From Deltaproteobacteria bacterium (lineage in GTDB: Bacteria > Bdellovibrionota_C > UBA2361 > JANWWW01), in assembly GCA_025055295.1 (NCBI GenBank), contig JANWWW010000007.1, positions 1 through 42,724 on the forward strand: DNA of 42,724 nt. The letters are read 5' to 3'. Position numbers and translations under genes: made by a program. This document shows, in pieces, positions 1 through 42,724 of this stretch. Position 1 is the first letter of the stretch. Each line of letters starts with the position of its first letter. A model generated the notes under the pieces. The model was not told the origin of the DNA. It worked only from the letters and a program-made list of their open reading frames with translations, and made no database searches.

Positions 1-307
1 GGTAAGTAAGGGCAAGAAGGACAAAAATACCAGCCGTGTTTGCCTTAAGAATATTCCAGAAAAGCTTTGGCAAAGATGTGAACCGCTGACTATGGTACAA
101 ACTAAAATTTTTGTACGCCAAGCCCCACACAACGCACACAAGCAGTATATGATTGAGGTAAAGGCTTGGGTCTGGAATGCCCTTTGAAACAGAAAATAAG
201 CCGGAGAAGAACCTAAACCAGTAAGCAAATAGCCAAGCCAAAGTGACAACACACAAATCGAAAATCAGAAAAATAAACTCAAAAAGAGATCTTTTTTCCT
301 TTACCAC
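1..307 (-). CDS. Polyprenyl-phosphate sugar-1-phosphate transferase, N-terminal part (partial)
   Basis: The first 102 codons of a membrane protein run off the left edge. I read them from a GTG at 307-305 that overlaps the stop of the preceding glycosyltransferase gene by 7 nt. The visible part starts with a basic VKEKRSLFEF, followed by hydrophobic helices and the motif AYWFRF, a YKNFSLYHSQRF-type segment and another hydrophobic stretch. This matches the N-terminal membrane region of bacterial sugar transferases of the WbaP/CpsE type, which put the first sugar phosphate on undecaprenyl phosphate for capsule or O-antigen synthesis. The catalytic C-terminal domain lies outside the window, so the identification rests on the N-terminal pattern and on the three glycosyltransferase genes upstream in the same run. 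Confidence 0.6.
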   Translation of the reverse strand, partial: MVKEKRSLFEFIFLIFDLCVVTLAWLFAYWFRFFSGLFSVSKGIPDPSLYLNHILLVCVVWGLAYKNFSLYHSQRFTSLPKLFWNILKANTAGIFVLLALTY

Positions 308-1422
308 GCCTTGAGGTATTTTACCGACGCGCTGCTGACCGAGTAAAGACAGTTAACAAACTCCTCTCTAAATCTTTCCGGCGAAAATTTTAGCGCTCTT
401 TTCCGGGCATCCAAGGGCGCCAGCTCCGGAGAACGTCCAAGCTCAATTTCTATAATTTTGTCCTTCATTTGGTCTACTATCGACTTCTCTGGATCAAGCA
501 AATATCCAAACCATGTTTCCGGGCTTTCCAATATCTCTCGGGTTCCACCCATATTCAGTCCAATTACAGGACCACCTGACGCTAGAAATTCAACGGTGGT
601 CAAACCAAAGTCCTCAACACTCGGGAATATAAAAGCCTTAGCCTTTAGGAACAGCTTGTTTAATGTCTGCTGGCTTACCCACCCTAAAAATTTTATATTT
701 TCTCGAGCCATTCGCTTTAGTTTTTTTTCGACGGGACCAGAGCCGAAAACAAACAATGGCAGTTTTAAATCATTAAAAGCTTGTATCACTAAATCGAAAT
801 TTTTGTTTTCAACTAACGCTCCCCCGGTTACATAAAACTCGGCATTTTTGTAACTCTGATCCCTTAAAGGGATGTGATCTACTTCACACGGAGGATACAC
901 CACCCTGATCGGGGATAACCCATAGGCCGCTTTAATTCTATTTGAAACAAACTCGCTAATAGCTATAAATTTGACTTTTTGCCGGTCAAAACTTGCATCG
1001 AATAGTTTAAACATGTCAAAAACCACATCCTTAAGAGTGCTGTTGCCTGCGTAGGCGTAGCGAAGATCATACAATGGCCTGAACGGACTGAGACAGTAAC
1101 AAATGTTTTCAACGTCATGACCATAAACATTCTTTGCAACACAGTGACTAATTGAAATTATCGAGTCATAGGACTTCATTAACCTGTTTAGTTGATAAAC
1201 TCCTAATGGATAGAGTGGCAAAAGGTATCTGTAATACCTCTCTCGATATGGCAAAAAATTGAGAAAACTGGCTTTCTTAAAGCGCTTGTCGAAAACAGGA
1301 TCGATATTTTTTTTAAAAAACATGGCAAATAAATCGCAATCAACGAACATTTCAAGAATATGTTTTAAAACCTTCTCGCCGCCCCTAAGATGAAAGATCC
1401 AGTCGTGAACTATGGCAAGCAT
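301..1422 (-). CDS. GT4-family glycosyltransferase
   Basis: A 373-residue cytoplasmic glycosyltransferase with GT-B fold. It opens with VHDWIFHLRGGEKVL (about residues 5-19), the usual start of WbaZ-like mannosyl/rhamnosyl transferases, and has SPFRPLYDL near 112-120. The E-x7-E donor-site motif is seen in FPSVEDFGLTTVEF (266-279, E270 and E278). Length is normal for the family. It starts at an ATG and overlaps the upstream glycosyltransferase gene by 38 nt, so the two are probably translated together. It likely adds a sugar to a polyprenyl-linked surface-polysaccharide precursor; donor and acceptor cannot be told from sequence. Confidence 0.85.
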   Translation of the reverse strand: MLAIVHDWIFHLRGGEKVLKHILEMFVDCDLFAMFFKKNIDPVFDKRFKKASFLNFLPYRERYYRYLLPLYPLGVYQLNRLMKSYDSIISISHCVAKNVYGHDVENICYCLSPFRPLYDLRYAYAGNSTLKDVVFDMFKLFDASFDRQKVKFIAISEFVSNRIKAAYGLSPIRVVYPPCEVDHIPLRDQSYKNAEFYVTGGALVENKNFDLVIQAFNDLKLPLFVFGSGPVEKKLKRMARENIKFLGWVSQQTLNKLFLKAKAFIFPSVEDFGLTTVEFLASGGPVIGLNMGGTREILESPETWFGYLLDPEKSIVDQMKDKIIEIELGRSPELAPLDARKRALKFSPERFREEFVNCLYSVSSASVKYLKAW

Positions 1423-2440
1423 GGAGTACCCAATTTAAAAGGCTGATTAATTTACTTTTAAAATGTCTTATATCAAACCTCTCCTGCACTAATTTAAATT
1501 CTTCCTTGTTTACTCTTGAGTCAGAAACAAAAGATTTTTCAATGGCAATCTTGAAGGCATCATCGGAAAAATCATGAGAAAAAATGTCTGAACTCGTTTT
1601 GAAAGCGTGAAAAGAAGGCAAAGGACGACTTATTACCGGAGTGTAAGTATATCGCGATTCAAGAAAACAATAACCATATCCCTCATCGATCGAGGGAATA
1701 ACCAACCATTTTGCCTGCGCGTAAAGTTTAACTAGCTCTTCATCCGTAACATTCCCCAGTAGCCTTACGTTGCTTTTTCCCGCGAAACGACCAGAAGATA
1801 GATTACCTACCACAAGAAGCTGAGGATAAGAAGTTTTCCATATTTTTAATAAATTATTGATGCCTTTATGAGCTTTGTCACTAGATGTGACACAAAGATA
1901 AAACTCCTCTTTTGAAAATTCGGGACACGATAAAAATATTTTTTTCACAGGAAGCGCTATTACTTCCCACCCTAGGGTATTAAAGCCAAATTTTTCTCCT
2001 TCCCTTTTTGTATTTTCACATGGAACGACAATCAGGTCGGCGCTTTTTACGGAGTTATAAATTATAGATCTATGAATAATCTTCTTTAAAAAAGAGCGGT
2101 TATGTTTAACTTGAATAAAATCATAAAGGAACATGACAATCGGAATATGGTGACTTTTCTGCCCCAAACTCCAGACACCCACATAATGAGGCGCTATGAA
2201 GCAGTCTATTTCGAAAGTTTTTTGTAAGATCTTATTGAGGCTAATGAACGCGAAAGGATCGTTATGGTGGCGAAAAAAGGGAACAACCCGCGCTTTTGGA
2301 AAAAACCTCAAAATTACCGACGGGTTGCCAAACAAAACTGGCAAAAAGCTCGACCCTGAAAGACAGTCCACGATCACTTTGACTACGTTCCCAATTCCGT
2401 AATGATCTATCTTCCTGCAATCTACGCCAATGGAGATCAT
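1385..2440 (-). CDS. GT4-family glycosyltransferase
   Basis: A 351-residue glycosyltransferase of the GT-B fold. The N-terminus MISIGVDCRKIDHYGIGNVV matches the typical start of GT4 enzymes that recognise a nucleotide-sugar donor. The C-terminal domain has LLVVGNLSSG and the E-x7-E motif in PSIDEGYGYCFLES, near residue 250. It starts 9 nt after the GT2 gene stop and overlaps the next glycosyltransferase by 38 nt, so it sits inside one minus-strand operon. It probably acts in the cytoplasm on the same glycan as its neighbours. Specificity is unknown. Confidence 0.82.
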   Translation of the reverse strand: MISIGVDCRKIDHYGIGNVVKVIVDCLSGSSFLPVLFGNPSVILRFFPKARVVPFFRHHNDPFAFISLNKILQKTFEIDCFIAPHYVGVWSLGQKSHHIPIVMFLYDFIQVKHNRSFLKKIIHRSIIYNSVKSADLIVVPCENTKREGEKFGFNTLGWEVIALPVKKIFLSCPEFSKEEFYLCVTSSDKAHKGINNLLKIWKTSYPQLLVVGNLSSGRFAGKSNVRLLGNVTDEELVKLYAQAKWLVIPSIDEGYGYCFLESRYTYTPVISRPLPSFHAFKTSSDIFSHDFSDDAFKIAIEKSFVSDSRVNKEEFKLVQERFDIRHFKSKLISLLNWVLHACHSSRLDLSS

Positions 2441-2449
2441 GCTCTGACT

Positions 2450-3418
2450 TTAACCAAAGCTCTCTGCTTTTGAATCAACTTTTGATGAATAAATACTCCT
2501 GATGACATAGGTCGGACGGTTTTGGGCTTCGTGGTAAGTTCTGGTTATTAATTCAGCTAAGATCCCGGAGAAGATAAATTGAACTCCCAACAGTATAAAC
2601 ATCATGCTGATTATGAGAAGAGGCCTGTCGCCCGCCGGAACACTTTCGAAAAATCTTTCATAAAAAACCTTTAACGCACCTAAGAATCCGAGCGACAGTA
2701 TGAACAAACCCGTATAACCAAAGAAATGAAGAGGTCTTTTTCCAAAACTTAAAAGAAATTTCAATAAGACCAAGTCCAAAACTACTCTGAATGTCCTTGA
2801 TATTCCGTACTTTGATTTGCCGACCACACGAGGACGGTGATTTACCTCCATTTCATAGATTTTACAGCCTATTGTTGAAGCTAGTACCGGTATGAAACGA
2901 TGCATTTCTCCGTAAAGTCTTAATTGTTTCGCAACGTCTTTTCGCAAAACTTTTAGTGGCGACCCAAAATCATTCAATCTTACGCCTGTGACAAAACTGA
3001 TTAATTTTGAAGCGATCCTACTAGGCAAAATCCGAAAAATGGCGTTGTCTTTTCTCTTTTTTCTCCACCCGGTAACCATATCATACCCTTCATCAAGCTT
3101 TTTCAGCATCCGAGGTATATCTTGGGGATCATTTTGACAGTCTCCGTCTATTGTGCAAATAACAGATTTCGAAGCAAAGTCAAATCCACACTGGATAGCT
3201 GACGCCTGACCAAAATTTTTACGAAGTTCTATGACAATTACTCGTGCATCAAGCCTCTGCAGGTTTTCTAGCTTTGTTTGAGTGTTGTCAGTCGAACCAT
3301 CGTTTACAAAAATAATTTCGTAGTCTAGATGACCTATCGCTTCGACAACCTCCCTGTAGAGCCGAGTGACATTCCCTTCTTCGTTAAATACAGGTACTAC
3401 AACAGATACGGACTGCAT
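2450..3418 (-). CDS. GT2 polyprenyl-phosphate glycosyltransferase (ArnC/GtrB/DPM1-like)
   Basis: A 322-residue protein with an N-terminal GT2 domain. VSVVVPVFNEEGN (4-16), VNDGSTDNT (38-46) and the metal-binding DGD at 91-93 are visible. A QASAIQCGFDFA helix and a membrane-attachment region near 200-225 follow. Two transmembrane helices lie at about residues 230-250 and 265-290. This is the layout of enzymes that transfer a sugar from a nucleotide donor to undecaprenyl or dolichyl phosphate. The product would be a lipid-linked sugar usable by GT-C enzymes such as those at 27507-36128. It is the first gene of the glycosyltransferase run, and a perfect inverted repeat lies 5 nt before its ATG. 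Confidence 0.85.
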   Translation of the reverse strand: MQSVSVVVPVFNEEGNVTRLYREVVEAIGHLDYEIIFVNDGSTDNTQTKLENLQRLDARVIVIELRKNFGQASAIQCGFDFASKSVICTIDGDCQNDPQDIPRMLKKLDEGYDMVTGWRKKRKDNAIFRILPSRIASKLISFVTGVRLNDFGSPLKVLRKDVAKQLRLYGEMHRFIPVLASTIGCKIYEMEVNHRPRVVGKSKYGISRTFRVVLDLVLLKFLLSFGKRPLHFFGYTGLFILSLGFLGALKVFYERFFESVPAGDRPLLIISMMFILLGVQFIFSGILAELITRTYHEAQNRPTYVIRSIYSSKVDSKAESFG

Positions 3419-3423
3419 TTTGA

Positions 3424-3446
3424 GTTAAAGGATACCATCCTTTAAC
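3424..3446. promoter_or_regulatory. Perfect 9-bp inverted repeat just before the GT2 start codon
   Basis: GTTAAAGGA at 3424-3432 and TCCTTTAAC at 3438-3446 are perfect complements around a 5-nt loop. On the minus strand the hairpin ends 5 nt before the ATG of the GT2 gene, so it would sit in or at the ribosome binding region. It could be an operator or a translation-limiting hairpin. There is no T tract beyond it on the minus strand, so it does not look like a terminator for the acidic-protein gene. Confidence 0.4.
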
Positions 3447-3543
3447 TAATTACGCAAAACAACAACTAAAATAATACAAATAATACTATTAAAAAGTAAT
3501 TAATCAAAAAGAAAATGGCTGTTCCTAGATAATATTTTGCAGC

Positions 3544-3897
3544 TTATTCTTCCTCTTCTTCCTCGTCGTAATCGTCTTCATAATAATAATCGTCGTCCTC
3601 ATCTTCATCTTCATAATCTTCCTCGATCGCCTGAGGATCTATCTCTAAAAGACCCTCGTACAAATCACTAAACAGCGATCCCAATAACGTGCTTGAAACT
3701 TCTTCGCTTTCTAAAAAATTCTCCAATACATTCCTGATTTCGGTGTAGAGATTTTGCGATAACTCCGGGTCTTTAATTTCATCAATGTCAGAATAGTCAA
3801 TTTCCAACTTGTCAGCAAGCTGGCTCTTTAACTGCGAATATCCCTCAGTTAAGCTTTTTAAACCTTCCACAATTTTATCAATGGGTTTTACTGCCAT
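3544..3897 (-). CDS. Small acidic-tailed protein of unknown function
   Basis: A 117-residue protein starting at an ATG (MAVKPIDKIVEGLKSLTEG). The first 90 residues look helical and amphipathic. The last 25 are almost only Asp, Glu and Tyr, ending in six Glu. I do not recognise a family. Such tails occur in chaperone-like or nucleic-acid-mimicking proteins, but that is inference only. The gene is divergent from ftsK and has its own apparent promoter (3909-3937), which would place transcription start only about 5 nt before the ATG. The reading frame is continuous and the N-terminal part is of normal complexity, so a real gene is likely. Confidence 0.6.
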   Translation of the reverse strand: MAVKPIDKIVEGLKSLTEGYSQLKSQLADKLEIDYSDIDEIKDPELSQNLYTEIRNVLENFLESEEVSSTLLGSLFSDLYEGLLEIDPQAIEEDYEDEDEDDDYYYEDDYDEEEEEE

Positions 3898-3908
3898 AAC
3901 GGCTTTTT

Positions 3909-3937
3909 AGATTAAGTATTAAGGGAAGAAATTTCAA
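3909..3937 (-). promoter_or_regulatory. Sigma70-type promoter for the acidic-protein gene
   Basis: Read on the minus strand, TTGAAA (3937-3932) and TAATCT (3914-3909) are separated by 17 nt. The expected start of transcription is near 3902, a few bases before the ATG at 3897, giving an almost leaderless message. Confidence 0.45.
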
Positions 3938-3958
3938 GAGTTTTAGTGCAATTTTTTT

Positions 3959-6160
3959 TTGGTAAAATTGAGATCAGTGGTTGAAAAAAAGTTTTCGGAA
4001 CGGTTTTATTCCAAAATTTTCACGATTTATCTCATTTTCACAAGCATTTGTGTAGTGACATTGCCGGTAACCACTCGCATAACAGGCGATATTTTGGCTT
4101 CATTTCTGCATTTTATAGGTTCAAAATTATCGGCCTTGGATCCGATATTCGTGATTTTGGCATCGATACTCGCATGGCACGCTAACAGACACAAAAGCAC
4201 ATTATTGGCTGTACTTGCTTATATTAGCTTCATTATAGGCTCCAATTTTTTAAAGGCAACACTTGGCTTTAAATCGCTTTTTACTGACTTAGAGGCTATT
4301 TTCGGTTCATTTACCTCCACAGTTTTGGGAATTTCTCTAATTACTTCAGGTCTAACGATTGTATTCGGGTGGGAGGTCATAAAGGTTTTTCTCAAGAAAA
4401 CGGCAGCGTTTCTAGGTGAAGGAGCTCTTGGAATGAAGGACCTGATACTTACAGCTTTTGGTAACTTAACCGTGAGCGCTAAAGCAATGTTTTCAAAAAA
4501 AAGCGGCTCATCCTATCAGACAAATTTTGTTGCCATTAAATCGGAAAAACCAAAAGGATTTAAAGAGGAAACAATGTCAAAAGAAGTCCCGAGATTGACC
4601 GTTTCCCAGTCAAATTATCAAGAAGATATCTTGACGTTTAACAAATCTAACGGTTCAGGCCCTTGTCCTTCTTACCCGGTAGAGAAAAAGGCAAACATCG
4701 TAAATTTGAATGAAATTAAACAAAAGCGGACCTCTGGTTACAAAGTCCCTCCCTTATCAATTTTTATTCAGGACGATAGCTCGGGAAAAATAGAAAAAAA
4801 AGAACTAGAGGAGTTAGGAAAAAAAATTGAGGAATCTTTAAGCGAGTACGGCGTAACTGGGAAGGTAAAAGAAATTCATCCGGGACCAATAGTCACGACA
4901 TTTGAATTTGAACCTGCACCCGGCATAAAAGTGGGTAAAGTGGCAACTCTTCAAGATGACTTAGCCATGAGTTTAAAAGCTCATTCAATTCGGATAGTAG
5001 CTCCTATTCCGAAGAAGGGAACGATTGGTATTGAGGTGCCGAATAAGGTAAGGCATATAGTAAGGCTTCGCAACGTGCTTGAGAGCAAGGCTTTCCAACA
5101 AGGGCCGGAGCTTGCTTTATGTCTTGGAAAGGATACAATTGGCGATCCCGTTGTTGTCGATTTGGGGATCATGCCCCATTTGCTTATAGCGGGGGCGACA
5201 GGAACTGGAAAATCGGTGTGTATTAACAGTTTGCTGATAAGTTTGTTGTACAAGAATAGTCCGGAAAATTTAGGATTGCTTTTGATTGATCCGAAAGTAC
5301 TTGAACTTTCAATTTACGACTCATTGCCACATCTTAAAGCCCCCGTAATAACTGAACCCAAAAAAGCAAAAATTGTCCTTCAGTGGGCAGTCAAAGAAAT
5401 GGAAAGGAGGTATAAGTTTTTACAGCAATTTGGGGTGAGAAACATCGATAGTTTTAACTCGTTGGGTCACGAACAGAAGCTAAGCAAACTGGTCATTATA
5501 ATCGATGAGCTGGCTGATTTGATGTTTTCCGTCGGAAAAGAAATTGAAGAACTCGTTATTCGATTGGCCCAAAAAGCGCGAGCGGCAGGTATCCATTTGA
5601 TAATGGCAACCCAGCGTCCAAGCGTGGATGTTGTAACCGGTCTTATTAAGGCCAACTTTCCCGCAAGGGTAAGTTTCCGGGTTGTTACAAGAGTTGACTC
5701 TAGAACAATTTTAGACCAGATGGGTGCTGAAAAGCTTCTTGGGAAAGGTGACATGCTTGTCATGCTCCCCGGTGGTCTGGGTTTGAAAAGAGTTCATGGA
5801 GCCTTTGTTTCAGATGAAGAAGTTCAAAAATTTGTAACTGAGCTAAAAAAACAAGGGCAGCCTCTATATGAACCAGAAATAGTTGAGTTACTTCAAACCA
5901 CGGAAAAACAGGATGGACAGGTTGTTATTGAGGTGGAGGAAGACGGGGATGAAGAACTTTACAGGAAAGCATTAGAAATTATAGTGCAAAAAGGGCAAGC
6001 TTCAACGAGCATGATACAAAGAGCTCTCAGAATTGGATACAACCGCGCGGCACGGATCATTGAGAAGATGGAACAAGAAGGATTCCTGGGAGCTTCAGAC
6101 GGAGTAAGACCAAGAGAAGTGCTTTATAACAACATTAAAAAAGTTTATCCAAACATTTGA
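3959..6160 (+). CDS. ftsK: DNA translocase FtsK/SpoIIIE
   Basis: A 733-residue septal DNA pump that moves chromosome ends during division. About four transmembrane helices lie in residues 20-150, followed by a variable linker (about 170-255), the alpha/beta motor with Walker A GATGTGKS (412-419) and Walker B VIIIDE (512-517), and TQRPSVDVVTG (551-561). A C-terminal winged-helix gamma domain (about 665-725, with ASTSMIQRALRIGYNRAARI) reads KOPS-like sites in the family. Length is typical of the short form. The start is uncertain: the longest frame begins at TTG 3959, with in-frame TTG at 3968 and GTG at 3977, and none has a clear Shine-Dalgarno. It is divergent from the acidic-protein gene. 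Confidence 0.93.
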   Translation: MVKLRSVVEKKFSERFYSKIFTIYLIFTSICVVTLPVTTRITGDILASFLHFIGSKLSALDPIFVILASILAWHANRHKSTLLAVLAYISFIIGSNFLKATLGFKSLFTDLEAIFGSFTSTVLGISLITSGLTIVFGWEVIKVFLKKTAAFLGEGALGMKDLILTAFGNLTVSAKAMFSKKSGSSYQTNFVAIKSEKPKGFKEETMSKEVPRLTVSQSNYQEDILTFNKSNGSGPCPSYPVEKKANIVNLNEIKQKRTSGYKVPPLSIFIQDDSSGKIEKKELEELGKKIEESLSEYGVTGKVKEIHPGPIVTTFEFEPAPGIKVGKVATLQDDLAMSLKAHSIRIVAPIPKKGTIGIEVPNKVRHIVRLRNVLESKAFQQGPELALCLGKDTIGDPVVVDLGIMPHLLIAGATGTGKSVCINSLLISLLYKNSPENLGLLLIDPKVLELSIYDSLPHLKAPVITEPKKAKIVLQWAVKEMERRYKFLQQFGVRNIDSFNSLGHEQKLSKLVIIIDELADLMFSVGKEIEELVIRLAQKARAAGIHLIMATQRPSVDVVTGLIKANFPARVSFRVVTRVDSRTILDQMGAEKLLGKGDMLVMLPGGLGLKRVHGAFVSDEEVQKFVTELKKQGQPLYEPEIVELLQTTEKQDGQVVIEVEEDGDEELYRKALEIIVQKGQASTSMIQRALRIGYNRAARIIEKMEQEGFLGASDGVRPREVLYNNIKKVYPNI

Positions 6161-6301
6161 GGTAACACAAACAAGCCATTAATTTGAAATTGCGAAGAAA
6201 TAAAATTGTTTGGAAGAGACTACATTAATTAGTCATTGTCTGTATACGAGTCGTTGAAATAAAAACAACAAATAAAGTAACCTTATCTGATCGGCATCGA
6301 T

Positions 6302-6528
6302 ATGCTCAAAAAGTTCTTTTTAATTGCGCCTCTACCGTGGGTATGTGTTTTTTTTTCCTTTCTCCACCCAACCAATAATAGGCAACGTAAAAAAACTTAA
6401 TCCGATATTGCAACTCGAAATTGCTGAAGAATTTTACTTCATAGGTGAGTGCGTGGCAAAAATCTGGGCTGGACTGTTGGTGAAAGGAAATCATAATTTT
6501 TTTTTCGGATATAATGGTCCATTATGAG
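6302..6528 (+). pseudogene. Signal-peptide ORF broken in a T9 run
   Basis: An ATG at 6302 opens a signal-peptide-like start (MLKKFFLIAPLPWVCVFF). The frame is then lost at a run of nine T (6348-6356). Removing one T joins it to the downstream frame, which carries on as PFSTQPIIGNVKKL to a stop at 6526-6528 (about 74 residues). In that frame protein-like sequence continues beyond the stop to about 6656. A second T9 run lies at 6497-6505. I do not recognise the family. It is either a decayed secreted protein, a slippage-dependent gene, or a sequence error. Confidence 0.35.
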
Positions 6529-6760
6529 AACAGAGTGAGCTTACGACTGGATTCAACCTTATTTACTACTTTTTCAACTCCCCATGGTTTACGATTAGTC
6601 ATTACCCAGCTGATTACTTGCATTTATACTACTCGAAAGCTATTCACTATACTGAATGAGCTAAAAGTACTTCACAAAATTTTATGATATGTCTATTTTT
6701 GCTTAAATTTAAATTCGGATGTAACACTAACATATAAAATGGTAAAATACTATTTCGTAG

Positions 6761-8058
6761 TTTAATCCAAAAATAGCAAATTTAAGTGAACATGCAGATA
6801 GGATTTCCGAAGTCGCTTCGACCAGAGCCGACATTGAATCGCAAACTATCACACTGGGAGTATGTATCATAAGTATCCTTTCTGAAAAAGGATATTTGAA
6901 TTGCATCCTGATCAGGCACAATCCTACTAATGGCAACATGCAGTTTTTTTGGAGTTAACTCTGAGGGTAATCATGCAATTATCAAGGCTTTTAATTTCCT
7001 TCCAACAGAACAAACTTTTATTCGTGATCTTAGGGAACGCTACGATATTGAAGCAAGCCTGCTAAAACAATTTGAAAATGATTATCAAGAACATGAGGGG
7101 ACTTAAGAGTTACTCCGCATTTTATAACAATTTTTCCGTTAACGATCCGATTATTGGTGATCTTTATTTTATCATGGCAAAACGATTGCCTGGAAAACCA
7201 CTATCACAATACTAGAGTTTAACTGAAATAGACGCATTAAAAATATTAAACTCTGTTTTATTAGCGCTGTGTTTCATGCATAAGAGAGGTTTTGTTAATA
7301 AAGACTTGAGGCCGGACAACATCATTTATCAACCGGATCATGGTACTTGGCTGATTGACTTTGACTAATCCAGAGCCGTCAAATTTACATCTTACACGAT
7401 AATTGAAAATAACGAGACGTAGCCGCCAGGTGCCTTCAAATTAAAACCGTCGTTGAATGTAGATCTAGTGGCCTCGGCTCGCATCATTGTGAAAATTGCA
7501 ATGTGGTATAAATATTCGCAAACATTATTACTTAAAGGAGAAACGAAAGGGAGGAAAAAACCTATCAGAGCACTACCTTTTATCAAGCATCTCAAAAGAT
7601 TTTTGCTGCTTATGTCGGAGGAGGATAAGTCGAAGAGAAAATTTAAAGCCGCACATGAGGCATTAACTTTTTTGGTAAATTTGAATAATTCAAATATTGA
7701 ACTACTGCATAATCTCAAGCAAGCAATGATAAAAACCGGAGACGCCTTAAATAGAAAAATTTCAACCAATCAATTACAATCATCAGCAGGCTTAAGTAGT
7801 CATGAAGGAATTCAAAGAACCAAAGAAGATCTATTTGAACAAAAATTTTGCCATTTGTTTCTCATTAGGCATTTAGATCGAGAAAATTTCTTCAGAAAAA
7901 TCAAGAATAATTTTAACGTGGATATCAGTCAAAAAGACTATCACCTCTATACAGGGTATCAAAATGTTTTGAAGTTGAAAAAGTCTTTAGAAGATATTGA
8001 TAAAACGATCAAGGATTTGTTTGATACTTTTATAACCCCATCTGTGTCTGTTTATTAG
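6761..8058 (+). pseudogene. Eukaryotic-type protein kinase-like relic
   Basis: Kinase landmarks occur in correct order across broken frames. The VAIK-like lysine strand is NHAIIKAF (about 6969-6992). The alpha-C helix region is DIEASLLKQFEND. The hinge is DLYFIMAKRLPGKPL (about 7159-7203). The catalytic loop is VNKDLRPDNI (7297-7326), where HRD has become NKD. The DFG-like LIDFD is at about 7351-7365. Frame is lost at T7 (6944-6950) and at G4 (7096-7099); deleting one base at each restores it. In-frame stops sit at 7213, 7366 and 7420. A 201-codon open tail (7453-8058) continues in the same frame as the catalytic loop. It would have been a regulatory Ser/Thr kinase or kinase-like protein. The missing His and the stops argue that it is dead. 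Confidence 0.6.
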
Positions 8059-8151
8059 CTAACTGGCTATGTTTCTAACTCTAACGTTTACCCTTTTTCT
8101 CACTCTAATTGATGTTTACAAAGGCATCGCTCAGAGTAATTTGGAGGCAAA

Positions 8152-8295
8152 ATGCTGAATGGTTTGCTGCCTTGTATAACAGGCTCGGTTTTGTCGCCAG
8201 TTGTATCAGTTGCCTTGAACACACTATTCATAGCTCCTGCGATTGCTTTGTTATACATAGACACAATTAAAACATCTTCACCACTAATAAAATAA
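8152..8295 (+). CDS. Possible 47-residue hydrophobic protein
   Basis: A short ORF too small for ordinary gene finding. It starts at ATG 8152, with GGAGG at 8143-8147 four bases upstream, one of the few clear Shine-Dalgarno sites in this window. The product begins MLNGLLPCITGS and is mostly hydrophobic (ALNTLFIAPAIALLYI), so it could be a single-pass membrane peptide. No family is recognised. It lies between the kinase relic and the RuvC-like relic, so chance remains quite possible. Confidence 0.25.
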   Translation: MLNGLLPCITGSVLSPVVSVALNTLFIAPAIALLYIDTIKTSSPLIK

Positions 8296-8322
8296 TTAAA
8301 AAAATTGTGTCAATCTCTAAAA

Positions 8323-8815
8323 CTAAAAACTCAAATATGGCAGGTAGGTAACCTTGTAAAAAATACGAAGAAAAATCAAAGCAGTAGTCTGGTGGCTACC
8401 CATGCGGACCCGAAGGCAACTACAATTGTAAATTTGTTAGAATGCAGTTACATTTTCAAGTAACTAGCTAAAAAATGCTCCTCTTACGAAATTTCGGCCC
8501 TCTAACTCTTTTTTTAATTTTTTCCGAATTAAACCGTAAGGTATTTCATTCAACCGAAAAACTTGATTCATCAAAAAAAATTTTCGAAAACAAAGCAGTA
8601 GGCACCAACGAATCAAACCGTCTTATGCATTAAGCCTTGGAACAATAGCCTCTAAAATTACGTAATTTTCAACCTTGACAATACAGCTTATCAAGAATTC
8701 CAAACTTGCAAGTTCTTCGAAGCTTGCCAAAATGAACAAACTTTGCCCATCTTGCTTTATTTAAAACTATAAAACCAATGCCAGTATTTTCACGACTATC
8801 TAAGCAGACATATAT
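8323..8815 (-). pseudogene. RuvC-like Holliday junction resolvase relic
   Basis: Reading the minus strand from inside the 3' end of rpoC gives [17 protein letters not shown] (about 8812-8762), resembling the first active-site strand of RuvC (D-x-G-x-x-x-T-G). After a frameshift near 8727 one frame runs to 8323, broken only by stops at 8625, 8466 and 8439. It contains VILEAIVPRLNA (the second acidic strand, Glu), NEIPYGLIRKKLKKELEG (like the conserved Lys-rich segment) and SHQTTALIFL (where DAADALA is expected; the Asp is Thr here). The span of 493 bp fits a RuvC of about 165 residues. The order and spacing of motifs make RuvC likely; the stops and lost Asp make it non-functional. Confidence 0.5.
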
Positions 8816-11800
8816 TCCTCTAGATCTGAAGTTGGAATAGATGACTCCACAACATCCTCACCTTTTACTACGATACCAATATCACGATACTCCCTCAAAC
8901 CTGTTCCCGCCGGTATCGGTCTGCCAAGTATCACGTTCTCTTTTAGGCCTTGCAAATAGTCAATTTTTCCATTACAAGCAGCGTCTGTTAATACTCGAGG
9001 CGTCTCTTGGAAACTTGCAGCGGATATAAAAGATGTATCAAACGCTAATGCAGCTCGCGTTATTCCAATCAAAACGGGTTTAAATTTGGCTGGTTTTTTC
9101 TTTTGCGAAGCAAGCTTTTGATTTTTTTCCAAAACTGTCTGGAGAAGAACAACATCACCAACAATAAAATCTGAGTCTCCTGCGTCTTCTATTCTCACCC
9201 TTCTCAACATCTGTCGGACAATGATTTCAAAATGTTTGTCATTAATAGAAACACCTTGGAGCCTGTAAACCTCTTTGATCTTTTCAACTAAATAGGCGGC
9301 GACCGCTTCAGTGCCCAATGTATCCAAAATATCGTGCGGGTTCGGTGTTCCATCGGTAAGCTGCTCGCCAGCGCTTACTCTTTCCCCTCTTTGCACAATG
9401 ATTTGTTTTCCCTTTGGGCACAGATACTCTTTTTTGGTCCCATCATCAGCTTTGACAATGATTACCCGTCTACCTTTTGAGTCTTCATGAAAATCGACTA
9501 CTCCTGCTATTTCACTCAGTATAGCCGGATCCTTAGGTTTTCTCGCTTCGAATAATTCTATTACTCTCGGCAACCCGCCGGTGATGTCCCCCGATTTGAT
9601 GACTTTTTTCGGTCTTTTTGCTAACAGATCTCCTGCGTCGACAATAGCCCCATTTTCAACGGTTAAAATACAACCAAACGGCAGGTTGTAAATTCGCTTT
9701 TCTCCATTTGAACTTTCTACTACGATGCGTGGCCGAAGATCCTGCACTTTTGACTTCGAGGGTACCACTTCTTTTTCAATCACCCCTGTTCTTTCATCCA
9801 ACCTTTCATCGATTGTAAACTCGTTCAAATCCAACCATTCGACTCTTCCGGCAACTTCATTAAGGATTGGGTTTACATGGGGATCCCACTCCGCTATTAG
9901 TACGCCGGGCTTAATCCTATCCCCATCTTTGACGAGGAGTTTCGAACCATAGACAACCTGAAATTTTTCTTTCTCCACGCCATCCTTGGGATCTACTACA
10001 ACTATTTGTCCTTTTCTACTCATGACAATCGTCGTCCCATCCTTTTTAATTACCGTTCGAACCCCTTCAAACTTTACAATGCCCCCGACTTTTGCAACAT
10101 GGCTGGATTGTTCAACTTTACCTACTGCCGCGCCACCGATGTGAAAAGTTCTCATCGTTAACTGAGTACCCGGCTCGCCAATCGATTGAGCAGCGATTAC
10201 ACCAACCGCCTCACCAACGTTTACAAGATGTCCTCTTCCAAGGTCCCTCCCGTAACACATCGTACAGACCCCTCTTTTGCTTTCACAAACCAAAACCGAC
10301 CTAATCCTAACTGTGTCAATACCTGCTTCGGCTATTTGCTGTGCCAGCTCGTCACTGATCTCTTCGTTCTTCCTGACAATAACTCTACCCGATACAGGGT
10401 CGTATATATCTTCGGCGCTCACCCTACCGACTATGCGGTCAGCCAAAGGTTCGATTTCCTCACCTGCTTCAACAATTGCGCTGACTGTTATGTAAGCGTC
10501 AGTCCCGCAGTCTCTTTCAACGACCATAACGTCATGGGAAACATCGACAAGCCTTCTTGTCAAATAACCAGCATTAGCGGTTTTCAGCGCTGTATCGGCC
10601 AGTCCTTTCCTTGCGCCGTGAGTTGATAGGAAGTACTCAAGATTTGTCAACCCTTCCCTGAAATTGGATATAATCGGCTGTTCAATAATGCTGCCATCTG
10701 GCTTGGCCATCAACCCTCGCATACCAGAGAGTTGTTTTAATTGTTGTACTGATCCTCTTGCCCCAGAATCAGCCATAATATAAACCGGGTTAAAGGAATC
10801 TGATTCCCTCTGCAGCTTGCCTTCACTATCTGTGAAGGTTTGTTTGGATATAACTGTCATTAGCTCATCGGCAATTTTCTCGCTTACATCAGACCAAACA
10901 TCGATAATTTTGCTGTATCTCTCTCCTGCCGTTATTAAACCCTCCTGATATTGGTTTTCAATAGTTTTCACCTTCTGTTCCGCATCTTCTATCATGGCTT
11001 GTTTTAATGATGGTATCACTAAATCCTTTACTCCAATTGAAATGGCGCCTATTGTTGAGAAATAGAAACCGCAATCTTTGAGCCTGTCAGCTAAAATTAC
11101 AGTCGCTTTACCCCCATAGTTTGAAAATGCGTAATCGAGTAGTTTTGCTAAATCTTTTTTCTTTAATACCCTGTTAAACTTGGAAAAAGGAAGGATCTTT
11201 GGCAAGAACGAATACAAAACTGCCCTTCCAACTGTTGTATCATAAAGCTTGCCATCTATTTTACACTTGATCTCAGCTTGCAGATGAACCTGACCAAGTT
11301 CCCACGCGAGTCTTACTTCGTCTTCACTCCCAAAATACCTACCACTTCCCTTCGCAAAAGGTCTCTCCCTTGTCGCATAATAGAGACCCAACACTATGTC
11401 TTGGGTTGGCGTTATCATATTTTTTCCGTGTGCCGGCCCAAGGATATTGTTGGTCGACATTATCAACGTTCTGCTTTCTACCATGGCTTCAATTGAAATA
11501 GGAACATGAACGGCCATCTGGTCTCCGTCAAAATCGGCATTATAGGCAAAACAAACTAACGGATGAAGTCGAATTGCCTTGCTTTCAGTAAGTAGCGGCT
11601 CGAAGGCCTGAATACCCAACCTATGAAGCGTCGGAGCTCTGTTAAGCAATACCGGATGTTCTCTTATTACCTCTTCCAAAATATCCCACACGATAGGCTT
11701 TTCTTTTTCAACCAGTCGCTTAGCGCTTTTTATTGTGGTGACAAAACCTTTTTGCTCTAACTGATGGTAAACAAAGGGTTTAAATAACTCCAAAGCCATC

Positions 11801-12915
11801 TGTTTAGGAAGCCCGCACTGATGCATTCTTAATTCAGGTCCGACAACAATTACCGATCTTCCCGAGTAATCAACTCTTTTTCCTAACAGATTCTGGCGAA
11901 AACGACCTGTTTTACCCTTTAACATATCGCTCAAACTTTTCAGCGGACGCTTGTTTGTTCCGGTTACCGGTTTTGCTCTTTTTGAATTGTCAAACAACGC
12001 GTCTACGGCTTCCTGTAGCATTCTTTTTTCATTTCGAAGGATTATCTCCGGAGCGTTTAACTCAATCAATCTCCTCAATCTGTTGTTTCGGTTTAAAATT
12101 CTTCGATAGAGATCATTTAGATCACTCGTCGCAAACCTTCCTCCTTCCAGCGGTACAAGCGGTCTTAAATCCGGCGGAAGAACGGGTATTCGGCGCAGAA
12201 CCATCCATTCTGGATTGTTCCCACTCTCGATTAAACCAGATAGAATTTTTAGCCTTTTGGCAAGCCTTTTCCTTTTTGCGTCGGTTGAGGCGGACTGATA
12301 TTCCTTCCTGAGCTTTTTTAACAACTGATCGAAATCGATAGCCTTTAAAGCTTCCAGTATTCCTTCGCCCCCCATTCCGACCTTAAAAGTTTTGCCGTAC
12401 TCAGCGATCGCATCCTGATACTCTTTTTCCGTTAGTATTTCACAAAATGCCAATCCGGTTTTACCGGGATCAACCACAATGTAACATTCGTAATATATGA
12501 CTTTTTCCAGATCCTTTACCGACATGTCCAAAACAGCACCCAGCCGGCAAGGCAAAACCCTAAACATCCAAATGTGAACAACCGGAGCCGCAAGCTCTAT
12601 GTGACCCAACCGTTCTCGTCTTACTTTTGACTGAATTACCTCGACGCCACATTTCTCGCAAACTACCCCCCTGTGCCTTAATCGTTTATACTTTCCACAC
12701 AAACACTCGTAGTCTTTGACAGGTCCAAATATCTTAGCGCAAAAAAGCCCGTCTCTTTCGGGCTTTAAAGTTCGGTAATTAATGGTCTCAGGCTTTGTAA
12801 CTTCCCCATGAGACCACTGCAAAATATGCTCCGGGCCCGCAAGACCCAATTTAACCGCTGAAAATCTTGCAAAACTTTTCGGTTTTTCAAAGACACTAAA
12901 TAGCTCTTCCATCAT
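8800..12915 (-). CDS. rpoC: DNA-directed RNA polymerase subunit beta-prime
   Basis: A 1371-residue catalytic subunit. The N-terminal zinc ribbon has C71, C73, C86 and C89. The active-site NADFDGDQM lies at 459-467 (Asp 461, 463, 465). The bridge and trigger-loop region contains [19 protein letters not shown]. The second zinc site includes [11 protein letters not shown]. After MRTFHIGG comes a long insertion of the SI3 type ([10 protein letters not shown] onwards), as in Proteobacteria, before ITGGLPRV. It starts at ATGATG 9 nt after rpoB, so the two form one operon. Its 3' end overlaps the RuvC-like relic. No T-tract terminator is evident directly downstream. Confidence 0.98.
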
Positions 12916-12924
12916 TAAATCTTT

Positions 12925-15900
12925 CTACTGCTCTTCAATCAATTCCACATTTAAGGCTAAAGACTGAAGCTCTTTTATCGTAACATTGAACGACTCAGGC
13001 GTTCCCGGCTCCAACACATTTACCCCCCTCACTATGTTTTCGTACATTCTCGTTCTTCCCGCAACATCATCGCTTTTAACGGTAAGGAACTCCTGCAGAG
13101 AAAAAGCCGCGCCGTACGCTTCCAAAGCCCAAACCTCCATTTCTCCAAGTCTCTGACCTCCCATCTGACTTTTACCGCCAAGCGGCTGCTGCGTTACCAA
13201 ACTATACGGGCCAATGCTTCGCGCGTGGATTTTATCTTCAACCATATGGTGCAGTTTTAACATGTACATTACTCCTACTGTCACCTTTTCTTCAAATTTT
13301 TGACCGGTTCGCCCATCGTAAACATCAACCTTTCCGCCCTCTGGCAACTTTAACCATTTAAAAATTCTATCTATCTCCTCTTCCTTCGCGGGATCAAAAC
13401 TTGGTGTCGCAAATCTCGGCCCATTTATTTCTTTGAAAGCTAGCGCCAACAAATCTGAAGTGGAAAGCTTTTCGATCAGCTTAATCGACTCTTCGTCATT
13501 GTAAACAAAAGTAAGAATGTTCTTCAACTTTTCAACCACTTGTTCCTTTAACTGCGTCTGGCCCCTTATCTCCACCCCAGTGTCTAAATCCATCACTTTT
13601 GAAAGCTCTGATCTGATTAACTGACCAATTTTAAAACTCGCCAATCCCAAATAAACTTCTAGTAGCTGTCCAATATTCATCCGTGACGGCACTCCAAGCG
13701 GATTTAAAACTATATCAACCGGGGTGCCATCTTCCAAAAACGGCATATCTTCCTCAGGAACTATTTTTGAAACAACGCCTTTATTCCCATGCCTTCCAGC
13801 GAATTTGTCTCCAGGCTGAATTTTCCTTTTAGAGGCAATGTATACCTTGACCATCTTGACTATTCCTGCTGGCAAGTCATCCCCCTCTTTCGCTCGTTTA
13901 ATTTTTTCTCCATAAAGCGCTTTCCTGCTCGCAATCAGCTTAGTCGCTCCTTCAACTAAATCAAACACCTTTTTGTTTAAATTTTCTTCTCCAAAATTTA
14001 ACTCTTTAATAGACTCCAAAGGTATTGATCTCAGAATTTCGTCTGTGATAACCGTTCCTTTTGCGAGCTGAATTTTACCCTTAGTGAAAGGCAAAACAAT
14101 TTTTTTCCCGCAAACCAAATTCGCCAGTTCTCTCAATGCGCCATCCTTAACACTATCTATTTCTTCTTTTAAATCTCTTTCAAGGCGTTCAATTTCTTTT
14201 TGTTCCAACATTTTTGCCCTCTCATCCTTTTGAACTCCCCTGCGAGTGTAAATTTGCGCGTCAATTACTACCCCATAAACGCCTGGCGGGACCCTTAAAC
14301 TTGAGTCCTTAAACTCTCCCGCTTTTTCTCCGAATATCGCTCTAAGAAGCTTTTCCTCTGGCGTCAGTTGACTTTCTCCTTTCGGTGTAACCTTACCTAC
14401 CAAAATATCTCCGGGCTTGACAAAAGATCCTATCCTTATTATCCCAGTTTCATCCAAATTAGCTAACGCTTCCTCTCCTATGTTGGGAATATCGCGGGTA
14501 ATTTCTTCTCTACCCAATTTGGTATCCCTTGCAAGACACTCAAATTCCTCTATATGAACTGATGTAAAAATGTCCTGTTTGAGCAACCGGTCCGATACAA
14601 GTATAGAGTCTTCAAAGTTAAAACCATGCCATGGCATAAAGGCGACAAGAACATTCTGTCCGAGCGCCAATTCGCCATTATGCGAGTTGAAGCTGTCCGC
14701 TATTACCTCTCCCTGCTTAACATGATCTCCAACCTTCACAATTGGTCTGTGATTGATTGTCGTATCCTGATTGGTTCTCTTGAATTTTTTTAGATAATAT
14801 ATGTCGATTCCTGTATCTGTGTCCGAATTAAATCTTTTATCGGCTTTGATGGTTATTCTGGTTGCGTCAACATATATCACCTTTCCAGACCTTTTAGCCC
14901 ACAAAGCCGCACCAGCTTGCTTGCCAACCTGAAGTTCGATCCCAGTACCCACCACAGGCGACTCGCCCCTTATACAAGGAACTGCTTGTCGCTGCATGTT
15001 CGAACCCATTAATGCCCTATTTGCGTCATCATGTTCCAAAAACGGAATAAGCCCCGCTGAAACCGAAATCACTTGCTTTGGACTTACTTCAAGCTTTGTT
15101 ATCTCACTAGGAACCACCATTTTGTATTCCCCACCAGCTCGAACCTGAATCAGACTAGATTTAAACGCATTCTTCTTAGGGTTCCAACTGGAAGCAGGCG
15201 CTATGATTTCATGAAATTCCTCCAAAGCGGTAAGATACACAACCTTGTCAGTTACCCTTCCTTTCTCAACCACTCTGTAAGGTGTTTGAATAAAACCGTA
15301 CTCGTTACATGTAGCATACATGCCCGGCGATACTATCAAACCTATATTCTGACCTTCTGGCGTTTCGATCGGGCATATTCTACCGTAATGGCTAGGATGA
15401 ACATCACGAACTTCAAAACCCGCCCTGTCACGCGTTAGTCCTCCCGGTCCTAAAGCCGACAATCTTCTTTTATGAGTAATCTCGGTAAGAGGATTCGTTT
15501 GATCCAAGAACTGACATAGCTGACCTGTAGCAAAAAATTCCTTTAAGACATTTGAAACGGGTTTAAAGTTCACCAATTCCTGAGGCACAGCTACTTCCAA
15601 GTCCTGAGACGACATTTTCTCCCGTATAGCCCTTTCAAGCCGAGTAACAGCAATTCGAAAATGATTTTCAACTAACTCACCAACTAACCTAACTCGCCTG
15701 TTTCCAAGGTGATCAATATCATCGATAGAATAATTTACCGTGTCAACAGCGGCCTTTAAGTGCAACAAATAGTTTACCGTCTCGATTATGTCCTCAGGGA
15801 GTAATGTAAAATCTTTTCTGGAAGGAGGAGACATGTTGCGTGAAATGTAGAGCTTATGGTTTATTTTGTATATACCGATTTCCGTCAAATCGTATCGGTC

Positions 15901-17304
15901 TTGTGAAAAAAACAAATTCCTGAAAGTGTTAATAGCGGTTTCCACCCGAGCTGGATCTCCAGGGCGTATTTTTTTGTAGATTTCAACAATGGAATCTTCC
16001 TGAGATTTATTCATAACCCATTCCCATACTTTTTCGGGATCACGATCCATTCTGTCCGAAATAAGGGTACGGTATAGTCCGTCACCTAAATAAAGATCAT
16101 CAGTGTAAAGCACGTTAACGACACTAACCCCAGCTTCCCGAAGCCTTGTTACTATCCCTTTTTCGACGATGTTACCTTTTGAGTCTTTCTGGTCAAGTGT
16201 TATCACGTCCCCTGCCCACGCTATCACCTCTAAACCGTTGATAATTTCTTCGCAAAAATGCTCAGGGACACCCTTAGACAGCATATTTTTGACCAGCTCA
16301 CGTAACGTGCCAAGTCCTACGATTAGCTGACCTTTCTCTAAAAGAGTCTCCTTGGATTTTGGATGAGCTACTTTTTCAGGAACCAAGAAATAGCTTTCCG
16401 CTATGACACATGAACTGACATAACTTTCATCTAGTGGGACCTCTTTAAGATCTAGCTCCGCAAGCTTTTTTATTATCGCCTTTGTCAATCTCTGCCCTTT
16501 TTTAACAAATACTTTGTCGCCAACTCTAATATCTCCATACGCTCTCTGGCCCTCTAGCTGAGATGGGTTGAAGTCTCTGTAATATTCTCCCGATTTCGAA
16601 ATTTTTAACTTAAATTTTGGGTAGAACCTATTTAAAATCTGTTCCCTGTCCAAACCAAGCGCTCTTAACAAAATTGTGGCATTAAACTTCCTTTTTTTAT
16701 CAATTCGTGCGAAAAGAATATCCTTATAATCAAACTCGAAGTCTAACCAACTTCCTCTATACGGAATAATTCTCGCTGAATATAGGAGCTTCCCTGAACT
16801 GTGAGTTTTACCACTGTCATGACTAAAAAACACACCTGGGGATCGATGTAATTGACTTACAACAACCTTTTCTACACCGTTGATAATGAAAGTCCCTTCG
16901 TCTGTCATCAGAGGGATCTCACCAAAATAAACTTTGTCCTCCTTTAACGCGCTGAGCGTTCTTTTGTTTGTCTCCGGATCGATCTCCCATAAAACAAGAT
17001 TTAAAACAACTTTTAAAGAAGCCACATAACTCATTCCTCTTGACTTACATTCCTCCGTGTCATACTTCGGCTTTTCCAATTCATATGAAACAAACTCAAG
17101 AGATGCTTGATTATTTGGATCTTTTATCGGGAAAATGCTTTTGAGAACCCTTTGAAGACCTACATCGCGACGTTCAGAGGGGTTTACGTTAGCCTGCAAA
17201 AATTCTTCGTAACTTTTCTTCTGTAATTCTAAGAGGTCCGGTAAAGGCAAATAATCCAACTTTGTTCCAAAGACCTTCCTTAAGGTTAAATTTTCAACTC
17301 GCAT
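12925..17304 (-). CDS. rpoB: DNA-directed RNA polymerase subunit beta
   Basis: The main polymerase subunit, 1459 residues from the ATG at 17304 (MRVENLTLRKVFGTKLDY). I prefer this start to the upstream in-frame TTG (17337), because family members begin about ten residues before the LRKVFG-like segment. The rifampicin region is intact (QLCQFLDQTNPLTEITHKRR, then LSALGPGGLTRDRAG), as are HPSHYGRICPIETPEGQNIG and GDKFAGRHGNKGVVS. It is about 100 residues longer than the E. coli subunit. No rplK-rplA-rplJ-rplL genes precede it; instead there is a leader with its own promoter (17624-17652). A TAG stop of an overlapping 94-codon leader frame lies 2 nt before the start. Confidence 0.97.
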   Translation of the reverse strand: MRVENLTLRKVFGTKLDYLPLPDLLELQKKSYEEFLQANVNPSERRDVGLQRVLKSIFPIKDPNNQASLEFVSYELEKPKYDTEECKSRGMSYVASLKVVLNLVLWEIDPETNKRTLSALKEDKVYFGEIPLMTDEGTFIINGVEKVVVSQLHRSPGVFFSHDSGKTHSSGKLLYSARIIPYRGSWLDFEFDYKDILFARIDKKRKFNATILLRALGLDREQILNRFYPKFKLKISKSGEYYRDFNPSQLEGQRAYGDIRVGDKVFVKKGQRLTKAIIKKLAELDLKEVPLDESYVSSCVIAESYFLVPEKVAHPKSKETLLEKGQLIVGLGTLRELVKNMLSKGVPEHFCEEIINGLEVIAWAGDVITLDQKDSKGNIVEKGIVTRLREAGVSVVNVLYTDDLYLGDGLYRTLISDRMDRDPEKVWEWVMNKSQEDSIVEIYKKIRPGDPARVETAINTFRNLFFSQDRYDLTEIGIYKINHKLYISRNMSPPSRKDFTLLPEDIIETVNYLLHLKAAVDTVNYSIDDIDHLGNRRVRLVGELVENHFRIAVTRLERAIREKMSSQDLEVAVPQELVNFKPVSNVLKEFFATGQLCQFLDQTNPLTEITHKRRLSALGPGGLTRDRAGFEVRDVHPSHYGRICPIETPEGQNIGLIVSPGMYATCNEYGFIQTPYRVVEKGRVTDKVVYLTALEEFHEIIAPASSWNPKKNAFKSSLIQVRAGGEYKMVVPSEITKLEVSPKQVISVSAGLIPFLEHDDANRALMGSNMQRQAVPCIRGESPVVGTGIELQVGKQAGAALWAKRSGKVIYVDATRITIKADKRFNSDTDTGIDIYYLKKFKRTNQDTTINHRPIVKVGDHVKQGEVIADSFNSHNGELALGQNVLVAFMPWHGFNFEDSILVSDRLLKQDIFTSVHIEEFECLARDTKLGREEITRDIPNIGEEALANLDETGIIRIGSFVKPGDILVGKVTPKGESQLTPEEKLLRAIFGEKAGEFKDSSLRVPPGVYGVVIDAQIYTRRGVQKDERAKMLEQKEIERLERDLKEEIDSVKDGALRELANLVCGKKIVLPFTKGKIQLAKGTVITDEILRSIPLESIKELNFGEENLNKKVFDLVEGATKLIASRKALYGEKIKRAKEGDDLPAGIVKMVKVYIASKRKIQPGDKFAGRHGNKGVVSKIVPEEDMPFLEDGTPVDIVLNPLGVPSRMNIGQLLEVYLGLASFKIGQLIRSELSKVMDLDTGVEIRGQTQLKEQVVEKLKNILTFVYNDEESIKLIEKLSTSDLLALAFKEINGPRFATPSFDPAKEEEIDRIFKWLKLPEGGKVDVYDGRTGQKFEEKVTVGVMYMLKLHHMVEDKIHARSIGPYSLVTQQPLGGKSQMGGQRLGEMEVWALEAYGAAFSLQEFLTVKSDDVAGRTRMYENIVRGVNVLEPGTPESFNVTIKELQSLALNVELIEEQ

Positions 17305-17617
17305 AACTAAAATCGTTTGCTTCCAAACAGCGAACAATGAGGACTTCTAAAATGAACTCCACAAATAGCTCGAAAAAAATAAGATCCCGAATTATTAAGG
17401 TGAGAAATCCAAGTGCTAACAACCACTTTTAGGACAATAACAAACTTACTCTCTTTGATAGCTGTTGATAAAAGCGAACCTTTTAACTCCAAATTCATAA
17501 TCTGAGCCCAAATACCTGAAGGACTGAAAGACACTATGCCTTTCTTTGCTTGCAGGGAATAGAGTTTACTCGGTTTCCACAAAATAGTCAAGAAATAAAC
17601 TAATTTTTTTCTAACTT
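17305..17617 (-). promoter_or_regulatory. rpoB 5' leader
   Basis: This is the stretch between the predicted transcription start and the rpoB ATG, about 310 nt. It contains a 94-codon open frame (TTG at 17591 to TAG at 17307, product ending SLFGSKRF) that stops 2 nt before rpoB. I cannot tell whether the frame is translated. At the start site the sequence CTAAC-TTTTT-GTTAG (17611-17625) is a perfect inverted repeat and could be an operator. Confidence 0.35.
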
Positions 17618-17623
17618 TTTGTT

Positions 17624-17652
17624 AGTATATTTTGACATTTTTGATGTGTCAA
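17624..17652 (-). promoter_or_regulatory. Strong sigma70 promoter for rpoBC
   Basis: On the minus strand a perfect -35 box TTGACA (17652-17647) is followed after exactly 17 nt by TATACT (17629-17624). Transcription would begin near 17617. TTGACA also pairs with a second copy on the other strand (17633-17638), making an imperfect palindrome over the -35 region that might bind a regulator. Confidence 0.75.
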
Positions 17653-17780
17653 GGTTTTTTCAACGGGCAAACAAAAAAAATTTTCTTTCCAATCAAGGTC
17701 CTGAGACACATCAAGACCAAGAGATCAAAAAAAATAATCTGAGTAAGCAGGGGTACTTAACAAAACAGATTAATCAAATA

Positions 17781-17802
17781 CCGATAAAATTAATCTTATC
17801 GG
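17781..17802 (-). terminator. Possible hairpin terminator between the HELGH gene and rpoB
   Basis: CCGATAA (17781-17787) and TTATCGG (17796-17802) form a perfect 7-bp stem with an 8-nt loop. On the minus strand it is followed by TATTTGATTAATCTGTTTTG, only moderately T-rich. It lies about 140 nt after the stop of the 17942-19429 gene and before the rpoB promoter, where a terminator would be expected. Confidence 0.35.
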
Positions 17803-17941
17803 GTTGGCTGGAAGAAAACCCAGTTTGTCCTCCAAGGGGTATATTTTCTACCGAGGATCCTTAGGTTGATAAGTGGGTAGTACAGTAACTCAAAGTGACT
17901 GCTACGTAACTCTACAACAATTATTAGATAAGCAAGCTCCC

Positions 17942-19429
17942 TTATCCGAGTAACGCTGGATATCTTCTAAATATTTCAAGCATGGCTCTCGATACAAAAG
18001 GAAGATTATCGAATTCAACTAAGGCCAAGCTAGCGATCTTACGTCTCAAGTCATCATCTAACAACGGGTAGATAAGACCGATTTCCTCTAAATTCGTTGG
18101 CTTGAAACCGCAAGCTAAGCTAAGCCTTGAGATTTGAGATTTGTCCAAAACAGAATTGATTGAAAAACCGATCAGTTTCATCATAAGTAAAAATGCTCGC
18201 TCGTAATATTTTGTTACAGGCTGATCTGCTCCACGAGGCAAATCTGGATTGAAGTAACGAGAAATCATTCCTTCTATCCTTAAGTTAGTATGGCCGTCCG
18301 CAGACTCGCGTAAAAAAGCGTAACATTCAGGCAAGGCAAATAATGACCAGTTAACTAAATCTATAGGGTGAGTGTCGTCGTATCTTTTATCTTCACAAAT
18401 GAGGCAAGCTTCCTCAAGGAGATGCAAGTCATTAAAAAGCCTGTCCCAATCTGCACCGTGTTTGATCGCAAACTCACGGTGTCCTAGCTCGTGTAATAAG
18501 ATTTGCACGATATGCGCTTCTTGATATTGCTCAGGCAACTGTCTCATAATTTCCGCGCCGAAATCGGAAATGACATCATGAGAATTACCCGATGACCGAA
18601 GGACTTCAATTAACGTATTATAAAAGCCTGGAATATTTGTTGCCTCGACAGGTATTTGTCCTCTCTCCAAAGCCAGTTGTAAGTTCGTTGCATGTTGTTG
18701 AGCTCTTCTAGTACACATCGAAGGACAGACGTAAACCATGCCACCTTCAAACTCTGCGAATTTCTGACAGGGAATACCGTTCTCAGGAGTTACATCCCAC
18801 TCTATTTCATCAACAAAACAAACCGCAACATGAGTTAAATCACCATTCCGACCAGCTGAAACATGAACCGTGTCAAAAACCTTGCTAAAGCAAAAGTGCG
18901 GAAGTATGTAGTAGTTTCCCTCGACAACAACATCCTTCCTCCTGAGAAACATGGCCAAATTCAAGTCCAAAAGAGCCTGCTTAAGTTCGTAAACCCCCAC
19001 CCTGAGTAATGCTTCCAAAGATTGACATCCTGCCACTCCCACTGCCATCAAATCACCAAGTAAACTTTCCAATGGTTCAAATAAAGTGTCAGTGGCGACC
19101 GGCTGACCCGTTTCAAACACGTCATTAATCTTTTTGTTATATGTTGTTAACGCAGTAAAGATTTTTTGCAACTCATCTATTTTCTGATTTTGGCCTGAAG
19201 GCAGTCGGTAATCGCAAACTGTCATAGAATAGCGCCGCCAAAAGGAGAAATAGTTATCTGGCTTAATAGGATCAAGGTCGATTCCCCCGCTTACCCATGG
19301 CGGGAGTTGCCATGGGTAGACCCAAGTTTTACCCTGATAAGCAGTTAAAGAACGTCCGTAATTAGTCAAGCTTAAACCTTCTTGTCCAATATAAGTCTTC
19401 GATACGAGCATAGTGCTCCAACAATACAT
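17942..19429 (-). CDS. Unknown protein with HELGH zinc-metallopeptidase motif
   Basis: I do not recognise the family. From the ATG at 19429 (MYCWSTMLVSK), chosen because AAGGA lies about 10 nt upstream, the product is 495 residues; a GTG at 19471 would add 14. HELGH lies at 313-317 in a helix (VQILLHELGHREFAIKHG), with Glu-Glu at 339-340 about 22 residues on. This is a spacing seen in gluzincin peptidases, so zinc binding by two His and a Glu is plausible. Cysteines are frequent (e.g. CPSMCTRR, CLICE). There is no signal peptide, so a cytoplasmic protein is expected. It stands between nuoC and rpoB with gaps on both sides. Confidence 0.7.
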   Translation of the reverse strand: MYCWSTMLVSKTYIGQEGLSLTNYGRSLTAYQGKTWVYPWQLPPWVSGGIDLDPIKPDNYFSFWRRYSMTVCDYRLPSGQNQKIDELQKIFTALTTYNKKINDVFETGQPVATDTLFEPLESLLGDLMAVGVAGCQSLEALLRVGVYELKQALLDLNLAMFLRRKDVVVEGNYYILPHFCFSKVFDTVHVSAGRNGDLTHVAVCFVDEIEWDVTPENGIPCQKFAEFEGGMVYVCPSMCTRRAQQHATNLQLALERGQIPVEATNIPGFYNTLIEVLRSSGNSHDVISDFGAEIMRQLPEQYQEAHIVQILLHELGHREFAIKHGADWDRLFNDLHLLEEACLICEDKRYDDTHPIDLVNWSLFALPECYAFLRESADGHTNLRIEGMISRYFNPDLPRGADQPVTKYYERAFLLMMKLIGFSINSVLDKSQISRLSLACGFKPTNLEEIGLIYPLLDDDLRRKIASLALVEFDNLPFVSRAMLEIFRRYPALLG

Positions 19430-19625
19430 TAATATTATTTCCTTTTCTTTTGAAAGCGTTAACCTAATCACAAATTCAATTAAAAACTTTTTAAGCGATC
19501 GTAAAGTCTGATTTTTTACTCACATACTTTAAGTGATACTCTTGTTGAATTGTAGGGTTTTGAGAATTTACGCAAGCTTTGTCACCTCTCAAAATTTAAT
19601 GTTTGACCTTTTAAAATCTTTTACC

Positions 19626-20198
19626 CTAAATCTGCTTTTTCTTATTAATCTTCTCTATGTACACTTCCGCCAGAGGCACTCGACTAAGGTCTCCACTTGT
19701 ATTAGGTACTTCGGGATATCTTAGGGGAATTCTTGGCTGTTTACCTCTTACCGGATAATCTTTTCTAAGGGGGTGGCCCTGAAACTCTTCATAAAGAAGA
19801 ATTCTCCGCAAATCTTTATGCCCTTCAAATTTAATGCCAAACATATCATAGACTTCTCTTTCGAGAAAATTTGCCGATTGATAAAGATTGGTTAAAGTTG
19901 GAACTGTAAGGTTGGCTCTCGTTTTCAATGTTAATCTTGTCTTGTAAGGAATGCTCAAAAACTGATAAACAACATCAAATCGTGGATCGCGCTCTGGATA
20001 ATCACAAGCAGTGATGTCCACAAGGGAGCAAAATTTGCATTCCACGTCTTCTTTTAAAATTAGCGCGATTGTGGGCAAGTCCTCAGGTTTAACGACAAAA
20101 AAAGGTATACCTAAATTAATGCCATCATTTTGAATTAAACTGCCAAGCTTCGTCCGGATTAGTTCAAGCGTTGCGTTGGCTTGTTCTGCGCTTAACAT
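19626..20198 (-). CDS. nuoC: NADH-quinone oxidoreductase subunit C
   Basis: The 30-kDa peripheral-arm subunit of respiratory complex I, 190 residues from the ATG at 20198 (MLSAEQANATLE); a TTG six bases upstream is possible. The family signature is clear: LVDITACDYPERDPRFDVVY, then ANFLEREVYDMFGIKFEGH, then RRILLYEEFQGHPLRKDYP. The C-terminal tail ends IEKINKKKQI. Normally nuoC sits in nuoABCD; here there is no nuoB, nuoD or other complex I gene on either side. The start lies just after the stop of the small SH3/KOW-like gene, suggesting coupled translation. Other subunits must be encoded elsewhere if complex I works. Confidence 0.95.
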   Translation of the reverse strand: MLSAEQANATLELIRTKLGSLIQNDGINLGIPFFVVKPEDLPTIALILKEDVECKFCSLVDITACDYPERDPRFDVVYQFLSIPYKTRLTLKTRANLTVPTLTNLYQSANFLEREVYDMFGIKFEGHKDLRRILLYEEFQGHPLRKDYPVRGKQPRIPLRYPEVPNTSGDLSRVPLAEVYIEKINKKKQI

Positions 20199-20200
20199 AA

Positions 20201-20401
20201 TCAAGCGTGTCGGATAAATTTTGGAGAAACACAGGAGTAAACTCCATTATCCCATCGAACAAATATCATGAGATCGTCTCCCGAGGAATCTTGTTTTGTT
20301 GTTACTTCCTGACGAATGTTTTCAATCACACCGACTATGTGCTCAAGCGCAGGATCATTTCTAACTACCCTGTCGCCCACTTTAAAAGCGCTTTTTTCCA
20401 T
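20201..20401 (-). CDS. Small SH3/KOW-like protein of unknown function
   Basis: A 66-residue protein from the ATG at 20401 (MEKSAFKVGDRVVRND). The pattern VGDRVVRND, then GVIENI, then IFVRWDNGVYSCVSP looks like a small beta-barrel of the SH3, KOW or Tudor type, as in hypothetical proteins of many bacteria. A longer 83-residue form from 20452 is open, but it would leave only 12 nt to the divergent clpX start, with no room for promoters, so I prefer the short one. It ends 2 nt before the nuoC ATG, suggesting co-transcription. Role unknown. Confidence 0.6.
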   Translation of the reverse strand: MEKSAFKVGDRVVRNDPALEHIVGVIENIRQEVTTKQDSSGDDLMIFVRWDNGVYSCVSPKFIRHA

Positions 20402-20464
20402 CGTTAAATATTTACCCCACGACGCGCGAGAAAACAACCGTCTATCGAACATCTTAATTACTAA

Positions 20465-21676
20465 GTGAAGCCAAAACAGTTAAAATGCTCTTTTTGTCAC
20501 AAGGAAGAGAAAAAATGCAAACGAATTATTGCAGGACCAGGCGTTTTCATTTGCGATGAATGTATAAACAGATATTTGGAACAGCTCGAAACGGAAAAAA
20601 AATGTAGCACACTAACAGAGTTTCGTGAAACATTTCCTACCCCCACTCAGATATACGATCATTTAAACGACTACGTTATAGGTCAAGAAAAAGCAAAAAA
20701 AATTATTTCAGTTGCGGTCTACAATCACTATAAAAGGATCTACCTTGCTGCCTTAGATCACTCTACTGAGATCCAAAAATCCAACATTCTAATGGTAGGT
20801 CCTACAGGGTGTGGCAAAACACACATTATGAAATCGGTTGCGACGCTGCTAAAAGTTCCTTTGAGCATAAGCGACGCAACCTCTTTGACTGAGGCAGGTT
20901 ATGTTGGAGAAGATGTTGAGTCCGTTTTGACTAATCTGGTTATCAACGCTAGATATAATATAGAGGAAGCTCAAAAAGGAATTTGTTTCATAGACGAAAT
21001 AGACAAAATTGCTCGAAAAGAAGACTCAAGTAGTGTCACCCGCGATGTATCAGGAGAGGGGGTCCAACAAGCGTTGCTAAAAATAGTCGAGGGCACAAAG
21101 GCTAACATCCCGCCTAAATCTGGCAGAAAACATCCGCAGCAAGATTTTATTCAACTCGACACGAACAATATACTCTTTGTCGTAGCCGGCGTTTTTGAAG
21201 GCATAGATAAAATTATCAAAATCAGATGTGGAGAAAAAAGATTTGGTTTCGGACAGTCAATTACACGTATCAATCAGGGTCAAATTATCCCTGAAGACCT
21301 GATAAAATTCGGAATGATACCTGAGTTCATCGGCAGGTTTCCGATACTCTGTGAACTTGAAGACTTAACGCCGACGCAACTGTGCGAAATTCTTGAGAAA
21401 CCCAAGAACGCGCTTCTGAGGCAATACAAGGCCCTTTTCGAAATGGACGGAATTGAACTTGTATGGGAAAAGGAAGCACTTCTCGAACTGGCAAGTATTG
21501 CATATGAAAAGAAAAGCGGAGCCCGCGCTCTACGTTCTATTCTTGAAGAATTGTTCTTGGACGTTTTTTATATGGATCCGGCTCAAAAAGGTATTGAAAA
21601 AATTGCTTTAACATTGAAATCTGTTAAGCAGGGTAAAGTTGAACTCATTCCCCGAAGAAAACTGGCGGTTTCTTAG
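20465..21676 (+). CDS. clpX: ATP-dependent Clp protease ATP-binding subunit ClpX
   Basis: A 403-residue AAA+ unfoldase that feeds proteins to ClpP. The zinc-binding domain has C8, C11, C30 and C33. Walker A is GPTGCGKT (112-119), the pore loop GYVG is at 145-148, Walker B FIDEID at 175-180, and RKH of the pore-entrance loop at 221-223. The ClpP-docking loop reads FGF (260-262), where IGF is usual. Length is normal. It starts at GTG 20465, four residues before the first LKCSFC. There is no clpP or tig next to it, unlike the common tig-clpP-clpX order. It is divergent from the SH3/KOW-like gene. Confidence 0.96.
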
Positions 21677-22059
21677 TTTGTTAACGAGTCGCAGGTCTTA
21701 TGCTTAAGCGGGGATGAACCAAGGTGTTTGAAAAAATTGTTGCAAAAACTAATCACTTAATCTTGGTCTAGTCTTTTTAGGTTAGTATGAAAGTCATCAA
21801 TAAGGTTTAAGGTTTTTGCCCTATTTTTTATCGCGTTTCGGAATTTATGTCAATTTAATGATACGTTTTTTATTTACTGGGGTGTAAGCATCTTTTAAAG
21901 GTAAAATTAATCCAAAAAAATTGCCGAAAATCCAACGAAATTCAGCTGATTAAAGAACAAGCGTTTGAAAAAAAGTTAATCATTATCTTTTGCTTAAAAA
22001 AAGAACCGTCTTGTTTGACGCAGACTGATCGGTGACTTTTAGTATTTTCCATTAAAGTC
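21677..22059. other. Intergenic stretch without recognised gene
   Basis: About 380 nt after clpX. I see no ORF of protein-like quality, no clear terminator hairpin with T tract, and no RNA gene. Confidence 0.5.
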
Positions 22060-22536
22060 ATGCACATTTTTTTGGTAATTGTCACGATTTCTCAATTTGC
22101 TGAGCTATTTAGTCAACAGGAACTTGATTTAATCAAAGTACCCTCAGAGTTTGGATGCTTTTAACAGTAAAACCGCTCAAATAAAGTAGAATGATTAAAT
22201 CAAAGTAAATCGTACTAGACGATAGACTGGTGCAACGTGGGCTTATCTACTGGCTTGGTTCGGAACCCTCGGGCTCCTGGCAGGGGACATTACAACGATC
22301 TGAATTGGAAAGATACATTTTAAGTCATAAAGCTCAAACCTTCTAGAACAGTCCATACTTGTAACTTTCTGAGAAAATCGTTGCAAAACGTTCCTGTCTA
22401 TGTCACGCCAAGTTGGATGTCTCATATTAAACGGCACATTTATGACCACGGCGGGATTTGGATTTATAACTTTAAAGTACCTCTTTCTTCAAATAATGTC
22501 TTGAGGGCGTATTTAATTTTTCACGCTAAACTATAG
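22060..22536 (+). pseudogene. Possible relic of a secreted protein
   Basis: ATG 22060 opens a 34-residue frame, MHIFLVIVTISQFAELFSQQ followed by ELDLIK, ending at 22164. It looks like a signal peptide plus mature start and resembles the start of the dockerin-like protein at 22965 (which has NSQQELWLNEA). Downstream plus-strand segments in changing frames also look coding, for example GLIYWLGSEPSGSWQG (about 22236-22283) and HIYDHGGIWIYNFKVPLS (about 22434-22487), up to a stop at 22534. The minus strand of 22243-22449 is open too, so the strand is not fully settled. No intact product remains. Confidence 0.3.
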
Positions 22537-22964
22537 AAAGCGACTTTAGAAACCTTTTTGTTAGCTGCTTAAAATAGTCAAAAAGTTTCAATTCTTTAAA
22601 GGGAAAGAAATTTTTTTTGATTATTTTCGGGTTTTTATCGTGATGGAAATTACTCAAATTTGCCGACTGTTAAACTCTCAAATTGCGTATCAAAACCGTC
22701 ACCGAACTGACAAAAAATCTAACAACCCAACGCTGGAGTGAAAAATTTTATAAATTCTCAGGGTGTTTTTTTAGCTTTTTACATATGAACATAGAGACTA
22801 GTAGCGTATCAAGCTTTTGTAATTAAATGCGTTACTAGCCTGCCAAAGATATTTCGTGATCAATATGATTTTGATACTCCTCGTTCATGAGGAGCAATAA
22901 AAAATTTTTCGCAATAATTTGATGAATAATGAAAATTTTTCAGATACCATATTAGTGAACTACC

Positions 22965-24059
22965 ATGGTAAGGCTATTTTTAACGATCTTGGCAGTTTTA
23001 GGTTTTGATAAGCTGAATTCACAACAAGAACTTTGGTTGAATGAAGCATATCCTCAAATGCTTCAGTGGTTTTATCAACACAGTGGGCAAACGAATTGGA
23101 GAGAACCCATTGCCAACAACAGGATAAACCTTTGGGCTCACATCGCATGGAGTTTCTTTCAAAACTGGGGTCATTTAAAAGGCGTCAGAAGGGGCTACCA
23201 CTATACTCCAGACACTAGAGGCATAACTTCTCCCGTTGAACTGACTTATGTCGAATATTTATGTTTGGCAATTAGGTACCCGGGTAGCGGTTGTGGTGTT
23301 CGGCACTCCGGTCCGTGTCATGATCCTGCAATCAGTCAGAGTCAAGGTTGGTGGCCAACTATTTTGGCCTACGAGGTTCCACTAGGCATGGATGCTTTAC
23401 AAGCAAACAGGAGAGCGAGGGATTATTACTGGTATTATAGGCCTACTGAATCGGAGGTGAGCGCGATTGTTACTGAAAACACAGGCGCTGGTGGCTATGA
23501 TTCGATTGGCTGTAGGTACAACAATATTCTTCTTCACAAATTTAATTTGCCACAACGAGCTAGGTTGAGATTACAACCAGATAGAAGGACATTACTTGTG
23601 TTAATGTTTACGCCGAAGAATGATAATTATGGGTTCCTAAGCAGTGATATGAATCCAAGGGCGGTGATGAGTTATAGAAGACCATACGATTGCACCAACG
23701 GAAACGGACACACGGCATTAGATTATGAATACGAAACTTTTCAAGGAGAGGATCCTTCAAGGTTATGCACGTTCGATTATATCGCAGGAAACTGGTTCCC
23801 TTATCGTTCTGCGCATGAAATAAGCTGTTATTGCAATCGATTACCTTCTTATCAAGAATACTGGGTATTTGGTTTTAAGGGAAGAAGGCTTGGCGGTTGC
23901 GGGGCTGATATTGATTGCTCAGGTTGTGTAGATGATAGTGATCTTTTAACTACATTATTTAACTTCGGCTCATCGGGTCAAGGAGATGTTAACAACGATG
24001 GTGTTGTGGATGATGGTGATTTACTAAGTGTTTTATTTGCTTTTGGGCAGGGGTGTTAA
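22965..24059 (+). CDS. Secreted protein with C-terminal dockerin-like calcium-binding repeat pair
   Basis: A 364-residue protein with a short signal peptide (MVRLFLTILAVLGF, cleavage likely near SQQ). The body (about 20-300) is aromatic- and cysteine-rich and of no family I know; it contains WWPTILAYEV and NGNGHTALDYEYE. The end holds two dockerin type I-like loops, DIDCSGCVDDSDLL (315-328) and DVNNDGVVDDGDLL (341-354), each followed by an F-x-F-G turn, and a terminal Cys. Such loops bind calcium and in cellulosomes hold a cohesin, but in many other bacteria they are terminal modules of unknown partner. Secretion to the periplasm or surface is likely. It stands alone in a gene-poor region. 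Confidence 0.75.
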   Translation: MVRLFLTILAVLGFDKLNSQQELWLNEAYPQMLQWFYQHSGQTNWREPIANNRINLWAHIAWSFFQNWGHLKGVRRGYHYTPDTRGITSPVELTYVEYLCLAIRYPGSGCGVRHSGPCHDPAISQSQGWWPTILAYEVPLGMDALQANRRARDYYWYYRPTESEVSAIVTENTGAGGYDSIGCRYNNILLHKFNLPQRARLRLQPDRRTLLVLMFTPKNDNYGFLSSDMNPRAVMSYRRPYDCTNGNGHTALDYEYETFQGEDPSRLCTFDYIAGNWFPYRSAHEISCYCNRLPSYQEYWVFGFKGRRLGGCGADIDCSGCVDDSDLLTTLFNFGSSGQGDVNNDGVVDDGDLLSVLFAFGQGC

Positions 24060-24152
24060 AGACAAGTATCAAATAATTACTTTAAATTTCCGATTTCTGA
24101 GAATTGAAGTTAACATCCAACTAGGAATACTAGTCGACCGATTTCTGACTTA

Positions 24153-24345
24153 TTATTGATTTTTCTGCATGGCTGCTTTAAGGTGCTCCGTTAAATTGAC
24201 TATCATTAGGCTGAACTTGCCAAAAAAGTAATGTTTTTGACAATCAATAAGAAAATGTTGTTCTAATTTGTGCCAATGAGTTGAAGTAGAGAAGTAACAA
24301 TCTTTTCATTTTCCTTGGTGAGTTTTAGCAAGAAAAAGCCATAAA
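24153..24345 (-). pseudogene. Possible small gene relic (frameshifted)
   Basis: The minus strand reads GFFLLKLTKENEKIVTSLLQ from about 24340 and then loses frame. A second frame carries on as HWHKLEQHFLIDCQKHYFF and ends VNLTEHLKAAMQKNQ at the stop 24155-24153. Both parts look like helical protein sequence and join by a single-base change near 24285. I do not recognise a family. Confidence is low because the fragments are short. Confidence 0.25.
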
Positions 24346-24671
24346 TCAACTACATCTTTTTTAGAGATAAGCTAAAACCTGTCCCTAATCTACATCGGCT
24401 TTCCTATACTAGATATTTTCTTTACTAGTAAACCTTTTACATGCTGGGATTACTAAATTTAACCAAAACTACTTGCAAAGTAACCTCAATTTCCTTTTAA
24501 AAACTGTTTTGGTTAAGCTAAAACCAGCACCGAATAACACTTTACTATTTACCTTTACGAATAGCCCCTAATTAAAGGCTCGCCCTCACTTATCCGACGT
24601 CAATTATACGGCAACAGTTTTGTAAATGATATTTGTAAATGATACCTATGAAGGCAATTGTTACCGTTTTT
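24346..24671. other. Intergenic stretch with short repeats
   Basis: About 325 nt without a supported gene. It holds an 11-bp perfect inverted repeat, TTAACCAAAAC (24459-24469) and GTTTTGGTTAA (24506-24516), with a 36-nt spacer. It also holds a 12-bp direct repeat TAAGCTAAAACC (24368-24379 and 24514-24525). No function is evident. Confidence 0.4.
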
Positions 24672-24857
24672 TTATTGTCGCGTGTCGTGATTGGATGTAC
24701 CAGGGCACTTTGAGCCGCAGTCCCTGGAACAATCACAGTCCTTACTGCCTGAGGGACAAGTACAATGTTTACAATCACAAGTTGATTTTGACTGACCTGC
24801 GAATGCAGGGGAGACAATAAAAACTAGTAAACTTAATAGATACAAAATTTTTTTCAT
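24672..24857 (-). CDS. Secreted cysteine-rich mini-protein, possible metal binder
   Basis: A 61-residue protein. Residues 1-20 form a textbook signal peptide (MKKILYLLSLLVFIVSPAFA, cleaved before GQ). The mature part is only about 41 residues and has eight Cys at 27, 29, 32, 34, 41, 43, 47 and 51, arranged as CxCx2CxC-x6-CxCx3Cx3C, with a His beside the first group. That density suggests metallothionein-like metal binding or a disulfide-rich periplasmic peptide; which one cannot be decided. It has its own good promoter (24867-24895) giving a message with only about 3 nt before the ATG. I know of no named family. Confidence 0.7.
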   Translation of the reverse strand: MKKILYLLSLLVFIVSPAFAGQSKSTCDCKHCTCPSGSKDCDCSRDCGSKCPGTSNHDTRQ

Positions 24858-24866
24858 AGTGCTTTT

Positions 24867-24895
24867 AGGGTAATAACTTTATTGGTATTTGTCAA
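24867..24895 (-). promoter_or_regulatory. Sigma70-type promoter of the cysteine-rich gene
   Basis: Perfect TTGACA (24895-24890), 17-nt spacer, then TACCCT (24872-24867), which keeps the key first, second and last bases of the -10 box. Predicted start near 24860, so the ATG at 24857 is almost at the 5' end of the message. Confidence 0.6.
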
Positions 24896-25147
24896 TTACA
24901 AAAAGTACGTACCCTTCCTAAAATCACACACGGAAATTTACATAAGAATGTATTTAAGAAATACAAGCCTAAAAATCCCTCCCTTAAAAATCTCAGGCCA
25001 CATTTCCATACTACGTTTTGCAGATTCCAAGATATTTTAAATGAATTAATTTGATTAAGGATTTACTAGTTTTTTAAATTCATTTCATGAGCGGGGTTCT
25101 TTTAAAACTATTTAGACATTTTCAAAGGTAACGCAACCATAAATTAC

Positions 25148-25999
25148 TCAACTTTTAAGATTAAAAAACCCATGTTCAGCAAGTTTTGCAAGAAGCCTTT
25201 CGTCCAAGTACTCGTGCAAGCTTTCCAAAGAGACTTTATACGTCGAATCAAGAACTTGCATATTTTTTTTGATATCTTCAACAAAGCCCTTAATTAAATT
25301 ACTGACCTTACCTTCTCCAAGAGTTAGAAATGAATTGTTGACCTTTTTTGAGGTTAAATCCTTGTCTCTGTCGTCAATATCGTCCGCAATCTGAAAAAGC
25401 TGACCGAAAGCAACACCCAGATTCCTTAGGCAACTGCAAGCCTCTTTTTCTAACTTGGTTACAATGCCCGCAGCTTCAAAAATCGCAGAAAAAAGCTCAG
25501 CTGTTTTTAGTTTTCCAACCTCAACCGGATTAGAACCTTCCGATAGGTCAAGAATTTGTCCCTCGATAAGCCTCATATTTGCGGTCAAAAATAATTTTGT
25601 CAGATTACAACTAATCTCCACGTCAAAACCGGACAACAGTATCGCATCAAAGCCCTTAGTTTGAAGCCAGTCCCCAAACAAGATTGCATCGGCTTCGGAG
25701 AATTTTTTGTGAATGGTTGGCATTCCTCTTCGGTTGTCGTCATTGTCAAGCGCTGGAAGATCATCGTGAACAAGGGAAGCTTGGTGAATAAGCTCTATAC
25801 CGCATGCCACCCTTAAAAGGCTGTTAAAGCGATTTCTGTATAATTCGCTATCGATGTCATTTACCAGGCGCAAAAACATAACAGGTCTTGTTCGCTTGCC
25901 GCCCGTGTTTATAAGATATCCATACATGGTGGCTAATGATGAGTTCTCTGATTCAAAAATTTCTTCCAAGGCGCTTGAAACAACATTCTCAAGTGTCAT
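25148..25999 (-). CDS. ispA: Polyprenyl diphosphate synthase (farnesyl/geranylgeranyl type)
   Basis: A 283-residue trans-prenyltransferase that condenses isopentenyl diphosphate with allylic diphosphates. The first aspartate-rich motif is D79-D80-x4-D85 within HDDLPALDNDDNRRG, and the second is DDIDD at 206-210 in LFQIADDIDDRDKDL. GGKRTRP near 33-39 binds the substrate phosphate. The four-residue gap between Asp in the first motif is the bacterial (type II) farnesyl synthase form, so farnesyl or geranylgeranyl diphosphate is the likely product. It starts at ATG 25999 and is divergent from rsmD with only 55 bp between them, where both promoters must lie. Confidence 0.9.
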   Translation of the reverse strand: MTLENVVSSALEEIFESENSSLATMYGYLINTGGKRTRPVMFLRLVNDIDSELYRNRFNSLLRVACGIELIHQASLVHDDLPALDNDDNRRGMPTIHKKFSEADAILFGDWLQTKGFDAILLSGFDVEISCNLTKLFLTANMRLIEGQILDLSEGSNPVEVGKLKTAELFSAIFEAAGIVTKLEKEACSCLRNLGVAFGQLFQIADDIDDRDKDLTSKKVNNSFLTLGEGKVSNLIKGFVEDIKKNMQVLDSTYKVSLESLHEYLDERLLAKLAEHGFFNLKS

Positions 26000-26054
26000 G
26001 CTTTTAAGTAAATTTTATAATTTATCTTACTTCAATTAAATTGAATTATTTTTC

Positions 26055-26603
26055 ATGACCAAAGTATCCGCGGGAGAAAAGAGGGGGTTCAGATTAAAAT
26101 CAGTTAAGTCCAAACACTTGAGACCGCTAACCAACAAAGTAAAAGACGCGATTTTTAATATCATTGGAGATTTGTCATCATATCCGGTAGTACTTGACCT
26201 TTTTGCCGGAACCGGCTCCTTTGGCTTTGAAGCTTTAAGCCGTGGAGCGAAAATTTGCTATTTCGTTGAATTAAACAAAAGAATTTTTAGGATCCTTGAG
26301 GAAAACTGCAAGATTCTGGGATACACCAACAACGTAAAACTTTTTAACGCGGACGCTTTTCGCATAATAGCAAAAACAACTAAACAGTTTGACATCATTT
26401 TCGTGGCCCCTCCGCAGTTTAAAGGCATGGCCTTTAGAGCAATGTCGGAAATTTTTGCCCGGCCTAACATCGTAAAACCATCGGGATTGGTTATCGCTCA
26501 AGTTGATCGAAGGGAAGACTTAAGAATATCGCCGACCTATTTTAGACTTTTTGATGATAGAATTTATGGTGATACCAGAATTTTATTTTATGAAAGAATT
26601 TAA
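26055..26603 (+). CDS. rsmD: 16S rRNA (guanine966-N2)-methyltransferase RsmD family
   Basis: A 182-residue SAM-dependent methyltransferase. LRPLTNKVKDAIFNII (22-37) is the RsmD start signature, and VLDLFAGTGSFGFEALSRGA (46-65) is the SAM-binding motif I. The catalytic motif usually D/N-P-P-Y/F reads FVAPPQF (116-122), with Ala in place of the acidic or amide residue. I recall APPQ forms in other RsmD-family members, for example from Cyanobacteria, so this may be a subfamily and not damage. It is the first of three plus-strand genes; the next overlaps its end by 14 nt. Confidence 0.85.
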   Translation: MTKVSAGEKRGFRLKSVKSKHLRPLTNKVKDAIFNIIGDLSSYPVVLDLFAGTGSFGFEALSRGAKICYFVELNKRIFRILEENCKILGYTNNVKLFNADAFRIIAKTTKQFDIIFVAPPQFKGMAFRAMSEIFARPNIVKPSGLVIAQVDRREDLRISPTYFRLFDDRIYGDTRILFYERI

Positions 26604-26976
26604 GTTTTTTATTTTATGCTCTGTTATTTTGACCGCATGTGGGAAACCAAACCTCTCAAAAGAATTCCAGCATCAAAAAGAACTAAAACAAACCCCGGAA
26701 TTGTTCACTTTCTCGGTGGAAGAAAAGCCAAAAGTGATGGCAAATCTCGCGACTCTTTTCAATCATATACTAAAAGTTCCTTTCCAGACTTTGAAATCAG
26801 GTAGAGAAACCAGATTACTCTTTCAGCTGGACTCCGAGCCCTACGAAATTCTGATTCAATGCAACGACCAAAATTGCGCTCTAACTAGTATTTCAAAGAG
26901 TCCCAGCTCCACTTTGGGAAAATCGATAAACTATTTTCTTGAAACTGGTATATGGGAATACATGAAAAAAAATTAA
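26590..26976 (+). CDS. Small predicted lipoprotein
   Basis: A 128-residue protein from ATG 26590 (MKEFKFFILCSVILTACGKP). The lipobox LTAC ends at Cys17, so it should be lipidated and held in a membrane. The mature part has no domain I know; TFSVEEKPKVMANLATLFN and YEILIQCNDQNCALTSISK suggest a small alpha/beta fold. It overlaps the end of rsmD by 14 nt and stops 7 nt before coaD, so the three are one operon. An earlier in-frame ATG at 26551 would put extra residues before the signal peptide and is less likely. Confidence 0.75.
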   Translation: MKEFKFFILCSVILTACGKPNLSKEFQHQKELKQTPELFTFSVEEKPKVMANLATLFNHILKVPFQTLKSGRETRLLFQLDSEPYEILIQCNDQNCALTSISKSPSSTLGKSINYFLETGIWEYMKKN

Positions 26977-26983
26977 CGCTGTA

Positions 26984-27496
26984 ATGCTAAAGGCGGTTTT
27001 TCCGGGAACCTTTGATCCAATAACGGTTGGTCATCTCGATGTTCTAAGACGCGCTTTAAAAATTTTCGACAGGATCACGATCGCGATCTTTGAAAACATT
27101 CAGAAAAAACCGTTGTTTCCATTGGAGGATCGACTTGCTTTCATTTCCAAAAGTACGCAAGTTTTTCGAACTAAAGTGTCGGTTGAAACCTTTGAAGGTC
27201 TACTTTCCGAATATTGCAAAAAAAATCAAATTCGGTTTGTTATTAAGGGATTAAGAGCCTTGTCCGATTATGAATACGAAACAAAAATGGCCTTAATAAA
27301 TCGTGAAATAAACCCTGATTTGGAAACAATATTTTTAGTTTCTCCCCCGGAGATGGCCACAATATCATCTTCTGTTGTTCGGGAACTTCTATACTTTAAT
27401 GGAGATATTTCAAGGTATGTCCCTGAAAAAGCCCTGCAACCCATAATCGCGGCTTACAAAAAACTTCAGTCTGGCAAACTTAGAAATAATAATTAA
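26984..27496 (+). CDS. coaD: Phosphopantetheine adenylyltransferase
   Basis: A 170-residue enzyme that makes dephospho-CoA from ATP and 4'-phosphopantetheine, the next-to-last step of coenzyme A synthesis. The nucleotidyltransferase start FPGTFDPITVGHLDV (6-20) holds the T-x-G-H motif. FVIKGLRALSDYEYE (about 86-100) and ISSSVVREL (about 130-138) are family signatures. It is slightly longer than the E. coli enzyme. It starts at ATG 26984, 7 nt after the lipoprotein gene, and ends 10 bp from the convergent GT-C gene. The rsmD-coaD pairing is common in bacteria. Confidence 0.96.
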   Translation: MLKAVFPGTFDPITVGHLDVLRRALKIFDRITIAIFENIQKKPLFPLEDRLAFISKSTQVFRTKVSVETFEGLLSEYCKKNQIRFVIKGLRALSDYEYETKMALINREINPDLETIFLVSPPEMATISSSVVRELLYFNGDISRYVPEKALQPIIAAYKKLQSGKLRNNN

Positions 27497-27506
27497 ACAA
27501 CTGAGT

Positions 27507-29495
27507 TTACCGAAAGCAAATCTTCCTTATTTTCCCTACTAGCTCGCTAAAATTGTGAATCGGTGGCGAAACAAAGTAAACGTTGTTCAAATAACCCCTC
27601 TCGGTGAACCTAGATCCGACTGTGAAAGGAAAATTCGCCTGACAAATTAGCCGACCATAAAAACACTTCATCTTCCTCTGCCTGCGCCTCAGCCTATAGT
27701 CCTTGTAACGATAAAGATGAGCGCGCGATGTAATTAACACACTCGGCTCATTTGGCAAAGTATCTAATTTTTGCGCGTATACATTTGACAAATGAAGATG
27801 ATACAAAAGTTTATCACATGTGATCTTTGGAACATACCCAGTATGAATGATAAGAGACGCTTTGGTATTACACACAAAATCACTTAGTTTTTTTTCTGTG
27901 GGTTGAAGGATTATTAAAGTGAGCGTGATCAAATTCCACAAAACATGCCCTAACAATAATGCAAGCTTGAACGAATTCCATCTTAAAAGGCAAATGGCTG
28001 GCAAAAGAAAAGTATAAGTTAACAAGTAATACCTTTCAGGCTGTGGCGGAGGCTTGCCGGAGGATATCTCAAAGGGAAGGTAATATATTAAAAACAAAGC
28101 GAAAAGTAATAAATGCCTTTTACTCATTAAATTATAAAGCGACAGCATTGCAATTAATCCAAATAAAACGTTTTCATACACGAAAAAAGTTCTGTAAAAC
28201 CCGTATAAAAAGAAAAACTCTAATCCTTTTAAATAAAACCCGTGATGCTCATTCATTCCCCTTAAATACTCAAAACGAAGACCGTTAATAAAGGCACTGA
28301 AATATTTAATTGATTCTGGAAACAAAACCGGTATAACAAGCGCCGACATAAAAAAGAAAAAAAATATCGGCCTTAGCGACCAAGACTTAGCACAAAAAAG
28401 GGCTAAAATAACACCAATGTTCAGAAGGCCTGTGTACTTAAAACAGAACGAGACAATTGAAAAGAACAAGGAAGCGAGCATGAGCAGACTGGATCTGTTT
28501 TGTAACCATAGAAATAAAAAAAAATAAGCCCAACTAGTGGCAAAAAAAAGACCACTGTCCTCCTTCAAATAACTCCCGGTGACAAATAAAAGACTTGAAC
28601 TCAACGACAGTATGAAGCTTAAACAGAAGCCATGCAAACCCGCCAGCAAAAAACCGATCAATGAGACACCAACACAACCAAAAAAAACCCATACAGTTTG
28701 AATTACTCTAAAAAAGTTTTCAAAATTTCTTACATCAAAATACCTGGCCAAAACAACCGGTATCCGAATAGTTAGAAGCGGGTGATTTATCTTTTCTGCT
28801 TGAAATGAGCCTTGGCTTAAGGCATGCGCTTGTGAAAGTTTTAAATTCTCGTCAGGATGATATGACCACTCGGAAAACCTGTCAAGGGACAACCACTTTA
28901 GAGATAGAAATATTAAAAGCATCACAAAGCTTGCGACACGTAAAGCCCGGCCAGACTTAAAAGTTTCACTTAACGTTCCCGCTGGGATTTTGGTTTCAAA
29001 CAACCACAGTAATTTCAAAAGGAGTAAAAATAAATAGAAAAATCCATAATAGTAGGCATTACCATCATACAAAAAAAAATAAGCGTGGATTGCACAAATT
29101 AAAGATATTGTGAAGCTTTGCCAAAAATTGAAAAACAACCAAAAGCAAACAGACATAGTCATAACAAACAAACTTACCGACAATTTGGCAAGAAAGTGCG
29201 ACGGACTGGAGGGAAAATAGCTTGACGGAGAAGTTAGCATAATATTGTCTTTACAATTGCACAACGGACAATTTAATTTTCTGTTTTTAGTTTCGTGATT
29301 GCATGTACCGATTACCTGCAAGACGAGACCCCCGATTTTAAGAGTGGAACCAAAAAGATAAGAAAGTTCTTTCTGACTGTTCAAAACCGCGCAGTCCTGG
29401 TCTTTGTAATAAAGTGAATTAAAAAAAAAATTAAAGGCGAGCGATAAAAAAATCTTTATGCATAGCAGAACTACTTTTGCCCTGTGAGTGTTCAC
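27507..29495 (-). CDS. Polytopic GT-C glycosyltransferase (GT39-like)
   Basis: A 662-residue integral membrane protein with about ten or more helices. The key loop is SYHPDENLKL (HPDE at 213-216), where the acidic pair serves as catalytic base in GT39/ArnT-like enzymes. Further landmarks are KEDSGLFF, CFKYTGLLNI, RTFFVYENVLFG and PQPERYYLL. These also appear in the same order in the protein at 34020-36128, so the two are paralogues. The first 105 residues are different: they hold a Cys cluster (C65, H67, C76, C79, C81) that could bind metal. It starts at GTG 29495. It probably transfers a sugar from a polyprenyl phosphate donor at the outer face of the inner membrane; acceptor unknown. Confidence 0.72.
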   Translation of the reverse strand: MNTHRAKVVLLCIKIFLSLAFNFFFNSLYYKDQDCAVLNSQKELSYLFGSTLKIGGLVLQVIGTCNHETKNRKLNCPLCNCKDNIMLTSPSSYFPSSPSHFLAKLSVSLFVMTMSVCFWLFFNFWQSFTISLICAIHAYFFLYDGNAYYYGFFYLFLLLLKLLWLFETKIPAGTLSETFKSGRALRVASFVMLLIFLSLKWLSLDRFSEWSYHPDENLKLSQAHALSQGSFQAEKINHPLLTIRIPVVLARYFDVRNFENFFRVIQTVWVFFGCVGVSLIGFLLAGLHGFCLSFILSLSSSLLFVTGSYLKEDSGLFFATSWAYFFLFLWLQNRSSLLMLASLFFSIVSFCFKYTGLLNIGVILALFCAKSWSLRPIFFFFFMSALVIPVLFPESIKYFSAFINGLRFEYLRGMNEHHGFYLKGLEFFFLYGFYRTFFVYENVLFGLIAMLSLYNLMSKRHLLLFALFLIYYLPFEISSGKPPPQPERYYLLTYTFLLPAICLLRWNSFKLALLLGHVLWNLITLTLIILQPTEKKLSDFVCNTKASLIIHTGYVPKITCDKLLYHLHLSNVYAQKLDTLPNEPSVLITSRAHLYRYKDYRLRRRQRKMKCFYGRLICQANFPFTVGSRFTERGYLNNVYFVSPPIHNFSELVGKIRKICFR

Positions 29496-29510
29496 AGAGT
29501 TATACTAATG

Positions 29511-31466
29511 TCAAAAAACCACTCCCTCTTTGCAGGCAAATTTCGTGTAAGTTGAGCCAAGCCCCGGCTGATCATCTTTGAAAAGAAAAAATCTCAAAAA
29601 TTCCAAATACGACATTTCGTTCAAATTTTGATAAATCCAACTTCTGATCGGGATTTTCATTGCATTGTTAAAACCATACGGTTTTATATCTTTGCCCTCA
29701 TCGATAAAAATACAGTCTAAGTTAAGATCTTTTATACTTCCTTCTTCCACAAAATAGATAAACTTGGGATCATCTTTAACATACCATGCAAGAGGCCATG
29801 TAGCTTCACCCGTATAACCTATCTTTAAACTTCTTCCAAGTGGGTTTACACCGCTTGTTTTTATCAGCCTGTATATGAAATCTCTGAATTCAATGTTGGT
29901 TTGAACCTGACTCAACAAGGAAAACTCGCGCGCTTTTAAGCTGAAATTAACTCGTAAGTTCAAAAGCGTGTAAATTAAGAAGAAAATAAACAACCCTGTG
30001 CTCCAACTGACTTTCAATTCGATACAATTCCATACCTTTAAAATTAGCCATGTAAACACCGAAACAAACAGAGTTCCTAGACCGTAATAGTAAAACAAAA
30101 TCCCTAAACGCGCCAGTTGGTTTCCCTCCTCAACCTGTACGTTTTGAGACACAAAATTTAAAAGCCGTGAGATTACATAAAATAAAACAATAAGGCCTCC
30201 AGCAGCTGACAAGCTTTTTATTAGCTCATTTACGCCGTTCTTAGCCCAGTAAATACCGAAAAAAATATAACCAAAAAACAAGGGATAAACGGCTAACCAT
30301 GGAACTTTTTCCCCCACATACGAGTAAACAAAAAGGTTGGAAAAGAACAAATAACACAGAAAAGATAGCTTCGGATCATTCTTCAAATAATAATCAGTGA
30401 TCCAAAAACCAAAAATCAAAATATACATACAGGAAATTAAATCGACAGCCCCTTTTAGCTTAAAAAACTTGATGATCCCTGATACCACGGGCATATCTTT
30501 GATTAAGTCGTAAACTGGTGTGCCAAAGGGAACCGATGTCATCACAACCGGGAACAATAAAAAAAACACGACAAAAATAAACCGCTCATACACCCGACAC
30601 GGAACAGTCATCACAAAATGTGAAATGGTTCCAACGAGAAAAACAAAAAAAACCTGCTCATGAAAGGCAAAAATCGAAAGGTGAAAAGAGAAAGGTCCCG
30701 AAATTCTTTCCACTTTGTGCATTTCGTACCAATGCTTCAAAGATTTGTAGGTGACATCCAAAACGCCGTTCCAGTTTCTAAACTCAGTAGTAATCAAATA
30801 AACGAATAAGAGCAAACCAACCCCTAAGCCTAATAAAAAATTTCTTAAATCCGACTTACTGAAATTACAATTTACCGGAAAATTTGAATTCCTTAACCAA
30901 ACGTAAAGCAGGTAAGCTGACAATAGGACGATATTTATAAAAAAATTGGCCTTGGTGGCAAACTGTAAAGCTAACCCTACAAAAATCAACCAATAGATCC
31001 GGCGGTAACATCCTATAAAAAATACCGTTAATCCCAGGATAACAATATAATCTTCTCTTGCAAACCTTGAATAGTAAATAAGAACCGGCGAAAGAAGTAG
31101 TAGTGACGTAACAACTACCAATTCCAAGACTGAAAAGAAACCTGTCAAACAAAACAACGCGAATATCGTCACAATAGAAAAAAAGATGATTGGTAAACGC
31201 GGGCTTATGTCAGAGTTAAAATCTACAAAATGATAAAAATACCGCAAAATTAAGTAGAATGTTGGTCCGTGATAAACAGGGTCGTATTTGTAAAAATTCT
31301 GACTAGGCTCTTTGTAGAAATTGTACGCGAGCTGAGCGTGAATTGACTCGTCGTGGTGCAGAGGTCGTTCGTCAATTTTATAAAATCTAAAAAATATCCC
31401 AAGAAAAAGAGCCGTTATGAAAACTAGAAAATTTCTTAAACCTAAATGACTTAAGAATTCAATCAA
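29511..31466 (-). CDS. Agl23-like GT-C membrane protein (flippase-associated family)
   Basis: A 651-residue integral membrane protein. The start matches the Agl23 family (TIGR03663): RPLHHDESIHAQLAYNFYKE (34-53) followed by YKYDPVYHGPTFYLI. HHDE at 37-40 is the acidic catalytic loop of GT-C enzymes. About ten helices follow, then a soluble tail of about 130 residues (near 520-651). Family members are found next to polysaccharide and glycosylation genes; the exact reaction is unproven. It starts with TTG 31466, whose bases overlap the transketolase stop TGA in TTGA, so it is coupled to that gene. Confidence 0.78.
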   Translation of the reverse strand: MIEFLSHLGLRNFLVFITALFLGIFFRFYKIDERPLHHDESIHAQLAYNFYKEPSQNFYKYDPVYHGPTFYLILRYFYHFVDFNSDISPRLPIIFFSIVTIFALFCLTGFFSVLELVVVTSLLLLSPVLIYYSRFAREDYIVILGLTVFFIGCYRRIYWLIFVGLALQFATKANFFINIVLLSAYLLYVWLRNSNFPVNCNFSKSDLRNFLLGLGVGLLLFVYLITTEFRNWNGVLDVTYKSLKHWYEMHKVERISGPFSFHLSIFAFHEQVFFVFLVGTISHFVMTVPCRVYERFIFVVFFLLFPVVMTSVPFGTPVYDLIKDMPVVSGIIKFFKLKGAVDLISCMYILIFGFWITDYYLKNDPKLSFLCYLFFSNLFVYSYVGEKVPWLAVYPLFFGYIFFGIYWAKNGVNELIKSLSAAGGLIVLFYVISRLLNFVSQNVQVEEGNQLARLGILFYYYGLGTLFVSVFTWLILKVWNCIELKVSWSTGLFIFFLIYTLLNLRVNFSLKAREFSLLSQVQTNIEFRDFIYRLIKTSGVNPLGRSLKIGYTGEATWPLAWYVKDDPKFIYFVEEGSIKDLNLDCIFIDEGKDIKPYGFNNAMKIPIRSWIYQNLNEMSYLEFLRFFLFKDDQPGLGSTYTKFACKEGVVF

Positions 31467-33424
31467 ATCTCCAAAATGTCTTTAAGGAATCTGGCGAATT
31501 TGTCTGGTGTAAAGCCAAAATACTCGGCCAGGTCTTTATCGCTGCCCGAAGCTCCAAAAGTTTCAATGCCGTAGAAGTAAAAGGTTTTATTCATCGCTCC
31601 CAGGAACAGTTTTACCGAAGATGGTAATGAAGAAGCCTCGACAAAAACTATTTTCTGACTTTGGAAAATGTCCCGAAGAGACCCACTTTTTTCAAGCAAA
31701 AGTTCAAAACTAAAAACACTAAAAAGGTCTATGTCATCTCTACCCAGCTGCTTTATCGCGCGAAAAGCCACTTCAACTTCAGAACCGGTTGAAATTACGG
31801 TTAACAGAGGTTTTTCACACGAGATAAGCTTGGAGTAACCATTTTCGAGGTGAGTTAAATCTTTGTCATAAAAGCTCTGATCGAAAGACTGTCTCGAAAG
31901 GATAATTACACAAGGTTTTGATTTGCTCTTATGCCACCACCAATACGCGTAAGCGCATTCGACTGGGTTTGAAGGCCTAAAAGTAACTAAATTTGGTATT
32001 GACCTGAGATGGCTTAAGTGTTCAATTGGCTGATGTGTTGGGCCATCTTCGCCAAGAAAAACTGAGTCATGCGTAAAAATATACAGCACAGGTAACTCGC
32101 TTAAAGCGCTCAGCCTCAACGATGGTTTCAGATAATCCAAAAAACACAAAAAAGTCGAAACAAACGGTTTGAAGAAACCGCTTAGAGCAAGACCGTTTGC
32201 TATCCCAGCCATAGCGTGTTCTCTGACCCCAAATCTTATGTTGCGTCCAAGGAAATTCGAACTATTTATATCACTACTTCCTTTTAAGTATGCCTTTGTG
32301 GAAGGTTCTAGATCGGCAGAGCCTCCAACGATAGACTGGTCTTTTGAAGCCAGATATTCCAGCATTTTAGATCCCGTGTTTCTTGACGCATCTTTGTATC
32401 CTTTTTCAGGACTAGTTATCTCCAACGCATATCTCACAAATTCCTCAAATGTAATATCAGCAACCATCGGATACACAAAACTGCTCTCTGATCCTATGTA
32501 ACTGGCCTGTTTAAGTTTTTGAGCCTTAACCTGACTAACAAGTTCAACAACACTCTGGGGGACATAAAACTCCTCCAAATCCAGTCCCAAGTTAATCTTT
32601 GTAACCTTGACGTTGTCCTTTCCAAGCGGAGATCCATGAACTTCGTGAGTATTGGCTTTTGGAGAACAATAACCAATTTCAGTTCTAAAAATTATCAACT
32701 TCGGGGCTGCAACACCGCTGTTTAGAACCTTTTGAAAGGCTTCATCAATTTCCCTGTAGTCGTGACCATTTGCTGTGTAAACTTCCCAACCAAAAGCTCT
32801 AAACCGCGCTGCAACATCTTCGGTAAAACAAACTGAAGTAGGGCCTGCAAGACTTATCTTGTTGTCATCATACATTAAAATCAGATTGTCTAAGCCAAGA
32901 AAACCAGCCAATGAGCATGCCTCATAACTGATCCCTTCCATTAAATCTCCGTCGCTACACAAGCAAAACACGCGATAACCGGTAAAATTGGGATTTCGAG
33001 CGCCGTAAAGCTTAGCAGCCAACGCAAGACCAACACTGTTTGCAACCCCTTGTCCCAAAGGGCCTGTGGTTGCTTCAACACCTTCGAGCAGATGAGACTC
33101 AGGATGGCCTGCCAATCCGCTACCAAGCTTCCTGAAGGATTTTAAATCCTCTATGGATAGAAAATCTGTAAACAGAGCCAAAGCGCTATACAGTAAAGCG
33201 GAACCGTGACCAGCCGATAAAACAAATCTGTCTCTAAGAGGCCACTTTGAGTTTTTTGGATTGAAACGCAGAAACTTGCAAAAAAGAACCGCCACAATAT
33301 CAGCGCATCCAAGCGGCAAGCCCGGATGTCCGCTATTAGCGCTCTCAACTTGATCTATGGAAAGCCCCCTTAAAACGTTCGCTAAAAGCTTAATTTCTGC
33401 GTAAGACAGAGAGCTTACTTCCAT
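31463..33424 (-). CDS. tkt: Transketolase
   Basis: A 653-residue thiamin-diphosphate enzyme of the pentose phosphate pathway, from ATG 33424 (MEVSSLSYAEIKLLANVLRG). ESANSGHPGLPLGCADI and LSAGHGSALLY are substrate-site signatures. CSDGDLMEGISYEA holds the GDG cofactor motif, ending near MYDDNKISL. The pyrimidine domain is shown by FLGRNIRFGVREHAMAGIAN. Length is normal for a full-length enzyme. It overlaps the thioredoxin-like gene by 10 nt and the Agl23-like gene by 4 nt, so this housekeeping enzyme lies within a tightly packed run of membrane glycosyltransferase genes. Confidence 0.97.
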   Translation of the reverse strand: MEVSSLSYAEIKLLANVLRGLSIDQVESANSGHPGLPLGCADIVAVLFCKFLRFNPKNSKWPLRDRFVLSAGHGSALLYSALALFTDFLSIEDLKSFRKLGSGLAGHPESHLLEGVEATTGPLGQGVANSVGLALAAKLYGARNPNFTGYRVFCLCSDGDLMEGISYEACSLAGFLGLDNLILMYDDNKISLAGPTSVCFTEDVAARFRAFGWEVYTANGHDYREIDEAFQKVLNSGVAAPKLIIFRTEIGYCSPKANTHEVHGSPLGKDNVKVTKINLGLDLEEFYVPQSVVELVSQVKAQKLKQASYIGSESSFVYPMVADITFEEFVRYALEITSPEKGYKDASRNTGSKMLEYLASKDQSIVGGSADLEPSTKAYLKGSSDINSSNFLGRNIRFGVREHAMAGIANGLALSGFFKPFVSTFLCFLDYLKPSLRLSALSELPVLYIFTHDSVFLGEDGPTHQPIEHLSHLRSIPNLVTFRPSNPVECAYAYWWWHKSKSKPCVIILSRQSFDQSFYDKDLTHLENGYSKLISCEKPLLTVISTGSEVEVAFRAIKQLGRDDIDLFSVFSFELLLEKSGSLRDIFQSQKIVFVEASSLPSSVKLFLGAMNKTFYFYGIETFGASGSDKDLAEYFGFTPDKFARFLKDILEI

Positions 33425-33972
33425 TTTATTGAGCAACCCTCAGCATTAAAAGAGCCGACAGGCAAATCATCAAAAGCTTTGCCATTGAAATATCTTTCAA
33501 AGATCAGCTCCAAATAGTTCATGGTCGCGCGTGTGGCATCAAGCGGGTTGTCAACAACCCCGCCGTGGTAGATAAGTACCCTCTTATCGTTAAAAAAGTA
33601 AGCTTCCGGGGTGCATTGAGCATCAAATTTTCTTGCCACCTCTTGAGTTTCGTCAAAGCAATAGGGGAAACAAAGCTCAATTTCTTTGGCAAACTCCTTC
33701 ATGTTTTCAAACGAGTCCTGAGGATACTTGACGGGATCATTAGAGTTAATTCCAACGACTGTCAATCCGTGAGACATCCATTTTTTTACGGTAGAGTTGA
33801 CCGTTCTGATACTTCCAACAACATAAGGACAGTGATTACACATGAATAAAATAAGAAATCCTTTTCCCTCAAGATCCCCGCTGTTGATAGTTCCAAAATT
33901 ACAGCTTGGCAAGCTAAACTCAGGCATCAAGGACCCTAAAGGTAACAAATCGCTATGCTTTTCTCTTTTCAT
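33415..33972 (-). CDS. Thioredoxin-like (AhpC/TSA-type) redox protein
   Basis: A 185-residue soluble protein with thioredoxin fold. FMCNHCPYVV carries a C-x-x-C pair (C45, C48). VVGINSNDPVKYP follows, and the cis-proline loop is CTPEAYFF. This is the cytoplasmic family often annotated as thioredoxin family protein or redoxin with the CNHCPYV motif; physiological partners are not known. No signal peptide is seen. It starts at ATG 33972 and its stop lies 10 nt inside transketolase, so the two are translationally linked. Confidence 0.88.
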   Translation of the reverse strand: MKREKHSDLLPLGSLMPEFSLPSCNFGTINSGDLEGKGFLILFMCNHCPYVVGSIRTVNSTVKKWMSHGLTVVGINSNDPVKYPQDSFENMKEFAKEIELCFPYCFDETQEVARKFDAQCTPEAYFFNDKRVLIYHGGVVDNPLDATRATMNYLELIFERYFNGKAFDDLPVGSFNAEGCSIKWK

Positions 33973-34019
33973 TTTCGTCTCATTTTACTGAATTACCGAC
34001 TGAAAATTAATCATAAATT

Positions 34020-36128
34020 TTACCTGCTGTACCCAAATTCAACCGACTCGTTCCACATCCTCTGGAACTTAACCATATCGAACACCAATAAATCTATTTG
34101 CGAATTGAAGAAAGGTTTTGCCCAGAACGCGTTCGCCAAAGAGCCGACCTTTTCTCCATGGGTTTGAAACAGTTCGCACTGAACAAACCTCACCCACGCG
34201 CGCCTGTTGATTTGTCCCCTATGATATCTTTCGCAAAAAAAACTATTCCATGCAAACATCACCTGATTTGTTAACATAGATTGTGGCGTTTCCCAAAGGT
34301 CATCTTTGTCTGGCAGTTTTTGCAAAAAATTATCCACCGAGAAATACTGTTTGTCTAGTGACATTCTGGGGAACGAGTACCCGAAAAATACGATTTTGCT
34401 AAACAGTCCCTTAGAAGACTGGACTATAGTAAGAGCTACTTGCGTCGTATCGGGCAAAAATGCAAGCTTCCCTTTAACATAAAAACCAACTATTAAATGC
34501 AAAAGAAGCAACATTCTTCCAAAACTTGAGTTTGTAACAAAATAACCTATTAGCATAGAAGCAAAAATGTAGCCCGGCAGCAAGTACCTGTGAAACTGCG
34601 GAAAAGCTTTCCCTAGATTTATCTCACAAACAAAGTAATAAAAAAGAAACAAAAGAACGATTAGCCCGCTGTTAAGGGTCAAATGTCTGATTGCATAAAA
34701 AAGCCCGCCAATTATCAAAATCGAAGGTAAAATGTTTTCATACCTGAAGAACGTCTCAAAAAAGTAAAAAAGAAACATGTAATCAAGAGAAGAAACCAAT
34801 ATGTTTGTATGACCATGCTCTACTCTGCTTACTTCTTTTAAGAATCCCCGAAGGAATTTGCCAAAATTGTTCTCGTCAACCTCGTTAATCACACAAAAAA
34901 CGGCGAAACTTAAGGATGCGCCCAAGACAATCGACGAAACACTTTCTACAAACCTCCGAAAATTTGAAATATCGGATGATGCCATTTTCACAAAGACCAA
35001 AAACATAGAATACATTACCGTTAAAACTCCGGTGTATTTGCTCGAGAAAGCAAACCCAGCGGTAACAAAAACCAAAATGATCCGAAAAATACCGGGTTTT
35101 TCAAAAAAAAACAGAAGGCTTAAAATATTTAAACCGGTCCACAAACAAAATATCATGTCTTCCTTTATGGCAACAGATGCTACAAAAGGCAGGAGCCAGG
35201 AAACCCATATTAAAACTGAATTAAGTGCTACCTGATTGTTCCAGATGCGATTGCTTGCCATAAATATAGCCGCTGTCAAAACCAAAAACGATGCTAAACT
35301 TGCCAAACGTGAATAAAAAGATATTTCGAATCTGTCAATCTTTTCGCCAAAAACTCGAACGAAGCTCGCTCCCGATTTTACTAAGGCTAGCGGATGGAGA
35401 AACATAGATTGCTCAAGTGGCTTATCCGCTAAAAGCCTTTCAATTTGAAGAATTTTTATCGGCTCGTCAGGGTGAAATATTGTTCTTGCAGTTTTGTCAT
35501 AAAAAACCAGAGTAACGAATAGATTTAAACCAAGGCATAAAAAAACAAAAATGCGACTAAAATTTGGAATAAAACAAGCCGTGCATTTATAATCGATAAC
35601 CGGTTTCAGAGTAGTCAAAATAAATGTTATTAGGAGCGCTAAAGGCAAGTAGAACGCGTTAAACTTTGAATATCCGAATAGCCAAATACAATAAAAAGGC
35701 AAAATCGCAAAAGCGACAGCCCAGCTTGATAGGAATAGAAGACTTAGTAAAACAGACGAAACAATAATTAACCATAAACTAGGGATCGATTGCGCTAAAA
35801 TTAAATCTACCGAGCTGGCTTTTTTCAGTATGAAATCAACCGCCTGACATTTTTTGTTGAATGTAACTCTTACGAAGTTTTCCGACTTTTCAATATCGCA
35901 GTCAGGGTTATCTTTAAAACGAATTTTTTTTGGAAACTTAAGATATTTAACGGACGAAAAAAATGAACTGTTTTCAAACCTAGTTAAAATTCTTTCTGTC
36001 TCTTCGTCAAAAAAAAAAGAGGGACTTACGGCAAAGTACGCTTTTTGCTCGGGCTTAAAATAACCGACAATAGTTCCCAGTATGAAAAAAAAAAGGCAGG
36101 AAAAAACAAACCTCACAAGCAAAACCAA
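34020..36128 (-). CDS. Polytopic GT-C glycosyltransferase (GT39-like), paralogue of 27507-29495
   Basis: A 702-residue membrane protein. Residues 1-22 form a first helix, about 30-105 a probably periplasmic domain, and ten or so further helices follow. The catalytic-loop motif TIFHPDEPIKIL has HPDE at 219-222. It shares with the 662-residue neighbour the ordered landmarks KEDMIF, SSKYTGVLTV, ETFFRYENILPS and PQFHRYLLPGY. The long C-terminal tail (from about 560) holds charged periplasmic sequence. The frame begins at TTG 36128 and no ATG is close, so the start is uncertain. It heads the minus-strand run with the thioredoxin-like, transketolase and other GT-C genes; the first spacer is 47 nt. 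Confidence 0.72.
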   Translation of the reverse strand: MVLLVRFVFSCLFFFILGTIVGYFKPEQKAYFAVSPSFFFDEETERILTRFENSSFFSSVKYLKFPKKIRFKDNPDCDIEKSENFVRVTFNKKCQAVDFILKKASSVDLILAQSIPSLWLIIVSSVLLSLLFLSSWAVAFAILPFYCIWLFGYSKFNAFYLPLALLITFILTTLKPVIDYKCTACFIPNFSRIFVFLCLGLNLFVTLVFYDKTARTIFHPDEPIKILQIERLLADKPLEQSMFLHPLALVKSGASFVRVFGEKIDRFEISFYSRLASLASFLVLTAAIFMASNRIWNNQVALNSVLIWVSWLLPFVASVAIKEDMIFCLWTGLNILSLLFFFEKPGIFRIILVFVTAGFAFSSKYTGVLTVMYSMFLVFVKMASSDISNFRRFVESVSSIVLGASLSFAVFCVINEVDENNFGKFLRGFLKEVSRVEHGHTNILVSSLDYMFLFYFFETFFRYENILPSILIIGGLFYAIRHLTLNSGLIVLLFLFYYFVCEINLGKAFPQFHRYLLPGYIFASMLIGYFVTNSSFGRMLLLLHLIVGFYVKGKLAFLPDTTQVALTIVQSSKGLFSKIVFFGYSFPRMSLDKQYFSVDNFLQKLPDKDDLWETPQSMLTNQVMFAWNSFFCERYHRGQINRRAWVRFVQCELFQTHGEKVGSLANAFWAKPFFNSQIDLLVFDMVKFQRMWNESVEFGYSR

Positions 36129-36170
36129 TCAACAGAAAACTCTAATTTGCCGAAAATGCGACGATTATTT

Positions 36171-36202
36171 GAAAAAGGGCCGCGAAGCCAAGTCACGGCC
36201 CT
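36171..36202 (-). terminator. Rho-independent terminator of the HU gene
   Basis: On the minus strand AGGGCCG and CGGCCCT form a 7-bp GC-rich stem (36196-36202 with 36176-36182) followed directly by a run of T. It sits 8 nt after the HU stop codon and is the clearest terminator in the window. Confidence 0.85.
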
Positions 36203-36209
36203 GACGCAT

Positions 36210-36641
36210 TTATTTGATCAGGTCTTTTAAAACCTTATTAGGCGAAAATCTGATCCTTTTTCTCGCAGGGATTTTCATCATTTCACCTGTTTGAGGATTC
36301 CTCGTCATCCTTGGTTTAGTCTGACGAATCAAAAGTTTCCCCAAACCGAAAAGAGGCAAAGTGTAACCCTTCTTTAAACCGTCCTTGATAAACCTTGCGA
36401 TATCTTCACAGAGCGCTTTCGCCTGCGACCTGCTTTCCAACCCACAGTAACCTCTGATATTCTCAACAAATTCAGAAAGCGTATATACATTGTTTTGGTT
36501 ATTGGGTTTGCTTGGATTATTCCATTTTGCAACCCCTTTTGTTTGTAAAGGTCTGGCATGCACAGCGGAACGCGCCTGCTGAGCCCCTCCAGACACTACC
36601 CTTTTCTTTTGATTAACTTTTCCTGTAGCTTTTGTCGGCAT
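36210..36641 (-). CDS. HU/IHF-family DNA-binding protein with basic N-terminal extension
   Basis: A 143-residue nucleoid protein. The HU domain covers about 52-143: YTLSEFVENIRGYCGLES, then GYTLPLFGLGKLLIR, then RNPQTGEMMKIPARKRIRFS with the RNP-type DNA-wrapping tip and the usual final helix. Ahead of it stands an extension of about 50 residues rich in Lys, Arg, Gln and Asn (MPTKATGKVNQKKRVVSGG) that ordinary HU proteins of about 90 residues lack. It is probably disordered and DNA-binding. The start is fixed by GGAGGT 8 nt before ATG 36641, the strongest ribosome binding site seen here, which fits high expression. A strong terminator follows. Confidence 0.9.
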   Translation of the reverse strand: MPTKATGKVNQKKRVVSGGAQQARSAVHARPLQTKGVAKWNNPSKPNNQNNVYTLSEFVENIRGYCGLESRSQAKALCEDIARFIKDGLKKGYTLPLFGLGKLLIRQTKPRMTRNPQTGEMMKIPARKRIRFSPNKVLKDLIK

Positions 36642-36890
36642 ATTAACTACCTCCAATTTCCGATTTTTAAACTAAATTGAGCATTATTCAATAGAAAAAA
36701 TTAAAGAAAACCGCAATTTTTCCAAAAAATTTGGGAAATTTAAAGAACTCACCACATTAACACCCTGTTTTTCAAAGCCTCCCCAACCCTCTTGCATATT
36801 TTGGCAACCATCCTGATAAAAAGTTGAAAAGATAGTCGACGCCTAAAAACTAAGAAGCACAAAAACCTCTCACTTTGACTTTTAAATTCC

Positions 36891-37721
36891 TTATTTCCTT
36901 AGTGTTTCAAACCATTCCGGTTTTTCGCCACCCACGTAACATTCTTCCAAATTTAGCTTGTTCTTGTTAACGTAATTTGTACTGTAAAACAATCTGATGA
37001 ACTGTTGTATGAATTCTTTAACAACCTCGATACTTTCACGAAATTTTGACATTACTTCCTGCACAGTTACAGCCTGTTCTTTCCAGCAATCGTAGTCCGT
37101 TATAACAGCAAGGTTCAGATAACCCATACCAGCTTCTTTTATAAGGAAAACTTCTGGACAAGCTGTCATTCCAATAATATCTCCCCCTATCATGCGATAA
37201 AAGGCTGTTTCAGGCGGAGTTGAGAATCTGGGACCCTCGATACAAACGTAAACAACTTTTTCCGCGTCAACAAAGGCGCTTTTTAAATTTTGCGAAGACT
37301 TAACCAGATTTGAAGATTTCTCGCGAAGCTCAGGACAAACCAAAGGTATAGGCGACCAGTGAACAACGCATCCGTCGAAAAAAGTGTTGGCTCTTTTTTT
37401 TGTAAAATCCGCGAAATCAGTGACAAAGCAAAATTTACCGGGGACAAACTCTTCCTGAAGAGAACCTACTGCAGACACGCTTAAAACGGCCGTAGCACCG
37501 AGTTCCTTTAGCGCAAATACATTCGCTCTAAAATTTATTGATGACGGAGGAACGGAATGAAATTCGCCATGCCTTGGAATAAACAAAAACCTATGATCTT
37601 CGACAGCGCACACACTAATTGGCGCTGAGGTCGTCCCAAAAGGCGTTTCAGGAGTTTCTTTTTTTAAAACCCTGACACCATGAAGATGATAAAGCCCAGA
37701 ACCTCCAATGATTGCCAGCAT
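36891..37721 (-). CDS. mtnP: S-methyl-5'-thioadenosine phosphorylase
   Basis: A 276-residue phosphorylase that cleaves methylthioadenosine to adenine and methylthioribose-1-phosphate in methionine salvage. AIIGGSGLY (3-11) binds phosphate, IPRHGEFHSVPP and NFRANVFALKELGATAVLSV follow, then CIEGPRFSTPPE and IGMTACPEV. TDYDCW near 207-212 is the form typical of MTA phosphorylase and not of inosine/guanosine phosphorylase. Length is usual. It begins 3 nt after the NIF3-family gene, so the two share an operon. Confidence 0.92.
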   Translation of the reverse strand: MLAIIGGSGLYHLHGVRVLKKETPETPFGTTSAPISVCAVEDHRFLFIPRHGEFHSVPPSSINFRANVFALKELGATAVLSVSAVGSLQEEFVPGKFCFVTDFADFTKKRANTFFDGCVVHWSPIPLVCPELREKSSNLVKSSQNLKSAFVDAEKVVYVCIEGPRFSTPPETAFYRMIGGDIIGMTACPEVFLIKEAGMGYLNLAVITDYDCWKEQAVTVQEVMSKFRESIEVVKEFIQQFIRLFYSTNYVNKNKLNLEECYVGGEKPEWFETLRK

Positions 37722-37724
37722 CGT

Positions 37725-38483
37725 TTAAAAATCTATGAAAGAATGTAACACTTCAACACGGTTCAAATCAAACTTGCTTTTTAAATGGTTTGCGAGCTCA
37801 TACAAGCCGAGCGTTTCAGTTTGATAATGCCCGTAACAGAAAACAGATATCTGCGCGTCCTTTGCATAAACCAGCCCACTATACCGTGGTTCGCCCGTAA
37901 TAAAAAAATTGATACCAAGACTAAAAGCATCGTTCAAAAAAGCGGTTCCCGAGCCTGAAACGATTGCAACTTTTGGATTGCGAACTATTTTCGAGAATCT
38001 GAAAACTTTTTTAGCTCTTGTTCCCAAAATTTCATCGAGTTTGTTCTCAAGCTCCTTGGCGGTTCCAAGCCATCTACCGTAACAACCGTACGGAATGTTT
38101 TCGTTTGGAAACGGCTTAGGATCTGCTAGCTCTAACATTTTAGCCAAGACATGGCTATGTCCGAATTCAAAATGAGCATCCATTGGCAGGTGACATGCGT
38201 ATATATTTATGTTGTTTGTGAAAATGTAATTTAATCGTTTCGACATAACCAAATCGAAACGGCCAAGCTCACGAGTTAACAAGCCATGATGGGATATAAG
38301 TAAGCCGACTTCTTTTTGTCCCGCTTTGGCTAAGATGTCACCTGTCACATCAACTGAAAGACCCACGTTTTTAACTTGCTTGTTGGCGCATTTAATTTGG
38401 AGACCGTTTAACACTATGTCGTCAAACAGGTAAGGCTTAAAAACAGAGTCAAGGTATTCTGTAATTGCCTCAAGGTCTGCCAT
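37725..38483 (-). CDS. NIF3-family dinuclear metal protein (YbgI/YqfO-like)
   Basis: A 252-residue protein of the NIF3 family, annotated in databases as GTP cyclohydrolase I type 2 homologue; its true reaction is not settled. Metal ligands are visible: H65-H66 in LLISHHGLL, D102 in HLPMDAHFE, and H219 with E223 in GHYQTE. VLNGLQI near 24-30 is the family start signature. An Asn often found after DAHPEVG is His here (FGHS). It starts at ATG 38483 and is divergent from accD with 60 bp between them. Confidence 0.9.
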   Translation of the reverse strand: MADLEAITEYLDSVFKPYLFDDIVLNGLQIKCANKQVKNVGLSVDVTGDILAKAGQKEVGLLISHHGLLTRELGRFDLVMSKRLNYIFTNNINIYACHLPMDAHFEFGHSHVLAKMLELADPKPFPNENIPYGCYGRWLGTAKELENKLDEILGTRAKKVFRFSKIVRNPKVAIVSGSGTAFLNDAFSLGINFFITGEPRYSGLVYAKDAQISVFCYGHYQTETLGLYELANHLKSKFDLNRVEVLHSFIDF

Positions 38484-38543
38484 GTTTAATCTTGATTTTC
38501 TGGGTAAATCATAGGATTTTATTACAAGTTTTTAGACATCTAA

Positions 38544-39398
38544 ATGATTTGGTTTTTTCGGAAAAAAGCCCCTAAACCTCAAGCAGATCTTGAGGCAACT
38601 CAAGATGTCAAGGAGGATCTATGGGTGAAGTGCCCTAAATGTGAAAGTATTTTGTACAAAAAAGAGATGCTTCTTGCGCTTAATGTGTGCGGAAGATGCA
38701 ACTATCATTTCAAAATGTCAGCAAAAGAAAGAATCGCAAAGTTTCTTGATGAAGGTTCGTTCACCCCTTTAGGCATCCGATTGCGGTCTAAAGATCCACT
38801 GGGTTTTAAAGACAAAAAACCTTATAAAGCTCGATACGATGAGTATGTTCAGAAAACAGGACTTGACGACGCGGTCATTGTCGGAAAAGGCAAACTTGAA
38901 AACAAACCGGTTTGCGTTGGCGTGATGGATTTTAGTTTCATGGGCGGAAGCATGGGATCGGTAGTCGGAGAACTACTCAGAGCCTTGTTTGAGGAAGCAA
39001 TCACACTAAGATATCCTGTTATTGTTTTCAGCGCTTCAGGCGGAGCGAGAATGCAAGAGGGTGTTTATTCGCTAATGCAGATGGCAAAAATTTCAGTCGC
39101 AGTTGCAAGGCTAGCGGAAGCCCGTTTGCCTTTCATTAGCATTCTCACCGATCCCACCACAGGAGGCGTTGCGGCGTCTTTCGCTTTTCAGGGAGACATT
39201 ATCTTAGCGGAGCCAGGCGCGCTTATTGGATTTGCTGGAAGACGGGTCATAGAACAAACAATAAGAAAAAAATTGCCGGACAACTTTCAAACCGCAGAAT
39301 TCCTATTTGAAAAAGGATTAATTGACAGGATTTTGCCAAGACACTTATTGCGATTTGAAGTGGCTACAATTTTGGATAACTTGATTTCAAGACCATGA
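38544..39398 (+). CDS. accD: Acetyl-CoA carboxylase carboxyltransferase subunit beta
   Basis: A 284-residue subunit that with AccA transfers the carboxyl group from biotin to acetyl-CoA, giving malonyl-CoA for fatty acid synthesis. The N-terminal zinc ribbon has C30, C33, C49 and C52 (CPKCES and CGRCNYHF). The crotonase-fold core shows FSFMGGSMGSVVGE, FSASGGARMQEGV and LTDPTTGGVAASFA. FAGRRVIEQTIRKKLPDNFQ near the end is a hallmark. Length is standard. Its TGA stop overlaps the ATG of lptD (ATGA), so membrane lipid and LPS-export genes are translated together. Confidence 0.97.
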   Translation: MIWFFRKKAPKPQADLEATQDVKEDLWVKCPKCESILYKKEMLLALNVCGRCNYHFKMSAKERIAKFLDEGSFTPLGIRLRSKDPLGFKDKKPYKARYDEYVQKTGLDDAVIVGKGKLENKPVCVGVMDFSFMGGSMGSVVGELLRALFEEAITLRYPVIVFSASGGARMQEGVYSLMQMAKISVAVARLAEARLPFISILTDPTTGGVAASFAFQGDIILAEPGALIGFAGRRVIEQTIRKKLPDNFQTAEFLFEKGLIDRILPRHLLRFEVATILDNLISRP

Positions 39399-41788
39399 AC
39401 ACGAAAAACGCAAGTTTTTTAACACTGCTTTTTGTGTTTTTTTTCAAGGCGTTTTGCCAAATTTCTGAGGAGGAATTCAAAAAAAGTTTTAAAAGACCTG
39501 ACGAGGCTTTACTTTCGCGGATTAAGCAAGCAGTAACAATACCTGTTTTGACGGAAGATTTCGCCAAATTTTACGCGGATCGCATCACTTACACTGTTGA
39601 AGAAGAAAAAGTCATTGCGGAAGGTGGCGGCACTATGATTTACAAAGATACGGTTCTTCAGGCAGACCGACTTGTGTATGACAAAAAGACTGGCGATGTT
39701 GAAATTATCGGAAATGTCAGACTGTTTCGAGGACCAAGTATGCTCGAGGCAAAAAAGTTAAAATACAATATTAAATCAGGCACAGGCAGCTTTGACGACG
39801 GCAAAGCGTTTTTTATTGACAGTTTTTTTTCAATAAATTCGAAGACAGGGACTTTTCAACAGACTTCGCGTTTTAACCTGAAAGAAACAAATTTTTCCTC
39901 ATGTCGTTGCCAGGATCTCTCCCAACCGTGGGTATTCTCAGCAAAAGAGTGCAGAGTTGTAAAAAACCAGAATATATCCGCAAAACATGTATTGTTTAAA
40001 CTCTATGATGTTCCAGTTCTATACATTCCGTACTTATGGTTGCCTCTTGAGGAGACGCGAAAGTCGGGTTTTTTAACACCTAAGCTTGGATATTCGGAAA
40101 GACATGGCGCATTTGCCGAACTTCCTTATTTTATTCCTCCGTCTGTGAATTCAGAGCTGACGTTAACTCCATTCTATTACCAAAAAACGCGATACGGTGT
40201 GAAAGGAAAGTGGGAGTATCTTCTATTAAATTCAGGTTTTTTTAAAGGGGCTTTTTATTATTCCAACGAAGGGCCGCGAAAGGTTGGTGGGAAATTTGAA
40301 AACCGGGGTCTTAACCCTGAGCTTTTCAGAAGAGCCAAAATTGACACAAACAGATTTGGAGGGGCTGTTAAAATTTACAAGCAAATAGTTGAGGAACCAA
40401 AAGACCTTCAGCTTGATTTTTTTGCTGACGCAAAACGGGCTTCGGACGACTTATTAATTAAGGAAACCAAAAATGACATAGCAAGATACTCCGCGCCTTT
40501 TCTTGTCAGTTTTGCGAATTTGAGAGCTCGATCAAAAAACTTTGGATCTTTAATTATTGGCGCTGAATCCGTGCAAGACTTTGGAAGGTTTCAGGACAGG
40601 ATATTTGATGAAGCTCCGTCCGTCTTTCATTCTTATTCCAGGAGTCTTCCTATGGTGAATTTAGGGGTTACATCCTTAGCAAGCTCAATTCGGCTCAATT
40701 CCAGTTTTACGAACTACATCCGAACCGAAGGTTATGAAGGCAACCGAGTGAGCGTAAGCCCTTTATTAAGAGTCAAAGCCCCGTTATGGTATCTTGGAGA
40801 AGTCAGTGTAACATCCTCGTTAGCCCACAAGGTTTATAACACTCAAAAGACAACGCAAAGTTTTGAAGACTCTGTGACAACCACCAGAACTGACATGGAA
40901 TTTAACACCAAGCTTGAAAGGTTGTACAAGTTTGACAAGGAAACAGTGTCAGCGGAGCCAGCTTTGATGGTAAAAAAATACAAGCATTGGGTTAGTCCTT
41001 TCTTTGGGTTTATTAGCCAGGAAAACTCAAAAAATCTTGACAATGTACCAAATTTTGATCCTGTTATTGACAAACAAAGAGATATTAGGGCCCTAAGATA
41101 TGGTTTCAGAACAGCTTTCAACGAACTTACCAAGTCGGAAAAGTTTGTTGATTTTAATTTTCCCGAAATAATACCTGATATTTACGATTATATTGGCGAA
41201 TACGGACGCCTTACAACCATCGGTAGGGAGGAAATTTTTGCAAGGGAATACTCGCATAAAAATTTGTTAAATTTTGAGGTGAGCGAGCTGTATAGCCTTG
41301 AGGATGAGTTCGAGGCTACAGGTTCTAGATACTCAAACACATCGGTAAAAGGCAGTTTTAATCCAATTGATAACGTAAGTTTCAGGTTTAGAGGTGGAAT
41401 TGACAGAGACGACACAAGTTTGAACTTTGCGCGACTTGGGTCAAAATCGACTTTTATGGCAACGAGTATTTATCTTGATTATGTTTATAAGAAAATTAAA
41501 GAAGCAAGTGACACAAACGAGGTAATAACCGGTATTAAGTTTGATTTGACGGATCGCGTGAGGCTGGGCAGTTGGCTTCGATTTGATTTGGAAGAGAGTC
41601 AGCTGTATGACACGTTTTCGGTGGTTCAATTTTCAGGGTCGTGCAGATGTTGGTATGTTGATCTTGGGCTTGAAAGACAAAAAAATCCTGATGATTTAAA
41701 GTTAAGCCTAACAGTGGTTCTTGCTGGAATTGGCGATGTGGCGCAGGATCTTCCTATTTTTTATTCCGCTCAGGAAGAAGAGGATTGA
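39395..41788 (+). CDS. lptD: LPS-assembly protein LptD
   Basis: A 797-residue outer-membrane beta-barrel that with LptE inserts lipopolysaccharide in the outer leaflet. There is a signal peptide (MNTKNASFLTLLFVFFFKAF). The LptA-like beta-jellyroll occupies about 58-160 (ADRITYTVEEEKVIAEGGG). The plug/barrel start is PVLYIPYLWLPLEETRKSGF (207-226), and the barrel fills the rest. Cysteines C170, C172 and C186 lie before the barrel and C750 and C752 near the end (SCRCW). They could form the N-to-C disulfides that mature LptD needs, though E. coli has two adjacent Cys at the end. It starts at ATG within ATGA of accD. A likely terminator follows. Confidence 0.92.
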   Translation: MNTKNASFLTLLFVFFFKAFCQISEEEFKKSFKRPDEALLSRIKQAVTIPVLTEDFAKFYADRITYTVEEEKVIAEGGGTMIYKDTVLQADRLVYDKKTGDVEIIGNVRLFRGPSMLEAKKLKYNIKSGTGSFDDGKAFFIDSFFSINSKTGTFQQTSRFNLKETNFSSCRCQDLSQPWVFSAKECRVVKNQNISAKHVLFKLYDVPVLYIPYLWLPLEETRKSGFLTPKLGYSERHGAFAELPYFIPPSVNSELTLTPFYYQKTRYGVKGKWEYLLLNSGFFKGAFYYSNEGPRKVGGKFENRGLNPELFRRAKIDTNRFGGAVKIYKQIVEEPKDLQLDFFADAKRASDDLLIKETKNDIARYSAPFLVSFANLRARSKNFGSLIIGAESVQDFGRFQDRIFDEAPSVFHSYSRSLPMVNLGVTSLASSIRLNSSFTNYIRTEGYEGNRVSVSPLLRVKAPLWYLGEVSVTSSLAHKVYNTQKTTQSFEDSVTTTRTDMEFNTKLERLYKFDKETVSAEPALMVKKYKHWVSPFFGFISQENSKNLDNVPNFDPVIDKQRDIRALRYGFRTAFNELTKSEKFVDFNFPEIIPDIYDYIGEYGRLTTIGREEIFAREYSHKNLLNFEVSELYSLEDEFEATGSRYSNTSVKGSFNPIDNVSFRFRGGIDRDDTSLNFARLGSKSTFMATSIYLDYVYKKIKEASDTNEVITGIKFDLTDRVRLGSWLRFDLEESQLYDTFSVVQFSGSCRCWYVDLGLERQKNPDDLKLSLTVVLAGIGDVAQDLPIFYSAQEEED

Positions 41789-41795
41789 TCAGATT

Positions 41796-41825
41796 GATTT
41801 CAGGAAAACCTGAAGAGAATTTTTA
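41796..41825 (+). terminator. Likely terminator of accD-lptD
   Basis: TTCAGG (41799-41804), AAAA loop, CCTGAA (41809-41814), then GAGAATTTTT. The stem has only 6 bp, so the signal is moderate, but the position 10 nt after the lptD stop fits. Confidence 0.5.
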
Positions 41826-41844
41826 TGTCTGATAGACACTGAGG

Positions 41845-41942
41845 GTCAGTAAGAAAGCAGGGTTATTACTAAAAGTTTTAAGATGTTGGTAATCTTGATA
41901 CTTGGAAACACGTCAATAAGAAAACAGGGTTATTATGAAAAT
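41845..41942. repeat. Imperfect direct repeat, two copies of about 30 bp
   Basis: GTCAGTAAGAAAGCAGGGTT (41845-41864, continuing ATTACTAAAA) recurs as GTCAATAAGAAAACAGGGTT (41912-41931, continuing ATTATGAAAA). Start-to-start distance is 67 bp. No ORF crosses them, and I see no third copy. Confidence 0.65.
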
Positions 41943-42632
41943 TAGGTTTTAGATTATGTTTTTAAAAGTCTAAATTAACCTGTTTTTTTTTACTAGACAG
42001 ATAAGCAACTTAAAAATAGTGGTTTTGTTGTGCGTTGCAGCATTGCTTCTAATTATTTAAAATTTAAGCTTTTTAACTTGAATACTTGGAGATATCCCGG
42101 CTTTTTTCGAATAATTAATGTACAACCTAGTCAAAAACTTTACCTTAATTGAATTAACGACAAGTTTCGTTCTTTAACCAGTCTTCATATTAATTTAGTA
42201 GCCTTTAACAAAAGGTGCCAAAAAATTCTTAATCATTAATTAATTTCTCGAAAGAGGTTCTTAAAAAGCTATTAAGGGCGTTAGGAAAAATTCGGTTTTT
42301 AAAACCTTGTCCTAGAAATTTTTGCGTTCTTTTATTAGATTTATTTGAGGCTTATTGCTTGTTTTTTTTTAAAAATTCAGTTTTTCAACAAGTCCTACAA
42401 ATCCTAACAGGTACCTTTGCAAAGAACAACTTGCTTTGGTTTTTCAGAGGGTAAATATGAAATTTTGAAACATGTTGTATTGACAACAATATCCAAAAAC
42501 TAAAGGATTTATTCAAGATCTTTACAAAGCATCAAACAAGCCACTAAAAAGGGTTTCCCTTCTACAACGCAACCTTAAGACCAGTTTTTGGCAAATGTTT
42601 TCCGAGTGGGCAACTAGGGCTGTTTGCCTTTG
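41943..42632. other. Long AT-rich gap
   Basis: About 690 nt with no ORF of normal gene quality on either strand and no RNA gene I can recognise. The only protein-like points are a hydrophobic stretch near 42010-42057 (KIVVLLCVAALLLII, then a stop) and the pilin-like start described separately. Confidence 0.5.
42118..42177 (+). pseudogene. Possible type IV pilin-like start (relic)
   Basis: ATG 42118 gives MYNLVKNFTLIELTTSFVL and then TAA. FTLIEL is the exact motif that follows the prepilin peptidase cut site, here seven residues after the Met, though Asn takes the place of the usual Gly. The same frame carries on with hydrophobic PVFILI after the stop, as a pilin helix would. The fragment is short, so chance is possible. 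Confidence 0.25.
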
Positions 42633-42724
42633 TTAACCCTTTAATAGAAGTTCTATTTCTGCTTCGTAACCTTTTATGACATTGAAAAGATAAGGATTTC
42701 GTTGATACCTGTCGATGTCTTGAA
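42633..42724 (-). CDS. C-terminal end of an unknown protein (partial)
   Basis: On the minus strand the last 29 codons of a frame enter from the right edge and end at TAA 42635-42633. The sequence QDIDRYQRNPYLFNV followed by IKGYEAEIELLLKG looks like a normal helical protein tail. The family cannot be recognised from this piece. Confidence 0.4.
   Translation of the reverse strand, partial: QDIDRYQRNPYLFNVIKGYEAEIELLLKG

Follow-up and report, generated by a model that had tools for sequence, protein, structure and literature searches.

A probable orphan gene for an exported eight-cysteine peptide, best read as metallothionein-like, in a deltaproteobacterial genome

INTRODUCTION

A 1.1-kb stretch separating neighboring genes on a deltaproteobacterial contig contains a 61-codon open reading frame whose product looks exported and carries eight cysteines. 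Is this frame a gene and, if so, would its product bind metal outside the cytoplasm, form disulfides, or do something else? The available text of one source describes metallothioneins as cytosolic metal-sequestering proteins (PMC8790569), and the accessible part of another notes them among cyanobacterial exoproteins, with a role that is unclear (PMC4894872). In the literature searched, which had most subscription papers outside it, we met no natural bacterial metallothionein described as carrying a signal peptide of its own. If real, such a peptide would bear on whether metallothionein-like peptides serve bacteria as metal buffers beyond the cytoplasm and would offer a clean case for how cysteine clusters survive an oxidizing envelope. 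We analyzed the whole 42,724-nucleotide stretch around the frame (the window) together with related genomes, viral contigs, plasmids, and phages.

RESULTS

The frame lies on the minus strand (24672 to 24857), with its ATG at 24857, its stop at 24672 to 24674, and the product MKKILYLLSLLVFIVSPAFAGQSKSTCDCKHCTCPSGSKDCDCSRDCGSKCPGTSNHDTRQ. The clean signal peptide of the original prediction corresponds to residues 1 to 20 (MKKILYLLSLLVFIVSPAFA; 24798 to 24857, minus strand), an N terminus that passes a crude rule of positive charge, hydrophobic stretch, and AxA-like site; we infer cleavage after AFA, where the hydrophobic stretch ends. A lipoprotein signal is unsupported in the 61-residue product (Pfam LPAM_1, 12.1 bits against a cutoff of 20). 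The mature peptide would be GQSKSTCDCKHCTCPSGSKDCDCSRDCGSKCPGTSNHDTRQ (24675 to 24797, minus strand), 41 residues with eight cysteines in the predicted CxCx2CxC-x6-CxCx3Cx3C pattern, which the sequence bears out; an exact pattern match places the first six cysteine codons (CxCx2CxC-x6-CxC) at 24729 to 24779 on the minus strand. The mature peptide has a net charge of +1 and not one Ala, Val, Ile, Leu, Met, Phe, Trp, or Tyr, residues that make up 44.2% of the products of 24 window genes.

In its own genome, the peptide gene adjoins a synthetase-rsmD-lipoprotein-coaD block whose order is kept in G001, a genome of the same family. No metal gene was recognized among the neighbors. At 22965 to 24059, the window encodes an exported-looking 364-residue protein with two C-terminal EF-hand/dockerin-like repeats (DIDCSGCVDDSDLL... 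and DVNNDGVVDDGDLL...), which the NCBIfam dockerin_GC model scores at only 8.2 bits against a cutoff of 29. At 27507 to 36128, three large multispanning proteins of 662, 651, and 702 residues, membrane glycosyltransferase-like by eye, surround a transketolase-like gene.

To ask how often such a frame arises, we simulated 120 genomes of 1.76 Mb with the dinucleotide makeup of the window and scored open frames of 40 to 120 residues. The signal-peptide rule alone is met by 1 of 90 such frames in the window, the one under study, and by 959 of 507,407 simulated frames. Requiring in addition at least eight cysteines with three CxC, criteria chosen after the peptide had been seen, leaves the same single window frame and none of the 507,407; four simulated frames across the 120 genomes pass the rule with at least six cysteines. 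When eight cysteines were placed at random over 41 positions, CxCxxCxC followed by Cx3C appeared in 0.27% of 200,000 trials, also a post hoc choice of pattern. By codon use, the frame scores poorly as a native gene. The overall codon score is lower than that of all 176 61-codon pieces taken from window genes; a synonymous-only score, from which amino acid composition is removed, falls below 98.9% of those pieces and is reached by 71.3% of 94 pieces from spurious frames.

Upstream, TTGACA (24890 to 24895, minus strand) and TACCCT (24867 to 24872, minus strand) form a candidate -35 and a weak candidate -10 matching TATAAT at three of six positions. With a 17-nucleotide spacer and 9 nucleotides between the -10 and the ATG, this geometry would put the transcription start near 24860, as originally predicted. 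The boxes and their spacing stand, but a promoter here is not supported: a consensus promoter scan of 22500 to 27500 listed 10 sites, against a shuffle mean of 12.9, and this site was not among them. Separate transcription is plausible given the 290 nucleotides to the upstream gene, although the promoter is weak. Within 24867 to 24921, an inverted repeat (AGGGTAATAACTTT and AAAGTACGTACCCT, 79% complementary, 21 nucleotides apart) brackets the -35 to -10 region, where it is a possible operator, and an imperfect palindrome at 24896 to 24921 overlaps it. An Rfam search returned nothing credible.

For gene starts in general, we collected 74 from the window and five other stretches of the genome (L304 to L308). 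TANNNT is slightly raised near these starts (29 against 22.5 in shuffles, with 34 of 500 shuffles reaching 29), and Shine-Dalgarno motifs are weakly raised (10 of 74 against 5.4, with 14 of 500 shuffles reaching 10). A four-base Shine-Dalgarno motif is not enriched over internal ATGs (14.7% of 75 starts versus 16.2% of 401). Since both weak signals occur at gene starts, near-leaderless expression of the peptide gene is a possibility. The same figures hint at much non-Shine-Dalgarno initiation in this genome; the assembly yielded no 16S rRNA from which the anti-Shine-Dalgarno sequence could be read.

The original prediction called the peptide conserved, which our searches contradict. No homologue was found in the other 44 genomes of a 45-genome class sample that includes its own (a phylum-level query returned the same number, 45), G001 among them, nor any relative in the named genomes and viral contigs searched, and tblastn against plasmids and phages gave nothing better than an E value of 0.8. 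Whole-peptide matches at E values up to 1 occur in 47 of 96 genomes, its own included; those elsewhere have E values of 0.009 or weaker and reflect chance or signal-peptide similarity. We examined 30 loci of such matches, 29 of them from other genomes. The only other frame there to pass the cysteine filter is an unrelated one of 44 residues (L023), a second locus (L005) is similar through the signal peptide only, and the other frames read are likewise not cysteine-rich exported peptides. The mature peptide matches, besides itself, a single 36-residue frame (G004, E value of 0.03), which we rejected.

Searching related genomes with the cysteine pattern, the check that had been proposed, likewise produced no exported homologue with eight cysteines. 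The exact six-cysteine DNA pattern matches in 5 of the 45 class genomes; outside the window these are low-complexity TGC or TG repeats, except for one match in G039 whose frame has no preceding Met. A four-cysteine pattern has six further matches in the peptide's own genome and G001, and five of these (leaving out L051) lie in frames of 12 to 42 residues without an export-type start. The seven-cysteine pattern occurs in at least 120 stretches in genome contigs and at least 120 in viral contigs; among the 258 matches listed, 86 have internal stops and 172 are open, mostly as Cys- or Arg-rich repeats. Filtering 309 loci (2.37 Mb) for a signal peptide and cysteines left six frames, of which only the window's looks like a compact exported peptide; one is part of a 416-residue frame (L104), and the remaining four were judged spurious by eye. 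G001, about 80% complete, keeps the synthetase-rsmD-lipoprotein-coaD order, and its contig stops just beyond the synthetase, at the position expected for the peptide. Given this contig end and completeness, loss and gap are indistinguishable there. In the searched data, the gene stands as a lineage-restricted orphan candidate.

Pfam, NCBIfam, PHROGs, and PDB gave no credible match to the full eight-cysteine spacing. The earlier statement that no named family carries it holds for that full spacing but not for the first half, which is the CxCxxCxC of SmtA-type metallothioneins (PF02069). That family gives no match at E values up to 1 for the whole peptide or 10 for the mature one, is absent from the peptide's own genome (about 85% complete, so that absences from it are soft), and scores above its cutoff in only 4 of 382 genomes. 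Members such as L298, from a genome of the same class (FCSCPRCKC...KCYCSEAC), and L310 to L312 (for example, KCACENCLC...YCSEAC) share with the window peptide CxCxxCxC and a later Cx3C. A profile of L310 to L312 scores the window peptide at -6.0 bits, which 427 of 1,000 full shuffles and 569 of 1,000 shuffles with the cysteines kept match or exceed; the peptide is no statistical member of PF02069. Hydrophobic and aromatic residues (the same eight types) are absent from the cysteine core of the window peptide and of a frame on viral contig L235, whereas L134 has two, L067 seven, and L298 eight. Small, metallothionein-like frames rich in closely repeated CxC (for example, CDCTDCDCKGDCKNCDCDCSCCK) lie on viral contigs L235 and L237; no Pfam match was found for the L235 frame.

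A single-sequence AlphaFold model of low confidence (mean pLDDT 65.4, pTM 0.37; block pLDDT 77 to 79 over residues 31 to 50) places two short strands in the knuckle (residues 26 to 28 and 31 to 33) and a helix over residues 43 to 47. The SmtA knuckle has comparable strands and helix. Foldseek found no match to the model.

DISCUSSION

The protein features of this frame speak for a gene, whereas its codon use gives no such support; both would be compatible with a gene that is young or acquired. The frame is probably a real orphan gene for an exported cysteine peptide, best read as metallothionein-like. That it instead stands open by chance in the 1.1-kb intergenic stretch is improbable in our estimate: codon scores at or near the bottom of the gene range, the lack of a homologue in the searches, and an unremarkable promoter all favor chance, but signal peptide and cysteine framework do not occur together in any simulated genome, and the odd amino acid makeup partly explains the low overall codon score.

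From sequence, composition, and a motif common to bacterial metallothioneins, we favor an exported cysteine peptide that likely binds metal, a reading that draws on the precedent of CxCx2CxC in SmtA-type metallothioneins and on a cysteine core free of hydrophobic residues. A lineage-restricted gene would supply a peptide exported through the Sec pathway and then processed; the 41-residue chain would act as a small metallothionein outside the cytoplasm, with eight thiolates, from the CxCxxCxC knuckle together with the CxCx3Cx3C half, offered to a soft metal (Zn, Cd, or Cu(I)) that would be buffered or sequestered in the periplasm or on the cell surface. Of this, we infer the cleavage, where the peptide resides, that it binds metal, and its role, and we give the whole, from real lineage-restricted gene to extracytoplasmic metallothionein, an even chance. 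Counted against it are the missing homologue, the shuffle-level profile score, the low codon scores, the low-confidence model with no Foldseek match, and the lack of a recognized metal gene nearby, as well as VKOR and DsbA-family proteins that suggest an oxidizing envelope. A bolder version, in which a shortened SmtA-like knuckle is exported by Sec to the periplasm or surface as a minimal metallothionein whose metal protects the thiols within a VKOR-DsbA oxidizing envelope, is a long shot.

The main and serious rival, unlikely as we judge it, is an extracellular mini-protein with four disulfides made by DsbA-type/VKOR-type oxidation, serving as a compact structural, signaling, or EGF-like module. 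What makes it serious is that the genome encodes VKOR (99.1 bits) and two DsbA-family matches, so that the envelope is probably oxidizing; the peptide is also exported with an even number of cysteines, and the sole PDB sequence matched by the whole peptide, very weakly (E value of 4.9), is pikachurin. The CxCxxCxC...CxC spacing also resembles integrin-type EGF modules. Yet no hydrophobic or aromatic side chain is available around which a fold could pack, and the mature part matches no PDB sequence and neither EGF nor any other Pfam family at E values up to 10, where HMMER filters may drop weak matches. DsbB was not found in the roughly 85% complete genome, and one DsbA match (L302), judged by eye, resembles an isomerase-type relative more than a periplasmic oxidase. 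A toxin-like peptide for antagonism or signaling, a toxin being among the roles first suggested, or a thiol redox buffer would likewise be small, exported, and cysteine-rich, but we hold either very improbable: the mature part, at a net charge of +1, has no hydrophobic residue, which makes a toxin less likely; no immunity or dedicated export gene was recognized alongside; and there is no MNIO enzyme to mark a bufferin-type RiPP. With zero matches to PF05114 in the genome (about 85% complete), a bufferin, an MNIO-modified RiPP, is not indicated.

How the metallothionein-like reading of this peptide sits beside known systems can be set out as follows. Bufferins, in the available part of their description, are exported, MNIO-modified cysteine peptides shown to help under copper stress (PMC12452194). 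That text gives them a Sec signal peptide, where the window peptide has an N terminus that passes the crude rule, and 4, 6, or 12 cysteines, where the window peptide has eight. Three small cysteine-rich peptides from Caulobacter (L067), a Bacteroidetes metagenome-assembled genome (L134), and a viral contig (L235) combine CxCxxCxC with repeated CxC and match no Pfam family, as is true of the window peptide; they differ in having 10 to 14 cysteines and no signal-peptide-like start. The SmtA-type metallothioneins (PF02069, for example, L298 and L310 to L312) share the early CxCxxCxC, the later Cx3C, and the small size, and the CYCSEAC of L298 resembles by eye the CxCSRDC of the window peptide. 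L298 and L310 to L312 differ from it in having no visible signal peptide and a linker that is longer and contains hydrophobic and aromatic residues, and the C-terminal CxC tail of SmtA-type proteins is missing from it. PmtA of Pseudomonas aeruginosa, according to the accessible part of its description, is a bacterial metallothionein reported at the cell surface that lacks a signal peptide (PMC11237414); the window peptide, by contrast, has a signal-like start and would carry a signal peptide of its own.
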